A stretch of DNA of 64,000 bases, taken from positions 1 through 64,000 of the forward strand of contig JAFGQG010000037.1 in the NCBI GenBank assembly GCA_016935765.1, written 5' to 3'. The notes under the pieces were generated by a model. It was not told the origin of the DNA. It saw only the letters and a program-made list of their open reading frames with translations, and ran no database searches. Of the stretch, positions 1 through 64,000 are shown piece after piece (positions within the stretch are counted from its first letter, which is position 1; the number at the start of each line of letters is the position of its first letter). This stretch comes from a bacterium (lineage in GTDB: Bacteria > UBP14 > UBA6098 > JAFGQG01). Both the position numbers and the translations under genes were made by a program.

Positions 1-215
1 ACCCGTCATTGCGAGGAAGAAAAGACTCTTATTTCAGTCTTTTATTACGCGGCAATCTCACGCGCAATGAATCCAACAACAAATCCCTGGGATTTATTGT
101 TTCATAGCTCAATATACTTTATGCGATTGCTTCCAACCTTCGCCATGGATGTGGTTGACAGGCGGCATGACATACAAAACGACCTTCCTGTTCGTTAAGC
201 CTCTGAAATGACAGT
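1..215. repeat. Degenerate GTCATTGCGAGG-type extragenic repeat
   Basis: The segment opens with CGTCATTGCGAGG followed by GCGGCAATCTCACGCGC, and further on has GCGATTGCTTCC. This arrangement of short GC-rich words is familiar from extragenic repeats scattered through many environmental bacterial genomes. The copy is decayed, no open reading frame of interest lies in it, and its ends are approximate. Nothing else is seen between it and the promoter of the first gene. Confidence 0.35.
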
Positions 216-293
216 GATAGTTTTTTTACTGAATAAAAATGAGGCGTTGACAATTGAATAAAACATCGCTATTCATTTTTTTGCTTTTTATTA

Positions 294-322
294 TTGACAC
301 CGCGAGAATAATGTTTTAAAAT
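294..322 (+). promoter_or_regulatory. Sigma-70-type promoter for the 417 gene
   Basis: TTGACA at 294-299 and TAAAAT at 317-322 are separated by exactly 17 bases, predicting a start near 329 and a leader of about 90 bases before the ATG at 417. A second TTGACA lies upstream at 247-252 with a weaker TATTCA 17 bases on. Confidence 0.6.
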
Positions 323-416
323 GTTTATTAAGAAATAACGTTTGGTGTTATCTGTAAAAATAAACTCATAAGTAAACCGAATCGGAGTTTTTAAAATTAT
401 ATGATCAGGAGATATA

Positions 417-941
417 ATGAAGATAAGATTTGCAATTTTTATGTTAATTCTACTGGTTTCATCTTCCCTGCTTATAGCCCAGGTGAGGGAATATCCCCAT
501 GTAATGGACAACGGCGGCGGACGCATCGCCGGCGGCGGTTATAATAACCTGGCTTCAATCGGCCAGGCGGTATCGAGTACGGTTACCGGCGGCGGATACA
601 CAAACCGGGCAGGCTATATTACTGCTATATACGGCGCGACAGTGGGCATCGTTGAAGAGCCTCTCTTCGACAAAAAACCCGGCACCTTCGCTTTGGACCA
701 AAACTTCCCTAACCCTTTCAACGCCACAACCAGGATAAAATTTCAAATCCCGGAAGATACCGACGTGGAATTCGCGGTATTCAACGTTCTTGGTGAAAAG
801 ATTGTCGAGATAAAAGAGCGAAAAGCAAAGGGAGCATATAGCATAAACTTTGAAACCGACGATATGCCCACAGGTGTCTATCTCTACGTTCTCAAAGCTG
901 GTAATTACCAGGATTGCAAAAGGATGATGATACTTAAGTAA
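417..941 (+). CDS. Small secreted protein with type IX-like C-terminal sorting domain
   Basis: The 174-residue product starts with a clear Sec signal peptide (hydrophobic core about residues 4-20, ending SLLIAQ). A glycine-rich stretch (GGGRIAGGGYNN, GGGYTNRAGY) follows, and about 85 C-terminal residues form a FlgD-like/type IX sorting domain: FALDQNFPNPFNATTRI, then VFNVLGEKI and GVYLYVLKAG. The NPFN motif followed by I-F, LG-E and YxLKAG is the usual layout of this domain family, whose members are exported and anchored or released at the outer surface. The start is supported by AGGAG about six bases upstream. The middle part has no recognisable function, so it may be a short anchor-bearing surface protein or the remnant of a larger one. 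No type IX machinery genes are visible in the window. Confidence 0.75.
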   Translation: MKIRFAIFMLILLVSSSLLIAQVREYPHVMDNGGGRIAGGGYNNLASIGQAVSSTVTGGGYTNRAGYITAIYGATVGIVEEPLFDKKPGTFALDQNFPNPFNATTRIKFQIPEDTDVEFAVFNVLGEKIVEIKERKAKGAYSINFETDDMPTGVYLYVLKAGNYQDCKRMMILK

Positions 942-1264
942 TTTCTCAATTTCCTGAACGTGTACCTACTTAAGAATTCTGAATTGAGTTAAATAAAAGA
1001 TACTTAATAATTCAGGTTTTTTTACATATTTGAATCGATAGGTATATAGAATTTGGGACTTTTTGATTTTTTACTTCTTTACAAAAAATCCAATCTTTTT
1101 AAGGCATTTCTTCTGCCATTGTTTTGTCTTTGTGGATATATTTACAATAGTCCTTCAGAGAAAACTCCTTATAGATATTGCTTATATTTAATAGCATGTA
1201 TTTGTAATTATGTCAATAGTTTTTTAAGGAGCGTTAATATTAACATTCAATAAAGGAGCCGAAA
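942..1264. other. AT-rich intergenic spacer
   Basis: No gene is supported here. The longest frame (1053-1253) begins with TTG, lacks a Shine-Dalgarno and encodes a low-complexity Phe/Leu/Tyr/Cys-rich string. AAAGGAG immediately precedes the next gene. Confidence 0.5.
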
Positions 1265-3967
1265 ATGAAAGGAAAAATGAGGATTTGTCGGGTTTACTAT
1301 TTGCTGCTCCCGGTATTTGTTTTTACAGTGTTGTTCGTTAATTTCAATTTTGCAAATGCCGAAGTTCCAGGAACCATCTCTTACCAGGGCTGCTTCCAGG
1401 ATGCTTCAGGCGAACCGCTGACTGGAGTACATACCATAACGTACAACCTTTATACAGAACCAGCCGGTGGAACAGCAATCTGGACGGAGTCTCATGATGT
1501 TGAATTAGATTCTTCGGGTTTATACAGCGTTATGCTTGGGTCCATCAATCCCTTTGAATCTGCCGGGGTTGATTTTTCTCAACCTTACTATCTCGGGTTA
1601 TCAGTTGATGGCAGCGCTGAAATAGGACGGCACCAGATAAGCACATCGCCTTATGCTTTTCATGCAATCTATGCCGACAGCGTTACAATTCTGGGTGTTG
1701 TAAAAACGATAAATGAGGTGGAACCGGATTCCAGTGGGAATATTGAATTAGTCGAAGGGGCTTACATTCACATTACCGAGGTAGCTGACAGCAACAAGAT
1801 CAGGATATCCGGCGAGCGAACCAGTTATGCTCCTAATCCATTGATACTAAGAGATTCGCTTCCTGGGTTGTTGATTGTAGGTCAACCTGGTGGTGGAAAT
1901 ATTGTGGAAATTACAGCAGAGACAGGTGCCAGTCAAGGGATAAGAGTGGTAAACTCGGAAAATGCAGATGCCATAGTAGCAACTGCCTCTGGAACCGGGC
2001 GAGCTACAGGAGTAACTGGTATAACTACTGCTGGTGGCGATAGCTCTGCAGGGGTTTATGGATTAGCAAATTCTCCCAACCTTGTATATGGTGTAAAAGG
2101 AGTTGTAAACTCGGATACTCCTAATTCAGCAGGTGTTTATGGTGAGAACACGTCATTTTGTGGTGCTTTTCCCATTGGTGTTATGGGTATGGCATCTGGA
2201 GGAACTATAAGTGGTGCGATAGGAGTGTATGGAGTAACTCAAAATGGATTTAGCGGTGTAAAAGGTTATAACCCGACTTCAAGTGATATTTGTTTTGGGG
2301 TGTGGGGGGAGGCAGACCATGGAACAGGTGTTTATGGAAATACATATTCAAGTTCCTCACTTACCGGTGGTGTGTTTGGGAGAGCTGATTCAGGTCTTGC
2401 ATATGGGGTTTTAGGGGTAACGGGTTCTTCTCAGGATAGCGCTACTGCGGTTGTGGGTCAAGCTAATAATACTGAAGGAATGACAAGGGGAGTAGCGGGT
2501 TATACTTTAAGCAACTCAAGTGGGGCTATTGGAGTTTATGGGGAGAATAAGTCAACTACCGCATTTGAGCCAATAGGAATTATGGGCGTGGTTCACTCAG
2601 GAGTTATAGACTTGATTAGCAAAGGAGGAAAGGCAGTTTATGGCGAAGCGCGCGCTGGACAGTCAATAGGAGTAATGGGGAAAGCATTTACTGACGATCC
2701 CTTATCATTTGGTGTTTATGGAGAAGCAGAAAATTCTATTGGGGTTTGCGGAGTGACTTTCTCAGATAGCGAAGATGCTTCAGGTGTGAGGGGCGAAGTT
2801 GGGTCAGGTCTAGGCTCTGCTGTTTATGGTTTGAATTATTCCACTTCGGATGGGGCAAAAGCTATCTTTGGTCATGCATGCGGTTCTGGTGGGCATAAAA
2901 CAATCGGGGTTAGAGGATTATCAACCGGAAGTGAAGGCATTGGAGTTATAGGCGAAGGTTTTTATGGGATCGTTGGTGTATCAGAAATTGGAATGGGCTC
3001 AGCAGCTGTGTTTGCTGAAGGAGATATTGTGGTGGGCGAACGGGATCCATATACCTCATTCTTCGTACTGTCACCTGAAAATGCTACCTTTACTGTTTAC
3101 GATGCCTCTGGATCATCCCCCATTACTACATTTGGAGGAACAACTCAGCGCGTCGCCATTCAAAAGATCAATAGCGCTGCTACTCCAACTATCCCTGACA
3201 ATAATTTCACTGTATCTGCTGAAGCGCCTCTGGTTGTAACTACAGGAACACATAGTCTGAATATAAGCTGCCCTGAATGTTGTACCGAGCCGTGCGGGGG
3301 TGGCGGCTGCGTTTGTGAGGGAAGTATGGTAGTCGGTACTCCTACTTCTCCCGGTGAATTATCAGTCTATAATAACGCAGGGTCTTTTGGTGTTGTACTC
3401 TTTAATACAGAAGAACAATCAGGAATAAATGCTGGCGGGTTCGGAACGAACGGCGTGGTATCCCTGAAAGATGATGCCGGAGATCCCTATACTTTCCTCA
3501 GCCAGGACTTTAATAGTTTCGCCAAGGATGTTTTTGCTGAAGATAATCTATATGTTACTAATAACTTTACTGTAGGGGGAACGAAAAGTTTTGTGGTCCC
3601 TCACCCTGAGCAACCTGGAATGAATATCAAATTCTACTGCGCGGAATCACCAGAAGTCATTATCGAATATTGTAACTCAATGGAACTTGAAGATGGCTAC
3701 GGAAAGATAGAACTCCCCCATGAGTTCGTCTTGATGTCGGAGCAGGGCACATACAGGGTGATGGCAACTCCACAGAGTGATGAGGACCCTGGAAGAATCA
3801 GCGCGAAGGTAACAAAGGATAATATCGTTGAGATAAGGTCTTTCGATGGTCCGGAGAGATTGAAAGTAGCCTTCGTGGTTTACGCAACCAGGCTCGGTTA
3901 TAAAGAGCAAGCCAATGTTGTCCCTGCTTTAACCAGCAGGATGCGTGACTACATTAAAAACAATTGA
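1265..3967 (+). CDS. Array repeat protein 1 (secreted, G-V-x-G repeats, Cys knot, GYKE C-terminal domain)
   Basis: This 900-residue protein is the first intact member of the array. Residues 1-32 form a Sec signal peptide ending FANA. About 33-140 is the N-terminal domain (TISYQG, TYNLYTEPAGGTAIWTE, GLYSVMLGSI, SPYAFHA), which is common at the start of secreted bacterial repeat proteins. About 150-180 is the linker module (INEVEPDSSGNIELVEG). About 215-600 carries alternating AGVYG and YGVKG repeats at 13-14-residue spacing. RVAIQKIN...PTIPDNNF is near 630, the cysteine cluster CPECCTEPCGGGGCVC near 668-685, and the C-terminal domain runs from KSFVVPHPEQ (about 775) to LGYKEQ. The start has AAGGAG at good spacing. 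The role is unknown; a fibre- or adhesin-like surface protein is the likely class. It has GYKE where its relatives have GYKD. Confidence 0.8.
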   Translation: MKGKMRICRVYYLLLPVFVFTVLFVNFNFANAEVPGTISYQGCFQDASGEPLTGVHTITYNLYTEPAGGTAIWTESHDVELDSSGLYSVMLGSINPFESAGVDFSQPYYLGLSVDGSAEIGRHQISTSPYAFHAIYADSVTILGVVKTINEVEPDSSGNIELVEGAYIHITEVADSNKIRISGERTSYAPNPLILRDSLPGLLIVGQPGGGNIVEITAETGASQGIRVVNSENADAIVATASGTGRATGVTGITTAGGDSSAGVYGLANSPNLVYGVKGVVNSDTPNSAGVYGENTSFCGAFPIGVMGMASGGTISGAIGVYGVTQNGFSGVKGYNPTSSDICFGVWGEADHGTGVYGNTYSSSSLTGGVFGRADSGLAYGVLGVTGSSQDSATAVVGQANNTEGMTRGVAGYTLSNSSGAIGVYGENKSTTAFEPIGIMGVVHSGVIDLISKGGKAVYGEARAGQSIGVMGKAFTDDPLSFGVYGEAENSIGVCGVTFSDSEDASGVRGEVGSGLGSAVYGLNYSTSDGAKAIFGHACGSGGHKTIGVRGLSTGSEGIGVIGEGFYGIVGVSEIGMGSAAVFAEGDIVVGERDPYTSFFVLSPENATFTVYDASGSSPITTFGGTTQRVAIQKINSAATPTIPDNNFTVSAEAPLVVTTGTHSLNISCPECCTEPCGGGGCVCEGSMVVGTPTSPGELSVYNNAGSFGVVLFNTEEQSGINAGGFGTNGVVSLKDDAGDPYTFLSQDFNSFAKDVFAEDNLYVTNNFTVGGTKSFVVPHPEQPGMNIKFYCAESPEVIIEYCNSMELEDGYGKIELPHEFVLMSEQGTYRVMATPQSDEDPGRISAKVTKDNIVEIRSFDGPERLKVAFVVYATRLGYKEQANVVPALTSRMRDYIKNN

Positions 3968-3992
3968 CATAAATAATAGCTGTTTATATTTT
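3964..3992 (+). promoter_or_regulatory. Sigma-70-type promoter for the 4120 gene
   Basis: TTGACA (3964-3969) and TATTTT (3987-3992) are 17 bases apart. The -35 box overlaps the stop codon of the preceding gene, so the 4120 gene probably has its own transcript. Confidence 0.45.
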
Positions 3993-4119
3993 GTGAGAAG
4001 ATTTAGTATTCTAAAGAAATACTATTTTGACATCGAATAGGATAATTGTCAATTATATTTGTGTTCACATTTATTAAAAAAAGTAAAATTCAAAAAAATC
4101 CATTAAAGGAGGTTATCAA

Positions 4120-6348
4120 ATGACCTGTCGATCCATACTTTTTATCTTTATTTATTCTATTTCCTTCATTATTCTTCAATCGTTAATCGTTAATCATTAT
4201 TCTATTTCCTGTGCCTCCGTTCCCCGTATTATCCACTACCAGGCAGGCTTGCACGATGATTCGGGCGCGCCGTTAGCGGGTTCCCATACCATAACATCCA
4301 GTCTATACACCTGGGAAGTGGGCGGCACCCCTATCTGGACTGAAATTCACACTGTGGAAATCGATTCGTTCGGCCTGTATGAAGTAATGCTGGGTTCCTT
4401 AACATCGTTCGAGAGCGCGGATGTAGATTTTGAAGAGGGTTATTACCTGGGCATTTCGGTTGATGGTGGCGAGGAAATAGGACGGCATCAGATCGGTTCA
4501 GCGCCATACTCCTTTCACGCTGCTTATGCGGATAACATAGCAGGAATCTCTAATATTGTCAAGAGTATTAATGATGTGGAACCGGATAGCAGTGGCGATA
4601 TTAAAATTGTTGAAGGGGCTTACATAAATATCAGCGAAATTCCTGATAGTAACATTATTCGCATTTCAGCAGAGGATATTCCCAGCGTACCCAATCCTCT
4701 TGTCGTCGGCGATGTTGAACCCGGGATCGTTCAGGTCATGAATGGAACTGGAGTAGCTGCGGTTGAATTAAATGGAACCCCGGGTGTGGATTACAAATTA
4801 AAAGCAATTACCTCCGGTAGTGAAACCGCTCATGGTGTAGTTGGGATCACAGAATCAACAGGAGACAGTTCCGCTGGGATATTTGGAAAAGCCACAGTTG
4901 ATGAAAGGCTCAACTACGGTGTTAAAGGTATTACAAATTCCTATGATCCTGACGCTGCTGGAGTATATGGGGTTAATACTTCCGCTACAGCGCCCTTTCC
5001 GGTTGGGGTAATGGGACAGGTGTATAGTGAATCCAGTATCATTTTTGATGCAATGCCGAGAGGAGTATTCGGAGAAGCTAAAGGACCGCTTGGGACAGGT
5101 GTCATGGGGATATCGAGAGGCAGCGAAGAAGGATCCTACGGGGTATGGGGAATCTCTCAAAATAGGATCGGGGTCAAAGGTGAAACTTATTCAGGAGACC
5201 CTGCTTCTGCTGGTATCTTAGGTTTAGCGGACACCGGAAAAGCTGTTGGAGTGTATGGCAAAACTGCCTCGAACTCTGGCAGCGCAACAGCAATTAAAGG
5301 TGGAGCTTCAGCAGATATTGGTGAGACTATCGGTATCCATGGTATATTAAAAAGTTGCTGCGGAACCGGAGTGCTGGGTGTTGGATTCTGCGGTGTGCTT
5401 GGAGAAGCGAATGAAGAGGGCGAATTTGGTGTGATGTCATCCGGAACATTCCTGGTTGGCGGCGGTTCTCCTTTTTACACCACATTTACTGTTGAACCGG
5501 CAACTAAAAGCATCAATATCTATAATGATGGTATGTTGTTGACAAGATTCGGCACTTCGGAACGTCGCGTTGCAATTCAAAAGGTCAATAATACTGCAAC
5601 TCCCACACTTGGAGACAATAATTTTATAATTTCCGCCGAAGCTCCCCTATTGATAGCCAACGGTGATCATGGCATAACCATCAGTTGTCCAGATTGCTGC
5701 GAGGAACCCTGCGGTGGAGGGGGAAGTACTGTTTGCGATTGCGAAAGCCTAATTACCACTGGTGGAGGTGGAAGGAATGGAAAAGTCGTTATTTATAATG
5801 ATGATGGAACCGAAGCAGTCAGTATGTCTGGCAGTGTTTTATCCGAGTTCAAACTCGGTGGATTCGGTAAGCATGGCTCCCTGGAGGTCTTCGATGCATC
5901 AGGGGATTGGTTATCAAAAATGCGGGAGCTTGGCGCTGCATATTTCGTACCTATGACCATTTATAACGATTTCAATGTAACCGGGACAAAAAGTTTTATC
6001 GCGCCCCATCCCGAGCATGAAGGCATGGATATCAAATTCTACTGCGCGGAACCCCCGGAAGTGATGATCGAGTACCGCGGGTCAATAGAATTAACCGAAG
6101 GTTACGGCGAGCGGGTGCTCCCCCATGAATTCAAATTGGTGGCTTAACCTGGAACATATTCGGTTATGTGCACTCCTCAGACACTTGACATCCCCGACGG
6201 GATCGGCGCTTTGGTTAACGAAGAGGGCGCAATCAAGATCAGGGCGCGAGGCGGTGATGAAAATACGAAAGTCGCCTTCGTGGTTTACGCGACCAGGGCA
6301 GGCTATAAGGATCACCCGGTCGTTGTACCTTCGCAGGCTATGGATTGA
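4120..6348 (+). pseudogene. Array repeat protein 2, interrupted by an in-frame stop near the C-terminus
   Basis: The ORF starts with a strong AAAGGAGG and runs 675 codons with the full family layout: signal peptide (to about residue 31), YQA variant of the N-terminal domain, linker (INDVEPDSSGDIKIVEG), a shorter G-V-x-G repeat field, RVAIQKVN...IPDNNF-like segment (TLGDNNF) and CPDCCEEPCGGGGSTVCDC near residue 522-545. At 6145-6147 the expected Met-Ser-Glu after PHEFKL reads Val-Ala-stop (TAA). The same frame then continues without lesion to 6348 through the rest of the C-terminal domain (TYSVMCTPQ ... AGYKDHPVVV). One GAA-to-TAA change therefore removes the last 67 residues. It could be a young pseudogene, a truncated but exported product, or a sequencing error. 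Confidence 0.8.
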
Positions 6349-6448
6349 CGGCTCAAGAATACTTTTATATGTTGCAATCCATAAATTTCTGTATATTTTA
6401 AGTGAGAAAATTAGAGAATTATTTAACTAAATTTGCAAATTTCAGAAA

Positions 6449-7336
6449 ATGCATCTAACCAGAAAGCGAAAAAACTTAATAAAGAAGATTACCCCTCGTT
6501 TCCTAAAGAGGTTTCTTATAGACATTTACAGGATCTTTTTCGACTCTCATAACGCGGGTAATAGAGTTAAAAGCTTTTACAGTTATTTAAAATGGCATCT
6601 TTATAATAAACCTTTCAATAAGATTACTCATGCCAGTCTCATAAATGGCTATCGCATCATTATCCATCCCGATTCTGATTCTGGTGTGGCGGATATATAC
6701 TACCCTCGCGAATGGCACAACCTTACATTTATCCGTAATAACCTGCCTGAAAGAGCTTTCATTATTGATGCAGGCTGCAACATTGGTAACAGAACACTTA
6801 CTCTTGCCGATAAAATAAGCGGCGCGCTTATGATCGATGCCAATGAATTATCATTAACCAGGCTGAAGGAAAACTTTGAACTCAACAAAGTCAATCTGGA
6901 TAATTATCATATTGTCAATGCAGCTCTTGGTGATAAACCCGGCGAGGTGTTTTTTACTGATTTCGGCGGAACTTCCACCCAGAATAAAATAATCAATGAT
7001 TTTAATCCTGATCCAAATACTAAGGCAATAAAAGTTAGAATGACTACTATCGATGAGGAGATGAGAAGGACCGGTAATCCCGAGTGTCATTTTATCAAAA
7101 CCGATGTTGAAGGATACGACCTTCAAGCTCTGCGTGGAGCTGTTAATACTATAAAAAATAATCCCATTAGATTGATAATGTTCGAGAAGTGGAAAACGGT
7201 TCCAATAGAGGATTTCATTTCCTTCTTCAGTTATCTAAACTGGAGAATATTCGCCATTGATGATAAATTCAACAAGATATACTCAAGGGATATCATCGAG
7301 TATAAGCGTAATCTATTCGCTGAACCCGGTCTATAA
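6449..7336 (+). CDS. FkbM-family SAM-dependent methyltransferase
   Basis: The 295-residue protein has the two hallmarks of the FkbM family. The first is a Rossmann SAM-binding motif, FIIDAGCNIGNRT, at about residues 102-115. The second is FIKTDVEGYDLQALRGA at about 213-230, where FkbM proteins carry (I)K-D-E-G. The N-terminal 60 residues are basic and aromatic, with no signal peptide, so the enzyme should act in the cytoplasm or at the inner face of the membrane. Family members O-methylate sugars or polyketide hydroxyls. Its position between two array genes suggests, but does not show, methylation of a surface glycan. There is no good Shine-Dalgarno before the ATG and no partner glycosyltransferase nearby. 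Confidence 0.8.
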   Translation: MHLTRKRKNLIKKITPRFLKRFLIDIYRIFFDSHNAGNRVKSFYSYLKWHLYNKPFNKITHASLINGYRIIIHPDSDSGVADIYYPREWHNLTFIRNNLPERAFIIDAGCNIGNRTLTLADKISGALMIDANELSLTRLKENFELNKVNLDNYHIVNAALGDKPGEVFFTDFGGTSTQNKIINDFNPDPNTKAIKVRMTTIDEEMRRTGNPECHFIKTDVEGYDLQALRGAVNTIKNNPIRLIMFEKWKTVPIEDFISFFSYLNWRIFAIDDKFNKIYSRDIIEYKRNLFAEPGL

Positions 7337-7421
7337 TTCATTATTTACAAATTTAGGATCATATGCAAATTAGTTGCAGGTAATAGCAGTGAGTTAATTA
7401 TTGATAACCAAGTGGATGCAT

Positions 7422-7602
7422 GGATGGTTGGATGATTAATCAATTCTTCGAATTGATTTTAAAAGTTTGTTAACAGCACTGAAGGCAAACTTCTTGGATG
7501 GATGGCAAGAAAAAAAGAAAAATAAAACATCTAACCGACATTTAAAAAATGTAATGAACAATAAACATGCTAAATGAGAAATTAACAATCATCCAACCAT
7601 CC
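7422..7602. repeat. MITE-like segment bounded by 16-bp perfect inverted repeats
   Basis: GGATGGTTGGATGATT at 7422-7437 is exactly the reverse complement of AATCATCCAACCATCC at 7587-7602. The 181-base interval has no coding potential and includes two further hairpins (7438-7458, and AAGTTTG/CAAACTT). Related GGATGG words occur near 11220 and 54047. No target-site duplication is evident, so mobility is an inference. Confidence 0.45.
7438..7465. repeat. 28-bp hairpin repeat, copy 1 (AATTC-GAATT stem)
   Basis: AATCAATTC and GAATTGATT form a perfect 9-bp stem around TTC, followed by TTTTAAAAG-like sequence. A second copy with compensated stem changes lies inside a coding region at 17819-17846. 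Confidence 0.5.
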
Positions 7603-7704
7603 CTGTCTGCCGAGAAACGATGATAATTAAACACATATAGCCCAGAGTCAAAATGACCTTTAAACTTAAATCCGGAAATCCCGCCAGGCAGGCATTCACC
7701 CATG

Positions 7705-7722
7705 GAGTTTGGTGACAAACTC
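7705..7722. repeat. Short perfect hairpin
   Basis: GAGTTTG and CAAACTC form a 7-bp stem with a GTGA loop. It lies just ahead of the tandem hairpin repeats and is probably part of the same extragenic palindrome cluster. No T-run follows, so it does not look like a terminator. Confidence 0.4.
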
Positions 7723-7727
7723 TTAAA

Positions 7728-7819
7728 ATCAAGACGAAGGCTTGATTAATATCAAGACGAAGGCTTGATTAATATCAAGACGAAGGCTTGATTAATATCA
7801 AGACGAAGGCTTGATTAAT
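7728..7819. repeat. Four-copy 23-bp tandem repeat, each unit a hairpin
   Basis: Four identical 23-base units start at 7728, 7751, 7774 and 7797. Each contains ATCAAG and CTTGAT, giving a 6-bp stem around ACGAAGG. The units abut without spacers, so this is not a CRISPR array. It resembles clustered repetitive extragenic palindromes. Confidence 0.8.
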
Positions 7820-8131
7820 CATCCAGTAGAGATTGGGATAAATTTTGAACTAATTTATGCAACTAAATTGCATATGAACTTCTTATTATTTTGTGTTTGA
7901 CTTTAGTTAACAGGATAATATATTTTTTGAGTTAATACTAATTCGCATTTAAAAAAGTAAAATGAAGAAAAGAAAGACATCTATTCATCTATATCAATAC
8001 ATGGAAAATAAACGAATTAGTATTCAAACATTTTACCAGAAGCATTTTATATTTTATGTTTTTGAATGCAAACTGTTATAATATCTTAATCCCGGATATT
8101 GCAGTTGAAAGTTTAATTTATAGGTTTAATT

Positions 8132-9970
8132 ATGGAACTGAAAAAAGGACTGACTTCCATCGATGTATTCTGTATCGCAACCGGTTCGATGATAAGTTCC
8201 GGGATTTTTATCCTTCCCGGATTGGCATTTTCGCGTACAGGACCAGCCGTATTTGTTTCCTATTTTTTCGCCGGGATACTCGCATTAATAGGGATTATGA
8301 GTGTTATTGAGTTATCAACAGCCATGCCGAAGGCAGGGGGAGATTATTACTTCGTTTATAGAAGCCTGGGACCTTTGATAGGGACGATCTCTGGTTTTTT
8401 GAGTTGGTTTGCACTCTCGCTTAAAAGCGCTTTTGCGATATTCGGTATTGCAGAACTGGTATATTTGATTTCAGGAATAAATGTGCTGGTTTCATCAATA
8501 TTAATATGTTTTTTTTTCATACTTTTAAATATAGTGGGCATCAAGGAATCAGCAAAGTTTCAAGTATTACTGGTAGTTGGTTTACTGAGCCTAATGGTCC
8601 TATATATAGTGCTTGGACTACCCAAAATGAATTTTTCTCATTTTGAATCCTTTGCACCCCATGGGATTAATTCCATCTTTGCCACAGTAGGTTTTATTTT
8701 CATTTCCTTTGGGGGCCTATTGAAAGTTGCCAGCGTCTCAGAAGAAATTAAAAATCCCAAGAAAAATATTCCACTGGGAATGATAACCTCCGTGATAGTG
8801 GTTACAATTTTCTATTCCCTGGTGCTGGTCGTCACCACCGGTATATTGAAACCGGATTTGTTTTCTAGCTCCCTGACCCCAATTGCTGATGCAGCAAGGG
8901 TTTTTATGGGAACTCCGGGTTTCCTGGTTATATCAGTTGCAGCTTTATTAGCTTTTATTACTACCGCTAATGCCGGGATAATGGCTGGTTCACGATACCC
9001 TTTAGCGCTAGGCAGGGACAACTTGTTGCCACCAATTATTAGTAAAGTAAATAAGAAATTCAAAACTCCCATAATGTCCATAATTATTACTGGAGTTTTT
9101 ATCATTATTGCCTTATTATTACCCCTGGAAATGTTGATAAAAGCTGCCTCCACCGTAATCCTGACTTCTTATGTTTTAACCAGTACTTGTGTGATCATAT
9201 TGAGGGAGAGTAAGCTTAAACATTACAAACCAAGCTTTAAAACTCCCTTTTATCCCTGGATGCAAATAACCGTAATAATTATTTTTACATTTTTTATTAT
9301 AGACTTGGGATTACAGGCAATCGAAATTAGTCTTTTATTTCTTTTGATTGGTTTAGGTTTTTATTTTTTTTATGGCAAGTATAAGTCAAAAGGTGAATAT
9401 GCCCTCATTCATCTTCTCAAGAGAATTGCCGATGAGAGAATAACAGAGCATCTCCTGGAAAGCGAATTCCGTGAAGTTTTAATGGATAGAGATAATATAA
9501 CGCCCGATAAGTTTGACAAATTAGTACAGAATGCGCGGATACTGGATCTGAAGGGAAAAGTAATGCTGGATCATTTTTTCGAAAAAATTGCTGAGGTTAT
9601 ATCGAATGAAATTAATGTAGATAAAAACAGGGTATTTTCAATGCTGAAACACAGACAAGAAGATAGCAATACCGCAATCTCGACTTTTGTGGCTATTCCT
9701 CATATCATAATTGAAGGCAATGATCGGTTCTTCCTGATAATGGTTCGGTGTAAACAAGGCATTACGTTCACCCAGAAAGAAGAAGCAATTAAAGCTGTAT
9801 TTGTTTTTGTAGGCACAAAAGAGAATAGACTATTTCATTTAAGAACTCTGGCTTCGATCGCCACTCTTGTGCAGCAAAAGGATTTTGAAAAAAATTGGTT
9901 AGATGCCGAAAATATAAATTACCTGAGAGATATGGTTCTGTTAAGTAACAGAAAAAGATTTATAACTTAG
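8132..9970 (+). CDS. APC-superfamily amino-acid permease fused to a PTS EIIA (PtsN-type) domain
   Basis: The 612-residue protein has two parts. Residues about 1-430 form a 12-helix APC-type permease, with the family's early motif (GSMISSGIFILPGLAF, residues 17-32) and a later FGGLLKVASVSEEIKNP segment typical of amino-acid transporters. Residues about 450-612 form a soluble EIIA type-2 domain. Its phospho-acceptor candidate His524 lies in FVAIPHIII, and GITFTQKEEAIKAVFVFVGT and HLRTLASIATLV match the family pattern. Such fusions imply amino-acid or cation-linked transport controlled by phosphotransfer or by a nitrogen/carbon signal. The next gene starts nine bases after the stop, so the two are probably co-transcribed. 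The Shine-Dalgarno is weak. Substrate cannot be predicted. Confidence 0.88.
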   Translation: MELKKGLTSIDVFCIATGSMISSGIFILPGLAFSRTGPAVFVSYFFAGILALIGIMSVIELSTAMPKAGGDYYFVYRSLGPLIGTISGFLSWFALSLKSAFAIFGIAELVYLISGINVLVSSILICFFFILLNIVGIKESAKFQVLLVVGLLSLMVLYIVLGLPKMNFSHFESFAPHGINSIFATVGFIFISFGGLLKVASVSEEIKNPKKNIPLGMITSVIVVTIFYSLVLVVTTGILKPDLFSSSLTPIADAARVFMGTPGFLVISVAALLAFITTANAGIMAGSRYPLALGRDNLLPPIISKVNKKFKTPIMSIIITGVFIIIALLLPLEMLIKAASTVILTSYVLTSTCVIILRESKLKHYKPSFKTPFYPWMQITVIIIFTFFIIDLGLQAIEISLLFLLIGLGFYFFYGKYKSKGEYALIHLLKRIADERITEHLLESEFREVLMDRDNITPDKFDKLVQNARILDLKGKVMLDHFFEKIAEVISNEINVDKNRVFSMLKHRQEDSNTAISTFVAIPHIIIEGNDRFFLIMVRCKQGITFTQKEEAIKAVFVFVGTKENRLFHLRTLASIATLVQQKDFEKNWLDAENINYLRDMVLLSNRKRFIT

Positions 9971-9979
9971 AGAGTAACC

Positions 9980-11086
9980 ATGTTCGGAACAATACTATTA
10001 ACTATTATCTCTATTATGCACATCTATGTTTTCTGGCGTGCATTTTCAGTACCCATTATAAAAAAGCACCGGATTTCCAGAATACTCCTCATTGTGTTAG
10101 GAATATTATTATGGGGGATTTTTCTCCTGGGACGGCTTTATGGTCACGGGGAAACCGGAACCCTGGCTGTATTACTGGAATTCTGCGGGATGAATTGGAT
10201 GGCGATAATATTCCTTGCTTTCACCTGCATACTGGTGGTTGACATCTTAACAGGATTTGGATTCTTATTCCGTAAGAAAGCACCATCTTTAAGAGGCTGG
10301 GCGCTGGCCGTCGCGGGACTAATGTCTGCTATTGCGCTGTTCCAGGGGCTTCGCGCACCTGTTGTCAAAAATTATGAAGTCAGTATTTCCAATTTACCTG
10401 CGAAAATGGACGGCAAGGTGATCCTTGCACTCTCAGATACGCACCTCGGCTCACTTATCGGCAAAGATTGGCTGGTGGCGCGCGTTAAGCAAGTAAATGA
10501 ACAACAGCCTGATTTCGTCTTTCTACTCGGAGATGTTGTGGAAGGACATGGTATAAATTACGAGGAACTGGTTCCAATTTTCAGTCAACTTTCAGCATCA
10601 AAGGGAGTCTGGGTAGTTCCCGGTAACCATGAACGCTACGGCCGCAATAACCGGAGTATGCAGACAATGGAAGAGGCTGGATTCGAAGTACTCCGTGATT
10701 CATGGGTTGAGGTTGATACCGGTTTTATCCTTGTGGGTGTGGAAGATTTTACCTCTACCCGCCGTTCCGGCAAGGGTAGTGAACAGCTATTAAGGGCTCT
10801 TGAAGGGCGGCCACCGGGTGCCACCATTCTCCTTTCCCACACCCCCTGGTATGCTGATGTTGCAGCAGGAGCCGGTGTGGGATTGATGCTCTCAGGACAC
10901 ACTCACGCCGGGCAGGTCTGGCCATTTAATTACCTGGTCAAGATCCGCTACCCCCTGATCGCAGGACGCTATGAAATAGAAGGGATGACCGTCATCGTCT
11001 GCCGCGGAACCGGCACCTGGGGACCACGCATGCGGCTCTGGCACCCCGGTGAAATTCTGCGGGTTACCCTGCATGGCACCAAATAA
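9980..11086 (+). CDS. Membrane-anchored calcineurin-like metallophosphoesterase
   Basis: The first 125 of 368 residues contain about four hydrophobic helices. They are followed by a complete metallophosphoesterase domain: LSDTHLGS (about 152), LLGDVVEGH (about 183), PGNHERYG (about 213), LLSHTP (about 282) and LSGHTHAGQVWP (about 304). These are the metal-binding Asp, His and Asn residues of the YkuE/YaeI-type branch, which contains inner-membrane phosphoesterases acting on lipid or nucleotide phosphates. It follows the permease by nine bases with a GAGAG-like ribosome site, suggesting an operon. The functional link between the two is unknown. The domain sits after the helices, so its side of the membrane depends on a topology not resolved here. 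Confidence 0.88.
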   Translation: MFGTILLTIISIMHIYVFWRAFSVPIIKKHRISRILLIVLGILLWGIFLLGRLYGHGETGTLAVLLEFCGMNWMAIIFLAFTCILVVDILTGFGFLFRKKAPSLRGWALAVAGLMSAIALFQGLRAPVVKNYEVSISNLPAKMDGKVILALSDTHLGSLIGKDWLVARVKQVNEQQPDFVFLLGDVVEGHGINYEELVPIFSQLSASKGVWVVPGNHERYGRNNRSMQTMEEAGFEVLRDSWVEVDTGFILVGVEDFTSTRRSGKGSEQLLRALEGRPPGATILLSHTPWYADVAAGAGVGLMLSGHTHAGQVWPFNYLVKIRYPLIAGRYEIEGMTVIVCRGTGTWGPRMRLWHPGEILRVTLHGTK

Positions 11087-11087
11087 T

Positions 11088-11142
11088 CCCCTCTTGAGAG
11101 GGGTGGTCGAAACTTAAGTGGAGACCGGGGTGTGTTACTTAG
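11088..11142. repeat. CCCCTCT/AGAGGGG extragenic repeat element
   Basis: Right after the stop codon lies CCCCTCTTGAGAGGGG (7-bp stem, two-base loop), then GTGGTCGAAAC, GACCGGGGTGTGTTAC. Elements of this wording are scattered in many environmental genomes. The hairpin may also act as a transcription end, but no T-run follows. Confidence 0.45.
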
Positions 11143-11465
11143 CCCTTAAAATGCAGTGGGAAATAAACTTTATTTTTTTCAATAAAAATGGACTAAGTAG
11201 TAAGCCCATATAGGATGAATGGATGGCTGGATGAATGGAAAAAGAAAAAAACATTTATCATTTTGTGTTTTTGTCCCGGGTTCCTAACCAATTGAATGCA
11301 ATTTAACCATTTCAAGTAATTTGTTCAGGAAGTTTTTTATTGTTTTTTTTTCCAACTAAATTACAATAGTAACAAATTTAAATATGTTTTTATTGTATCA
11401 TAACATATTTTTTAGAACTTGTTAAGGATTAATTTGTGTAAACTTTATCTCCAGGAGGTATCAAA
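11143..11465. other. Intergenic spacer upstream of array gene 3
   Basis: AT-rich, with a GGATGAATGGATGGCTGGATG word related to the inverted-repeat end at 7422. No ORF is supported. It ends in AGGAGGT before the ATG at 11466. Confidence 0.4.
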
Positions 11466-13699
11466 ATGTCCCACCAATCAAAGTTTTTTGTTTTTCTCTT
11501 CATTTTCATTGGTGCATTGCTAATTGCTAATTGTTAATTGCATCCATCCCTCAACTTGTTTCCTACCAGGGACACCTCGCGGATGAATCAGGGGATCCCC
11601 TAATCGGAAGCCACACTCTTACTTTCAGGCTTTATGACACTGAAGCGGGAGGATCAGCGATCTGGTCGGAGATCCACACCGTTGAGCTCGACTCAGTAGG
11701 ATTATATAGCCTGATGCTGGGCTCCATTTCTTCGTTCGCCAGCGCCGGTGTTGATTTTTCAGTCCCTTACTGGATGAGCCTCTCTGTGGACGGCAGTGCG
11801 GAACTGGGCAGACACCAGGTCGGCGCTTCACCCTATTCATTCCACGCCCATTATGCAGATAGTCTATCAGGAATTTACAATTATGTCAAGAGTATTAACG
11901 AGGTGGATCCCGATGAAATGGGCAATATCGAACTGCTCGAAGGCGATAATGTCACCATTACCGAAATGCCGGGAAGTAATGCGATCGAAATATCGTCAGA
12001 GTGTCCTCCCACACCAGAAATTACAATTGATGGCGTTCTCCCGGATGAAAGCAGCAATATCGACCTGATCGAAGGGGCAAATATCAACATCGACGCTATT
12101 CCGGACAGCAATAAAATAAGGATTTCCGCTACGGGTGGAGCGGCAGGCGGCATGAATTCGGTCAATGAAGTACCCCCTGACGGTGATGGTAATCTCCAGC
12201 TGATTGAAGGTGAAAATATCACAATAACCGAAATACCTGACAGCAATAAAATTCGCATAGACAGCCGTGATTACCCTCATCCCAACCGGGTTATTCTGGG
12301 TAACGATACCGAGCATGGAGCCCTTCAGATGAGAAATCAGTCCGGACAGGTGATTTTAATTGCTGAGACTGATCCTGCAAGCCAGGGTTTACTAGTAGTA
12401 ACTCCTAACACAATGATGCAAGCCCTCGGAGTAGCGGCAAGCGGGGAGGGAACCTATAATGCTATTAGCGCAATGACTGAAAGCCCGGGAAATGATGTAG
12501 CAGGAGTGTACGGTTTGGCAAATACAGGAGGCAGAAGTTATGGGCTGAAAGGTTTGACCATGAGTAGTGCAGATTCATCAGCAGGAGTACTTGGAATGTC
12601 GGGTGGTGGATTGACTTATGGAGTTTATGGTATTACAGGAAGTGAAGATTGGGATGCTGCCGGTGTTTTTGGTCGATCCCTGAATAATGGTAATGGAGTT
12701 CTTGGAATAACAGCATCAGAAAACACCACGGTCGCCGGTGTGCAAGGCATTGCTGAGGATGGAATAGGCGTTATGGGTGAAGGTATTATCGGAGTGGTAG
12801 GTATCGAAGACATTTTTGGAACCGCTGCAATTATTTCAGACGGGAAATTCATTGTCGGAGATATTGAAGTCGAAAATACCGCTATGATTGTTGATCCGCT
12901 ATTTAATTCTACCAGTATTTATGGTACCGGAGACGATCCGATAACCATCTTTGGCGGTGCTTCTAATAGGGTCGCAATCCAGAAAGTCAATAACGGTCCA
13001 ACACCCACCATTCCTGACAATAATTTCACAATTGCCGCAGAAGCTCCCCTTCTCCTAACAAATGGTGCGCACGGTGTAACCATCAGTTGCCCGGAATGCT
13101 GCGAAGAACCCTGCGGGGGTGGAAGTGGGTGCTTATGTGAAGGCACTATGGTAGTCGGTGGCGGGGGTTCCGATGGAGAAATAGTGACCAGGTACAGCGG
13201 GGGTGGCGATATGAACTATATCGACCGGTACGGGATCAGTTCTGCTGATGTTATAAGCTCGGGTGGAGATACTCACGTCGGCGGCAACCTATACGTAACA
13301 GGTACAAAAGGCTTCTTAGTGCAGCACCCTGAGATGGATGATAAAAGTATCCTGTTTACATGCGCGGAATCCGATGAAGTAATGATCCAGCACCGCGGAT
13401 TGATCGAGCTGTCCGAAGGATACGGAGAAACGAAGCTTCCCCACGAATTCATCCTGATGTCCGAACCGGGCACATATTCGATAATGTGCACCCCTCAAGC
13501 GAGGGTTGATCCGGGAAGGATTGCCGCCTTAGTTACTGATGATGGGAAAGTCCAAATTCACTCATTCGATGGCCCCGAAATCTTGAAGGTTGCGTTCGTG
13601 GTCTATTCCTCAAGAGCCGGGTATAAAGACCAACGGGTTGTTATTCCGACAGATGAACTGATGAGCTGGAAGAAGCACAAAGCTATACGGGAGAACTAA
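11466..13699 (+). pseudogene. Array repeat protein 3, frameshifted inside its signal-peptide repeats
   Basis: ATG 11466 has a strong AGGAGGT and begins a typical signal peptide (MSHQSKFFVFLFIFIG), but the frame hits TAA at 11535-11537. The remaining 722 codons are open in another frame from 11531, where they lack a signal peptide. They contain the N-terminal domain (LVSYQGHLADESG), three linker modules instead of the usual one (PDEMGNIELLEG, PDESSNIDLIEG, PDGDGNLQLIEG), G-V-x-G repeats, RVAIQKVN...TIPDNNF, CPECCEEPCGGGSGCLC and a complete C-terminal domain with AGYKDQRVVI. Intact paralogues carry four 7-bp units at this point and this copy has three, so loss of one unit explains the shift. 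As read, no exported product is expected. It could be a recent inactivation, an off state or a sequencing error. Confidence 0.8.
11516..11541 (+). repeat. 7-bp tandem repeat in signal-peptide codons (three units left)
   Basis: Units ATTGCTA, ATTGCTA and ATTGTTA, then a partial ATTGC. Paralogues at 14410, 21569 and 25478 have four units plus the partial one. The hybrid third unit looks like a deletion between units three and four. Confidence 0.8.
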
Positions 13700-14151
13700 A
13701 AGACATGACAAATTGGGAAAATTGAAATTGAGGGATACTATGAATAGTGCAGAATGAAGGATTAGAAGGATTTAAATATGATATTAAAAACTAATGCATC
13801 ACAAAAATTATGCTTATAAACCAATTCGAAATTATTGTCACAAGTCGAAGGTTTTATAAAAAATACATATATGAGATGTTGGGGATATTGGATTGTACCT
13901 GTTCAATGTGTTGACCAGTACATAAATCTATTAAATAAAAAGAAATAAAAGTTATTGGATTTTACTTGATTTATTTTAGATATGTAATATTATGAATATT
14001 AATAAGGAAACCGACACGATTGTTTTCTCATAATTTAGTCTATTTGTCAAGTATTATTTTGTACAAAAGTTATCCTGGTGTTGATTTTTCTCGAAATTCA
14101 AATGTTAGACTAAACACGAAACAAACTTAATATCTAAAAAAGGAGTTGATC
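13700..14151. other. Intergenic spacer
   Basis: AT-rich, no supported coding frame or strong hairpin. A TAAAAAAGGAG ribosome site for the small basic peptide gene lies at its right end. Confidence 0.4.
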
Positions 14152-14259
14152 ATGGGAGACAAAGGAAAAAAAGACAAGGGTAAACGCGAAACCCGGAAAA
14201 AAGCACAAGTTACGCTTAAAGAGAAACGGAAACTAAAGAAAGAAAAAAAGAATTCATAG
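14152..14259 (+). CDS. 35-residue lysine-rich small protein (MGDKGKKDKG type)
   Basis: This short ORF begins ATG with AGGAG six bases upstream. It encodes 35 residues, about half of them Lys or Arg: MGDKGKKDKGKRETRKKAQ at the N-terminus and LKEKRKLKKEKK near the C-terminus. The pattern of G-D-K-G start, central T-x-K-E-K-R-K-L-K and lysine tail resembles very small conserved hypothetical proteins I have seen in several bacterial phyla. The role is unknown; the charge suggests RNA, ribosome or nucleoid binding. It has no signal peptide or membrane segment. It lies alone between array genes 3 and 4. Confidence 0.65.
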   Translation: MGDKGKKDKGKRETRKKAQVTLKEKRKLKKEKKNS

Positions 14260-14359
14260 ATTTACTTACACAACTTGATACATGTTTAAAATTTTTGTCA
14301 TATATTTACGTGATTGTCAATAATTTATTTGAATTTCACACAGTCATGGAGGTATCATA

Positions 14360-17300
14360 ATGTCCAACAAATCAAAGTTTGTCGTGCTGTTTTTTGTTGT
14401 CTATTTTGCATTGTTAGTTGTTAATTGTCCATTGATAATTGCATCTGTTCCCCGCTTGATTTCCTACCAGGGGCATCTAGCTGACGAATCAGGTCACCCA
14501 ATTGTCGGAACTCATACACTTACTTTTAAACTCTATACAGAACCGACTGGCGGGACCGAGTTTTGGACTGAAAGCCACGAGGTTGAGATCGACTCACTTG
14601 GGCTGTATAATGTTATGCTCGGTTCGGTTACCCCGTTCGGGGATGCAGGCGTTGATTTTGAGGTGCCCTATTATCTCGGGCTATCAGTGGATGGCGGCGC
14701 TGAGATCGGGCGCTATGAAGTGGGCTCCTCCCCATACGCGATACATGCTTACTATGCTGATAGCGTGGCGGTGGATGGTTACATTGCGACCATAAATGGT
14801 GTTCCACCTGATGGCACTATGAACCTGGAACTTGTTGAGGGAGAAGGAATAACCATAACTGAGATTCCGGACAGCAATAAGATACGGTTTTCCGGTGGGG
14901 ATTATGTACATCCTAACCGTATAACTTTAGGGAGTACTACTGAAAATGGGGCTCTATTCATAAGGAACAGAGCTGGTGATATGGTTTTTACGGCAGAATC
15001 TTCGCCAGATAGTACACAAGGAGTGAACATATATACCACCAGGACTAATTCACAAGCATTAGGAGTTTCTGCGTATGGAGATGGGCTTTATATGGGTATC
15101 GCTGCGACAACACTAAGTAGAGAGGACGAGGCTGTAGGAATTATTGGAAGTGCTATGGATATGTCTGCAAAAAATTATGGAGTTCGAGGTATGTCTTTAG
15201 GTTTTGGGGAAGGTTCTGCTGGAGTTTATGGTAATACCATGAGTTTAGGTATAAACTACGGTGTACTAGGGGAAGTAAGTACTTGTGTAGGATCTGCGGC
15301 TGGCGTTAAAGGTGTTTCCCTTGCTGAAGGCGATGCTGCATTTTCAAAGGGAGTCATTGGCGAAGCGCATGGAGGCGGAGATTACGCTGCAGGAGTGTAT
15401 GGTACCACTACTGGCGCAGGTAAGAATTATGGAGTCTGGGGCTCAATAGGTGTTGATTCCGAGGATAGCAGCGCTGGAGTCTTGGGAGACGATGGCATAC
15501 ACCCTGATGTAGTTACTTTTGGAGTGTATGGCATCTCAAGGTCCTTTGCTAATGAAGCAGCGGGGGTTTTTGGGAAAGCTACTTACGAAACCAGCCGGAA
15601 CTATGGAGTCAAAGGTCTAACACTAAGTGGAGCCGATTCAGCAGCGGGGGTTTTAGGAAAAGTAACAAGCGGAAATACTTATGGAGTTTACGGTTTATCC
15701 TCCAGTGAAGGTGAAGGGACTGTTGGAGTGTTAGGAAAAGCTACTGGTGATAATTTAAATTCCGGAGTTATGGGCATCAGTAACGGTACTGCTCAATTTA
15801 GTGCGGGAGTTACGGGCAATGCTAAAGCAAGTGATGGTTCCTCAGCCAAGGGTGTAATTGGATTATCCTATGGTGATGAAGCTGGTGCAAGTGGTGTATA
15901 TGGCTGCAGTTTTGGCTCGGGGAAAAATTATGGTGTTCAGGGTATAACCAGAAGTCCTGGAGATAGTACTGCTGGAGTTTTTGGCTCCGATTACATAACC
16001 GGAAGCAGTTATTACTCCTTTGGAATACATGGAATGACGTATAGTGCCATACCCGGGGTTTGTGGAGTACTAGGAAGAGCAATATCAACAGAGGGAAGTG
16101 AACTCTATGGAGTAAAAGGAGAAACTTTCTCTATGGGCGATGGAGCTGCCGGTGTATATGGACTCTCAAGAAATAGTGCTGGAAAAACATACGGTGTATA
16201 TGGGCAAACCAAATCAGATACTGATGGAACTGCAGGTGTTTTTGGTGTAACTGACTTCTTAACTTGCAAATCCTACGGAGTGCATGGGTTATCAAGAGCC
16301 ACTGGATTTGGCACTTATTCTGCTGGTGTTTATGGTGAAGTAGAAGATTCCACTGCCAGAATGAGTGTTGGAGTTCTAGGAAAATGTAAAGGAGACTATA
16401 ACTATGGTATGCGTTGTATTGGTAATTTCCGTGTAGATGATAATACAAATCCAGCATTCGCGGTAGATTATCAGAATAAATCGGTTTCAGTGTTCAATAC
16501 AAGCCATGAAGAAATCACTATTTTTGGAGGACCCACAAGCCGTGTTGCTATACAGAAGGTGAATAACACTGCAACTCCAACGATACCGGATAACAATTTC
16601 GGTATTACCGCCGATGCCCCTATTGTAGTTACCAACCTTGAACACGGTATAAACATAAGCTGCCCGGAATGCTGCACCCATCCATGCGCTGGAGGCGGTG
16701 GTTGTTACTGTGAATCAACATTCACAACAGGTGGTGGTGGAAGAAACGGCGAATTGAAGATCCTTACCGAAAGCGGAGAAACCGGGGCAAGTATTTACTA
16801 CAGCGCAGTGGATAATAAACACAATATAGAAGCAGGTGGTGAAGGCACACAAGGCAAGTTGATCCTCTGGGATGCCGAGGGACATCCCCTCTACGTCCTG
16901 TGCGATGTAGGACATCTCTTCCCAGATATATTCGCATATAAAAACCTTTTTGTTGATGGCTCCTTATTCGTGGCTGGCTTAAAGGGTTTTCTCTCACCCC
17001 ACCCTGAAGATGAAAGTAAGAACATCCGCTTCTCATGTACAGAATCTCCTGAAGTACTGATCGAATACCGCAGCGTTCTCGAACTTCAAAATGGATACGG
17101 AGAAATAGAACTCCCCCACGAATTCGTACTTATGTCTGAACCGGGAACGTTCTCTGTGATGTGTACACCCCAGACACTGGAACTTCCTGAAGAAGTTGGT
17201 GGAATTATTACAGAAAATGGTTTGGTAAAGATCAAAGCGCGAGGTGGAGAAGACAATATGAAGGTGGCATACATAGTATATGCAACCAGGAAGGGATATA

Positions 17301-17374
17301 AAGATACCCCGGTAGTTGTTACGGCAAAGGTTTTTAATATGGAAAGGCTGAAACTACCAACAGATGATAATTGA
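14360..17374 (+). CDS. Array repeat protein 4 (intact, 1004 residues)
   Basis: The start is supported by ATGGAGGTATCATA. The layout is a signal peptide whose core is encoded by five 7-bp units (LLVVNCPLIIA), the N-terminal domain to about residue 135 (LISYQGHLADESG ... SPYAIHA), one linker (INGVPPDGTMNLELVEG), and a long field of roughly 30-40 G-V-x-G motifs from about 200 to 690. RVAIQKVN...TIPDNNF follows, then the cysteine cluster CPECCTHPCAGGGGCYC near residue 767, and the C-terminal domain (SPHPEDESKNIRF, PHEFVLMSEPGTFSVMCTP, KGYKDTPVVV). The repeats alternate AGVYG and YGVKG types, suggesting a regular beta solenoid or trimeric roll, but no specific fold can be assigned. It is among the best complete examples of the family for structural work. 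Confidence 0.82.
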   Translation: MSNKSKFVVLFFVVYFALLVVNCPLIIASVPRLISYQGHLADESGHPIVGTHTLTFKLYTEPTGGTEFWTESHEVEIDSLGLYNVMLGSVTPFGDAGVDFEVPYYLGLSVDGGAEIGRYEVGSSPYAIHAYYADSVAVDGYIATINGVPPDGTMNLELVEGEGITITEIPDSNKIRFSGGDYVHPNRITLGSTTENGALFIRNRAGDMVFTAESSPDSTQGVNIYTTRTNSQALGVSAYGDGLYMGIAATTLSREDEAVGIIGSAMDMSAKNYGVRGMSLGFGEGSAGVYGNTMSLGINYGVLGEVSTCVGSAAGVKGVSLAEGDAAFSKGVIGEAHGGGDYAAGVYGTTTGAGKNYGVWGSIGVDSEDSSAGVLGDDGIHPDVVTFGVYGISRSFANEAAGVFGKATYETSRNYGVKGLTLSGADSAAGVLGKVTSGNTYGVYGLSSSEGEGTVGVLGKATGDNLNSGVMGISNGTAQFSAGVTGNAKASDGSSAKGVIGLSYGDEAGASGVYGCSFGSGKNYGVQGITRSPGDSTAGVFGSDYITGSSYYSFGIHGMTYSAIPGVCGVLGRAISTEGSELYGVKGETFSMGDGAAGVYGLSRNSAGKTYGVYGQTKSDTDGTAGVFGVTDFLTCKSYGVHGLSRATGFGTYSAGVYGEVEDSTARMSVGVLGKCKGDYNYGMRCIGNFRVDDNTNPAFAVDYQNKSVSVFNTSHEEITIFGGPTSRVAIQKVNNTATPTIPDNNFGITADAPIVVTNLEHGINISCPECCTHPCAGGGGCYCESTFTTGGGGRNGELKILTESGETGASIYYSAVDNKHNIEAGGEGTQGKLILWDAEGHPLYVLCDVGHLFPDIFAYKNLFVDGSLFVAGLKGFLSPHPEDESKNIRFSCTESPEVLIEYRSVLELQNGYGEIELPHEFVLMSEPGTFSVMCTPQTLELPEEVGGIITENGLVKIKARGGEDNMKVAYIVYATRKGYKDTPVVVTAKVFNMERLKLPTDDN
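14410..14442 (+). repeat. 7-bp tandem repeat in signal-peptide codons (four units)
   Basis: ATTGTTA, GTTGTTA, ATTGTCC, ATTGATA, then a partial ATTGC. Three 7-bp units equal seven codons, so the repeat cycles through all three phases; the ATTGTCC unit avoids the TAA that ATTGCTA would create in that phase. Confidence 0.75.
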
Positions 17375-17752
17375 TTATCATTGTCCTGAACCTGGCACAG
17401 GAATAGTATTTCGCCGCTGATTATATGTGAAATATTAGGGTTAACACTTCCCCTTATTAACTGACCATTCCATTTTTTCTACACATTAATATTCGATTTT
17501 CTCAATTTTTATTCATATTGTACCTGTAACTATACTTATTACATACCCATAATTTCATAGCTCCTATTTGTTATTGCTTATTGGAATATTCATGACCGTA
17601 AAGATAATTAATGTTTAATATCAGAGAACTATGATAATCTTATTCAAAACGATAAAAGCTCCAGCACTGAATAATTTCCTCAAAGCACATTTATTTGCAT
17701 TCATAAAAATAAAAACGTTTTTTTCGAAATTTACAAGCAAGGAGATTCTCTA
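17375..17752. other. Intergenic spacer
   Basis: AT-rich, nothing recognised beyond the GCAAGGAGA ribosome site of the next gene. Confidence 0.4.
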
Positions 17753-20700
17753 ATGACACTTAAAACAAATCTGTTTGTCCTAATCCTTTTTCTTTCATTC
17801 ATTATTCTTCTAAGCGTTAACCAATTCGGAGAATTGGTTTTAGGAGTATTCTTTGAAAACTCCCGAATTATTTGTTCTCCTTTATACGCCTCTGTTCCCG
17901 AGGTAATTCACTACCAGGCAGGATTGAGTGATGACAGCGGTACCGCATTAACCGGGACTCATATACTTACTTTCAGGCTTTATGCTGAAGAGACCGGCGG
18001 AATACCGATATGGACTGAAACCCATGAGGTTGATATGGACTCGTTAGGTTTTTATGATGTTATGCTCGGTTCGGTCACTTCTTTTGAAAGCGCGTCTGTG
18101 GATTTTTTTCTACCCTACTGGTTAAGCCTCTCCGTTGATGGCGGAGTCGAAATGGGCAGGCATGAGATTGGCACATCACCTTACGCATTCCATGCTCAAT
18201 ACGCGGATAGTATAGCAGGAATATATAATTACGTCAAGACAATTAATGAAATTGATGCCGATGAAACAGGAAATATCGAGTTTATCGAAGGCACAAACAT
18301 TACTTTAACAGAAATACCCGCAACTAACCAGATACAGATTTCTGCCACTGGTGACGCGGGGGGCATTAGTTCAATAAACGATATTGCACCGGATGCTGAA
18401 GGCAATCTGCTATTGGAAGAAGGGGAAAACATAATCATAACAGGGATTTTAGACAGTAATAAAGTAAGGATTTCAAGTGGCGGCGCACCCCATCCCAACC
18501 GTGTGACTCTTGGCAATTCCACCGAGCATGGTGCTTTATTCGTTTACAACCAAGGCGGGGAGCTGGTTACCAGGATTGAAAGCGCTCCTGACTCAACACA
18601 GGGTGTACTTGCAAAATCCTTTGTTGATGACAAATCTGCAATAAGGGCTGAAGCGCATGGTGCAGGTTATGCTACAGGAATTATTGGATATACTTTCAGC
18701 GATGGTGATGGTGCGGCAGGAGTTTATGGAAGCGCTCTAAGGTCCTCAGGAGTGACATCAGGTATTTTGGGGGAGACATACAGCACCTCAGACTATGCTT
18801 CAGGGATATGGGGTTCAGCGGAGGGAACTGAAGGGAGGACTTATGGTGTGGGAGGAGTGAACGAAAGCTCTTCTGACAGCGCTGTGGGTGTTTACGGAAG
18901 GGTTGCAGCTGGCAACCATACTTACGGTGTTTATGGATTGACAAGGAGCACAGGTTCTGAAAGCGCCGGTGTTTATGGAAAAGCAATAAATGGCGAGACA
19001 AATTACGGAGTTCTTGCGGAGACTTACTCCAATGATGAAGTCGCCGCAGCATTACTCGCGAGGGCTCTTTCAACTGATGGATCCTCAGCGAAAGGGATTG
19101 TAGGGTATGCACAAGGAAATGAAAGAGATGCTGACGGAGTCTGGGGGATTGCTACAGGACATGGAAGAAACTATGGTGTGAAAGGAATGACACAGAGTAA
19201 CCATGACAGCAGCGCCGGAGTTTACGGTGTGGCAGGATTTTTGTTCGGTTCCGGCTTGGTCTTCGGTGTTATGGGTGAGACCTTTTCCGAGGCGCAGGAC
19301 GCAGCGGGGATTTATGGCTTGACCCGCAATGTATCTGAGCAAAGGCTTTACGGCGTAAGAGGTGAAACCAGAGCTACGGGTGAGCATGCAGCTGGAGTAT
19401 ATGGAAGGGCATTAGGCAATACTGGTAAAACTGCAGGGGTTTACGGTTATACTGCTTCTGCCGATACTGGCGCTTCGGGAATCCTGGGCTGGGCTGGTCA
19501 AATGAGCCCAGCTATTTATGGTGTCCAAGGCTTTACATCCGGTTCTGATGATGCTGCTGGTGTTTATGGCTATTCTGTTAATGGAGTATCATTTGGCGTA
19601 TTAGGCAAAAGTACTTCCATGGTAAGGAATACTGCTGGAGTCATGGGAATTGCCAATGGCGATGCAGCCTATCCTTCAAAAATCTACGGGATTAGAGGAA
19701 GTACAAACATGGATGCCGATACATCGGCAGGAGTCTGGGGAGAAGCAACAGGCGCTTTACAAAAGGTCTATGGCGTTTATGGAACATGTTATTCTAATAA
19801 TGATTCAGCTGCTGGAGTATATGGGTTAGCCATTAACAATGCAAATGGTGTTAAGGGGAAAAGCTCAGCGATAGGATATAACACCGCTGGGGTTTTCGGC
19901 ATTAATGAAGCTGGAGCAGGGGTTATAGGTGAAGGCCAGATCGGCGTTTTAGGACGCTCGGATCTTCTTTTTGGTGTAGCTATATTGTCAGACGGTGTTT
20001 TTGTAGTCGGTGAACCCTACATGGATGACATAGCTTTTAAAGTCACTCCAGGTGCTAATGAAACCCATATCTACGGAATGGAGTATAATCCTATTACTAT
20101 TTTCGGCGGTTCTTCCAACAGGGTTGCTATTCAGAAGGTGAATGGCGGTCCCACGCCTACCTTGTATGACAACAATTTCATGATAGAGGCAGAAGCTCCA
20201 TTGCTTGTAACAAATGGAGCGCACGGTGTAACAATAAGCTGTCCTGAATGCTGCACATCACCATGCGGTGGAGAAGGCGGAGGGTGTGTTTGTGAATCCA
20301 CCCACACAATAGGCAGCGGAGAAAGCCCGGGCGAACTGAAGATCATTAATAGTGGGGGAAGTGTCGGCGCAAAAATATACTATGAGCCCAGCGGAGATGA
20401 TTGTGTTATTAAAGCTGGAACGTTTGGAGTCAATGGTAAATTGTTGATCACGGGCAGTGCCGAAGGAGACACGATCATGGCTGCCAGTTGCGCATCTGTG
20501 AATCTCAATAAGCATGTTTATACTAAGCATGATGTGTGTGTTCTGGGAGATTTAATTGTTTACGGATTCAAAAGCTTCCAGACACCACACCCCGAAATCG
20601 AGGATAAAGACATACGCTTCTACTGCGCTGAATCAGACGAAGTGATGATCGAACACCGGGGTACCCTTGAGTTGAATGATGGCTATGGCGAAAGTCAGCT

Positions 20701-20929
20701 CCCCCATGAATTTGTTTTAATGTCAGAACCCGGAACATACTCCATTATGTGCACTCCGCAGGACTGGGAGAACAATGGCGTAGGCGCAAAGGTTGACGAT
20801 AATGGTAAAATTATGATAAAAGAATTAGCAGGTGGCGAAGGGAATTTTAAGGTTGCCTTTACAGTCTATGCGACCAGGAAAGGATATAAGGATCACCCGG
20901 TAGTTGTCGATAAACAAGTAATGAGATGA
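17753..20929 (+). CDS. Array repeat protein 5 (intact, 1058 residues, unusual signal peptide)
   Basis: The start follows AAGGAGA. The N-terminus is longer than in paralogues. After a normal hydrophobic core (LFVLILFLSFIILL) there are about 25 extra residues (SVNQFGELVLGVFF, then ENSRIICSPLYA) before SVPEVIHYQ. The extra DNA contains two hairpins, one shared with an intergenic repeat. The rest is canonical: N-terminal domain, two linkers (IDADETGNIEFIEG and APDAEGNLLLEEG), a long repeat field (about residues 290-750), RVAIQKVNGGPTPTLYDNNF, CPECCTSPCGGEGGGCVC near 828, and the C-terminal domain ending KGYKDHPVVVDKQVMR. The C-terminal 60 residues are close to those of the truncated copy at 53027-54040 (WENNGVGAKVDDNGKIMIKEL against WDNQGVGAKVDENGN), so those two share a recent origin. 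Confidence 0.82.
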   Translation: MTLKTNLFVLILFLSFIILLSVNQFGELVLGVFFENSRIICSPLYASVPEVIHYQAGLSDDSGTALTGTHILTFRLYAEETGGIPIWTETHEVDMDSLGFYDVMLGSVTSFESASVDFFLPYWLSLSVDGGVEMGRHEIGTSPYAFHAQYADSIAGIYNYVKTINEIDADETGNIEFIEGTNITLTEIPATNQIQISATGDAGGISSINDIAPDAEGNLLLEEGENIIITGILDSNKVRISSGGAPHPNRVTLGNSTEHGALFVYNQGGELVTRIESAPDSTQGVLAKSFVDDKSAIRAEAHGAGYATGIIGYTFSDGDGAAGVYGSALRSSGVTSGILGETYSTSDYASGIWGSAEGTEGRTYGVGGVNESSSDSAVGVYGRVAAGNHTYGVYGLTRSTGSESAGVYGKAINGETNYGVLAETYSNDEVAAALLARALSTDGSSAKGIVGYAQGNERDADGVWGIATGHGRNYGVKGMTQSNHDSSAGVYGVAGFLFGSGLVFGVMGETFSEAQDAAGIYGLTRNVSEQRLYGVRGETRATGEHAAGVYGRALGNTGKTAGVYGYTASADTGASGILGWAGQMSPAIYGVQGFTSGSDDAAGVYGYSVNGVSFGVLGKSTSMVRNTAGVMGIANGDAAYPSKIYGIRGSTNMDADTSAGVWGEATGALQKVYGVYGTCYSNNDSAAGVYGLAINNANGVKGKSSAIGYNTAGVFGINEAGAGVIGEGQIGVLGRSDLLFGVAILSDGVFVVGEPYMDDIAFKVTPGANETHIYGMEYNPITIFGGSSNRVAIQKVNGGPTPTLYDNNFMIEAEAPLLVTNGAHGVTISCPECCTSPCGGEGGGCVCESTHTIGSGESPGELKIINSGGSVGAKIYYEPSGDDCVIKAGTFGVNGKLLITGSAEGDTIMAASCASVNLNKHVYTKHDVCVLGDLIVYGFKSFQTPHPEIEDKDIRFYCAESDEVMIEHRGTLELNDGYGESQLPHEFVLMSEPGTYSIMCTPQDWENNGVGAKVDDNGKIMIKELAGGEGNFKVAFTVYATRKGYKDHPVVVDKQVMR
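17819..17846. repeat. 28-bp hairpin repeat, copy 2, inside the signal-peptide region of array gene 5
   Basis: AACCAATTC and GAATTGGTT form a 9-bp stem around GGA, followed by TTTTAGGAG-like sequence. Aligned with 7438-7465, the stem differs by a compensated T-A to C-G pair. A second small hairpin (GGAGT/ACTCC) follows at about 17843-17863. Confidence 0.5.
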
Positions 20930-20939
20930 AAAGCTAACC

Positions 20940-21092
20940 TTTTGGCAGGCATTTGACCGGGCATTCGGTTACACCATCTCATCTATCGATCTTTTCTTCG
21001 GATTCCTGAGGTATTTTGATTCCCCAATTCGCCAAACCAAACATGATCGTATCGTAGACACCATTGTGATCGATGAAAGAATATTAGATTGA
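20940..21092 (+). pseudogene. Possible C-terminal remnant of a membrane protein (RDD-like)
   Basis: An open stretch with no start of its own encodes FWQAFDRAFGYTISSIDLFF, then GFLRYFDSPIRQTKHDRIVDT and IVIDERILD before TGA. The aromatic helix followed by a short basic loop and D-x-I-V-x-T-I-V-I is reminiscent of the last helix and tail of RDD-family membrane proteins (R-x-x-D-x-x-A-G-T-x-V-V). It directly follows array gene 5. I regard it as a scrap rather than a functional gene, with weak family assignment. Confidence 0.3.
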
Positions 21093-21521
21093 CTGCTTAT
21101 TAAACCAGAATAATTAATTCATGGTTTAGGTTAGGGGTTTGGAAGATATAAACTTACCTATTTCAGATTTCTATATCCGTTTTTACGTTTCACTTTTTCC
21201 CATTGTGCTTAATTTCAAGGAAGAATTAATAATTACTACTTGAAAAGGAAATTTATTAATTTCTTATTTACCTTTTTCCCAAACTCACGAGTACACTCTT
21301 TTTTTTACACATATTCCCATACTTGTTTCACACCCATATTTAACACTCATTTTCAAAAAACTCTTGACCTTTTCCAGACATTATTGTTTGTTTTGTATAT
21401 TGTGTTTTTTAAACTTAAAATAAAAACCCCCCAAATCATTTCGTCTTTCAAATTCCCAAATTTGCTTACCTAATGAAATAAAACAATTTCTTACAGATTT
21501 TAAAATTAAGGAGGTTTCATA
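21093..21521. other. Intergenic spacer
   Basis: Very AT-rich. A 77-codon frame (21240-21473) consists of Phe/Thr/Leu low-complexity residues without a ribosome site and is not accepted as a gene. AAGGAGG precedes ATG 21522. Confidence 0.4.
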
Positions 21522-24500
21522 ATGAAACACAAAACGAAGTTGTTTTTTTCCTTTTTATTCGCTGTTGCAATGATAATTGCTAATTGTTCATTGCTAATTG
21601 CACAGATCCCCCGAGATAATACATTAGCAGGGGAGATTAAGCGATGAAACCGGTGAACCCTTGACCGGAATCCATACCATTAATTTCGGACTATACACTG
21701 AAGAGACGGGAGGAACACCATTATGGACTGAAACACATGTTGTTGATATCGATTCAATGGGCTTGTATGATGTAAACCTGGGTTCTTTTATCAATTTTGA
21801 AACCTATTCTGGAAATTTTTCGGAGCCATACTGACTCAGCGTATCAGTGGATGGTGGCACCGAAATGGGAAGACACGAGATCAGTTCCTCCCCCTACTTC
21901 TTTCATGCCCAATATGCAGATAGCATAACAGGTATTAGTAATTTTGTCAAGTCAATTAACGACATTGCTCCAGATGATGAAGGAAACATAGTTTTCTCAC
22001 CCGGTGAAAATATAACCATTACTGAAATAACCGACAGCAATAAGATTAGAATAGACAGCCGGGATTACCCACATCCTCACAGAGTTATTCTTGGTGATGA
22101 TCTCACTAATGGCGCACTATTTGCAAGGAATACCGCAGGACAACAGATAGCCCGTATTGAAACGACTAACGATTCAACCCAGGGGATTCTCGCCAACACT
22201 ATCGTTAATGACAGAGCTGCGATAATTGGGAATGCTAACGGCTCGGGTATATCTCCCGGCGTCCTGGGATTGACAAATAGTAAATCGACTGATGCCGCCG
22301 GAGTTAAAGGGATAGCTATGAATTCGGCAGCTGATGCCTTATCACACGGAGTTATCGGTATAACTTATGCCTTTGGCGATAATGTTGCCGGAGTCCATGG
22401 AACTGCAGATGGTGAAGGTCTGGGCTATGGTGTTTACGGTAAAGCTGGCGATCATTCAGCAGATAACTCTGTAGGAATTCTTGGAGAAGCAATGGGTACT
22501 CATTTAAGTTACGGAGCGAAGGGAATTACTCATTCTAGTACTGATGATGCTTGTGGAGTTCTCGGGCAATCGGTTGCTATTTCGGGAGCAAGAACCTTTG
22601 GGGTTAAAGGAGTTGTACCATCCACTGGAGAGGGTTCAGCCGGAGTTCGCGGCGAGGCTACATCAACATCGGGCTTGGTCAATGGTGTTACTGGTATCAC
22701 TAACTCTATCCAAGGCATTGGTGTTGAAGGTTTTGCAGAAGCTATAAGTGGGACGACCTTCGGGGTCAAAGGAGTGACGTGTTCATCAGATTCATCCGCT
22801 GCTGGGGTTCTGGGTTGGGCTGATAATATTTCTAATGCCAGCGCTGCAATCATAGGTCGTGGTGACCTTAGAATATACGATCGTACCGAATTTTTTAAAG
22901 TTTTCACAGTGCGCACTGGTGGTATACATCAGGTAAACATATATGAGTTGAATGAGTTGATAACCGCGTTCGGGGGTCCTACTAGAAGAGTTCCCATCCA
23001 GAAAGTGAACACCTCCGCTACTCCGACTATCCCGGACAATAATTTCAATATTACTGGTGATTCTCCTATAACGGTTACTACCGGCGCGCACGGCGTTACT
23101 ATCGGCTGCCCTGACTGCTGTACCGAACCGTGTGGCGCAGGTGGAATTGCCTGCAGGTGTGACAGCACACTTACCGTGGGCTCTTCCTCACACGCAGGTG
23201 TTATTAATGTAAAAACAGCAACCGGCGAAGTAGCCGTTAAACTCACCGCTGCGGACGTTGCTGGACCCAAGGTTAAATCATCCGTTCCAGCAACTGCAGA
23301 TCTACTATCTGTGGCAAGATTTGAGGCGTACCAGGATACTCCCTACGATGACAGCGATGCTAAAGCAGCCATTAAAGGTTACTGGAATTCCGGGAGTCCC
23401 ACAGGTCATGGTGTTTTCGGTTTTACAAGTTCCGGTGAATCATCCGCTGGCGTATTCGGTAAAGCTGGTTCTTTAGAGGAGATATCTCCCTCTTATGGAG
23501 TCAGTGGTGTTACTGAGGGTAACGGTCCTTTATCCGCGGGTGTTTATGGTGAAGCTATGTCAACAACTGCTCAGGTCTATGGAGTTTCCGGCCATATCCG
23601 CTCAGAAAGCCCCAATTCTGCCGGATTAGAGGGCAGGGCTTTTTCAGAAACAGGCGTCGTCTTTGGTGTTTCTGGCTATTCCATGTCATCTGGTACTAAC
23701 TCGTCTGGAGTATACGGAGAAGGTGAAGCATCAACCGGAACGATAAGTGGTGTAAGAGGTATAACACGGTCATCTGGAGATTATTCTTCCGGAGTATCGG
23801 GTGAAGCTATTTTGGGAACTGGGAAGATATATGGAGTCTTAGGAAAAACGAATTCCAGCGATAGTCTCTCAGCAGGGCTTATGGGTTGGGCTGATAGTAC
23901 CGGGCAGAGCGCAGGCTTGCTAAGTTCCGGTGATCTTAGAGTATGTCTTACTGGAGGACCGGAATCCCCCACTGTATTCACTATTTCCGTGGCGAATGAA
24001 CAAGTCAATATGTACCAGGCAAGTGAACTGATAACTGCTTTTGGAGGTTTTGATAGAAGAGTAGCCATTCAGAAAGTGAACTCTGTAGCTACCCCAACTA
24101 TTCCTGATAACAACTTCACCATCACTGCTGATGCTCCCATAACGGTTACTACCAGTGCTCACGGTGTCAATATCAGTTGCGAAGACTGCTGCACAGAACC
24201 CTGTGGTGGCGGCGGCGACGGATGTAACTGCGATTCGACCTTGAAAGTCGGCAGCGCGAGCAAACCAGGTGGCGCTCAGGTAATAAACTCCTCAGGTAAT
24301 CCCGCATTAGAAGTGAGCCAATCAGGAACTATGTGCAATCTAAACGTAGGTGGTATTGGAAGTCATGGAGAAATTAGTATATACGATAATGTCGGAGATT
24401 ACGCTTATATTAACCTTGCTAGCTGGGGGGCATATTTCGCCGTCCATACAGGATTTGAAGACATCACTGTGGAAGGTAGTGCCGATGTTGATTGGGATTT

Positions 24501-25140
24501 AAATGTAGGTGGTGATTTAAATCTAGATGGTGATTTAATAATGGATTATGAAAAGTATTTAGGATGTAATCTAATTGGTTGGGCACACCCGGATTACCCC
24601 TTAACAATAGAAAACAATGTAGATGTGAACGGAAATTTGGATGTAACCGGTACTGTATCTAAAGCAGGTGGCTCCTTTCTGATAGACCATCCGCTTGATC
24701 CGCTAAACAAAACACTTCGCCATAATTTTGTTGAATCACCAGAGAACCTTTGCCTCTACCGGGGTGAGGTTATACTCGACGAATATGGTGAAGGTTCTGT
24801 AAAGATGCCTGACTACTTCTCAGCTTTAACAAAAGAAGGCGAAGCATCCGTTACGCCAACACCGGTTGGGAAACCGTTTATGGTGGGTTATGAATGGAAC
24901 GATGAGTACACCCAATTTAAACTGTATGGTGAACCAGGCAGAAAGGTTACTTACATAGTCCTTGCAGATAGGGACGACCCGGTTATGCACGAAATTTATC
25001 GACCTGTGGAAGAGGAGAAGGGTAATGGTCATTACGAAAAAGGAAAATTACTCTATCCCGAAGCTTATGGGTATTTAATGGAGATGGGTGTTCACTATCA
25101 AATGAGCAGAAATGTTAAAGGAGCAAGCATAAGTAACTGA
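21522..25140 (+). pseudogene. Array repeat protein 6, three lesions in the N-terminal region, two cysteine modules
   Basis: ATG 21522 has AAGGAGG and encodes a normal signal peptide (MIIANCSLLIAQ). Three lesions follow: a C5 run at 21608-21612 adds one base against the paralogues; in the corrected frame the Tyr of HYQG is TAG (21625-21627); and the Trp codon expected after PY is TGA (21832-21834). From 21847 the frame is open for 1097 codons. It holds a linker (IAPDDEGNIVFSPG), repeats, CPDCCTEPCGAGGIACRC near 23150, a KGYWNS-type module, more repeats, a second CEDCCTEPCGGGGDGCNC near 24225 and a divergent C-terminal domain (IDHPLDPLNKTLRH, VESPENLCLYRG). That last version is common in secreted proteins of other bacteria and differs from the HPE...GYKD type of its neighbours. 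It looks like an inactivated gene whose downstream part could still serve as a recombination donor. Confidence 0.8.
21569..21601 (+). repeat. 7-bp tandem repeat in signal-peptide codons (four units)
   Basis: AATGATA, ATTGCTA, ATTGTTC, ATTGCTA and a partial ATTGC encode MIIANCSLLIA. Confidence 0.75.
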
Positions 25141-25430
25141 TCCGCTATTGACGATTTTCAATTTACTTTTTTCGATTTTAACAGAAACCGCCTCTCCTTA
25201 CTTCTATTCCCATACCCAATAGATATTTACAGTTTTATTCCCGTTTTTTGGTATTTATTTCTAAAATATACTTGATTATTAATGGTAATTAAATAGTTTT
25301 CAATAATTTTGTTTAGTTTAGGAAAGAAAACAGGAGTTCTAAATGATGTTTATGCTCCCCCAATTATTGATTCTATGGTATCTTCAATCAATATACTTTT
25401 CATTAATTTTACGTTAAAGGAGGTCTTAGA
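25141..25430. other. Intergenic spacer
   Basis: AT-rich, no gene seen. AAAGGAGG lies before ATG 25431. Confidence 0.4.
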
Positions 25431-28400
25431 ATGAACAAAACAATGAAGCTGTTTTTTCCATTTATTATCATTGTTTCATTGGTAATTGCTAATTGTTCAC
25501 TGGTAATTGCCCAAATCCCTGAGATAATACATTACCAGGGAAAGCTTAGCGATGACAGTGGAGCGCCATTGACTGGAAGCCATACACTTACGTTCAAATT
25601 CTATACAGTGGAGACAGGTGGAACCCCGATATGGACAGAAACCCAGGATGTAAACCTCGATTCGCTGGGTTTATATGATGCACTACTGGGTTCAGTCACC
25701 AGCTTTGAAAGCGCTTCCGCTGATTTTTCAACTTCCTACTGGATAAGTGTTTCAGTGGACGGCAGCCCCGAAATGCCAAGGCAGAAGCTAGGTGCCTCAC
25801 CGTACTCCTTCCATTCCAAATGTGCAGATAGGATAAGTGGTAGTGGAAGTCCCTGCGCATGCGAGAGTACTCTCACAGTGGGTTCTGCCTCCCGCCCGGG
25901 AATTATCAGAGTTAAAACAGCAAGCGGTGAGGTTGCAATTACTCTAACGGCAGCAGATATTGCTGGACCAAGGATTAAATCCTCGGCACCAACAAGTTCT
26001 GGGTTACTTAACATAGCAAGATTTGAGATATACGACACTACTCCTTATGATGACGCTAGCGATAAATCATCCCTTAAAGGTTACTGGAATTCAGCAACAA
26101 ATCCAGGTAATGGGATCGTTGGTTTTACAAACTCTGAGGGCCAGGCAGGTGTGGTGGGAAAAGCTGTTCCTTCAGTATCTAGCGTAGCAGCGATTGGAGT
26201 ATATGGAAGGTGTGAAGCAAACGGTGAGCTGTCCTCCGGGGTCTTTGGTGAGGCTTCGTCAACAACCGGGATTGTAAATGGAGTAATGGGGGCTACTAAC
26301 TCAAACGAAGGTACCGGAGTTTTTGGAGGGGCTACGGATTCAACCGGAAAAAACTATGGTGTCAAGGGGAGGACACTTTCCAATAATGTCCGTGCTGCCG
26401 GGATACTTGGTATCGCCCCCAACGATGGGAGAAGCGCTGCGATTGAAGGTCAAGGAAACTTGAGAATTTACAGTTCGTCTGAATTGACCGCGCCTCTGGT
26501 TTTCGAAGTTGCTGCAGATAGTCAACAGGTAAACATTTATGAAGGTGGTAACCTTATTACCGCTTTTGGGGGTCCCTATCATAGAGCTGCTATTCAAACA
26601 GTAAACAGCACAGCAAAACCCACTATTCCGGATAATAATTTTACAATCGTTGGAGAAGCCCCAATAACAGTCACAAATGATTGGCATGGAGTTATCATCG
26701 GGTGTCCTGATTGCTGTACCGAGCCTTGTGGTGCTGGTGGAATTTCCTGTAGATGCGACAGCACCCTCACCGTAGGTTCCTCCTCACGGGCTGGCGTTAT
26801 AAAAGTAAAAACAGCAACCGGCGAAGTCGCCGTTACTCTTACCGCTGCAGACATTACCGGTCCAAAGATCAAATCATCTATTCCACTTACTGCGGAACTC
26901 CTCTCGGTAGGGAGATTAGAGGCATACGAGGGCACTCCCTACGATGACGGCGGAGCAAAAGCGGCTTTTAAAGGTTACTGGAATTCAGCTACACATCCAG
27001 GTAATGGCATATTTGGTTTTACTAGCTCGACATTCCAGTCTGGAATATTGGGTAAAGCTATTCCCTCAGATATACATTCTACTGCTTTTGGAGTGATGGG
27101 CATTACTGAAGCAAATGGTGATTATTCAGCAGGAGTCTTTGGGGAAGCTACATCAACAAGCGGCTCAGTAAACGGGGTTAGTGGTATCACTAACTCAAAC
27201 CAGGGCATCGGAGTTGAAGGCCTTGCCGAATCTACTAGCGGAGTAACTTTTGGTGTTAGAGGAGTAACAGCTTCTATCGATACCCTTGCCGCCGGGGTAA
27301 TTGGTATCGCTGACAGTGCTGGTCATAGCGCTGCCCTTATGGGTATTGGTGGCCTCAAAATATATGATCCTTCTACTGCCGCTCTCTCTCCGGTTTTCAA
27401 GGTACTAACCGGGAACGACCAGGTAAACATGTATGAAAGTGGTGAACTTATCACAACATTCGGTGGTTCCACTCGAAGAGTAGCTATCCAGAAAGTGAAC
27501 ACCTCCGCTACACCCACTATCCCTGACAACAATTTCAGTATTACTGGGGATGCTCCAATAATAGTAACTACAGGCACACATGGAGTTACAATTGGTTGCC
27601 CTGATTGCTGTACTGAACCTTGTGGAGGTGGTGGCGGGATATCCTGCGCATGCGAAAGCACGCTGACAGTCGGCTCCGCCTCCCGATCAGGCGTTATCAA
27701 AGTCAGAACTGCAACTGGCGAGGTGGCTGTTACTCTTACTGCTTTAGAAGAATATGGTCCAAAGGTCAAATCTTCTATCCCTGTAAGTTTAGGTTTAAAC
27801 TCGGTGGGAAGGATCGAGACTTACGAAGGCGCTGCCTATGATGATGGAGGATATAAGGCAGCATTTAAAGGCTACTGGAATTCTTCCACTTATTTAGGTG
27901 ATGGTATTTTCGGTTTTACAAAATCAAATGCCCGTGCAGGTGTGTTTGGAAAGGCAGTATCCTCTGGCGAATATTCTATATCATACGGCGTCAAGGGAAT
28001 TATTGAAGCGGATGGCGAAGGATCATCAGGTGTCTATGGAGAAGCGATTTCGGAAACAGGAATAGTCCGTGGTGTTTATGGTATAACTAATTCTGCTGGA
28101 GATTTCGCATGTGGGGTATTAGGAAAATCAGATCATACCTCAGGTGAAACCTTTGGTGTAATCGGTGAGACCAAAAGTGAAACTTCTCAATCTGCAGGCG
28201 TATATGGTAAAGCTGGTTTTGTAACCATCGGGGTTGCTACAGGAATGGTTTATGGAGTCAGGGGAGAAAGCTATTCAGCTACACCTTATTCAGCTGGTGT
28301 TTTTGGCTCAGCTGGTTTCGGGGGGGGATCGGGAAGAGTATATGGAGTTATCGGAACCATAACCACTGATGCAGATAGCGCTGCCGGAGTTCTTGCAGCA

Positions 28401-29747
28401 GCGCCATTTGGGTCAGGATTGGCTTTTGGTGTCCACTCAAAAGTCTCAAGCAACAGGGATGGCGCTGCGGGGATCCTTGCTGAATCTAAGAGTACAGCAG
28501 GTAAAACTTATGGAGTTTGTGGAAAAACCTTTTCCTCTACTGCGGGAGCTGCAGGCGTGAGTGGGATGACAGAATCTGATTCAGGATTCGTTAGCGGTGT
28601 GGAGGGTATGACCTCATCAAAAAATGGCACAGGTGTGTCTGGTATAGTATTTAGTACTTCAGGAACAAATTATGGTGTTGAAGGACTCACTTACTCTTCG
28701 GATAGTTCTGCTGCTGCTGTATTTGGGCGTGTATCAGTTCCCCAAGCTGCTGCCTTTCTTGGTAATGGTGATCTCAGGATTTATAATAGTACCGGATTTA
28801 CACCGGTCTTCAAGGTGTTAACAGAACTTGAGCAGATAAATATGTACCAGGGTGGTGACCTTATCACTGCATTTGGCGGTCCTACGCGAAGAGTGGCTAT
28901 CCAAAAAGTAAACACAACTGCAACTCCCACTATTCCTGATAACAATTTCACTGTAGCTGGTGATGCTCCCATAACTGTAACTACCGGGGCTCACGGCGTC
29001 ACTATCGGCTGCCCGGATTGCTGCACCGAACCTTGCGGCGGTGGCGGAGGAGGCTGTGCCTGTGGATCAACATTTACAGTTGGTACCGAAAGTACTCCCG
29101 GTGCCGTTAAAGTAGTTAATTCGCATGGTAATGACGGATTAACCATTACCAATGATGCTGCTTACCCTTACGCTTGCGAGTTGAAAGTGGGTGGAAACCT
29201 CAGCAAGGGTTCAATTGAAATTTGGGATCCTACAGAAACCATGGCTACAATAAACCTTGCTATTGATGGGTCGTATTTCAGCTGCCCCTGGACGGGATTT
29301 AATGACATTATCGTGGAAGGTGATGCAGAAGTACAGGGTGATTTAGAAGTGTTGGGAGCTAAAGATTTCAGGGTGCCTCATCCCGAAATAGAAAATATGG
29401 ACATCCGGTTTGCCTGCACCGAATCCCCCGAAGTCATGATAGAGTACTGCGGAGTCCTAGAACTTGATAGCGGGTACGGTGAAGCGGAACTCCCCCACGA
29501 ATTCCAGTTGATGTCCGAACCGGGAACCTACCGCATAATTTGCACCCCCATGGGGAGTGAAGACCCGGGAAGGATATCTGCTGAAGTCACCGAGGATGGG
29601 ACCGTTAAGATTTACAGTTTCGATGGACCGGAATCGTTAAAGGTTACTTATAATATCAAAGCTACACGTGTCGGTTATAAGGATCGTCCGGTGGTTGTTG
29701 AATCCAGGAAACATGCTAGCCTAAATACTCAAGTAAGAGCGCAGTAA
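25431..29747 (+). CDS. Array repeat protein 7 (intact, 1438 residues, internally duplicated modules)
   Basis: This is the largest array member. The signal peptide (LVIANCSLVIAQ) is encoded by 7-bp repeats, followed by the N-terminal domain to about residue 135. The body is then built of successive modules. Each begins with a CxC-STLTVGS segment, continues through GEVAxTLTA, a Y-DD element and KGYWNS, runs into G-V-x-G repeats, and ends with AIQxVN...TIPDNNF and CPDCCTEPCG. Module starts fall near 25855, 26747 and 27644, spaced about 892 and 897 bases, with a longer third module to about 29054. The C-terminal domain (VPHPEIENMDIRF, PHEFQLMSEPGTYRIICTP, VGYKDRPVVVE) closes the protein. The first module lacks the preceding CPxCC cluster. 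The near-regular spacing indicates tandem duplication of a module of about 300 residues. Confidence 0.82.
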   Translation: MNKTMKLFFPFIIIVSLVIANCSLVIAQIPEIIHYQGKLSDDSGAPLTGSHTLTFKFYTVETGGTPIWTETQDVNLDSLGLYDALLGSVTSFESASADFSTSYWISVSVDGSPEMPRQKLGASPYSFHSKCADRISGSGSPCACESTLTVGSASRPGIIRVKTASGEVAITLTAADIAGPRIKSSAPTSSGLLNIARFEIYDTTPYDDASDKSSLKGYWNSATNPGNGIVGFTNSEGQAGVVGKAVPSVSSVAAIGVYGRCEANGELSSGVFGEASSTTGIVNGVMGATNSNEGTGVFGGATDSTGKNYGVKGRTLSNNVRAAGILGIAPNDGRSAAIEGQGNLRIYSSSELTAPLVFEVAADSQQVNIYEGGNLITAFGGPYHRAAIQTVNSTAKPTIPDNNFTIVGEAPITVTNDWHGVIIGCPDCCTEPCGAGGISCRCDSTLTVGSSSRAGVIKVKTATGEVAVTLTAADITGPKIKSSIPLTAELLSVGRLEAYEGTPYDDGGAKAAFKGYWNSATHPGNGIFGFTSSTFQSGILGKAIPSDIHSTAFGVMGITEANGDYSAGVFGEATSTSGSVNGVSGITNSNQGIGVEGLAESTSGVTFGVRGVTASIDTLAAGVIGIADSAGHSAALMGIGGLKIYDPSTAALSPVFKVLTGNDQVNMYESGELITTFGGSTRRVAIQKVNTSATPTIPDNNFSITGDAPIIVTTGTHGVTIGCPDCCTEPCGGGGGISCACESTLTVGSASRSGVIKVRTATGEVAVTLTALEEYGPKVKSSIPVSLGLNSVGRIETYEGAAYDDGGYKAAFKGYWNSSTYLGDGIFGFTKSNARAGVFGKAVSSGEYSISYGVKGIIEADGEGSSGVYGEAISETGIVRGVYGITNSAGDFACGVLGKSDHTSGETFGVIGETKSETSQSAGVYGKAGFVTIGVATGMVYGVRGESYSATPYSAGVFGSAGFGGGSGRVYGVIGTITTDADSAAGVLAAAPFGSGLAFGVHSKVSSNRDGAAGILAESKSTAGKTYGVCGKTFSSTAGAAGVSGMTESDSGFVSGVEGMTSSKNGTGVSGIVFSTSGTNYGVEGLTYSSDSSAAAVFGRVSVPQAAAFLGNGDLRIYNSTGFTPVFKVLTELEQINMYQGGDLITAFGGPTRRVAIQKVNTTATPTIPDNNFTVAGDAPITVTTGAHGVTIGCPDCCTEPCGGGGGGCACGSTFTVGTESTPGAVKVVNSHGNDGLTITNDAAYPYACELKVGGNLSKGSIEIWDPTETMATINLAIDGSYFSCPWTGFNDIIVEGDAEVQGDLEVLGAKDFRVPHPEIENMDIRFACTESPEVMIEYCGVLELDSGYGEAELPHEFQLMSEPGTYRIICTPMGSEDPGRISAEVTEDGTVKIYSFDGPESLKVTYNIKATRVGYKDRPVVVESRKHASLNTQVRAQ
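25478..25510 (+). repeat. 7-bp tandem repeat in signal-peptide codons (four units)
   Basis: ATTGGTA, ATTGCTA, ATTGTTC, ACTGGTA and a partial ATTGC, in frame, encoding LVIANCSLVIA. Confidence 0.75.
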
Positions 29748-29804
29748 CATTTGATTGACAGGCTATCAATCGACTTTATATTTTACCAAGTCTTGTCGAT
29801 ATAA

Positions 29805-30299
29805 ATGTTTTTTTATCCGGGAGTTATGGTGGATAATAAACAGCCATTTTTCAAGCGGTTCAAAGCAAAGCCTATAATTCATTTGATTGGGATATATGCT
29901 GTTCTTCTTGGAGTATTGTTCTTTATACTGCAAACCAGGAAGCTCTTCATGCCTGCAGCCGCTGAGTTAGAAATGCGGAAACTTCCTTTTGGGCTTCTCG
30001 ATTGGGGTTTCGTCTGGGCAGATACTATCTTGAGTGGACCTTTACTTGTGCTGGGAGGATTATTTATTCTCTCAGCTCGCGCTGGGATTCAGCGTCTCGG
30101 TAAGACGTTCGTCTTTGCCGGCCTTGCTATTAATACGTATGCCATGATCTTTTTCTGGATTGGCTACGCAGCAATCGGCGAAACTGTTCCTGATGCAATA
30201 TGGGGTTCTATTTTATTGTCAGACCCCATATTTTTCTTATTATGTCTTCTCAGTATGGTATATTTAGCCCTGAACGTTACAAAAGATGCTAAGCACTGA
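29805..30299 (+). CDS. Small four-helix membrane protein of unknown function
   Basis: The product is 164 residues from ATG 29805, or 157 from ATG 29826 (MVDNKQPFFKRF). It has a short basic N-terminus and four hydrophobic segments, at about residues 27-45, 75-92, 98-118 and 132-155. The first loop carries LPFGLLDWGFVWADTI. I do not recognise a family. Neither start has a well-placed ribosome site, since the GGGAG before 29826 is too close. It lies 57 bases after the last array gene, with only a weak 6-bp inverted repeat (GATTGA/TCAATC) between them, so read-through from the array gene is possible. Confidence 0.6.
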   Translation: MFFYPGVMVDNKQPFFKRFKAKPIIHLIGIYAVLLGVLFFILQTRKLFMPAAAELEMRKLPFGLLDWGFVWADTILSGPLLVLGGLFILSARAGIQRLGKTFVFAGLAINTYAMIFFWIGYAAIGETVPDAIWGSILLSDPIFFLLCLLSMVYLALNVTKDAKH

Positions 30300-30648
30300 T
30301 ATTCTAATTCTAAATTTATCAATCATCTGCAATGATTCCAATTTTTCTTGCTATATTGCTACAATAATTGACCATCTACGATGGTGAGGGATATATATCG
30401 TTTTACTAAAATCATATTGTCATATAATATCCATTTTGTCAACTAATTACTCAAAATGCTTGAAATTTAAATGTTCCTGGTATTATCTTTCGAAACGAGA
30501 TTGCTGTTAAGTTTAATACACCGGGCGAAATTAAAATAACTTCGTAGAAGTTAGATAATTGTAGCACAAGATTTTTCCGATTGAAACATCCTTGTAGAGG
30601 ATGGATCAAGCCTTCTTAATTTAGAAATCGTTAATCCTTAATCGACAT
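30300..30648. other. Intergenic region between convergent genes
   Basis: AT-rich; contains the small hairpin CATCC/GGATG near 30587-30603 followed by ATCAAGCCTTC, similar in wording to the 7728 repeats. No terminator with a T-run is evident. Confidence 0.4.
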
Positions 30649-32364
30649 TCACTCTTGATCGATTATTATATTTCTGCCCTCAAGTGTCACGGGGAAATCT
30701 ATTTCAATATTATCGGCGGTGAAAGTATTAACCGAGCCGGCTTTAAAAATAAGCCTGGCGTTGACCGGTATATCGGCAGAGTCTGCAATTGCATCTTCTA
30801 TATCCTCGTATGGAAAATCCGGTGAACCATCCCCGGTCCATCCAAATGGGTAAACAGTGTTATCCACGAATCGGACGTAATTTTTCGGGGCGATATGACG
30901 TACTATGGGGTAATGGGTAACATGAGTTCCCATAGTGTGCCAACCGGTATCGTCCTTGAACTGCATCTCGTCAGGGAGTGGCAGCCTGTTGTAACCGATA
31001 ATGACCCAATCGTGGTAGATTGAATGTCCATAATCGAACTGCACCGGTCTGAGCCATTGGATTTCGGAAACGATTGCCTTTGCGCCTTCACATGTATCAG
31101 GTTCGAAGCATTCGCATGTATCAGGAGTAGAGCCATCCCAATCGTGTGGGCAATTGCATGTATCGACCCCGGTTGTGCAGCGCGCGAGGTCCTGCCAGAT
31201 CGCATCGGTATCATAATTGAAATGGTTTTCGTAGGCTTCTGGTGAACGGTCGCCCCAGGAGCCTGAGCCGTAAACACCGTATCCCATCTGCACTGAGAGT
31301 CCCACCTGGAAGGTAAGTTTAGATACGGCGTAAATTTCCTCGGGGGTATCTATATCACCGACAGCGGAAGGCATTCGGTTCCATCTGTAAATGGTAGTAT
31401 CGAAAATATCTGTCAACCTAATATCATTAACTGTCATATCAGCCCAGAGGTTATCCATCGCATTGAGAAATGCTGTGCTTTCAGCGTGGCTGAAGGATTT
31501 GCACTGTTTTTTTGCATTGTTGAAGAGGTCGACATCCCAGTGGTCTTTCATCATCAACTTTCCTCCCACGGATGAGTTCCATTTCAAGCGCCCTTTCCAT
31601 GGGCAGGCGGTAGAGTCGAAATCCGGCTTAAATGGATTAGCGCTCAGGGGTTGAGATATCCATAAATTACTGAACCTGGTGTGATAGACAGTGCTATCCC
31701 TGCCCACCGGGTAAGTAGGCCATTTCCAGTAGCGGATAATCATGGACATAGCATGAGCAACGCAGCCGTCCGGTGTTTCCATCGGGCAGAAAACGCCCTC
31801 AATGCCAGGAGCCATTGTATTGAATGGGTAGCCCTGGCAGTTATCCCATTCTGGTACAGCGCCAAGGCTCATCGAATCCGGTCCGTCATAAAAGCCTTTA
31901 ACCGCCCTGAATACAGGAGCGCGACCATCAGCGAGTTGCTCCCAGTATGGCTTCCTTATTGGGGATAGGATAGAATCAATAGTGAAGGGAGTTTCCTCGA
32001 TTAGCTTTTGAGTTTCACATGTGACCATTCTAAGAATGGCAAGTGCATGTTCCTTATTCGAATCGTAGCTTCGGGAGGGGCTATAGTAATAAACCGGGAG
32101 CATGAAGTCTTGCGCTCCGCAAATACAGAATCCACTGTCTCTGAGATGCGCAATGAATAGCAGTGTATCTCCTTGATGAACATAAGGTTCAATCCTCTCT
32201 ATTTCAGCTTCTTCCCTGTTGTTAGCTGTTACTTCCCTAACCCAGGTTGTTACCGCGGATACAAGTTCCCGTTCCGAAATCCCTTCTGCTGATAGGGAAA
32301 CTGGAATTAATAACAAGACTAACAGGATTTGCAAAACTTGTCCATTTATTATTTTCGTTTTCAT
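30649..32364 (-). CDS. Secreted C10-type (streptopain-like) cysteine protease
   Basis: The 571-residue protein begins with a signal peptide (ILLVLLLIPVSLSAEG) and a pro-region to about residue 190. The catalytic region has GCVAHAMSMIIRYWKWP with candidate nucleophile Cys201, matching the C-V-A-x-A-M...Y pattern of peptidase family C10. The partner is in YHDWVIIGYN, candidate His451, aligned with the H-A-W-V-x-D-G-Y motif of the family. The middle has an unusual cysteine-rich stretch (TGVDTCNCPHDWDG, DTCECFEPDTCEG). The C-terminal 60 residues (FRAGSVNTF-like, EGRNIIID) resemble a short adhesive or repeat end. The ATG has GGAGG at seven bases. It begins 17 bases after array-type gene 32382-34664 on the same strand, so the two are very likely one transcript, and the protease may process or accompany that protein. 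Confidence 0.75.
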   Translation of the reverse strand: MKTKIINGQVLQILLVLLLIPVSLSAEGISERELVSAVTTWVREVTANNREEAEIERIEPYVHQGDTLLFIAHLRDSGFCICGAQDFMLPVYYYSPSRSYDSNKEHALAILRMVTCETQKLIEETPFTIDSILSPIRKPYWEQLADGRAPVFRAVKGFYDGPDSMSLGAVPEWDNCQGYPFNTMAPGIEGVFCPMETPDGCVAHAMSMIIRYWKWPTYPVGRDSTVYHTRFSNLWISQPLSANPFKPDFDSTACPWKGRLKWNSSVGGKLMMKDHWDVDLFNNAKKQCKSFSHAESTAFLNAMDNLWADMTVNDIRLTDIFDTTIYRWNRMPSAVGDIDTPEEIYAVSKLTFQVGLSVQMGYGVYGSGSWGDRSPEAYENHFNYDTDAIWQDLARCTTGVDTCNCPHDWDGSTPDTCECFEPDTCEGAKAIVSEIQWLRPVQFDYGHSIYHDWVIIGYNRLPLPDEMQFKDDTGWHTMGTHVTHYPIVRHIAPKNYVRFVDNTVYPFGWTGDGSPDFPYEDIEDAIADSADIPVNARLIFKAGSVNTFTADNIEIDFPVTLEGRNIIIDQE

Positions 32365-32381
32365 TATTATTCCTCCCGGGA

Positions 32382-34664
32382 TTATTGTAGGCTTACAAGA
32401 ACGAGTACGAGTCCGGTTTCCTCATCGAGCTTACTCATCGCCTTCCCTATAACCGCTCCATACGCTTGATCATAATCTTCGACTTTCATTGCGTGCCCGG
32501 GAATATCAGAAGTAGTCAGCAGGTCACCAGGTTCGATCGTACCGTTAGAGTTTGTAGCATAGGCATACACGCGCCCGGAGAGTGCAACCGGGTGTTCGCC
32601 GTCTGCTATTGTGCCTTCCTGTCCCATCACCATACCTGGATTAACGCCTCCCGCGCCGCTGACAATTCCCGCAACCTTCTTATCATAGGCTACTTCACAG
32701 AGTTTAAGCTTTCCGGGATTCTGCGGGTCGATGGAGAGTATCATACCAGGTTCGATTTCAGATTTCTCAGGGACTTCGAAGGGTTCCGCGATATCTGAAC
32801 CGCCCGTTATCTTGAGAATCGCGCATGTTGTTTTACCGAGGGAATCCACCTGGAATACTGGATGCCATCCCCCCAGGTAGCTGTCGCAGCGTATGAATTG
32901 ACCGCCATTCAAAGCGGAAATGCCGAGAGCAAAGCCATCAGTAGAATTGGTCTCCAATATGAGAGCGACACCCTCCCCCGTGGTTGCTTCATTTTCGATG
33001 CGGACGGTGGAGTAATTCCAGTATCCACCGGAGGCATTGGAGCTGACGAACAGTTTATGGTCCCCGGGGGTTGAAGTGCCGATCCCGGTGTTACCTGCGA
33101 TTCCAACTACGCCATCATTCCTCCCTACTGTCAGATGAGGTCCGTATATAGTTCCGGACGACTTTCCGTACAATTGGAGATTATTTGCATCACCGTCGAA
33201 CCTGAAGAACATACCATAAGTCCCATCGTTGTCTTCCGCCAGGAAGAGGTGTGAATTACCGCCGTTTAGCGACCTGTTGGGTGCTACCATGAGCTGCGTT
33301 AGGGTGTCTCCGCCAACGAGGTGCAGGTCGCAAACCGGGGTTGTGGTTCCAATACCTATACTACCACCAACTGCGGAATGCATATTTACTCCATCAACTA
33401 TCCAGTCATTATCAACGGGTGAGGAGCCCAGAACGGTCAGGTCACCTGTGATGTTGACATTTCCCTGGAAGTAACCCGCCCAGTTCGTATCGGCATCTTC
33501 GGCGAAGCCATATACACCATAGGCGATAGGGCAAGTAAATCCGTCCGCGTAGCCATAAACACCATATACCCCGCTGCCGGTAGTAGAGCAGTCCCCCTTA
33601 CCGTAAACACCATAAGCGGGGGAACCGTCACCGGAACAGTATGCGTCGCCATAAAGACCGTAAGCCGGTGTGTTGATGCCAGAACTGCGACTTCTACCAT
33701 AAACTCCATAAGAATTAGAAGTATCACCAGAGTCATATACATAACCATAAACGCCAAAAACATCTACGTTGTTTTCCGTGTTATATCCATAACCATAGAC
33801 TCCATAAGCTTTATTAAGGTCGGTAGTTGCGTAACCATAAACCCCGTATGCTTCATCATCTGCATCTGCACGGAAATAGCCTCCGTAGGCATCCGCGGAA
33901 TCTCCCGCAGCGTCATCCGCGTCCGCAATGCCATACACCCCATACGCATTGTAATCATAAATAGTATCGATTTTACTCTTACTATAGATACCGTACTGGG
34001 AATTCTGGTTAGCTTCACAGTATGCATAAATCGCATAGTTGGTAGAAGCATCCCTTGTGTTTTTTGCATAAATTGCTCTTTGAAATTCAGTATTTTCGAC
34101 CTGTAGAAGGTAAGCTGGTGATGGAGTTCCGATACCGACCCTTCCACCGGGGCTTTGAAATATTATTGAGCTTCCTAAGTCCCCGGCTGCGTTCCATATC
34201 GGGATGAAGTTTTCCGTTCCTGAGCCGCCTACCGCGCCGCCTATTATGCTGTCAGCCAGTCCAGCTCTAAGGGCATAAGGGGCGGAAGTGAACTTCATTC
34301 GCGGCAATAAGCGATCTCCATCTACTTCAATTTCCAGCCAGTAACCTGTGTCGAAAACCAGGTCGAGTGGTGTGATGGAACCCAGTACTAAGTCGAACAA
34401 TCCTTTTCTGACCGGCACATCCAGGTGATTCTCATCCCATATACTGCTTGGACTTATTGAATCAGCGAAAATTAAAAAGTGAATATCAACTGTGTCATTT
34501 ATTCCGACACCATCGATGCTTGTGAGTTTCCCCTGGTAGGTTATCAAGCGCGGGACAGCGGCAACGACAGATGAATGATGAATAACGAACAGGGATTGAA
34601 AAATTAAGAAGGAAAAGAAAAAAACAGGAATAAAACTTAACGATACTTTTCTGGGATAATACAT
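32382..34664 (-). CDS. Secreted YGVYG-repeat protein with a different C-terminal domain
   Basis: This 760-residue protein shares the N-terminal domain with the array (LITYQGKLTSIDGVG, GLFDLVLGSITPL, SAPYALRA, after a signal peptide to about residue 36) and has a field of YGVYG repeats (about residues 200-410). The rest differs: WIVDGVNMHSAVGGSIGIGT (about 430), a beta-rich middle, then SDIAEPFEVPEKSEIEPGMI, GKLKLCEVAYDKKVAGIVSG and LLTTSDIPGHAMKV near the end. This C-terminal type is widespread in secreted bacterial repeat proteins and resembles self-processing or trimerising tail-protein ends. The cysteine cluster and GYKD domain are absent. The start is supported by AAGGAGAT. It is followed by the protease gene after 17 bases. 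Confidence 0.8.
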   Translation of the reverse strand: MYYPRKVSLSFIPVFFFSFLIFQSLFVIHHSSVVAAVPRLITYQGKLTSIDGVGINDTVDIHFLIFADSISPSSIWDENHLDVPVRKGLFDLVLGSITPLDLVFDTGYWLEIEVDGDRLLPRMKFTSAPYALRAGLADSIIGGAVGGSGTENFIPIWNAAGDLGSSIIFQSPGGRVGIGTPSPAYLLQVENTEFQRAIYAKNTRDASTNYAIYAYCEANQNSQYGIYSKSKIDTIYDYNAYGVYGIADADDAAGDSADAYGGYFRADADDEAYGVYGYATTDLNKAYGVYGYGYNTENNVDVFGVYGYVYDSGDTSNSYGVYGRSRSSGINTPAYGLYGDAYCSGDGSPAYGVYGKGDCSTTGSGVYGVYGYADGFTCPIAYGVYGFAEDADTNWAGYFQGNVNITGDLTVLGSSPVDNDWIVDGVNMHSAVGGSIGIGTTTPVCDLHLVGGDTLTQLMVAPNRSLNGGNSHLFLAEDNDGTYGMFFRFDGDANNLQLYGKSSGTIYGPHLTVGRNDGVVGIAGNTGIGTSTPGDHKLFVSSNASGGYWNYSTVRIENEATTGEGVALILETNSTDGFALGISALNGGQFIRCDSYLGGWHPVFQVDSLGKTTCAILKITGGSDIAEPFEVPEKSEIEPGMILSIDPQNPGKLKLCEVAYDKKVAGIVSGAGGVNPGMVMGQEGTIADGEHPVALSGRVYAYATNSNGTIEPGDLLTTSDIPGHAMKVEDYDQAYGAVIGKAMSKLDEETGLVLVLVSLQ

Positions 34665-34715
34665 TTTATCTCCTTTTGCTTTAATTAAAGTGTGGGTTTA
34701 TGTTGCACTTTTCAT

Positions 34716-34744
34716 AATATAGAATAATATCATTAGTAAGTCGA
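34716..34744 (-). promoter_or_regulatory. Promoter for the 34664/32364 operon
   Basis: On the minus strand TCGACT (34739-34744) and TATATT (34716-34721) are 17 bases apart, about 50 bases upstream of the ATG. Confidence 0.4.
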
Positions 34745-34863
34745 GAACAATATTTTCTGAATGATATTTTTATGTTCATAATTTTTAGTTGTTCATTTAT
34801 TTTAAACATTAAATTTTGTTGAACATCTCTTTACCCTTCTGAAATAATATATCTAATATTCAA

Positions 34864-34891
34864 TTGACAAGGACTTTTATAAAAGTATCTT
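34864..34891 (+). promoter_or_regulatory. Possible promoter for the envelope cluster
   Basis: A perfect TTGACA at 34864-34869 is followed after 16 bases by TATCTT (34886-34891). The -10 box is weak, so this is tentative. Confidence 0.3.
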
Positions 34892-34959
34892 TAAAACAAT
34901 ACACATAAATTAAACTGAATTTTCCAGATACTAATACAGTAGATTAAGGAGGTAAGAAA

Positions 34960-35790
34960 ATGTTAACTAAAACATGGATTAGAAAGACTATAGTAATACT
35001 CATATTATCCTGCACTATTACAGCTTCAGTGTATTCAGATGAATCCTTTAGGGCTGTCGCTGAATTAGGATTTCTTGGTGTTCTAGACCATAAGGTTCAG
35101 TTCAGTAAAAGCGGAACTTACTTCGATTATGTAAAAGATGGTGGTCAGGATGTATTATTTTTCACGAACAGGTTGTCACTCGAATGGGATTGGTCTGAAA
35201 GGAATACGTTGATCTTGTTATACCAACCAATAGCCATTGAGACCAGGCAAATGCTTGAGAAGGATTTAGTTGTAGATGACCTGGTTTATCCTGCTGGTAC
35301 ACCGGTCAAGTTTTTCTACGGGTTTCCTTTTTACCGGTTGAGTTACTTAAGGGAAATGCTTCCTGAAAATCAGGAGTACGATCTGGCTCTCGGTTTATCC
35401 TTCCAGATAAGGAACGCGACGATAAATTTCGAATCGTTAGATGGTAAACTACTGCGAACACAAAGGGATATTGGACCCGTCCCCGCATTGAAAGTCCGTA
35501 CCCGGTGGCATTTTTCAGAAAAAGCCTGGCTGGGTTTCGAAGCTGATGGTATTTACGCGCCGATAAGTTATTTAAATGGTAGCGACGAGGAGATCACGGG
35601 CGCTATTCTTGACGCCTCCTTGAGAATGGGAATGGAGATAAAGGAACCGGCGAAAGTATTCCTGAACGTACGCTACCTCGGCGGCGGGGCAGTCGGCACA
35701 AATGAAGACGAGGAAGGTCCCGGAGACGGCTACGTAAAAAACTGGCTGCATTTTCTTACTGTTACCACAGGGTTTATTATTGAATTGTAA
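34960..35790 (+). CDS. Outer-membrane beta-barrel candidate, unknown function
   Basis: The 276-residue protein has a signal peptide ending about TASVYSD, followed by alternating hydrophobic/polar strands (LSLEWDWSERNTLILLYQPI, LALGLSFQIRNATINF, ALKVRTRWHFSEKAWLGFEA). It ends in an aliphatic-rich strand, HFLTVTTGFIIEL. The pattern suggests an 8- to 12-stranded barrel, but no specific family is recognised. It has an AAGGAGG ribosome site. It lies 23 bases before the TamA-like gene, so it is probably the first gene of an outer-membrane assembly cluster, perhaps a partner or substrate of that system. Confidence 0.6.
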   Translation: MLTKTWIRKTIVILILSCTITASVYSDESFRAVAELGFLGVLDHKVQFSKSGTYFDYVKDGGQDVLFFTNRLSLEWDWSERNTLILLYQPIAIETRQMLEKDLVVDDLVYPAGTPVKFFYGFPFYRLSYLREMLPENQEYDLALGLSFQIRNATINFESLDGKLLRTQRDIGPVPALKVRTRWHFSEKAWLGFEADGIYAPISYLNGSDEEITGAILDASLRMGMEIKEPAKVFLNVRYLGGGAVGTNEDEEGPGDGYVKNWLHFLTVTTGFIIEL

Positions 35791-35813
35791 CTTCTATATG
35801 GATTAGTAGTATA

Positions 35814-37652
35814 ATGCTAGTTCAAAAAAGTATTATTATTTTCTTTTCACTGGTGCTTTCGATAAGTTGTTTCAAAGCCTGGGCACAGGAAGACTATACT
35901 CTCAGAAAGGTAGAATTCAGGGGGAATGACTCCTTTTCTTCGAGTAGGCTGTCAGACCAGGTTAGCATCTACGGAACCAGCAGATTCAAGCAACTTGTTT
36001 TCCGAAAGAAGCCATTTCTATACAGCAGGGAGATTTTAGATAGCGACTTGAAAAAATTAGCGCGGTTTTACCAGAGAGAGGGTTTCCTTAATACGAAGGT
36101 AACAATGAGTGCATTGGAAGTGGATCATAAAAATGAAACTGTAAAACTTATCATCAATATCATCGAGGGGGAACCGACCCGGGTGTCTAAAGTGGACTAT
36201 AAGCTCCCAACAGTGCCAGAAAAGAGTTATGATGAACTCTCAACTACCATTGATAAGGCCTGGAAGTCATTAAACTTGAAGGAGGGGGTCAGGTTTCGGG
36301 ACGAAGAGGCAAGCTCCGACCAGGGATTGTTGATAGATGCTCTGATTAACAGTGGATATCCTTATGCAGAGGTACACCCGGCATTAGAGGTTGACACCGC
36401 GGCCAATGAAGTGGCTATCAACTGGGATATCGAGAGCGGTCCCGAGTGTGTGTTTGGAGAAGTTACCATAAAAGGCAATGGATATGTAGCTCCCGCATTG
36501 GTTAGCAAACAGCTTGTATTCAGGCAGGGAGATGTTTACGAGCAGCGTCTTTTAAACAAGTCCCAGGAACAGGTCTATGCTTTGGGGGTTTACCAGATAG
36601 TGACCGTGAAATCCCAGCTAAGCGCGAGTGAGGAAGATTCTGTGCCAGTGAGCATACAATTAAAGGAAGCTCCACGTTACGGAACCAGGTTTGGTATTGG
36701 TTATGGCAGGGAAGATAAGTTCCGGGTATTTTCGGAATTTCGATATTTCGGTTTTTTAGGGGGAGTCCGAAGACTGAATTTATTGCTAAAACACTCAGGG
36801 CTGGAACCCTATAACATCGATCTTAAATTCACACAGCCTGCCTTATTCACTCCGAGAACCACATTACTTCTGAATCCTTATGTTCTCAGGCAGGAAGAGC
36901 CGGGATATACCGTAAACCGGGTGGGTGGAAGTTCAGCCATAATGCACCAGATCACCCGCTATTTAGGCGGTTCCGCAGCATATTCATTTGAGCAGACCAG
37001 GCTGGATACCAATACCATCGCGAGTGATGAAGGTTCCGCTATAATAATACCGGATGTATATAACAAATCCAGTATTATTTTGGGTTCTTCCTGGGATAAT
37101 AGCAGTCCGATGTTCTCCCCCACCAGAGGGGTATTCAGCGCACTGGTTTTCAAGTGGAGTGGTTTAGGGTTTAATAGTGACTTTCATTATACAGGACTGA
37201 TGTTTGATGGAAGAAAATATTTCAGTTTCTGGAGAACTGTCCTGGCGCTCCGGGTCAAAGTGGGTGGTATAAAATCAACTGATGACCACGGCATCGTTCC
37301 GGTTGAGGACCGTCTCTATTCCGGCGGCAGCAATTCGGTCCGGGGGTGGTCGCGCTCGATGCTTGGACCTCTTGACGATGATGATGTTCCCCTTGGAGGG
37401 AAAAGCCTTCTTGAAGGAAGTACGGAATTACGATACCCCATTATTGGATTATTGTCGGGAGTAGTTTTTATGGATTTTGGCAATGTATGGCTCGATTCAT
37501 ATTCATATAAAATTGAAGATTTGCGATATGCTGCTGGACTGGGATTAAGGTTCGATACCCCGATCGGTCCGATCAGATTGGATGCAGCAAGCCCGGTTTG
37601 GGATGAGGATAAAAAGGTCCAACTCCATATCAGTGTGGGACAGGCATTTTAG
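35814..37652 (+). CDS. tamA: Omp85-family assembly protein, TamA-like
   Basis: This 612-residue protein starts with a signal peptide (IIFFSLVLSISCFKAWAQ) and about three POTRA-like modules to about residue 280: YTLRKVEFRGNDSFSS; AVEVDHKN-type and VSKVDYK strands; FGEVTIKGNGYVAPALV. A 16-strand barrel with the Omp85 signature GLGLRFDTPIGPIRLDAA follows near the C-terminus, and the protein ends VQLHISVGQAF, with the aromatic last residue expected for barrels. The immediately following gene encodes TamB, which supports TamA over BamA. It should insert or translocate outer-membrane and surface proteins. No strong ribosome site precedes the ATG, so translation may be coupled to the gene 23 bases upstream. 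Confidence 0.85.
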   Translation: MLVQKSIIIFFSLVLSISCFKAWAQEDYTLRKVEFRGNDSFSSSRLSDQVSIYGTSRFKQLVFRKKPFLYSREILDSDLKKLARFYQREGFLNTKVTMSALEVDHKNETVKLIINIIEGEPTRVSKVDYKLPTVPEKSYDELSTTIDKAWKSLNLKEGVRFRDEEASSDQGLLIDALINSGYPYAEVHPALEVDTAANEVAINWDIESGPECVFGEVTIKGNGYVAPALVSKQLVFRQGDVYEQRLLNKSQEQVYALGVYQIVTVKSQLSASEEDSVPVSIQLKEAPRYGTRFGIGYGREDKFRVFSEFRYFGFLGGVRRLNLLLKHSGLEPYNIDLKFTQPALFTPRTTLLLNPYVLRQEEPGYTVNRVGGSSAIMHQITRYLGGSAAYSFEQTRLDTNTIASDEGSAIIIPDVYNKSSIILGSSWDNSSPMFSPTRGVFSALVFKWSGLGFNSDFHYTGLMFDGRKYFSFWRTVLALRVKVGGIKSTDDHGIVPVEDRLYSGGSNSVRGWSRSMLGPLDDDDVPLGGKSLLEGSTELRYPIIGLLSGVVFMDFGNVWLDSYSYKIEDLRYAAGLGLRFDTPIGPIRLDAASPVWDEDKKVQLHISVGQAF

Positions 37653-37700
37653 ATTAAGCATGGATAAGGATGCCAAAAACAGGGAAGAAGAAGATGGAAG

Positions 37701-40700
37701 ATGTACAAAATGAACACAGATAAAGGAATGATGACCCATAAAAGAAGAAAATGGAGGAAATACCTCCTGATTACATGCCTGGCTCCATTATTGCTTATAA
37801 TATTACTGCTGGCATTTACCCAAACCGGGATATTCAAGAACTTGCTCAGAAACTTCGTAGTTAGAAAAGGTAATGAGAGATTAAACGTTGAACTCCGGAT
37901 TGGTAGTATAGAGGGTAATTTTTTCGACAATATAGCTGTTAAAGAAATTGCCTTAATAGATGAGACGGATACTGTACTGTATCTTCCTGAATTCAGAGTG
38001 TGGTACAAACCATTCAAAATATTGAAAAAGGTGATTTATATCGATTCCCTGCTGATCGATTCACCTGTTGGAGCACTCAACCAATTTCCGGACAGTACCT
38101 GGAATATAAGCAATTTGACCAAGCCACGGTTTCCAGGACCTCCTGATACTACTACAGTGCCTGAACCTTTAGGTTTTGATATTGTTTTGAATGAATTTTT
38201 TCTGAAGGATGCTAATGTTACTATTTCAGCTCTGGATACCACCCTTCCCGGGGGAATCAAGGACATAAATATCAGGTTTTCCGGGAACTACAGTCAGGAT
38301 TCAATGGCTTTAGACCTCGAGCAATTAAAGCTGAGGACCGAGAAACCAGACTTTACCCTGAAGGAGATCTCGTTTTCGTTATCTAAAAGCGGGAAAGAGA
38401 CAAAATTGGAGGACCTGGTAATTGTAACCTCAGGAAACAGGATCGATGGAAAAGGAACCCACATCGAGGCAGACCAAGGATACTCTGATTTTTCTCTGCA
38501 AAGCCAATCCATGGAATTTGAGGAGTTCGGAACCGTTATTCCCTTAATTAAAATTTACAGCAATCCCACCCTTTCATTAAATGCAAATTTCAGGAATGAT
38601 TCGTTAACACTAAAACTTGCTCTGGAAGAAGGAATACAAAGCATAGGTGCAACATTAAGAATAGCTAATTTAAGTGTTTTATTTGACAAAGCAAAAACAG
38701 AACAGTTGAAATATTATTTAGATGGTGGTATCAGGAATTTAGATATGGCACACTGGCTTGGGGATCCCAGCCTGGATTATATTATCAACGGCAGGATGAA
38801 CGCCCGGGGAACTGGTATCACCCCGGAAGATGCTATTGTGCATCTATCAGGTGAATTTTCTAAATGCTATATTAAGCGCCGGCTTGTGGATGCCGCGGAA
38901 TTGACCGCGAATTATATTAAAGGAAATATAAAAGCAAAAGGTCTTGCCCGGGGAAATTTCGGAAAACTCACCGTGGAGGGAGAAGTAGAAGAAATCTTTA
39001 CTTCGCAGAAGTATGAGACCAGGATACAGGCAAGGGAATTAAATGCCGCATTATTGCTCCGGGACGACAGTCTTACCTCCAATTTGAATTTCGGATTATC
39101 CGCCAGGGGAAAGGGATTCGATCCGGAGAAGATAAAAAGTAACATCCAGCTATTTGCCTCCCACTCAACTTTCAGGGAAATTGAGATCGACAGCCTGTTC
39201 GCTAAAATGGATGTTACCGGCAGAACCGCATCGATCGAGACTTTGTTTTTTAACAATAATGTTGGTACTATAAATTTGAAGGGTATCGCCAGTATGGAGG
39301 GAGCAAGCGACCTATATTTTCGTGCTGACCTGGGGAACCTGGAGGTCCTGAAAGGTATGATACAAGCAGACCAACTTAATGCGGGAGGATACCTGTCGGG
39401 CAGAGTAACGGGACGATTCGATTCCCTGTCCGCAAAAATAGAAATGAAATTGAGTGATATTCTATTCAATACCATTTTTACCGATTCACTGGCAGCAGTA
39501 ATCTCCATATTTCGTACTCCCGGGTTATTAGAGGGAGAGGGCACTATAAATGTTATCAATGCCGGAACCCCGCAACTTTCTCTGCAAACTGCAGCTTTAC
39601 AGGGGAGCTATTCCGGGGAGAGCGCTGTGATGGTACTGGATGTACTTCAAAGCGATAGCATAAGCGCCCATCTCGAAGCTCAATACCTGGTGGAGGAAAT
39701 ACCGAAAATAGTGCTAACGGAGATCGCAATAAACCTCGGGGACAGGACGTGGTCAGGAGGAAATGGAAACACGGAGATCGTTCTGGGGCAGGATACTTAT
39801 ACGATAAATGAATTTGAACTATCAGCGCCAACCAACACGCAGGGAGTCATTCAGAATATTAAGATAGATGGCAATATCAGTTTAAGCGGGGAAGAAGACC
39901 TCCAGGTTGAAATAGCAAATATCGAACTAAAGGAATTGGTTAGAACTTTTAGATTATCGCTTGATACGGGTGGTGATCTCTCGATGAAGCTCAATATACA
40001 GGGGAATGCGGATAAACCTGTCATTGAGGGTAACGTGGCTTTACGGAAGGGTTACGTTAATCAATTCGTTTTTTTGGTCTTGGAGGGGCAACTGGATTAT
40101 AAGGAGGAACAGCTTTCCTGGTTATTTTCACTGATCCCGGTGTCAACCGATAGTCTGACCATAAGTGGATACTTGCCAGTGAACCTGTCTTTATCCGACC
40201 CGGGAGACCTGATTTATGATGAAAGGAAGATGGAGATTCGAATCTGGACGGAAAGGTTGCCACTCTCAGTGCTTCAGGCGATTGGCAGGGAGGTGGAAGA
40301 GGTTAACGGTATTATAGTGTGTGACCTTACAATTGGGAATGTGATCAAGGACCCTGTTGCAAAGGGGTTTTTCCGCATCCAGAATGGCGCCATAAAGGTA
40401 CCGGACTACGGTATCGATTATAAAGACTTCCAGATGGCGCTTACTATCGATGATACAAAGATTAAGCTTGATAAAATGCAAATGAAACGTGATAAGGGGA
40501 AATTGAGTTTAAATGGGTATGTAGTAATGGACAGCAGTATAATTTCGGGAAAAATTGAAGATATGCAGGTTAAACTTAAGGCGGACAAGTTTTTTGTAGT
40601 GCGTCACCGGGATTTTGAGGCTCAAATATCCGGGGAGGCAGAACTCAGCGGTGACCTGGAAACTCCAGTATTTGGAGGGAAAATAACGGTGCTGCGTTCG

Positions 40701-41645
40701 AGTTTCAACCTGCCGGCGTTGACCGGACAAAGCCATAAGACCGGGATGGAACTGGATGTATCGGTTCCAATGCTAGTTGAAGCTCTTCAGGAGCCTGTAA
40801 TAATCACAGATACAACACTGTTGATAACCGCACCTGAGCAACCGGGGGAGAGGAAACCAGCGGAGATAATCGAGAATCTCAGGGGGAGGTACAAGGTTAT
40901 CATGCCTAAGAATACATGGATAAGAAGCCCTGAGATGAAAATCGAAATATCAGGAGACCTGGACCTGGTTAAAGAAGGAGACGCCTTCGAGATCTTCGGC
41001 TTTGTAGATATCGTAAGAGGGTATTACGATCTGTATGGAAGACGGTTCAAGATCAAGAAAGGAAATATAAGCTTCCAGGGTGGAACCGAGTATAATCCGG
41101 AAGTACTCCTGGAAGCTGAATATATTTTTCGAACTGCGGAGAGAGAAAAGAAAGCTTTAAAACTTTATGTTACCGGAAAAGCTTTGAATCCCACCATGAG
41201 GTTTACATTAAACGATATTGAGACAACCGAAGGTGACGCTATTTCATACATTATGTTCGGGCGAAGCCTGGACGAATTAACTTATGGTCAGCAAGCCGGG
41301 ATAGCGAACGCAGCTGGTGGAAGTACAGGAGACATTGCAAAAGGATTAGCTGCAAACCTGCTCTCAGACCAATTGGCTAAAACGCTGGGGAAAAAACTCA
41401 AACTGGATTATATCGAATTGAGCGCTGAAGACAACTGGCAAAGTGCCACCTTTGTGGTTGGAAAATACATCACCAATGACCTGTATATGAGTTACATGAG
41501 AAGGATAGGGGAAAGTAAGGACAAGGATATAACTCCACAGACAATTACGTTGGAATATGAACTCACCCGCTTCCTGTTTATACAGCTTTTAGAAGGTTCA
41601 GCGAAGGAGAGCGGGATTGACCTTATAATGAAGTTCGAATGGTAA
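37701..41645 (+). CDS. tamB: TamB/AsmA-like translocation and assembly protein
   Basis: The 1314-residue protein has an N-terminal membrane anchor (RRKWRKYLLITCLAPLLLII, about residues 15-35) followed by a very long beta-rich body typical of the TamB/AsmA lipid-bridge family. The conserved TamB C-terminal domain is recognisable from about residue 1090: IFGFVDIVRGYYDLYGRRFK, FQGGTEYNPEVLLEAEY, DAISYIMFGRSLDELTYG and a terminal YELTRFLFIQLLEGSAK followed by an aromatic end (FEW). The protein spans the periplasm and works with the TamA-like Omp85 encoded 48 bases upstream in outer-membrane biogenesis or lipid transport. ATG 37701 or ATG 37710 could be the start; a GGAAG lies close upstream. Confidence 0.88.
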   Translation: MYKMNTDKGMMTHKRRKWRKYLLITCLAPLLLIILLLAFTQTGIFKNLLRNFVVRKGNERLNVELRIGSIEGNFFDNIAVKEIALIDETDTVLYLPEFRVWYKPFKILKKVIYIDSLLIDSPVGALNQFPDSTWNISNLTKPRFPGPPDTTTVPEPLGFDIVLNEFFLKDANVTISALDTTLPGGIKDINIRFSGNYSQDSMALDLEQLKLRTEKPDFTLKEISFSLSKSGKETKLEDLVIVTSGNRIDGKGTHIEADQGYSDFSLQSQSMEFEEFGTVIPLIKIYSNPTLSLNANFRNDSLTLKLALEEGIQSIGATLRIANLSVLFDKAKTEQLKYYLDGGIRNLDMAHWLGDPSLDYIINGRMNARGTGITPEDAIVHLSGEFSKCYIKRRLVDAAELTANYIKGNIKAKGLARGNFGKLTVEGEVEEIFTSQKYETRIQARELNAALLLRDDSLTSNLNFGLSARGKGFDPEKIKSNIQLFASHSTFREIEIDSLFAKMDVTGRTASIETLFFNNNVGTINLKGIASMEGASDLYFRADLGNLEVLKGMIQADQLNAGGYLSGRVTGRFDSLSAKIEMKLSDILFNTIFTDSLAAVISIFRTPGLLEGEGTINVINAGTPQLSLQTAALQGSYSGESAVMVLDVLQSDSISAHLEAQYLVEEIPKIVLTEIAINLGDRTWSGGNGNTEIVLGQDTYTINEFELSAPTNTQGVIQNIKIDGNISLSGEEDLQVEIANIELKELVRTFRLSLDTGGDLSMKLNIQGNADKPVIEGNVALRKGYVNQFVFLVLEGQLDYKEEQLSWLFSLIPVSTDSLTISGYLPVNLSLSDPGDLIYDERKMEIRIWTERLPLSVLQAIGREVEEVNGIIVCDLTIGNVIKDPVAKGFFRIQNGAIKVPDYGIDYKDFQMALTIDDTKIKLDKMQMKRDKGKLSLNGYVVMDSSIISGKIEDMQVKLKADKFFVVRHRDFEAQISGEAELSGDLETPVFGGKITVLRSSFNLPALTGQSHKTGMELDVSVPMLVEALQEPVIITDTTLLITAPEQPGERKPAEIIENLRGRYKVIMPKNTWIRSPEMKIEISGDLDLVKEGDAFEIFGFVDIVRGYYDLYGRRFKIKKGNISFQGGTEYNPEVLLEAEYIFRTAEREKKALKLYVTGKALNPTMRFTLNDIETTEGDAISYIMFGRSLDELTYGQQAGIANAAGGSTGDIAKGLAANLLSDQLAKTLGKKLKLDYIELSAEDNWQSATFVVGKYITNDLYMSYMRRIGESKDKDITPQTITLEYELTRFLFIQLLEGSAKESGIDLIMKFEW

Positions 41646-41852
41646 GGGTTGTCGAGTATGTTCAAAATAATTTTGCCTTGACTTTTCCAGGATAATGGTT
41701 AAGTTATCCCATTGATTATTAATAAATTAGGGGATAGTAAGGAATAGGGATAAAAATATACTTAAAATATAATCAATGTAAAGAATAAGACCATGATGTA
41801 CTAGCAATATTAGAAGAATCATCTAAATTACAGTAAATAAAGGTGTTCAGTC

Positions 41853-42713
41853 ATGAAAAAGGAAATTATCAAACATTTAACACAGGATTTCGAGTCATTC
41901 ACGAACAAAACGGAAAATGGAGTTGAGTTCTGGTTTGCGCGGGATTTGCAGCATCTACTTGGCTATACTGAATGGCGCAATTTTGTGAATGTTGTTAGTA
42001 AAGCAAAAACTTCCTGTGAGACTTCAGGACATCTGATTATCAATCATTTTGTTGACGTCAACAAAACGATAGCAATGCCTAAAGGAGCGACAAAAGAAAT
42101 ACCCGATTTGATGCTTACCAGGTATGCGTGCTATTTAATTGCTCAAAATGGCGATCCGAAAAAAGAACAAATTGCATTTGCCCAGAATTACTTTGCTATT
42201 CAGACCAGGAAACTTGAACTAATTGAACAGCGTATTAAAGACTGGGAAAGGTTAAAAGCCCGGCAAAAGCTTACAATATCGGAAAAAGAACTTTCTGAAC
42301 TTATTTATGAACGAACCGGTCAGGACAGAGATTTCGGTATTATCCGAAGTAAAGGAGACCAGGCACTATTCGGTTTTACAACAAGTCAAATGAAGGAAAA
42401 ACTTAGTGTACCTAAAAACCGACCACTTGCTGATTTCCTGCCAACGATTACTATCAAAGCAAAGGACTTTGCCGCGGAAATTACCATATTCAATGTCAAA
42501 GATAAGGATATTCAAACTGGTCAAGGGATTACCTGGGAGCATGTAACCAACAACAAATCAGTAAGACAGCTACTGCTTGACAGAGGAATTAAACCTGAGG
42601 AACTTCCGCCTGAAGAAGACGTGAAGAAGTTAGAACGCAGAGTAAAAGGAGCGGACAAAAGATTCGTTAAGAGTCCTGATAAACTTGAAGAAAAAAATAA
42701 AGAATATAATTAA
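41853..42713 (+). CDS. dinD: DinD-like DNA-damage-inducible protein
   Basis: The 286-residue protein matches the DinD family along its length. An N-terminal Bro-N-like region carries FWFARDLQHLLGYTEWRNF (about residues 27-45). It is followed by TRYACYLIAQNGDPKKEQIA, FAQNYFAIQTRKLE and a C-terminal ITIKAKDFAAEITIFNVKD, with TWEHVTNNKSVRQLLLDRGI near residue 235. In E. coli DinD is a LexA-controlled inhibitor of RecA strand exchange; regulation here cannot be read from the promoter. It has an AAAGGTG ribosome site and stands alone between the tam cluster and a kinase-like gene. Family members are often carried on mobile or accessory DNA. Confidence 0.88.
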   Translation: MKKEIIKHLTQDFESFTNKTENGVEFWFARDLQHLLGYTEWRNFVNVVSKAKTSCETSGHLIINHFVDVNKTIAMPKGATKEIPDLMLTRYACYLIAQNGDPKKEQIAFAQNYFAIQTRKLELIEQRIKDWERLKARQKLTISEKELSELIYERTGQDRDFGIIRSKGDQALFGFTTSQMKEKLSVPKNRPLADFLPTITIKAKDFAAEITIFNVKDKDIQTGQGITWEHVTNNKSVRQLLLDRGIKPEELPPEEDVKKLERRVKGADKRFVKSPDKLEEKNKEYN

Positions 42714-42789
42714 TAATTGTGTAAACTACTGAAAATATTTGATCTTCACCATACTATCCCCTGTTTATAGAGATTGCAGGTAACAAGAA

Positions 42790-43350
42790 TTGCGTATTGT
42801 AATATTAGGGACAAGCTGCAGCGGTAAGACTACCCTGTCAAAGGAGCTATCCAGGTTATATGATATCCCCCACTTCGAAATTGACGCGATATACTGGGGA
42901 CCGGGCTGGACTGCCAAACCCCTGGATGAATTCAGGGAATACATGCGTGAGGTCGTCCAGGAAAAAAGCTGGATAATAGACGGCAACTACAATATGGTCG
43001 CCGATATCGTATGGCTCAGAGCACAAACGATAATTTGGTTAGACCTTTCGTTCCCTGTGGTCTTTTGGAGGGTGCTTCGCAGAACAGGCAAACGAATTAT
43101 TCATAAAGAGAAGCTGTTTTCCGGGAACCGCGAATCAATCAGATTAGCCTTCCTGAGCAAGGATTCACTAATATGGTATGTCATCAAAACTTTCTATCCC
43201 CGAAGAAGGATATATGAAAGGTATTTTAAAGATGGCAAACATGGTAACTGCAGGGTGATAAGACTCCGCACTCAGAACCAGATATATGAATTTGTTGAAT
43301 CATGTCTGAAGATGGGGAAAAGCGGATTCCTATCATTGCCTGAAGGTTGA
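42790..43350 (+). CDS. P-loop kinase-like protein (adenylate kinase/FlaR-type)
   Basis: This 186-residue protein starts at TTG 42790, which directly precedes the P-loop strand RIVILGTSCSGKTTLSKEL; no upstream ATG fits. It continues with the family's FEIDAIYWGPGW (residues 29-40), WIIDGNYNMV and IWLDLSFPVVFWRVLRR. The layout matches the adenylate-kinase-related 'topology modulation'/AAA_18-like small nucleotide kinases. These bind ATP and phosphorylate an unknown small substrate. The upstream gap is 76 bases. The ribosome site is weak (GCAGGTAACAAGA). Confidence 0.75.
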   Translation: MRIVILGTSCSGKTTLSKELSRLYDIPHFEIDAIYWGPGWTAKPLDEFREYMREVVQEKSWIIDGNYNMVADIVWLRAQTIIWLDLSFPVVFWRVLRRTGKRIIHKEKLFSGNRESIRLAFLSKDSLIWYVIKTFYPRRRIYERYFKDGKHGNCRVIRLRTQNQIYEFVESCLKMGKSGFLSLPEG

Positions 43351-43505
43351 TTGTTCAGCTTACCTCCCGGCTTTAACCTTCTAACATTCTCTAAATTTAT
43401 TTTCAATAGGATAAAATGTTTGCTTTTTTTCCCATATAGTATAAATAGTAAATAAGCAAAAACCTGGATCATTTTTAATTCATAAATAAGCAGGAGGTAA
43501 ATACG

Positions 43506-46403
43506 GTGGTAAGCAATATTAAAAGCAGCAATCCATTTCACCTGAGAACCAGTTTATTGGTTATTTTAGTTTTACTTTTAATTCCAATATACGTTAGTAC
43601 ATCGCCATTAACCGGAACGCGGGACAGAGTTTCCGGTAATACCTTAAGCGCTCTTTCTGACACCGGATATCCCGCGGGATATTTTTATATCGAACAGAAC
43701 GGGGTCAGTCATTGTGTCAAGCCAATAATAGTCACCGAGGAGATTGAATCGCTCTGGTTCAGTTACTATTCCTCGAGCATGCACACGGGTATGGAGGAAC
43801 CTTACAAGAGCAAAGTTTTCTTTTTCTACAATCGGTATACAGGCAGTATGGGGGCTTTATTCGTGCATAATATCGATGCGACGGGCACAAGTAACGCAAC
43901 CTGTGATATGTATTTCATTGACTTGCCTGAATCCTCGGAGGTCGCGGTTTCGGACGATCCATCCCATGTTCACACGGGATCAACCGGGCGAGCTTGCGGA
44001 AGCCCTGTTGAACTGGACATCGATTGCTGGCCGCAGGGAGGCTGGTACTGGACGAGCAACACGGATGGCGGGGCATTTTATCTCCCGCGCGCGGAATGGA
44101 AATTCACCATCGACCACTACTGGGGAGGAACCGATCCTATCACAAGCTGGTGGTTCGTCTCAGGCGGCGAGGATACAACGGAAATACCACTCTCAATGGA
44201 GGTCGGGGATACCCTGCTTCTCGGACACGGTTTCCTTCAACTGCTGCCATTTCCAGACGATTCTATCTGGCTGGATTGCATACGGACAGGAACTGATACC
44301 ACCATTTCAATAATATTCCAGAATTGCGACGAGACCATCGACACACTCGATGTTACAGGGGCGACGCACTCGAACCCAAATTTCTTCACGACGACAGCAT
44401 CCGGGCTCACTCCTCCCGGCGCTTATGGAGTCATCGAGATAATATTCGTGCCAGCCGCTCCAGGGATTTACGTGGATACCGTAATGCCCGTCACGAACGA
44501 GCCATGCGGAACAACACCCATCTTCATATACGCTAATGTTTATTCTCATTCGATAGAAACCGTGCGGCTTTCTGAAGAAACCTTATGCGATGAAAGTAAT
44601 GTCGTAGAAATATGCTATACTCTTGAAGGAGACGATGCTGAAATTGCAGCGATGATCTCCTCCAATGGAGGAGCTACATGGCACTATTCAGGGGATGATT
44701 ATTTTCACACGTTCCAGGAATCCGAAGGTAATATCGGTTCGAACGTCCTGGAAGGTACTCACTGCTTCAGGTGGCTGATGAGCGAAGACATGCCCGGTGT
44801 CGAAAGTTCCTCCTTCAAGGCGCGCGTATTCGATCCCAACTTCGAGCATTGCGGAGTATATGGGGAATCAGCGCTCGAATGCCTCGATTCAAAAGCCCCT
44901 GAGATAGCTGTCGAATGCCTGGATACCATGACTAAAGATGATACACTGTTCTGGTCTGTCGACGACCTGTTCCTGGTAACCGATACCTGTTTTCTTCATT
45001 TCTACGGCTGCGGTATCGATGAGGAATATGTTCTCACCGATAATAACCTGAATTGGGCACCTCCAAGGCGGTGTGAATCATGCACTCTCACTATCAGCGC
45101 TCGTGATTCCTTCTGCAACTGGCAAACGGAAATATGCGAATTCCTCGCGCTGACACCTGACACACTGAAGCTCTCACTCCCCTATTCGATGGTTTATCCG
45201 GGTGACACTATCTTGATACCGCTGCACTACAGGGTTAATCAGCTTCTAAATACTTCCGGATTTGAATGCACGATAAGTTATGATCCTGGAATAATTACCC
45301 CGCTGGAGTTCATCATTGCGGGAACTCCAATGGATACATGGACATACGTGGATTTTGACAACAGCATAGATGGGTTGATAGCCATCACCGGGCAAGGCGA
45401 ATATCTTGACACAGATTCAATTTTATGCTATATAAAAGCAGAAATACCATCGACAGCCCCCGAGGGCGGGTTTTCAAATCTCGCTTTCTCCAGCGCTGAA
45501 TTAAACGAAGAATGGGTCCCCGTCCAAACAGATGATGGCTTCCTGATAGTTATGTTCGTGGCAACCGAATGGCTGTTCGATCTTGTGTTCAATGGCGACG
45601 GTTTTGAATTAAATACAACGCTGACTATTGGGATGAGTTATTATGGTTCCGAGGGATACGAGGAGGGGCTCGATATCATTTCACTCCCTGTAACCAATTC
45701 TACCAACGCGTGGTTTCCCCTGGATGATCCCACCACGCCGCATATAACGAAGCTTTCACGCGACATCAGGGATATCGCGGAAATCCCGGAATGCTGGATA
45801 ATAGAAACCTCGCTCTCTCCTGGAGTCGTTACCTGGAATCCTGATTTCCTGCCGCCGGGAGAATTCCTGCTCAATAACATTATCGACCTGAGAACCGCTG
45901 ATCATTACTTTTATGAAGCGGATGAGGCAATAGAAATATGCTTCAACAGACCAGTGCCGCAGGAGATAACCTACCACTTGAACGAGGGATGGAATATGGT
46001 TTCGTTCCCCATACTCCCCGTCTGCGAGAACCTGAACAACGTCTTTCCAACGATGCTCGATGACGCTTACTGGTATGACCCTGAGGGCAACTCATATACC
46101 CCTACCGTACTACCTGAGCGAGGTAAGAGTTTCTGGATTTACTCATCTGTCGAAACGGCGCAGAGGGTCGCGGGTATCCCAGTTTTGGGGTATAGCCTGA
46201 ATGTATATCCCGGGTGGAATATGATCGGCTCGATAATGGATACTACTTCATTTAGTGAGATAGCTTTTGATCCGCCTGCTTCATTCATTCCCCCTCAATA
46301 TGGTTATTCCCCGGGTGGTTATGTGCCGGTTACGGAGATAATCCCGACAAAAGGTTACTGGGGATTATGCGATGACCGTTCGACCATTAATGTAGGTTTT
46401 TAA
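43506..46403 (+). CDS. Large secreted protein with cohesin-like and GWNM domains
   Basis: The GTG start has AGGAGGT at eight bases. The 965-residue product has a signal peptide (LLVILVLLLIPIYVSTS) and an N-terminal beta-rich part. An Ig-like segment carries IIFQNCDETIDTLDVTG near 265. A cohesin-like domain lies at about 553-690: LSLPYSMVYPGDTILIPLHY, SGFECTISYDPGIITPLEF, LAFSSAELNEEW. The end has two GWNM motifs, HLNEGWNMVSFPILPV (about 822) and YPGWNMIGSIMD (about 900), a common C-terminal unit of secreted proteins in these phyla. No type IX sorting motif is present. Cohesin-like domains can bind dockerins or serve as structural modules; no dockerin was seen. It precedes the Fpg-like gene by 12 bases. 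Confidence 0.75.
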   Translation: MVSNIKSSNPFHLRTSLLVILVLLLIPIYVSTSPLTGTRDRVSGNTLSALSDTGYPAGYFYIEQNGVSHCVKPIIVTEEIESLWFSYYSSSMHTGMEEPYKSKVFFFYNRYTGSMGALFVHNIDATGTSNATCDMYFIDLPESSEVAVSDDPSHVHTGSTGRACGSPVELDIDCWPQGGWYWTSNTDGGAFYLPRAEWKFTIDHYWGGTDPITSWWFVSGGEDTTEIPLSMEVGDTLLLGHGFLQLLPFPDDSIWLDCIRTGTDTTISIIFQNCDETIDTLDVTGATHSNPNFFTTTASGLTPPGAYGVIEIIFVPAAPGIYVDTVMPVTNEPCGTTPIFIYANVYSHSIETVRLSEETLCDESNVVEICYTLEGDDAEIAAMISSNGGATWHYSGDDYFHTFQESEGNIGSNVLEGTHCFRWLMSEDMPGVESSSFKARVFDPNFEHCGVYGESALECLDSKAPEIAVECLDTMTKDDTLFWSVDDLFLVTDTCFLHFYGCGIDEEYVLTDNNLNWAPPRRCESCTLTISARDSFCNWQTEICEFLALTPDTLKLSLPYSMVYPGDTILIPLHYRVNQLLNTSGFECTISYDPGIITPLEFIIAGTPMDTWTYVDFDNSIDGLIAITGQGEYLDTDSILCYIKAEIPSTAPEGGFSNLAFSSAELNEEWVPVQTDDGFLIVMFVATEWLFDLVFNGDGFELNTTLTIGMSYYGSEGYEEGLDIISLPVTNSTNAWFPLDDPTTPHITKLSRDIRDIAEIPECWIIETSLSPGVVTWNPDFLPPGEFLLNNIIDLRTADHYFYEADEAIEICFNRPVPQEITYHLNEGWNMVSFPILPVCENLNNVFPTMLDDAYWYDPEGNSYTPTVLPERGKSFWIYSSVETAQRVAGIPVLGYSLNVYPGWNMIGSIMDTTSFSEIAFDPPASFIPPQYGYSPGGYVPVTEIIPTKGYWGLCDDRSTINVGF

Positions 46404-46415
46404 AAGAGGATACTT

Positions 46416-47246
46416 ATGTTTGAACTGCCAGAATACACGGTACTTTCCAGTCAAATTAATGAAACGTTAAAGGGAAAGACCATCCAAAGGGGAAATTTGG
46501 GGAATAAACCACATAAATTTGTCTGGTATAACAGGAGTCATGAAGAGTTCGAGCGCTTGACAAAAGGAAAGAAAGTTGGGAGTTCCCACGTAAGGGGAAG
46601 GTGGCTTTTTGTATCTCTTGAGCCAGGTTATGTTCTTGTTCTTGGTGAATGTGGTGGCAAAGTATTGCATCATTTACCTGGAACTGAGATGCCCGGCACA
46701 TATCATTTACTGCTGGTTTTTGAGGATGGTTCATTTTTCACCGTAACTACCCAGATGTGGGAGGCGATGGAGCTTTTCGAGCAGGGAGAGGAAAAAGAGA
46801 GGCAATTGATCAAGGATATGAGGATGACTCCAATCGAACCGGAATTTTCATACGATTATTTTTCCTCTCTCATTGATGAGGTATTAACAGGAAAAAAAAG
46901 AAGTGTCAAGGGTTTATTGACCCAGGACCAGCTTATTCCGGGTTTGGGAAACGCTATTGCTCAGGATATTATGTTCAACGCCGGACTTCATCCCAGGCAT
47001 AACCTTGCAGAATTGGCGAACGAACAACGCAGGGAATTATACGACGCGATTATTGAAACAACAAAAGCAGTAATCGAGAAGGGAGGACGGTACGATGAGT
47101 ATGATCTATATGGGAATAATGGAGGTTACTCTCGGCTTATGGATAAAAAAGCTGCAGGAAATCCCTGCCCTGTGTGTGGAGAAATTATAAAGAAGATCCA
47201 GTATTTAGGTGGCGCATGCTATTTTTGCCCTAATTGTCAGAAGTAA
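46416..47246 (+). CDS. Fpg/Nei-family DNA glycosylase-like protein lacking the N-terminal proline
   Basis: The 276-residue protein has the Fpg/Nei architecture. It starts with MFELPEY where Fpg has M-P-E-L-P-E, continues through LTQDQLIPGLGNAIAQDIMF (helix-two-turn-helix, about residues 168-188), and ends with a zinc-finger motif (NPCPVCGEIIKKI, CYFCPNCQK). In classic Fpg the residue after Met is the catalytic proline; here it is Phe. The family includes a branch with Ile/Phe at this site whose chemistry is uncertain. It may recognise lesions or have another function. The start has AGAGGA and lies 12 bases after the previous gene. Confidence 0.85.
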   Translation: MFELPEYTVLSSQINETLKGKTIQRGNLGNKPHKFVWYNRSHEEFERLTKGKKVGSSHVRGRWLFVSLEPGYVLVLGECGGKVLHHLPGTEMPGTYHLLLVFEDGSFFTVTTQMWEAMELFEQGEEKERQLIKDMRMTPIEPEFSYDYFSSLIDEVLTGKKRSVKGLLTQDQLIPGLGNAIAQDIMFNAGLHPRHNLAELANEQRRELYDAIIETTKAVIEKGGRYDEYDLYGNNGGYSRLMDKKAAGNPCPVCGEIIKKIQYLGGACYFCPNCQK

Positions 47247-47365
47247 AGGGGAAATGGTTGATTAATGAATTACGTTTTAAAACTAAAAACTCAAAACTGG
47301 ATCAGGATATTCAACAATGAAGTTTTGTATTTTACTTATTAACTTGTTTTACCTGGAATCATAAA

Positions 47366-48223
47366 TTGAAGAAAAAAGTGCTGCTAGTACTAAAAATAGT
47401 CGTCTTTGCTATCATCGGTTTGTACCTTGTTGTCATCCTTTATTTCAGCATAAACCAGGCGCGGTTCATATACATTCCCTACCGCGAGATGACCGGCACA
47501 CCCGCGGATTTTGGTCTCTATTTCGAGGAAGTGAACCTGGAAACGGAGGATAGTATCGAACTCTCTGCCTGGTTCATACCTGCTGAGAATTCACGGGGAA
47601 CCGTTCTCTTCTGCCATGGTAACGCTGGCAACATTTCCCACCGTTCGGAGACCATAAGGATAATTAATGAGCTTGGGCTATCCCTTCTCATTTTTGATTA
47701 CAGGGGATACGGTGAGAGTGAGGGCAAACCGTTAGAGAATGGATTATATCTCGATGCAGAAGCAGCCTGGGATTATCTTCTCAATGAGCGTGGTAACGAC
47801 CCTTCGGAGATAATCCTATGGGGGCGTTCGCTTGGGGGTTCGGTCGCCGCATGGCTGGCTAACGAGCGAAAATCCGGTGTACTGATTCTCGAATCATCAT
47901 TCACCTCCGTGCCTGATCTCGCGTCAGAACTTTACCCGTTCCTGCCAGTGAAATTACTCGCAAGGTTCAGGCATAATACCAGGGAATATGTGAAAGATGC
48001 GCAATGCCCTGTATTAGTAATACACTCCAAAGATGACGATATTATTCCATTCCACCACGGACGCGAGTTATATGAAGCAGCTAACGAACCCAAGGAATTC
48101 CTGCAGATCTCAGGTGATCACAACAGCGGTTTTGCACAGGATCAAGATATATATCAACAAGCAATCAATAAGTTTATAAATAAGTATTTTAAAATAAATC
48201 CAAATGAGAATGGAGGGAAATAA
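47366..48223 (+). CDS. Membrane-anchored alpha/beta hydrolase
   Basis: This 285-residue protein starts at TTG 47366 (KKKVLLVLKIVVFAIIGLYL, an N-terminal membrane anchor). The hydrolase domain carries GTVLFCHGNAGNISHR (oxyanion region, about 88-103), FDYRGYGESEG, the nucleophile elbow WGRSLGGS (Ser near 154), SKDDDIIPFHHG (acid near 222) and SGDHNSGF (His near 251). This is the BEM46/YtmA-like group of serine hydrolases with N-terminal helix, probably acting on a lipid or ester at the membrane. Its stop overlaps the next ATG (TAATG), showing translational coupling to the glutaredoxin. Confidence 0.85.
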   Translation: MKKKVLLVLKIVVFAIIGLYLVVILYFSINQARFIYIPYREMTGTPADFGLYFEEVNLETEDSIELSAWFIPAENSRGTVLFCHGNAGNISHRSETIRIINELGLSLLIFDYRGYGESEGKPLENGLYLDAEAAWDYLLNERGNDPSEIILWGRSLGGSVAAWLANERKSGVLILESSFTSVPDLASELYPFLPVKLLARFRHNTREYVKDAQCPVLVIHSKDDDIIPFHHGRELYEAANEPKEFLQISGDHNSGFAQDQDIYQQAINKFINKYFKINPNENGGK

Positions 48224-48501
48224 TGCCTGTTAAAAATGTTCCGGGTGACAAGAAAGCCAAGATCATGCTTTACGCGCTAAGCACATGCGGCTGGTGCAGA
48301 AAAGTTAAAACGCTGTTGAATGAGCTGGGTATTCAGTACGACTATATCGATGTCGATCTAACTGAAGGCGATGAACGTGAAACCGTCGTTGCTGAATTAA
48401 CGAGGGTGAATCCCAGAAGGTCATTTCCAACAATTGTAATTGACGATGGTGAAGTGATAGTGGGCTTCGACAAGGATAGGATCCTTGAAATCGTAGGGTA
48501 A
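48223..48501 (+). CDS. Glutaredoxin/NrdH-like thiol-disulfide protein
   Basis: The 92-residue thioredoxin-fold protein carries redox motif CGWC at Cys22 and Cys25 (ALSTCGWCRKVKTLLNELG) and the cis-proline loop RRSFPTIVIDDGEVIVGF. It lacks a signal peptide, so it is cytoplasmic. It is coupled to the hydrolase by overlapping stop/start with a GGAGGG ribosome site, and is followed 53 bases on by a ferredoxin:thioredoxin-reductase-like gene with its own promoter. That pairing suggests the glutaredoxin is the substrate of this reductase, receiving electrons from ferredoxin rather than from NADPH or glutathione. Confidence 0.87.
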   Translation: MPVKNVPGDKKAKIMLYALSTCGWCRKVKTLLNELGIQYDYIDVDLTEGDERETVVAELTRVNPRRSFPTIVIDDGEVIVGFDKDRILEIVG

Positions 48502-48508
48502 ATAATAA

Positions 48509-48537
48509 TTGACAAAATTAGCAAATCATGATATAAT
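48509..48537 (+). promoter_or_regulatory. Perfect consensus sigma-70 promoter for the FTR-like gene
   Basis: TTGACA (48509-48514), 17 bases, TATAAT (48532-48537). The predicted start near 48544 falls inside the GGAGGT ribosome site, giving a leader of about ten bases before ATG 48555. It rules out the upstream TTG at 48540 as the start for this transcript. Confidence 0.75.
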
Positions 48538-48554
48538 ATTTGGAGGTTATAATA

Positions 48555-49055
48555 ATGGACGAAGAAAAAATTACCGATAGCGAATTAATGGAATTTTACG
48601 AACAATTAAAGGAAGATACTGAACAGGGCGGGTATCATTTGAATCCCAAGGAGGATTTCACGCTTGAGTTGGTTAAGGGTATGCTTGTGAACAAAAAGCG
48701 TTATGGTTATCCGGCTTGTCCGTGCCGGCTATCATCCGGGAAAAGGGATGAAGACCTGGATATAATCTGCCCCTGTGATTACAGGGATGACGATCTGAAC
48801 GATTACGGGCAGTGCTACTGCGGGTTATATGTATCGCGGGAGGTAGTTGAGGGCTTGAAGGATACGGGTTCTATCCCGGAGAGAAGACCGGTTGGCGGTG
48901 AGAGTCACAAGGAAAGCAAGCCTGTTAAGGTTGGAGATTTGTCTTATCCTGTCTGGCGGTGCAAAGTTTGTGGATATTTATGCGCTAACAACAATCCGCC
49001 AGGTGTCTGCCCGATCTGTAAAGCGAAAAAAGAGCGGTTCGAGCGGTTTATGTAG
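48555..49055 (+). CDS. Ferredoxin:thioredoxin (disulfide) reductase catalytic chain fused to a rubredoxin-like domain
   Basis: The 166-residue protein starts at ATG 48555 after GGAGGT. Residues about 1-100 match the catalytic chain of ferredoxin:thioredoxin reductase: ACPCRLS (Cys55/57), ICPCDYRDD (Cys72/74) and [10 protein letters not shown] (Cys87/89). These supply the Fe4S4 ligands and the active-site disulfide. The usual CHC is CYC here, so the histidine next to the cluster is Tyr. Residues about 130-166 form a rubrerythrin-type rubredoxin domain ([29 protein letters not shown]). Such fusions occur in anaerobes and pass electrons from ferredoxin to small thiol proteins; the upstream glutaredoxin is the likely partner. 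No variable (alpha) chain is visible. Confidence 0.9.
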
Positions 49056-49102
49056 AACTAGTTACTTTCATAGTAATATAGGTTTGAAAGGAAAGTGTTT
49101 AT

Positions 49103-49573
49103 ATGAAATTAAGAACGAATCTGTTCGATCTATGGGTTTATCATAAAGAGGATGGAATTCCCAAATACCTGTTATTTCATACTTCACAGGAGAAAGCGGA
49201 TAAGTGGTTTCGCGGAGGGAGATTCTGGCAGATACCCGGCGAGTTCGTGGGTGATGATGAGGAGGTAATAGATGCTATAAAGAGGTGTCTGAAAGACCTT
49301 AATTTGGATTATAAAAGCATCTGGGCGGCGGAACATACATATATCGTTTACAATTCACGAAGAAAAAACATGGAAATAATCCCGGTATTCGCTGCGGAAG
49401 TGATAAAAAATGAAGATGTTCCGATAACCTGGGAGCATTCGGAGTGGGGCTGGTTTACAGCGGAAGAAGCTTTGAAACGTATAAAATTCAGGGGTTTGAT
49501 AGAAGGTCTTCGCTGGGCAAGGGAATTCATATCGGAGAACAGCTCACCTTTAATGGAACTCAGGTTAGATTGA
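49103..49573 (+). CDS. Nudix-fold protein with a degenerate Nudix box
   Basis: The 156-residue protein has the Nudix fold outline: strand start NLFDLWVYHKEDG, WQIPGEFVGDDEEVIDAIKR where the Nudix box should be, and C-terminal WGWFTAEEALKRIKF. Aligned to the box pattern G-x5-E-x7-R-E-U-x-E-E, the R-E reads K-R and the E-E reads K-D. The metal-binding glutamates are largely lost and classical hydrolase activity is unlikely. It may be a binding or regulatory Nudix relative. The ribosome site is GGAAAG. It sits downstream of the redox pair without clear coupling. Confidence 0.7.
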   Translation: MKLRTNLFDLWVYHKEDGIPKYLLFHTSQEKADKWFRGGRFWQIPGEFVGDDEEVIDAIKRCLKDLNLDYKSIWAAEHTYIVYNSRRKNMEIIPVFAAEVIKNEDVPITWEHSEWGWFTAEEALKRIKFRGLIEGLRWAREFISENSSPLMELRLD

Positions 49574-49611
49574 TAAACCAAATTAAATAAATAAACACTT
49601 TAAAAAAGCTT

Positions 49612-49640
49612 TTGACAAATTATGGGCTTGTAATTATTTA
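49612..49640 (+). promoter_or_regulatory. Sigma-70-type promoter for the ABM-domain gene
   Basis: TTGACA (49612-49617) and TATTTA (49635-49640) are 17 bases apart, about 100 bases before ATG 49741. Confidence 0.5.
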
Positions 49641-49740
49641 TGCTAATTATTGAAATGACTATTACCAAGACATGTTTGTTGTTTGTAAGAATTCATATTC
49701 GATTGATGAGTTTACAACAAAAAATAGAAGGAGGTTAAGT

Positions 49741-50037
49741 ATGTATGCACTATTAACTACGTTCACCCTGGGTCCTGGTAAAGAGGAGTTGGGAGACAAG
49801 TTGGGCGCGCAGTTTTCTGCTATTCTTAAGAATCAGAAGGGATTCAAAAAGCTGACAATGTTCCGTGATGATGCCACTGGTGAATGTGGAGGATTTAGCC
49901 TGTGGGAATCAAGGGAGGATGCGGAAGCTGCTATGGCAAACACCGGCAATGAGTTGAAGGAATCCTTGACTGGGGTGGTCACTGGTCCACCTAAACGGGG
50001 CGTGTATGATATATGGGATGTGTTTGAAGTAGAATAA
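49741..50037 (+). CDS. ABM (antibiotic biosynthesis monooxygenase)-type small protein
   Basis: Translation most likely starts at ATG 49741 (MYALLTTFTLGPGKEELGDK), because AGGAGG lies at the right distance. An upstream in-frame ATG at 49672 would add 23 residues (YSIDEFTTKNRRRLS) unlike the family. The 98-residue product fits the dimeric alpha+beta barrel (ABM/YgiN-like) pattern: F-T-L-x-P-G-K-E at the first strand, GFKKLTMFRDDATGECGGFS and WESREDAEAAM. Members include quinol monooxygenases and heme-degrading enzymes as well as proteins of unknown role. No partner gene indicates a substrate. Confidence 0.72.
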   Translation: MYALLTTFTLGPGKEELGDKLGAQFSAILKNQKGFKKLTMFRDDATGECGGFSLWESREDAEAAMANTGNELKESLTGVVTGPPKRGVYDIWDVFEVE

Positions 50038-50077
50038 TCTTAAGTTCGAAGAACGCTGCTATACTATTATTCTTGAC

Positions 50078-50140
50078 TATTATGTCACAAGACTGGGTTA
50101 CAAAGACAACCCGGTGGTGGATGAACAGGCGATGAAATAA
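50078..50140 (+). pseudogene. C-terminal scrap of an array repeat protein
   Basis: Read in one frame, the segment encodes YVTRLGYKDNPVVDEQAMK and stops at TAA 50138-50140. This is the last 20 or so residues of the family C-terminal domain (compare YATRLGYKDHPVVVDKQ at 53990-54040), with one codon missing in the PVVV run. No upstream homology is visible before about 50078. It shows that another array gene once ended here. Confidence 0.8.
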
Positions 50141-50205
50141 ATAGCATAATTGTACTATTAAACAGTAAGAAAATCGTTAATAATTGAAGTGCTAATTGAA
50201 AATTA

Positions 50206-50233
50206 TTGCTATTTTGAGTACATTAGCTATAAT
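50206..50233 (+). promoter_or_regulatory. Possible promoter for the lipoprotein gene
   Basis: TTGCTA (50206-50211), 16 bases, TATAAT (50228-50233); the predicted leader is about 30 bases, then GGAG and ATG 50270. Confidence 0.4.
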
Positions 50234-50269
50234 CTGGTTAATAAAAAAAATTAACCGATTGGAGTTTTA

Positions 50270-53020
50270 ATGTATAGTAAAAAAGCGTTCTTAGGATTTA
50301 TAATTATTACTTTTCTTTCCTTAATTATACTGATTACCTGTTCAAAAGACGATAATCCGCAAGGTCCTTCAAACAATGATGGGCAATTCGTTTATTCACA
50401 AGATTTAATCCTGCCTGAGGATGATTCCACTCTTGTTTCAGTTGAAGTGAGCACTGGCGAGGTAGTATTTAATTTCAGTCAACCGCCGGACACTTTAGAT
50501 TATATCGAGGGTAAAATTCTGGTAGGAACCGAGGACGGGGGTTATCTCAGGAAAGTAGTGGGAGATCCTGTTTATGATGGCAATACGGTGACCTGCGCAA
50601 CTAGTAATGCAGCGCTATCGGAGGCTATAACCCAGGGATCATTTTCCTATTCTGCTACACTGGAACCCATCATGGGTCGTCAACGGGGGATAAGTGTGGA
50701 CACGACGATACGGGAGGAAGGTCAGCCACCTTACCACTTGAGGGCTACTTCTCCCCCACCCCGGATATCTCAGAGAAAGGGAGTTACCGACTTCGATTAT
50801 ACCGATATCGAAATTACATTCACGGTAGCTGAATACAATGCTATAACCATCGGGATAGACACGCTTCGTTTCAGTTTCGAAAGCGGATTAAATCTTTACA
50901 CAGTAATTAATATAGCTTTCATAGATACTTTCATCATGTACTTAGAGCAGTCGGTGGAGGTTCGGTTCATCGGTGTTGAGTTTGAATTCGACCAGAGTAT
51001 TCCATTGGGTTCAAAGGAGATAGAGCTCTTCTCCGTTGATTTTGCTCCCCTCACTTTTTTTGCGGGGGTGATCCCTGTGCTGCTTTTCCCTTCCCTGGAT
51101 CTAAGCATTTCAGCGGAAGCAGCTCTACACCTTTCCTCAGTAGCCACACTACAGAACGAAGCCCGGGTGAGCGCTTCTTATACTGCCGGCGCCGGATGGA
51201 CCGAAGGATGGGATGTAATCTACTCGAAGTCCCTGGAAGGCGAAGGAAGCCTGGAATCCGCTGCCACCCGGCAGATCACCGGTGAACTTACAGAAGGCAT
51301 ATCCTTTGAATTTGGTTTCATGTTCTATGATATAACCGGACCTGAAATTTACATCAATCCTTACCTGTACCAGGAAGTATCCTTTCCTCCGTTAGGGGTC
51401 GATATAGGCGCAGGGGTTGAAGGTGGAGTGAACTATGTTGTGGAATTTCTCTCGTATGAACTGTACAGTTTCAATTATCCCCTTGTCGATTACCGGTATT
51501 CTTTCTATAGCTGGGAGCAGAGCATACCACCTCCCCCCGAGCTTCGTTTCCCTGAACCAGGTACTACCTTCGTCGATCCGAATTTTTCGTTCCATTGGTG
51601 GGAAGTCTATGATGCCGATGAATATACTATTCAGGTTGCTTCGGACTCTTATTTTATCGATATTGAATATGAAACGGATACGGATTCCAACGAGGTTACC
51701 TGTGACGAAAGTCTGGAAGATGGTATCTACTATTGGAGAGTAAAAGTTGCTAATAACAGCGGATATTATAGCGACTGGTCGAACTGCTGGGTTTTCGCGG
51801 TTGGAGAAGATACTCCACCCGATGTTCCCGAGCTTGAATATCCTGATGATAGCACTATCGTGCGGAGTGGAATGCCGATATTCTCATGGTCGAGATCTCC
51901 TGGCGCTGACCGTTATCAATTCCAGATATCAAAAACCGAAAGGTTCACCTCCACTGTAATGGACACCATGGTCATTGTAACCTATTGTGAACCCTCACTT
52001 CTCAGTACCGATTTCTATTACTGGAGAGTGCGAGCATTCTCACCCGAGGGAATATATTCCCAGTGGTCCGAAGTTTGGACGTTCAGCACTTTCCAGGTCG
52101 TGGTTGAGACGGAGGGGCGCTGCGAGGTCAGCGGCCAGCCTCTTCAGATAATCATAGACGATGATATTGCCTATCTCCTGAGTGCCTACTACCTTGACGT
52201 TATCGACATCTCGGATCCGGAATATCCCGCAGTAATAAATACTTACGATATTCCGGGACGAGCAAGTTCCATGTCGCTTTATGAGGACTATATCTATATG
52301 ACCGCATCTGATAGCGGGTTGATTATATTGGACGTCAATGATCCTTCAGTTATTGCTCGGGTGGGAGGAGATCCGGATTTCAGCGGCTATGTTATCGAGC
52401 TCGATTACCCTTATGCATATATACTTACCAACGTGGGAACGAAAGTGGTCGATGTTTTTGATGTTGAATACCCATATTTAACAGGCGAGATTGAGGACCT
52501 GGATAATGGAGAAAAAGACCTGAAATTAAACGGAGAATACGCCTTTATAACTTATGAATCCGGAGGTTTCAACGCTTATGATATCTCTAATCCTGAGTCC
52601 CCTGCCTACGTGAACTCGCTCTTGAATTATGCCGATGAAATATCACTTCAGGGAGACCTGGGCTTCGTATCCGAACACATCGGCACAGAAGTTTTCGTGG
52701 TGGATATCTCCGATCCAGCTACCTGGTCCGGAATGTGGGGAGGTGTAATGTCTCACTTCGAATCATATTACCGTATTACCGACCTGGTTTCAAACGATAC
52801 TTATTTCTTTGTGGGGCATAATACTACAGGGAGCAGTGAAGTTGACGATGGTCTCGAGGTCATCGAGATAGTCAACTATAGCGATCCGGAGGAGCCCTCC
52901 CGGAGTGCTTTTATCGCCGCGACTGGATACCATGATGGTGTGCGTTGCCTTGCAGTGTGTGGAAATTACCTCTATTCGGGGACTGTTACGAGCGATCTTG
53001 TTATCTACCATTTTGAATGA
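50270..53020 (+). CDS. Large lipoprotein with fibronectin-III-like and LVIVD beta-propeller repeats
   Basis: This 916-residue protein starts with a lipoprotein signal (LIILITC, lipid-attachment Cys24, followed by SKDDNPQ). About 40-380 is beta-rich with a symmetric CRD-like section. About 420-515 and 520-610 form two fibronectin-III-like units (FPEPGTTFVDPNFSFHWWEV ... YYWRVKVANNSGYYSDWS, and PGADRYQFQIS ... YYWRVRAFSPEG). About 620-916 is a string of LVIVD-type repeats (AYLLSAYYLDVIDISDPEYP, SGLIILDVNDPSVIARVGG, AFITYESGGFNAYDISNPES), forming a beta-propeller. Such proteins sit on the outer leaflet. It is enclosed between two remnants of the repeat family, suggesting it was inserted into, or replaced, an array copy. 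Confidence 0.82.
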   Translation: MYSKKAFLGFIIITFLSLIILITCSKDDNPQGPSNNDGQFVYSQDLILPEDDSTLVSVEVSTGEVVFNFSQPPDTLDYIEGKILVGTEDGGYLRKVVGDPVYDGNTVTCATSNAALSEAITQGSFSYSATLEPIMGRQRGISVDTTIREEGQPPYHLRATSPPPRISQRKGVTDFDYTDIEITFTVAEYNAITIGIDTLRFSFESGLNLYTVINIAFIDTFIMYLEQSVEVRFIGVEFEFDQSIPLGSKEIELFSVDFAPLTFFAGVIPVLLFPSLDLSISAEAALHLSSVATLQNEARVSASYTAGAGWTEGWDVIYSKSLEGEGSLESAATRQITGELTEGISFEFGFMFYDITGPEIYINPYLYQEVSFPPLGVDIGAGVEGGVNYVVEFLSYELYSFNYPLVDYRYSFYSWEQSIPPPPELRFPEPGTTFVDPNFSFHWWEVYDADEYTIQVASDSYFIDIEYETDTDSNEVTCDESLEDGIYYWRVKVANNSGYYSDWSNCWVFAVGEDTPPDVPELEYPDDSTIVRSGMPIFSWSRSPGADRYQFQISKTERFTSTVMDTMVIVTYCEPSLLSTDFYYWRVRAFSPEGIYSQWSEVWTFSTFQVVVETEGRCEVSGQPLQIIIDDDIAYLLSAYYLDVIDISDPEYPAVINTYDIPGRASSMSLYEDYIYMTASDSGLIILDVNDPSVIARVGGDPDFSGYVIELDYPYAYILTNVGTKVVDVFDVEYPYLTGEIEDLDNGEKDLKLNGEYAFITYESGGFNAYDISNPESPAYVNSLLNYADEISLQGDLGFVSEHIGTEVFVVDISDPATWSGMWGGVMSHFESYYRITDLVSNDTYFFVGHNTTGSSEVDDGLEVIEIVNYSDPEEPSRSAFIAATGYHDGVRCLAVCGNYLYSGTVTSDLVIYHFE

Positions 53021-53026
53021 AAATAA

Positions 53027-54040
53027 TTGGATTATGCTGCAGGGATAAAAGGGATTGCTTTTTCACTAACTGGTTCTTCCGCTGATGGCGTACTTGGTAT
53101 TGCGCAAGGCAATGGTACCTATGCCAATGGAGTTCAGGGTAAAGTAAATGGTAGAGGAAAAAATTAAGGAGTTTTTGGATCAACAACATGTATGCATGAT
53201 AGCTGTGCTGGCGTTTTTGGGCAAGATGGCGCAGGAGAGGACTATACTACATTTGGCGTCTATGGCTTGAGCACATCTGAAGGATCAGATGCTGCTGGTG
53301 TTTTCGGAAGAGCAACAGGACATGGTCTCTCATTCGGAGTAGTTGGTGAAACCAAATCTACGATCAGCCAATCAAGCGGTGTCAAAGGGATATCTTCAGC
53401 GGATTTAGGAGTGACTTACGGTGTGATGGGTAAGACCAATTCCTTCAGTTCACACGCTGCTGGTGGTGGTCAACTTCAGCTTAACAATGCTGCCGGCGCT
53501 GCAAATTTCCAGGTGGACATTAATGCAACTGCGGCTGATCTGCTATTAGGTGGCGCTGGAGTCGGTGGTATCTTGAAGATCGAAGACTCTGATGGGTTTA
53601 CACAAGCAGAAATATCAGCAACTGGAGCAACCTTCGTTAATCATGTGAATGTGTTAAGTGATCTTAATGTCAGTGGAACCAAAAGCTTCATTGCCCCGCA
53701 CCCTGAGATGGAAGATAAAAATATTAAGTTTTACTGCGCAGAATCCCCTGAAGTAATGGTCGAGTACCGCGGTGTTGTGGAACTCACTCACGGCTATGGG
53801 GAGACCGGACTCCCTCATGAATTCATCCTGATGTCGGAGCCGGGCACGTACTCCGTGATGTGCACTCCCCAGGATTGGGACAACCAGGGCGTCGGTGCAA
53901 AGGTTGACGAGAATGGCAATATCATGATAAAAGAATTGAACAGCGGCGAAGGGAATTTTAAAGTCGCATATACCGTTTATGCCACAAGGCTCGGCTACAA
54001 GGACCACCCGGTGGTGGTGGATAAGCAGGCGATGAGGTAA
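53027..54040 (+). pseudogene. N-terminally truncated array repeat gene
   Basis: The family reading frame starts abruptly at about 53027, six bases after the lipoprotein stop, with YAAGIKGIAFSLTGSS-type repeats. It hits TAA at 53165-53167, where relatives have TAT (K-N-Y-G-V). It then continues open to 54040 with repeats (FGVYGLSTSEGSDAAGVFG), a variant middle (GGGQLQLNNAAGAANF), no cysteine cluster, and a complete C-terminal domain (APHPEMEDKNIKF ... GYKDHPVVVDKQAMR). The signal peptide and N-terminal domain are missing. An internal ATG at 53192 could only give a cytoplasmic fragment. The C-terminus is closest to array gene 5. Confidence 0.85.
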
Positions 54041-54258
54041 GAGGATTGGATGGTTGCCTGCCCTGGTTGATAACGAGGTTTATCTAATAGGGGATGACTG
54101 TAAATTTAGAATATAGCACATAATACATAAACACAGTACTGGTGATTAAATAACTTATTATTTTGTTATTATTTTTCTTTCCTTTTGATTTTAAGTGATT
54201 ATTTTAATATAGTTAATAGCTATAAAACTAATTTATAAAATTTGGGAGAAAAATAAGA

Positions 54259-54471
54259 ATGGTCACTGAAAACCTTCAAAAAGAAATATTAAGGTTAAAA
54301 GAAGAAGATAAGATAAAGTTAGTTAAACTAATATTAGAAAGTTTAGATAAAACAGATATTGAAATCCAAAATGTTTGGGTTAAAGAGTCAGAAAACCGGT
54401 ACGATGCATATAAAGAGGGGAAGGCAAAACTTGCATCTTATGAAGAAGTAATGAAAAGGTTAGAACGGTGA
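54259..54471 (+). CDS. Addiction-module antitoxin (RelE/ParE-associated type)
   Basis: This 70-residue protein (EILRLKEEDKIKLVKLILES; VWVKESENRYDAYKEGKAKL) matches the short 'putative addiction module component' antitoxins: an N-terminal helix pair that binds DNA, then a toxin-wrapping tail with W-x-x-E-x-x-x-R-x-x-x-x-x-x-G. It has GGGAG eleven bases upstream. Its stop overlaps the next start as GTGA, the usual coupling in toxin-antitoxin operons. The toxin itself is not intact (next entry), so the antitoxin is orphaned. The gene and its surroundings are AT-rich. Confidence 0.8.
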   Translation: MVTENLQKEILRLKEEDKIKLVKLILESLDKTDIEIQNVWVKESENRYDAYKEGKAKLASYEEVMKRLER

Positions 54472-54863
54472 AACTGTACTTCATTTCTCCGGCTGATAAG
54501 GAGTTAATAGATGCCTTTAATTTTTATGAAGTAATGGAAAATTTCCCAATAGACCCGGATGAACGCGTAATTGAGATATTGGACTCCGTGGGTTCCGACC
54601 TCTCGAAGAAGCACCGCGTGGATTTTTATCTTTATTTCCCTTCGATACTATCAGCATTTATAGTTGCTTTTCTGCTTGCTGAAATAGGCTTCGAAGTCGA
54701 TGTTAATCCCTCGGCAGGTAGAAAAACTGAATGGCTTTGCCTGGTCACGATAAACATAGTACCCGAAGAGGAAACCCTTCATCAGATTCGTGAACATTTC
54801 GAGATTATCACTGAAATGCTGGATGGTAATTATGACGGTTGGGAGACGATGGTGATGGATTGA
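54468..54863 (+). CDS. Chimera: ParE-like toxin N-terminus fused in frame to an RraB-like protein
   Basis: The GTG start overlaps the antitoxin stop. Residues 1-22 (MKLYFISPADKELIDAFNFY) read as the first strand and helix of a RelE/ParE-type toxin. From Met23 (ATG 54534) the protein changes: RVIEILDSVGSDLSKKHRVD, FYLYFPS, GFEVDVNPSAGRKTEWLCLV, then EMLDGNYDGWETMVMD. This is the RraB/ribonuclease-E-inhibitor-B pattern (G-x-D-x-x-x-x-R-x-V-x-F-x-x-Y-F, and Y-D-G-W-E). The fusion is in frame, so translation may begin at either start; an independent RraB would be 109 residues. In other bacteria RraB modulates RNase E or acts as an immunity factor. The catalytic part of the toxin is absent. Confidence 0.72.
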   Translation: MKLYFISPADKELIDAFNFYEVMENFPIDPDERVIEILDSVGSDLSKKHRVDFYLYFPSILSAFIVAFLLAEIGFEVDVNPSAGRKTEWLCLVTINIVPEEETLHQIREHFEIITEMLDGNYDGWETMVMD

Positions 54864-55034
54864 AACACAATTTATAACTACCAAATCACTAAACCTCAGT
54901 GTATATAGGAATCACGACTCCTACCTATAATTTAGTCAATCCCATTCTTTTTTTCAGTTAAATTGAATTATAGAATTAGAAAAAATATGTTATTGACATA
55001 AATAATATTATTATTAGTTTAGAATAATAAAGTT

Positions 55035-55915
55035 ATGAATAATCTGTTTGGGAACAATAAACTTATGGATATTATAACAGATATAAAACTTGGAGATTGT
55101 TTGGACGTTCTTAAGGAATATGCTGATGATTCAGTAAATTTAATATTTACTTCTCCGCCTTATGCAGATCAAAGGAAAAGAACTTATGGTGGGATTCACC
55201 CTGATGATTATGTCGAATGGTTTTTACCAAGGTCAAAGGAATTTCTTCGCGTTCTAAAACCAAGGGGCACCTTTGTATTAAATATAAAGGAAAAAGTGAT
55301 TGATGGTGAACGAAGCACTTATGTGATGGAACTGATTTTAGAAATGAGAAAACAGGGATGGCTTTGGACTGAGGAATTTATTTGGCATAAAAAAATTGTT
55401 ACCCTGGGAAATGGCCAAATCGTTTTCGGGATGCATGGGAACGATTGCTGCAATTTAACAAAGGAAAAAAGTTTAATATGTATCAAGAAAAGGTTATGGT
55501 TCCCATGGGTGATTGGGCTAAAACAAGACTTAGAAATTTAAGCGAAACTGACATGAAAAGAGATGAATCCAAAGTGGGAAGCGGGTTTGGTAAAAACATT
55601 TCAAATTGGCTCAACAGAAAGAAAGCTTATCCTACAAATGTCTTACATCTAGCTACCGAATGTAGTAATAAAAACCATAGCGCTGCCTTTCCCGAGGATC
55701 TACCTGAGTGGTTTATAAAGCTCTTTACTAAACCAGGAGACACTGTTCTTGATCCGTTTATGGGGTCAGGTACCACAATATATGTTGCTAATAGAATGTC
55801 AAGAAACTCAATTGGAATCGATATATTACCCGAGTATTATGAGATGGTAAAGAGTGATTTTAGAACAAAGCAATTAGTATTATTCGAGTCGGGAGTTAAT
55901 TATGAATCAACTTAA
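55035..55915 (+). pseudogene. DNA methyltransferase of a type II R-M system, frameshifted in an A-run
   Basis: Two overlapping frames together encode a beta-class N4/N6 amino-methyltransferase. The first part has IKLGDCLDVLKEYADDSVNL, motif IV LIFTSPPYADQRKR and LKPRGTFVLNIKEK. The second part has PEDLPEWFIKLFTKPGDTVL and motif I LDPFMGSGTTIYVANRMSRN. The first frame should read WHKKNCYPGKW but is displaced after the A7 run at 55389-55395. Inserting one A restores a single ORF of about 294 residues. TSPPY is typical of N4-cytosine and related enzymes. The start may be ATG 55035 or, closer to the family length, ATG 55065. If the lesion is real, the adjacent nuclease would lack its protective methylase; a sequencing error at the homopolymer is equally possible. 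The region is markedly AT-rich. Confidence 0.8.
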
Positions 55916-56663
55916 GTTAAATGACGTGGTTAGTTATGTAGAGGAAAACATTTACTATTTTCATCAAAAACGAATTGAGAAATTGGATGAACTTAAACTA
56001 AAAAGAGTTTTATCCAGGAAAAACCCATATTTGTTTAAAGCAAAATATGTTCTCACATCAGAGCAAATAATAAGGGGAGTTGTTGATGCCTACTTATCCT
56101 CTAGTGAAGAAGGTATTTTCGGTGATTGGTTAGAGGGATTAGCACTATTTATTAACAATAAAGTATATAAAGGTTGGAAATCTGGGATTCCTGGTATTGA
56201 TTTAGAATTCGATAAAGACAATGTAAGGTATATAATAAATATAAAATCTGGACCAAATTGGGCTAATAAAAGCCAGAAAGAAAAAATGCTTGCGGAATTT
56301 GCTGAGGCTAAGCGGACATTAGCAACAAGTGGTTCAAACCTAAATGTTGTAGCAGTAAACGGTTGTTGTTATGGAAGAAACAATAATCCACATAAATTTC
56401 CTAAAAAAGGACCAGATTATTTCAAATATTATGGTCAGGTGTTTTGGGAATTCATATCTGGTAATCCACAGTTATATACCGATATTATAGAACCGCTTGG
56501 ACATAAAGCTAAAGAAAGAAATGATATATTTTTGGAATCCTACGCTAAAATGATAAATAAATTCACTAGAGAATTTGCAAATTACTTCTGTGATGATAAT
56601 GGGCAAATAAATTGGCTCAGTCTCGTACAATTTAACTCTGGTAATGAAAAGCCGATTTTATAA
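55902..56663 (+). CDS. Type II restriction endonuclease (PmeII-like)
   Basis: This 253-residue protein overlaps the methyltransferase end by 14 bases. It has a PD-(D/E)xK-like core: GIFGDWLEGLALFINNKVYK, PGIDLEFDKDNVRYIINIKS and GPNWANKSQKEKM. The D...xIK-S-G-P-N-W-x-N pattern is that of PmeII-type restriction enzymes as I recall the family. The C-terminal part includes YYGQVFWEFISGNPQLYTDI. Recognition sequence cannot be read. AT-rich composition suggests the pair was acquired horizontally. Confidence 0.65.
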   Translation: MNQLKLNDVVSYVEENIYYFHQKRIEKLDELKLKRVLSRKNPYLFKAKYVLTSEQIIRGVVDAYLSSSEEGIFGDWLEGLALFINNKVYKGWKSGIPGIDLEFDKDNVRYIINIKSGPNWANKSQKEKMLAEFAEAKRTLATSGSNLNVVAVNGCCYGRNNNPHKFPKKGPDYFKYYGQVFWEFISGNPQLYTDIIEPLGHKAKERNDIFLESYAKMINKFTREFANYFCDDNGQINWLSLVQFNSGNEKPIL

Positions 56664-56705
56664 TAATAAAAAAAACAAAATTCTTACTAGTACCAAAACA
56701 TACAA

Positions 56706-57917
56706 TTAATACATCGGTGGAATGTACGTATCGAAGGCGTCAGGGAAGAGGTACGGCGACATATTCCACATGTGGGTTCCCATCATCGCTTCCTCCATCT
56801 TCTTTTTATACTCCTCACTTCCGGGTTCCGGCTGGCTTGAAGTTTCGGTCGATGGAGTTGCCGCAGCTTCACCCGCCATCTCTTCAGGGATATCGATTTG
56901 AGGCTGGTTCGGTGCACTCCCCTGGTTCAGACTTTGCAAAATGTAAGTTAAAAGGAGGGATGGATTGTAGCCCGTGAAGCTATCCTCGGGACCGTAGATA
57001 TCTGCCCACATACCCTGGGTGCCGTCCGTCATGGAGACAGCGAAACCGATTATGTTGACATCGCTTTCCACATAACTGAAAAGCACTCCTCCAATATCGG
57101 GCTGCTCTGAAATCCTATTGTTACTAATAATATTGAATGATGGGTACAGCATTCTCATCTCGTCAGCAAGGAAGTTGATTATCTGGTCGCTCGAATATGG
57201 GACCTCGAACTGCAGAGGATAGAGGTCTATCGCAGGACTGAGTTGGTTGGCAGGATCCTGCGTTATAGTGGCTCCCGCTTCGCTGAGTGTGACCGTCCAA
57301 TCTGCGGGATAGTACATCGAAAAGCTATTGTCTTCAGCGGTATAAACAGCCATAGTCAAACCCTGGAATTCAATGGTTTCTGCGCTTGTTGATATGTCAG
57401 ATACAGAGCCCTTTCCTACCTTGAAAGTTTCGGCGAAATGTTTGAAATCGCCGCTGAATTGGTTATAGGCAATTTGAGTGGTTCTCATCTGCACCCAGAA
57501 GGCTCTCTTTCCGCTGATGACATAGTAGTCTTCCATCACGAAAGTTATATCAAATAGCAGTTGTTCTTCGGTTATCGTGTAGAGCTTCTTCAAGGCTGGG
57601 GCACCCCCAATGCTGGTCTTGCTCTCCTGGATAACGGTATAACCCGGCAGGTAGATCAGGTCGTTCTCTTCGATGTCCGCGGCTAAGCCGTAAATATCGA
57701 AATCGATCTCCAGGTCAGCGACCATGATTATAAGATCAGCCAGCATCTCGTTCCTTACGCACGAAAAGTAGTATGTAAATGCGACCGTCGAATCGAAATG
57801 CCATTCGGAAGGGAGGTCAACCTGGAAAAAATCCTGTGGTTCCTGGTAAACCTCCGCGAAACATATCGAAACTAAAATGATTAAAATCGCAATCAAAAAC
57901 AAGTGGCTCTTTTTCAT
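56706..57917 (-). CDS. Secreted protein with duplicated PsbP/DUF1795-like domains
   Basis: This 403-residue protein has a signal peptide (LIAILIILVSICFA) and two similar halves. The first opens with FFQVDLPSEWHFDSTVAFTY, the second with FSMYYPADWTVTLSEAGATI. Both share the F-x-x-x-x-P-x-x-W start and F-x-x-x-F spacing of small PsbP/DUF1795-type domains, often lipid- or metal-associated periplasmic modules. The C-terminal tail is rich in Pro/Thr/Glu/Gln (MAGEAAATPSTETSSQPEPG) and ends in aromatic PYLFPDAFDTYIPPMY. The ATG has GGGAGA upstream. The function is unknown. Confidence 0.65.
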   Translation of the reverse strand: MKKSHLFLIAILIILVSICFAEVYQEPQDFFQVDLPSEWHFDSTVAFTYYFSCVRNEMLADLIIMVADLEIDFDIYGLAADIEENDLIYLPGYTVIQESKTSIGGAPALKKLYTITEEQLLFDITFVMEDYYVISGKRAFWVQMRTTQIAYNQFSGDFKHFAETFKVGKGSVSDISTSAETIEFQGLTMAVYTAEDNSFSMYYPADWTVTLSEAGATITQDPANQLSPAIDLYPLQFEVPYSSDQIINFLADEMRMLYPSFNIISNNRISEQPDIGGVLFSYVESDVNIIGFAVSMTDGTQGMWADIYGPEDSFTGYNPSLLLTYILQSLNQGSAPNQPQIDIPEEMAGEAAATPSTETSSQPEPGSEEYKKKMEEAMMGTHMWNMSPYLFPDAFDTYIPPMY

Positions 57918-58026
57918 CTATTCTCCCGCAAATTAGTATTAAAACTGTTCTATAAAATTATTTACGTATTATTTTGTATGTAACTTCTCCTGTGAAGTTG
58001 AATAAACGTTAAAAGCTTACTAATTA

Positions 58027-58569
58027 CTAACCGTTCAGTGTTTCCGTGTCTGGTTTTACTTTCGATTTGAAGAGAAGGAACGAACAAACAAAAATAGTGA
58101 GCAAGCCGGCGGTTGTAAGCCACAAGCCCACATTAGTGAAATTTTCAACCACTCCCCCGAGTATTCCAAAATCACCCAACTTTGCAGATAGGAGTATCAA
58201 TGATGAAGCCCACAAGAATATCGGGAAGAGGGAATTTATTATCAGGTTATCCCTGACGCGTTTGAATTTGTCTGTTTTGGATTTGAGTGTCACCATCCTG
58301 ATTAATGATAATAAAGCACCGATGACAGGAAACGAAAAATTGATAATTATGGTCATGAATATGAACGACATATCGTCAGTCAAAGACGCAAAGTCCTTAA
58401 GGGTGCCGGAAGCAACTATTCTGAAAAGCCTCCATCCGCTAATAGGTATCGCTTGTCCCATGAATGATACGCTTCCATAGGGTAAGAAAAATGCCAGAAA
58501 CACAGCAATACAAGCCACAATAATAATTATCCTGACAATATTATTTACGTACTTGATCTTATTAATCAT
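58027..58569 (-). CDS. Four-helix membrane protein of unknown function
   Basis: This 180-residue protein has hydrophobic segments at about residues 10-30 (IVRIIIIVACIAVFLAFFLP), 68-88 (FIFMTIIINFSFPVIGALL), 107-127 (IINSLFPIFLWASSLILLSA) and 143-168 (LWLTTAGLLTIFVCSFLLF). No family is recognised. It has GGAG eight bases before the ATG and a perfect consensus promoter just upstream. It lies on the minus strand between two secreted proteins. Confidence 0.65.
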   Translation of the reverse strand: MINKIKYVNNIVRIIIIVACIAVFLAFFLPYGSVSFMGQAIPISGWRLFRIVASGTLKDFASLTDDMSFIFMTIIINFSFPVIGALLSLIRMVTLKSKTDKFKRVRDNLIINSLFPIFLWASSLILLSAKLGDFGILGGVVENFTNVGLWLTTAGLLTIFVCSFLLFKSKVKPDTETLNG

Positions 58570-58598
58570 TACATTTCTCCTTGAATAAAATATTATTT

Positions 58599-58627
58599 AT
58601 TATAGCAAGAATAATTAAAAATGTCAA
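58599..58627 (-). promoter_or_regulatory. Perfect consensus sigma-70 promoter for the 58569 gene
   Basis: On the minus strand TTGACA (58622-58627), 17 bases, TATAAT (58599-58604), about 30 bases before the ATG. Confidence 0.75.
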
Positions 58628-58669
58628 GTTAATTCAGCCTTTCAAACCTGTCGAATATTTGGTTAATAG

Positions 58670-60376
58670 TTATTTCAAATACATTACCCTGATCGATGTT
58701 TCCATATTATTCGCTTCTACTCTTACAAGGTAGATGCCGGAGGGCGCGGATTCACCAGGAGTCCACTGCTTTTCTCCCTCGTCAAGTGTTTCAATCAATT
58801 TGCCTTTAAGGTTATATATACTCAGCCTTCCACTTTGTGGAGAGTTGATGTAACATGTACTGTTAAAGGGGTTAGGATAGGCGTAGGTTTTATAGTCTGT
58901 AGGAACGCTATTATTATCCGTTTCAGAGTAGCCAAGTTCCCTGTATGAAGTAAACACGACCAGGACCGGATGGTTAAAATCCTGCTGTGATTCTCCGCTT
59001 GTGAAAAATATATAGCCATCCCCGGTATTCAATTCCTCTTTGAGAATTATTCCTTTATTGACTAAAGATGGCAGATTCCATGCTCTTACAATTGAAGTTA
59101 CGTCCCAGGAGTACCATTCCTGTTCAGGGGTATAATCATTGAACGTTTGAATATCGGTATAATCGATATCCCTATCTAACGGTACTCCATCGACGCCGGC
59201 AATAGCCCAGGGGTTGATATCATATTTGGAATGGGTCCAGCATGCGAGGTTATCTCCGACGGATTGAGTGGCTCCCAGGTAAGTTGTGCTGTTTCCATCC
59301 TCGAAATCCCCTTCGTTCCAGTACCTGTTCACCTTGTAAGTACTGAGGGGTTTATCACCATACACTCCCCATGTGTTTCCGAAATAATAGAGGAAAATCT
59401 TTGCTGAGTCGATCTCTACGAGAGTAGTATCGAAGTTGTCTATTTCCCATTGCAGCAGTATAGCGCCATGACCGGTTCCTTCATCGTTCGAAGCAATCAA
59501 GCAATCTTCGCCGCCTGCGTTATTCAGGGGATGGTAGCTGAGCAAATGCGTGTCTTTGGTATCCTGATAACCGCAGTTATAGTGGCTTCTCTGGTACACG
59601 TAATCCATGTTCACATCTATCGCCCAGGCTCTTTGCATCTGGAGAGCAGTGAGAGCAGCGCAATTTTCTATCCCCCCGGGGTAGTAGTCCCAGTGGTTAT
59701 CATAAGTCCATGGGATCAGGGCTTTCGCAGCTATATAACTTAAGTAACCGGTTGCCATTACCGTGGAATATGTCGCCTGGAGACCAGTTGTACCTAAAGT
59801 TAGCATATCTTCGGTCACGTTGGAATCGCCGTACAATTCATATACTTCGATTATTGTTTCGATAGGCCAGTACCAGCTGAATGAACTGATCGATTTTTCG
59901 TAAGCAACAATTATATCCAGGGAGCCCTCGATGATTTCCTCGGTAGTTGCGTCCTGGGTCATTCCTTCATCCAAAGCTGTATGCTCACCAGTGCCTCCGT
60001 GCCATATCCTATCCGAGTAGATGTGAGAGAGAACACCGAGGCAAAATGCCAGCTCCCTTTTTGCCTGATTGGTGGTCATATCTGGATACTTTTCTGCAAG
60101 ATGCTCTATGTATATATTCCCGAACCTCATGCTATGCGCATGCCAGGAGATTGTATCATTTATCACCACTAACGCCCAATCAGGGAAGGTTGACCCTGAA
60201 TAAATTTCCCCCCTGTATGTATCGACGAATGTATATAAATCGGGGAAAATCCCTTCATCCAGGTACTGTCTCGTTAATTGTATGATTTCCATGTGTGTTC
60301 TGGGAGCCCAGGCAAGAATACTGGTAACGGTCACCAATAAGATCAGGAGCGAAAAAAATATCGTATTTTTGTTCAT
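58670..60376 (-). CDS. Secreted zinc phospholipase-C-like/DNRLRE protein with type IX-like sorting domain
   Basis: This 568-residue protein starts with a signal peptide (ILLVTVTSILA). The mature N-terminus begins WAPRTHMEII, as in zinc-dependent phospholipase C domains, and continues with GSTFPDWALV, WHAHSMRFGN and GVLSHIYSDRIWHGG, supplying the Trp/His/Asp zinc ligands. Residues about 275-470 form a DNRLRE-like adhesive beta-domain (LLQWEIDNFDTTLVEIDSAK, WYSWDVTSIVRAWNL). The last 80 residues are a type IX-like sorting domain (YAYPNPFNSTCYINSPQSG, LSIYNLKGKLIETL, GIYLVRVEANN). AGGAGGT precedes the ATG. It probably acts as an exported phospholipase-like enzyme or a hydrolase-like adhesin anchored at the cell surface. 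Confidence 0.85.
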   Translation of the reverse strand: MNKNTIFFSLLILLVTVTSILAWAPRTHMEIIQLTRQYLDEGIFPDLYTFVDTYRGEIYSGSTFPDWALVVINDTISWHAHSMRFGNIYIEHLAEKYPDMTTNQAKRELAFCLGVLSHIYSDRIWHGGTGEHTALDEGMTQDATTEEIIEGSLDIIVAYEKSISSFSWYWPIETIIEVYELYGDSNVTEDMLTLGTTGLQATYSTVMATGYLSYIAAKALIPWTYDNHWDYYPGGIENCAALTALQMQRAWAIDVNMDYVYQRSHYNCGYQDTKDTHLLSYHPLNNAGGEDCLIASNDEGTGHGAILLQWEIDNFDTTLVEIDSAKIFLYYFGNTWGVYGDKPLSTYKVNRYWNEGDFEDGNSTTYLGATQSVGDNLACWTHSKYDINPWAIAGVDGVPLDRDIDYTDIQTFNDYTPEQEWYSWDVTSIVRAWNLPSLVNKGIILKEELNTGDGYIFFTSGESQQDFNHPVLVVFTSYRELGYSETDNNSVPTDYKTYAYPNPFNSTCYINSPQSGRLSIYNLKGKLIETLDEGEKQWTPGESAPSGIYLVRVEANNMETSIRVMYLK

Positions 60377-60672
60377 TCAATACCTCCTGAAATGAAAATA
60401 TATATTGCCAACTTATTTATACAAATAAAAAATACTGAAAATTTCAGTGGAATCAAGTTATTTTTGCTGCCATATTATAAAGTTGTCATAATCAACTATA
60501 TTTCGAATGGAACTTCCGGTTTAATTTGAATTCGGTGTTCTCCCATCAAGAATGCGACTGGTGTTGTTGAGTTAGAACTAATCAATAGATACGATGTCTG
60601 AATCTTATAAAAGCTTTATTGGGTTTAAACCAGGCGGAACCTTGCTCGGTCTTCTGCCGGTTTGCAACCACT
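60377..60672. other. Intergenic spacer
   Basis: No gene is supported. Contains the GC-rich segment GGCGGAACCTTGCTCGGTC near 60636-60650, which may belong to an extragenic repeat. Confidence 0.35.
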
Positions 60673-61071
60673 TCAAACTTTGATATCTTCAACTTTCCGA
60701 AGCCCTTCCCTTGATAAACGCACTTGGTTCGTTTCCTCGTCATATTCAATGAGATTGTTCTTCTGAAGTGCTCTTAACACATCCCGTCTGAAATAGCTCA
60801 AATGTCTGTGTCTTGTCCATTCGAACAGCGAAAAATCAAGCACCGAATTAGGGTATTGCGAATAAAGGAGCAGGAGAACTTTATCTTCATAAGGAATATT
60901 TTTCTTGAGTTTTTGGGTTGTTCCCTTCCCCATTTTTATATTGATATAATATTCTTCTTCAAGGAGAATGTCCAACGCGCGGTTAAAAGCTGCAGGCTGC
61001 ATACTATCGGGTACTTCCGATGCAATTTTCGCCGCTTTCTTGAAAATATTTTTAAGGTCGCTATTTACCAT
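60673..61071 (-). CDS. Small cytoplasmic winged-helix-like protein, unknown function
   Basis: This 132-residue protein starts MVNSDLKNIFKKAAKIASEV. It has helical segments and a C-terminal stretch resembling a winged helix (VLRALQKNNLIEYDEETNQV, RLSREGLRKVEDI), suggesting a nucleic-acid-binding or accessory role. It begins 24 bases downstream of the AlbA_2-type gene on the same strand, so the two likely form an operon. No specific family is recognised. Confidence 0.6.
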   Translation of the reverse strand: MVNSDLKNIFKKAAKIASEVPDSMQPAAFNRALDILLEEEYYINIKMGKGTTQKLKKNIPYEDKVLLLLYSQYPNSVLDFSLFEWTRHRHLSYFRRDVLRALQKNNLIEYDEETNQVRLSREGLRKVEDIKV

Positions 61072-61095
61072 TCCGGGCTTTATCTATGATTTGTT

Positions 61096-62454
61096 TCACG
61101 CGTAGTGTTTTCCCGCGGTGCTCTTGGACAATCCCTGTATCACATTACTTAACCCATAAAGGTTTTCAGGAGCCATTCCCAGCGAAAAACCGAGAGCTTC
61201 GAAAACAATGCCAAGAAGACTATAAAGTGAATCCTGTTCAGCATTGATTTGAATGAGGTTTCCATCTCTGAAGGGTGGTATTTCTATCCTTTCCTTTTGA
61301 CAGGTGGGATAACCCCATTTTTCAACAAGATTCAGGTATTCCGCATCATCGAAAAAAACCAGGGCTCCTCTCAAGTCAGTGAATCTCAAGCGAACGTTCA
61401 ATCCCTTCGAAAAGTTATGATTATGCAGCAGTGTGCAGTATTGATGGAATACAGTTGCAAAAACCATGAAGAATTTAAATCCGTTGATTATTCTCAATAC
61501 TTTAGCGTCCTCCTCGGACATCCTGTCCAGGAAAACCTTGTAAAGCTCAGATTCCTGGAATATATCGGGTATGAATACAAACGGGAATATGGTTGGCAGC
61601 TTGGGAATAGGAATGACCACTTTAGCGTTGCCGTTCTCGAACAATTCGAGAGTAAGCCCCGTATAATCAGAGGCTTTATCATCTTGCTGAACGTGCCTGA
61701 TGACGTATGAATTTACTGAAGTAAATATATTCTGAAAAACTATGTCATTTTTACCGGGATCGGTCACATAATCGGGCGCTTGAGAAAATGCTTCTTTCAA
61801 ATCATCGAAAAATTTAGCAGAGTGATAATCCCTGTACTTCTGTTTATCGAAAGGCAGCACATAGAAATACATCTCCATGAAACCGAGCTGTTCTTCCTTT
61901 TTAAGGCTTACGATACTGAACGGGTTATTTGAAAAGGCCTCGATCCTTTCTTTGAGATCATACGACCTTTCGATCAATTTCTGGACGGTATCGCGCTCCG
62001 TCTCCTCAACAGGCTCTGATTGATTCCCTGCTCTCCTGAATATTTTCCCTTCCTTCGTTAGATAGGGAGCGTCAGAACCCTCTTCCACATAAACCACCAT
62101 GACAGCTTTATTGTTATCGACCCATACCAGTTTCATATCGAAAAATGGAACCGGTCTCAACTGGTCTCTTATTATCTCTTCCAATTTTTCTTTAGGATTG
62201 TCGATACTCAAGAGGTCAAAACCCTCGATCGTCTCAGCATGGGTTTGCTCATTGGTAGTGACTCCAATAATGTACCAACCTCCATAACTGTTAGCGAAGG
62301 ATGCAATAGACCGGGCGATCTCCTTTTCAGATTCGGGGTATACATTAACAAACTGAATGTACCAACCCTCTACCACTTCATCTTCGATCAATTTCTGAAG
62401 ATCATCTTTATCAAGCTCATTGATGTCCTTATTGAAAGGATTGAATTTAACCAT
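61096..62454 (-). CDS. AlbA_2/Schlafen-type putative DNA-binding protein
   Basis: In this 452-residue protein, residues about 10-170 match the AlbA_2 (divergent AAA_4/Schlafen-like) domain: EKEIARSIASFANSYGGWYI, IGVTTNEQTHAETIEG, RPVPFFDMKLVWVD, and MVVYVEEGSDAPYLTKEGKI followed by FRRAGNQSEPV. These proteins are often annotated as ATP- or DNA-binding regulators. The remaining 280 residues are not recognised. The ATG has AAGGAAGG. A strong promoter lies 50-80 bases upstream. The downstream 132-residue gene is probably co-expressed, so the pair could be a regulatory or defence unit, but nothing here proves it. Confidence 0.75.
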   Translation of the reverse strand: MVKFNPFNKDINELDKDDLQKLIEDEVVEGWYIQFVNVYPESEKEIARSIASFANSYGGWYIIGVTTNEQTHAETIEGFDLLSIDNPKEKLEEIIRDQLRPVPFFDMKLVWVDNNKAVMVVYVEEGSDAPYLTKEGKIFRRAGNQSEPVEETERDTVQKLIERSYDLKERIEAFSNNPFSIVSLKKEEQLGFMEMYFYVLPFDKQKYRDYHSAKFFDDLKEAFSQAPDYVTDPGKNDIVFQNIFTSVNSYVIRHVQQDDKASDYTGLTLELFENGNAKVVIPIPKLPTIFPFVFIPDIFQESELYKVFLDRMSEEDAKVLRIINGFKFFMVFATVFHQYCTLLHNHNFSKGLNVRLRFTDLRGALVFFDDAEYLNLVEKWGYPTCQKERIEIPPFRDGNLIQINAEQDSLYSLLGIVFEALGFSLGMAPENLYGLSNVIQGLSKSTAGKHYA

Positions 62455-62503
62455 ATAAAAAGCCTTCCTTAAATTGCAAACTTTCCGCTTAGTATTGAAA
62501 AAT

Positions 62504-62532
62504 AATATACACTAAATCTGGTAATTTGTCAA
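62504..62532 (-). promoter_or_regulatory. Sigma-70 promoter for the AlbA_2 operon
   Basis: On the minus strand TTGACA (62527-62532), 17 bases, TATATT (62504-62509), followed by about 45 bases of leader. Confidence 0.65.
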
Positions 62533-62642
62533 GTATTATAAAGGTGGGAGAAAAAAAATACAAATATTCTTTGCGTAAGTTTTATATAGATATATATTTT
62601 GAAATTAAAAATAATGGTGCAACAGCAAAAATTAAGAAAACG

Positions 62643-64000
62643 ATGAGATACATTTTTTACTTTTCATTTTCTCTGGTTCTTTTAACCTCCTCTCTATTCG
62701 CTGCGGGATTACATCTTCCAGGTGTCGGAGCTAAGGGGATATCGATGGGTGGAGCTTTTCGGGCAATAGCTGACGATCCTTCAGCAATTTATTGGAATCC
62801 CGCCGGGATATCCTTCATAGGCAATAATGAATTGCTGTTAACCGGGCAGTTTTTATACGATGATTTTTCCTACACCCCCAATGAAACCATGCTTAATACC
62901 GCACATGTTGTTCGGGAAGGTGAACAGAAATTGAAAAGCAATACGTTTATCCTTGGACACCTGTTTTCATCATTCGGGGTACGGGCACTGGAAAATTTCA
63001 GGTTTGGGATGGGGGTTTATTCGCCACTCGGAGTTGGAAGCACGTGGGATATTATGAAGGATGACGACCTGGATTACATCGCGGTGTTCAATTCCATTCC
63101 CCTAACCACTACTGAGACTCTCCCCGAAAATGATTTCATTGGAACTATAGGCGCATACACATTCAGTCCGACCATAAGCTATAAACCGGTGGAGGAGCTC
63201 TCCTTTGGTGTAGGTTTACTTTCCACATATTCCCAAATAGATGTCGCGATGCCGGTAACCGATTCCACTCAGATGCTTGCTGACACGGGACTTATTTTCG
63301 AAGAGGCTGAAATGTCCGGAATGAGCTGGGGATTAAACTTTGGGATTTTGTACAAACCAACCACCCGTTTCAGCGCGGGATTCAGCTTCAAGTGGGAGAC
63401 GCCGATTAAATACTCGGGCGATTACTTGGAAACGGTCTATAAATTCTACAACGAGGATTTCGCCTTCCTGCTTCCGGGAGGGCTCACTGTAAAGGATAAA
63501 ATCGACGCCCAGATAGACCTGAAACGACCGATATGCACTGGTTTAGGCGTGGCTTACAAACCGGTAAACAACCTTACTCTCTCCCTCGACCTTTCATACA
63601 CTCATTGGTCTATTATCGACTCGGTAGAATTGAAAACCACTGATAACGACTCCACACTTGAAAAACTTAAATTGAATTGGGATAACTGTTTCAGGGTCTC
63701 TGGCGGTCTGGAATATCGCCTTTCCCGCTACGCTATTAGAGCAGGATTATTCTATGAACCTCACCCTCCAACTCCTGAATACCAAAATCTATTCCTTATG
63801 GATTTTAATGACAACGTTGCACTAAGCCTGGGTTTCGCAGCATACTTCAGAAAATTGGTAATCGAAATCTCGGGAGAATACGAATTCTTCAAGGACAAAG
63901 AGTTCGAGGATTATTACGAGGAAAATGCTCTCGTCAACATACCTGGAATCTATGGCGGGTTCGTCGCAGACCTGACTTTATCGTTTAAGTATATCTTCTA
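62643..64000 (+). CDS. FadL/OmpP1/TodX-type outer-membrane porin (last codon cut by window end)
   Basis: ATG 62643 starts a signal peptide (YFSFSLVLLTSSLFA) and a mature N-terminus AGLHLPGVGAKGISMGGAF, then RAIADDPSAIYWNPAGISFI. This is the hallmark of the FadL family, in which the N-terminal plug and NPA motif precede a 14-strand barrel for hydrophobic compounds. Barrel strands follow (FRFGMGVYSPLGVGSTWDI, SFGVGLLSTYSQIDVAM, VALSLGFAAYFRKLVIEISG). The frame is open to the last two bases (TA), after LTLSFKYIF. A C-terminal Phe is the normal end of barrel proteins, so those two bases are most likely the start of TAA or TAG. The ribosome site is weak. A 10-codon mini-ORF (62614-62646) overlaps the start as ATGA. 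Confidence 0.88.
   Translation, partial: MRYIFYFSFSLVLLTSSLFAAGLHLPGVGAKGISMGGAFRAIADDPSAIYWNPAGISFIGNNELLLTGQFLYDDFSYTPNETMLNTAHVVREGEQKLKSNTFILGHLFSSFGVRALENFRFGMGVYSPLGVGSTWDIMKDDDLDYIAVFNSIPLTTTETLPENDFIGTIGAYTFSPTISYKPVEELSFGVGLLSTYSQIDVAMPVTDSTQMLADTGLIFEEAEMSGMSWGLNFGILYKPTTRFSAGFSFKWETPIKYSGDYLETVYKFYNEDFAFLLPGGLTVKDKIDAQIDLKRPICTGLGVAYKPVNNLTLSLDLSYTHWSIIDSVELKTTDNDSTLEKLKLNWDNCFRVSGGLEYRLSRYAIRAGLFYEPHPPTPEYQNLFLMDFNDNVALSLGFAAYFRKLVIEISGEYEFFKDKEFEDYYEENALVNIPGIYGGFVADLTLSFKYIF

Follow-up and report, generated by a model that had tools for sequence, protein, structure and literature searches.

Gene 11466 and its protein family

In the window, the whole stretch of 64,000 nucleotides analysed here, an SD-like AGGAGG at about 11454 lies just 5' of an ATG at 11466. 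Translation from this ATG gives MSHQSKFFVFLFIFIGALLIANC and is terminated by TAA at 11535-11537. The body of gene 11466 lies in the -1 frame relative to the ATG, in an open reading frame that runs from TTG at 11531 to 13699, and alignment shows that it matches the mature N-terminus of its paralogs (SIPQLVSYQG...) from the first residues on. Translation and ORF coordinates thus confirm the initial annotation, which had placed a stop at 11535 and the body out of frame. TRF reports ATTGCTA at 11516-11541 in 3.7 copies with 89% matches, and because TAA at 11528-11530 closes the body frame upstream as well, all three frames of this array are closed. Ribosomal frameshifting or transcriptional slippage at the T-runs 5' of the array was considered and rejected for the same reason: with the body frame closed at 11528, the shift would be needed within 11531-11537, where there is no slippery heptamer. 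Recoding of TAA, an idea raised by single-TAA lesions in several paralogs, seems unneeded, as ordinary genes of the window end in TAA (for example, 9980-11086).

The N-terminal domain of the family (∼108 aa) has 45 matches in its own genome and many in the class. Pfam holds no family for it, loose E-values included, and a search of PDB sequences with a profile of the domain gave no match. In NCBIfam, it matches Bdello_MAT_N at 14-22 bits, below the cut-off of 60 (best E = 1.5e-4); this is the domain following the signal peptide in the mosaic adhesive trimer (MAT) fibres of Bdellovibrio (PMC10769870). AlphaFold2 predicts a six-stranded beta domain just past the signal peptide (mean pLDDT 82), for which Foldseek found no PDB fold at E ≤ 0.001, in agreement with the reported lack of a PDB homologue for the MAT N-domain (PMC10769870). 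Like the Bdellovibrio MAT proteins, the family has many paralogs, a beta-rich domain of ∼110-130 aa right after the signal peptide and a long repetitive body (PMC10769870); unlike them, it scores under the NCBIfam cut-off, and it has no significant match to a PDB sequence or fold. We infer from these likenesses a family of fibre-like surface proteins rather than membership of MAT.

Five family members were found broken in the genome (11466, 21522, 4120, L036 and L040), a minimum, as outside the window the N-terminal regions alone were inspected. Gene 21522 carries three lesions past its array: an extra C that shifts the frame (CCCCC near 21607), an in-frame TAG a short way on, and a TGA near 21833. 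In 4120, TAA at 6145-6147 replaces an E of its relatives inside the conserved C-terminal domain; the frame beyond it stays open for ∼65 further codons of conserved sequence. L036 has TAA at a position where relatives have Q, and in L040 (G000:C83:11500-12500) a TAA in place of Q falls exactly at the junction of signal peptide and mature protein, with the body open. As these four carry lesions outside the arrays, the array is not the usual site of inactivation, and 11466 alone among the family members seen is closed within its own array.

No ortholog of 11466 was found in 61 genomes or in a scan of genome contigs. Outside its own genome, the best matches cover it in part and do not exceed 58% identity, and the nearest relative examined, which belongs to another genus, is without the gene. 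Our preferred reading of gene 11466 is that it belongs to a large surface-protein family in partial decay and was inactivated recently, when one unit of its signal-peptide array was lost or replaced; the one feature that would point to a recent lesion is the open body.

Coordinates of the features of gene 11466 and of its paralogs in the window
Feature	Positions	Strand	Basis
5' part of the broken gene (start codon, n-region, signal-peptide core)	11466..11537	+	translation
Heptad array ATTGCTA ATTGCTA ATTGTTA ATTGC (3 units + partial)	11516..11541	+	TRF, paralog comparison
Open body of gene 11466, 722 codons, out of frame with ATG 11466	11531..13699	+	
Four-unit array, signal peptide of intact paralog 14360-17374	14410..14441	+	TRF
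Four-unit array, signal peptide of paralog 21522 (pseudogene by later lesions)	21569..21601	+	TRF 21574-21601
Four-unit array, signal peptide of intact paralog 25431-29747	25478..25510	+	TRF
Second heptad type AATCGTT, 3.1 copies, signal peptide of paralog 4120	4178..4199	+	TRF
Signal-peptide region of paralog 32382-34664, heptad-like GTTATTC/ATCATTC units	34557..34664, approximate	-	by eye
Palindrome ACCAATTCGGAGAATTGGT in the signal peptide of paralog 17753	17820..17838	+	

Heptads in the signal-peptide cores

The proposal that the signal-peptide cores are encoded by heptads was borne out by TRF, which finds period-7 arrays at 11516, 14410, 21574 and 25478. When units were counted by hand, starting after the first xxATTG, 14360, 21522, 25431, L018, L038 and L044 had four and L036 four or five, so that all seven other ATTG-type paralogs have at least four units, compared with three in 11466. 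The initial annotation had drawn the same contrast of three against four, and it stands by count, except that 21522, a pseudogene, is no intact comparator. Intact copies also contain a stop-avoiding unit (TCC, TTC, CTC or TGC replacing a TA-ending unit), which is absent in 11466.

To test the heptad signal against chance, we used codon shuffles, which preserve codon content and not codon order, so that a hydrophobic gradient could contribute a little to the excess: self-match at lag 7 in 41 family signal peptides was 0.368, compared with 0.293 in the shuffles (z = 10; 0 of 1000). Further peaks appeared at lag 14 (z = 7.6) and lag 21 (z = 6.2); lags 3, 4, 6 and 15 were also raised, at z = 4-5, well under lag 7. 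For 13 of the 41 signal peptides, none of 1000 codon shuffles reached the combined lag-7 and lag-14 score; the lag-7/14 z of L013, taken as evidence for the AATCGTT array of paralog 4120, is 5.2. Heptad-built cores occur in about 15 of the 41 examined members of the 45-copy family, and at least three heptads are in use: ATTGYTA, giving LLIANC-type cores, TTAATCG/TTATTC, giving LIVNHYS-type cores, and TTTACTG, giving FTSYCLL. A palindrome, ACCAATTNGGAGAATTGGT, has two genomic copies at up to one mismatch (17820-17838 and G000:C163:10582-10600, in L158), both within family signal peptides and in different frames (NQFGELV and HQPIWRIG).

On a tree built from the N-terminal domain, with the signal peptide left out, the ATTG type requires 7 changes, compared with a mean of 7.4 in shuffles, and supported branches force at least four of them; the TTAATC and TTTACTG types, taken together, require 5 (6.6 when shuffled). 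The label for no heptad was clustered, with 6 changes compared with 12.3 in shuffles, so heptad signal peptides are confined to certain clades. Inside these clades the type changes freely, as would be expected under exchange or re-acquisition of cores. About 30 family members sampled from other genomes had, by eye, ordinary signal peptides.

Simulated changes in unit number showed that no duplication, of a single unit or of a block, opens 11466, the sole opener being removal of two of its three units. Gaining or losing a single unit always closes 14360 and 25431, which can stay open only when units change in multiples of three. The arithmetic of the initial annotation, by which one added unit would be no repair and two lost units would restore the frame, is therefore correct, and it makes a two-way switch unlikely.

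The heptad as a dispersed, mostly intergenic repeat

Searching the 3.98-Mb assembly of the genome for the pattern ATTGNTNATTGNTNATTG gave 51 matches, compared with 1 for a reversed control. These sites form 34 arrays, 6 of them in family signal peptides and 28 elsewhere; 23 of the latter overlap no ORF of at least 80 codons, 3 overlap short doubtful ORFs and 2 the 3' ends of longer ORFs. We read all 34 arrays and found none at any other convincing gene start. The heptad thus behaves as short tandem repeats (STRs) of bacterial genomes do, its 7-bp units being repeated in tandem at numerous loci, above chance and for the most part between genes. This intergenic repeat, overlooked in the initial annotation, explains the signal-peptide arrays without any switch.

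The other signal-peptide types, TTACTGC and TTATTC-type heptads, are likewise found intergenically: TTACTGC arrays directly follow ATTG arrays at C5:9745, and TTATTC and TTACTG units stand together at C57:30039. For the TTAATC type, a strict pattern gave 3 matches compared with 6 in its control, so its dispersal rests on arrays at C90 and C57, and for the TTACTG type the reversed control itself had 6 matches, which makes the count uninformative. The sub-motif TTGTCCATTGATAA is common to the signal peptides of 14360 and L036 and the C5 intergenic array. Exact stretches shared with intergenic arrays reach 25 bp in L016 and 21 bp in 11466, compared with a codon-shuffle maximum of 13, although a shared unit alone gives some match length and long exact matches are thus no proof of copying. 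The 21-bp partner of 11466 is a heptad array that adjoins a tRNA-Glu-like gene.

The distribution of ATTGNTNATTGNTNATTG among relatives is patchy, with 0 matches in the same-family genome G001, 49 in G013 and 62 in the more distant G017, and the arrays of other genomes, where readable, are mostly intergenic. On contigs C5 and C36 of G017 the heptad is paired, one copy on each strand with ∼40 bp between them, which hints at inverted-repeat elements with heptad ends. Many intergenic arrays of the genome itself are flanked by longer dispersed repeats, GGCTGAAGCCATGCGGCTAC upstream and CCAAGCGGTACAGGCACGCC downstream, at sites on G000:C23, C49, C50, C120 and C141 (L127, L129, L130, L136 and L140), some of them where a contig ends, which hints at composite repeats as a cause of breaks in the assembly. 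Positions 7723-7819 of the window, where no ORF is listed, contain 4.2 tandem copies of a 23-bp unit at 98% identity.

Heptanucleotide STRs have been reported as over-represented in bacteria and poorly characterized (PMC4692102), and known examples are TAACTGA of Beggiatoaceae, cyanobacteria and Bacteroidetes, the heptanucleotides of Calothrix and GGGAATC of Xanthomonas (PMC4679880, PMC4692102). Like them, the arrays described here are numerous and consist of a few 7-bp units each, and they share a mostly intergenic location, a taxonomically patchy occurrence and the mixing of related unit sequences in a single array (PMC4679880, PMC4692102). They differ in their units (ATTGYTA, TTAATCG and TTACTGC), set apart from TAACTGA and GGGAATC by the descriptions in those papers, and in that a subset forms the sense-strand signal-peptide cores of one gene family. 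In the Beggiatoaceae study, sets inside ORFs are described as reverse-oriented, and the term 'signal peptide' is absent from the paper (PMC4679880). Rickettsia palindromic elements (RPEs) are likewise small dispersed repeats taken in frame into protein-coding genes (PMC10969869); unlike the 7-bp tandem units here, whose coding use is limited to the signal peptides of one family, RPEs are palindromes of ∼150 bp in unrelated genes.

Origin of the arrays and fate of 11466

We consider it likely that a non-coding repeat was repeatedly co-opted as a signal peptide and that 11466 is an inactivated copy. The signal-peptide arrays would be copies or descendants of the dispersed heptanucleotide repeat, which in one secreted fibre-like family would repeatedly have come to serve, by uptake or exchange, as the hydrophobic core of signal peptides. 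Since 7 mod 3 = 1, all three frames of an array encode one heptapeptide, which for ATTGYTA is LLIANC and then a stop. This heptapeptide is hydrophobic and would be open once one unit has mutated away from TAA; selection may then fix the total length and the stop-avoiding unit, normally at four units. The lesion of 11466 would then be the deletion of a single unit, or its replacement by conversion, and this was probably the unit that avoided the stop; the frame would thereby have been closed, recently, in a gene whose body has otherwise stayed open. The changes on the tree could also reflect a different history, in which the signal-peptide type was inherited and then lost several times instead of gained.

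In a protein-driven account, a conserved hydrophobic heptapeptide, SLLIANC, would have been duplicated or inherited, with the DNA repeat as a by-product. Intact cores do show a 21-bp, seven-residue repeat (LVIANC-SLVIA; TRF period 21 at 25470-25510), but lags 7 and 14 are stronger than lag 21, all three being above the codon shuffles, three unrelated heptad sequences are in use, the same DNA heptads form 28 arrays outside the family, and the peptide is absent from the signal peptides of the relatives sampled. We therefore regard this account as unlikely. We give similarly little credence to a consensus error, by which the missing unit would be an artefact and the gene intact in cells: the assembly is in 200 contigs and 89.9% complete, and the body of 11466 is otherwise open, but the 26-bp array lies well inside an ordinary read and within an 80-kb contig, and as the units present have in-frame TAA potential, miscounting of identical units cannot restore the gene. 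That the body is translated separately into a non-secreted product, by a restart at TTG 11531 overlapping the stop at 11535, seems very improbable; this TTG precedes the stop by 4 nt and lies in the -1 frame, but the array is without a Shine-Dalgarno sequence and the product would have no signal peptide, whereas every intact paralog examined has one.

The initial annotation had raised slippage as a possible, though unusual and one-sided, route to switching secretion; turning secretion on and off in this way would resemble the CTCTT repeats in the leader peptides of Neisseria opa genes, known for phase variation (PMC3960869, PMC3899988). Both are multi-copy surface families (45 matches here) with short tandem repeats in the 5' leader or signal-peptide region and a unit that is not a multiple of three, and here the repeat lies in the signal-peptide core, with one paralog out of frame. 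Opa repeat numbers, however, vary and switch expression both ways, whereas the arrays here have 3-4 imperfect heptads, near-constant among paralogs (four units in nearly all other ATTG-type copies), TAA occurs in all frames of the short array, and copies of the repeat are common between genes. The array of 11466, two identical units and one mismatched, is short for slippage; gain and loss of units do not alternately open and close the gene, duplications never reopen it and loss of two units is the sole way back, and the remaining broken paralogs carry lesions unrelated to arrays. Of known mechanisms, Opa-like phase variation comes closest, but the reversible frame change that characterizes it, by gain and loss of units, does not hold for 11466. 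Phase-variable secretion is accordingly improbable, and the switch idea should not be carried forward without read data.

Co-option of a non-coding repeat, as preferred above, bears on how signal peptides may arise. As the heptad is present both in intergenic DNA and, in three types, as a signal-peptide core, an origin of signal peptides from non-coding DNA becomes directly testable. Units of seven bases are favourable for such use, as the encoded peptide is independent of frame. Somewhat more tentatively, a non-coding heptad may repeatedly have made working signal peptides in one genome, ready-made, independent of frame and swappable between paralogs by recombination. If so, unit loss as in 11466 would be the price of heptad signal peptides.
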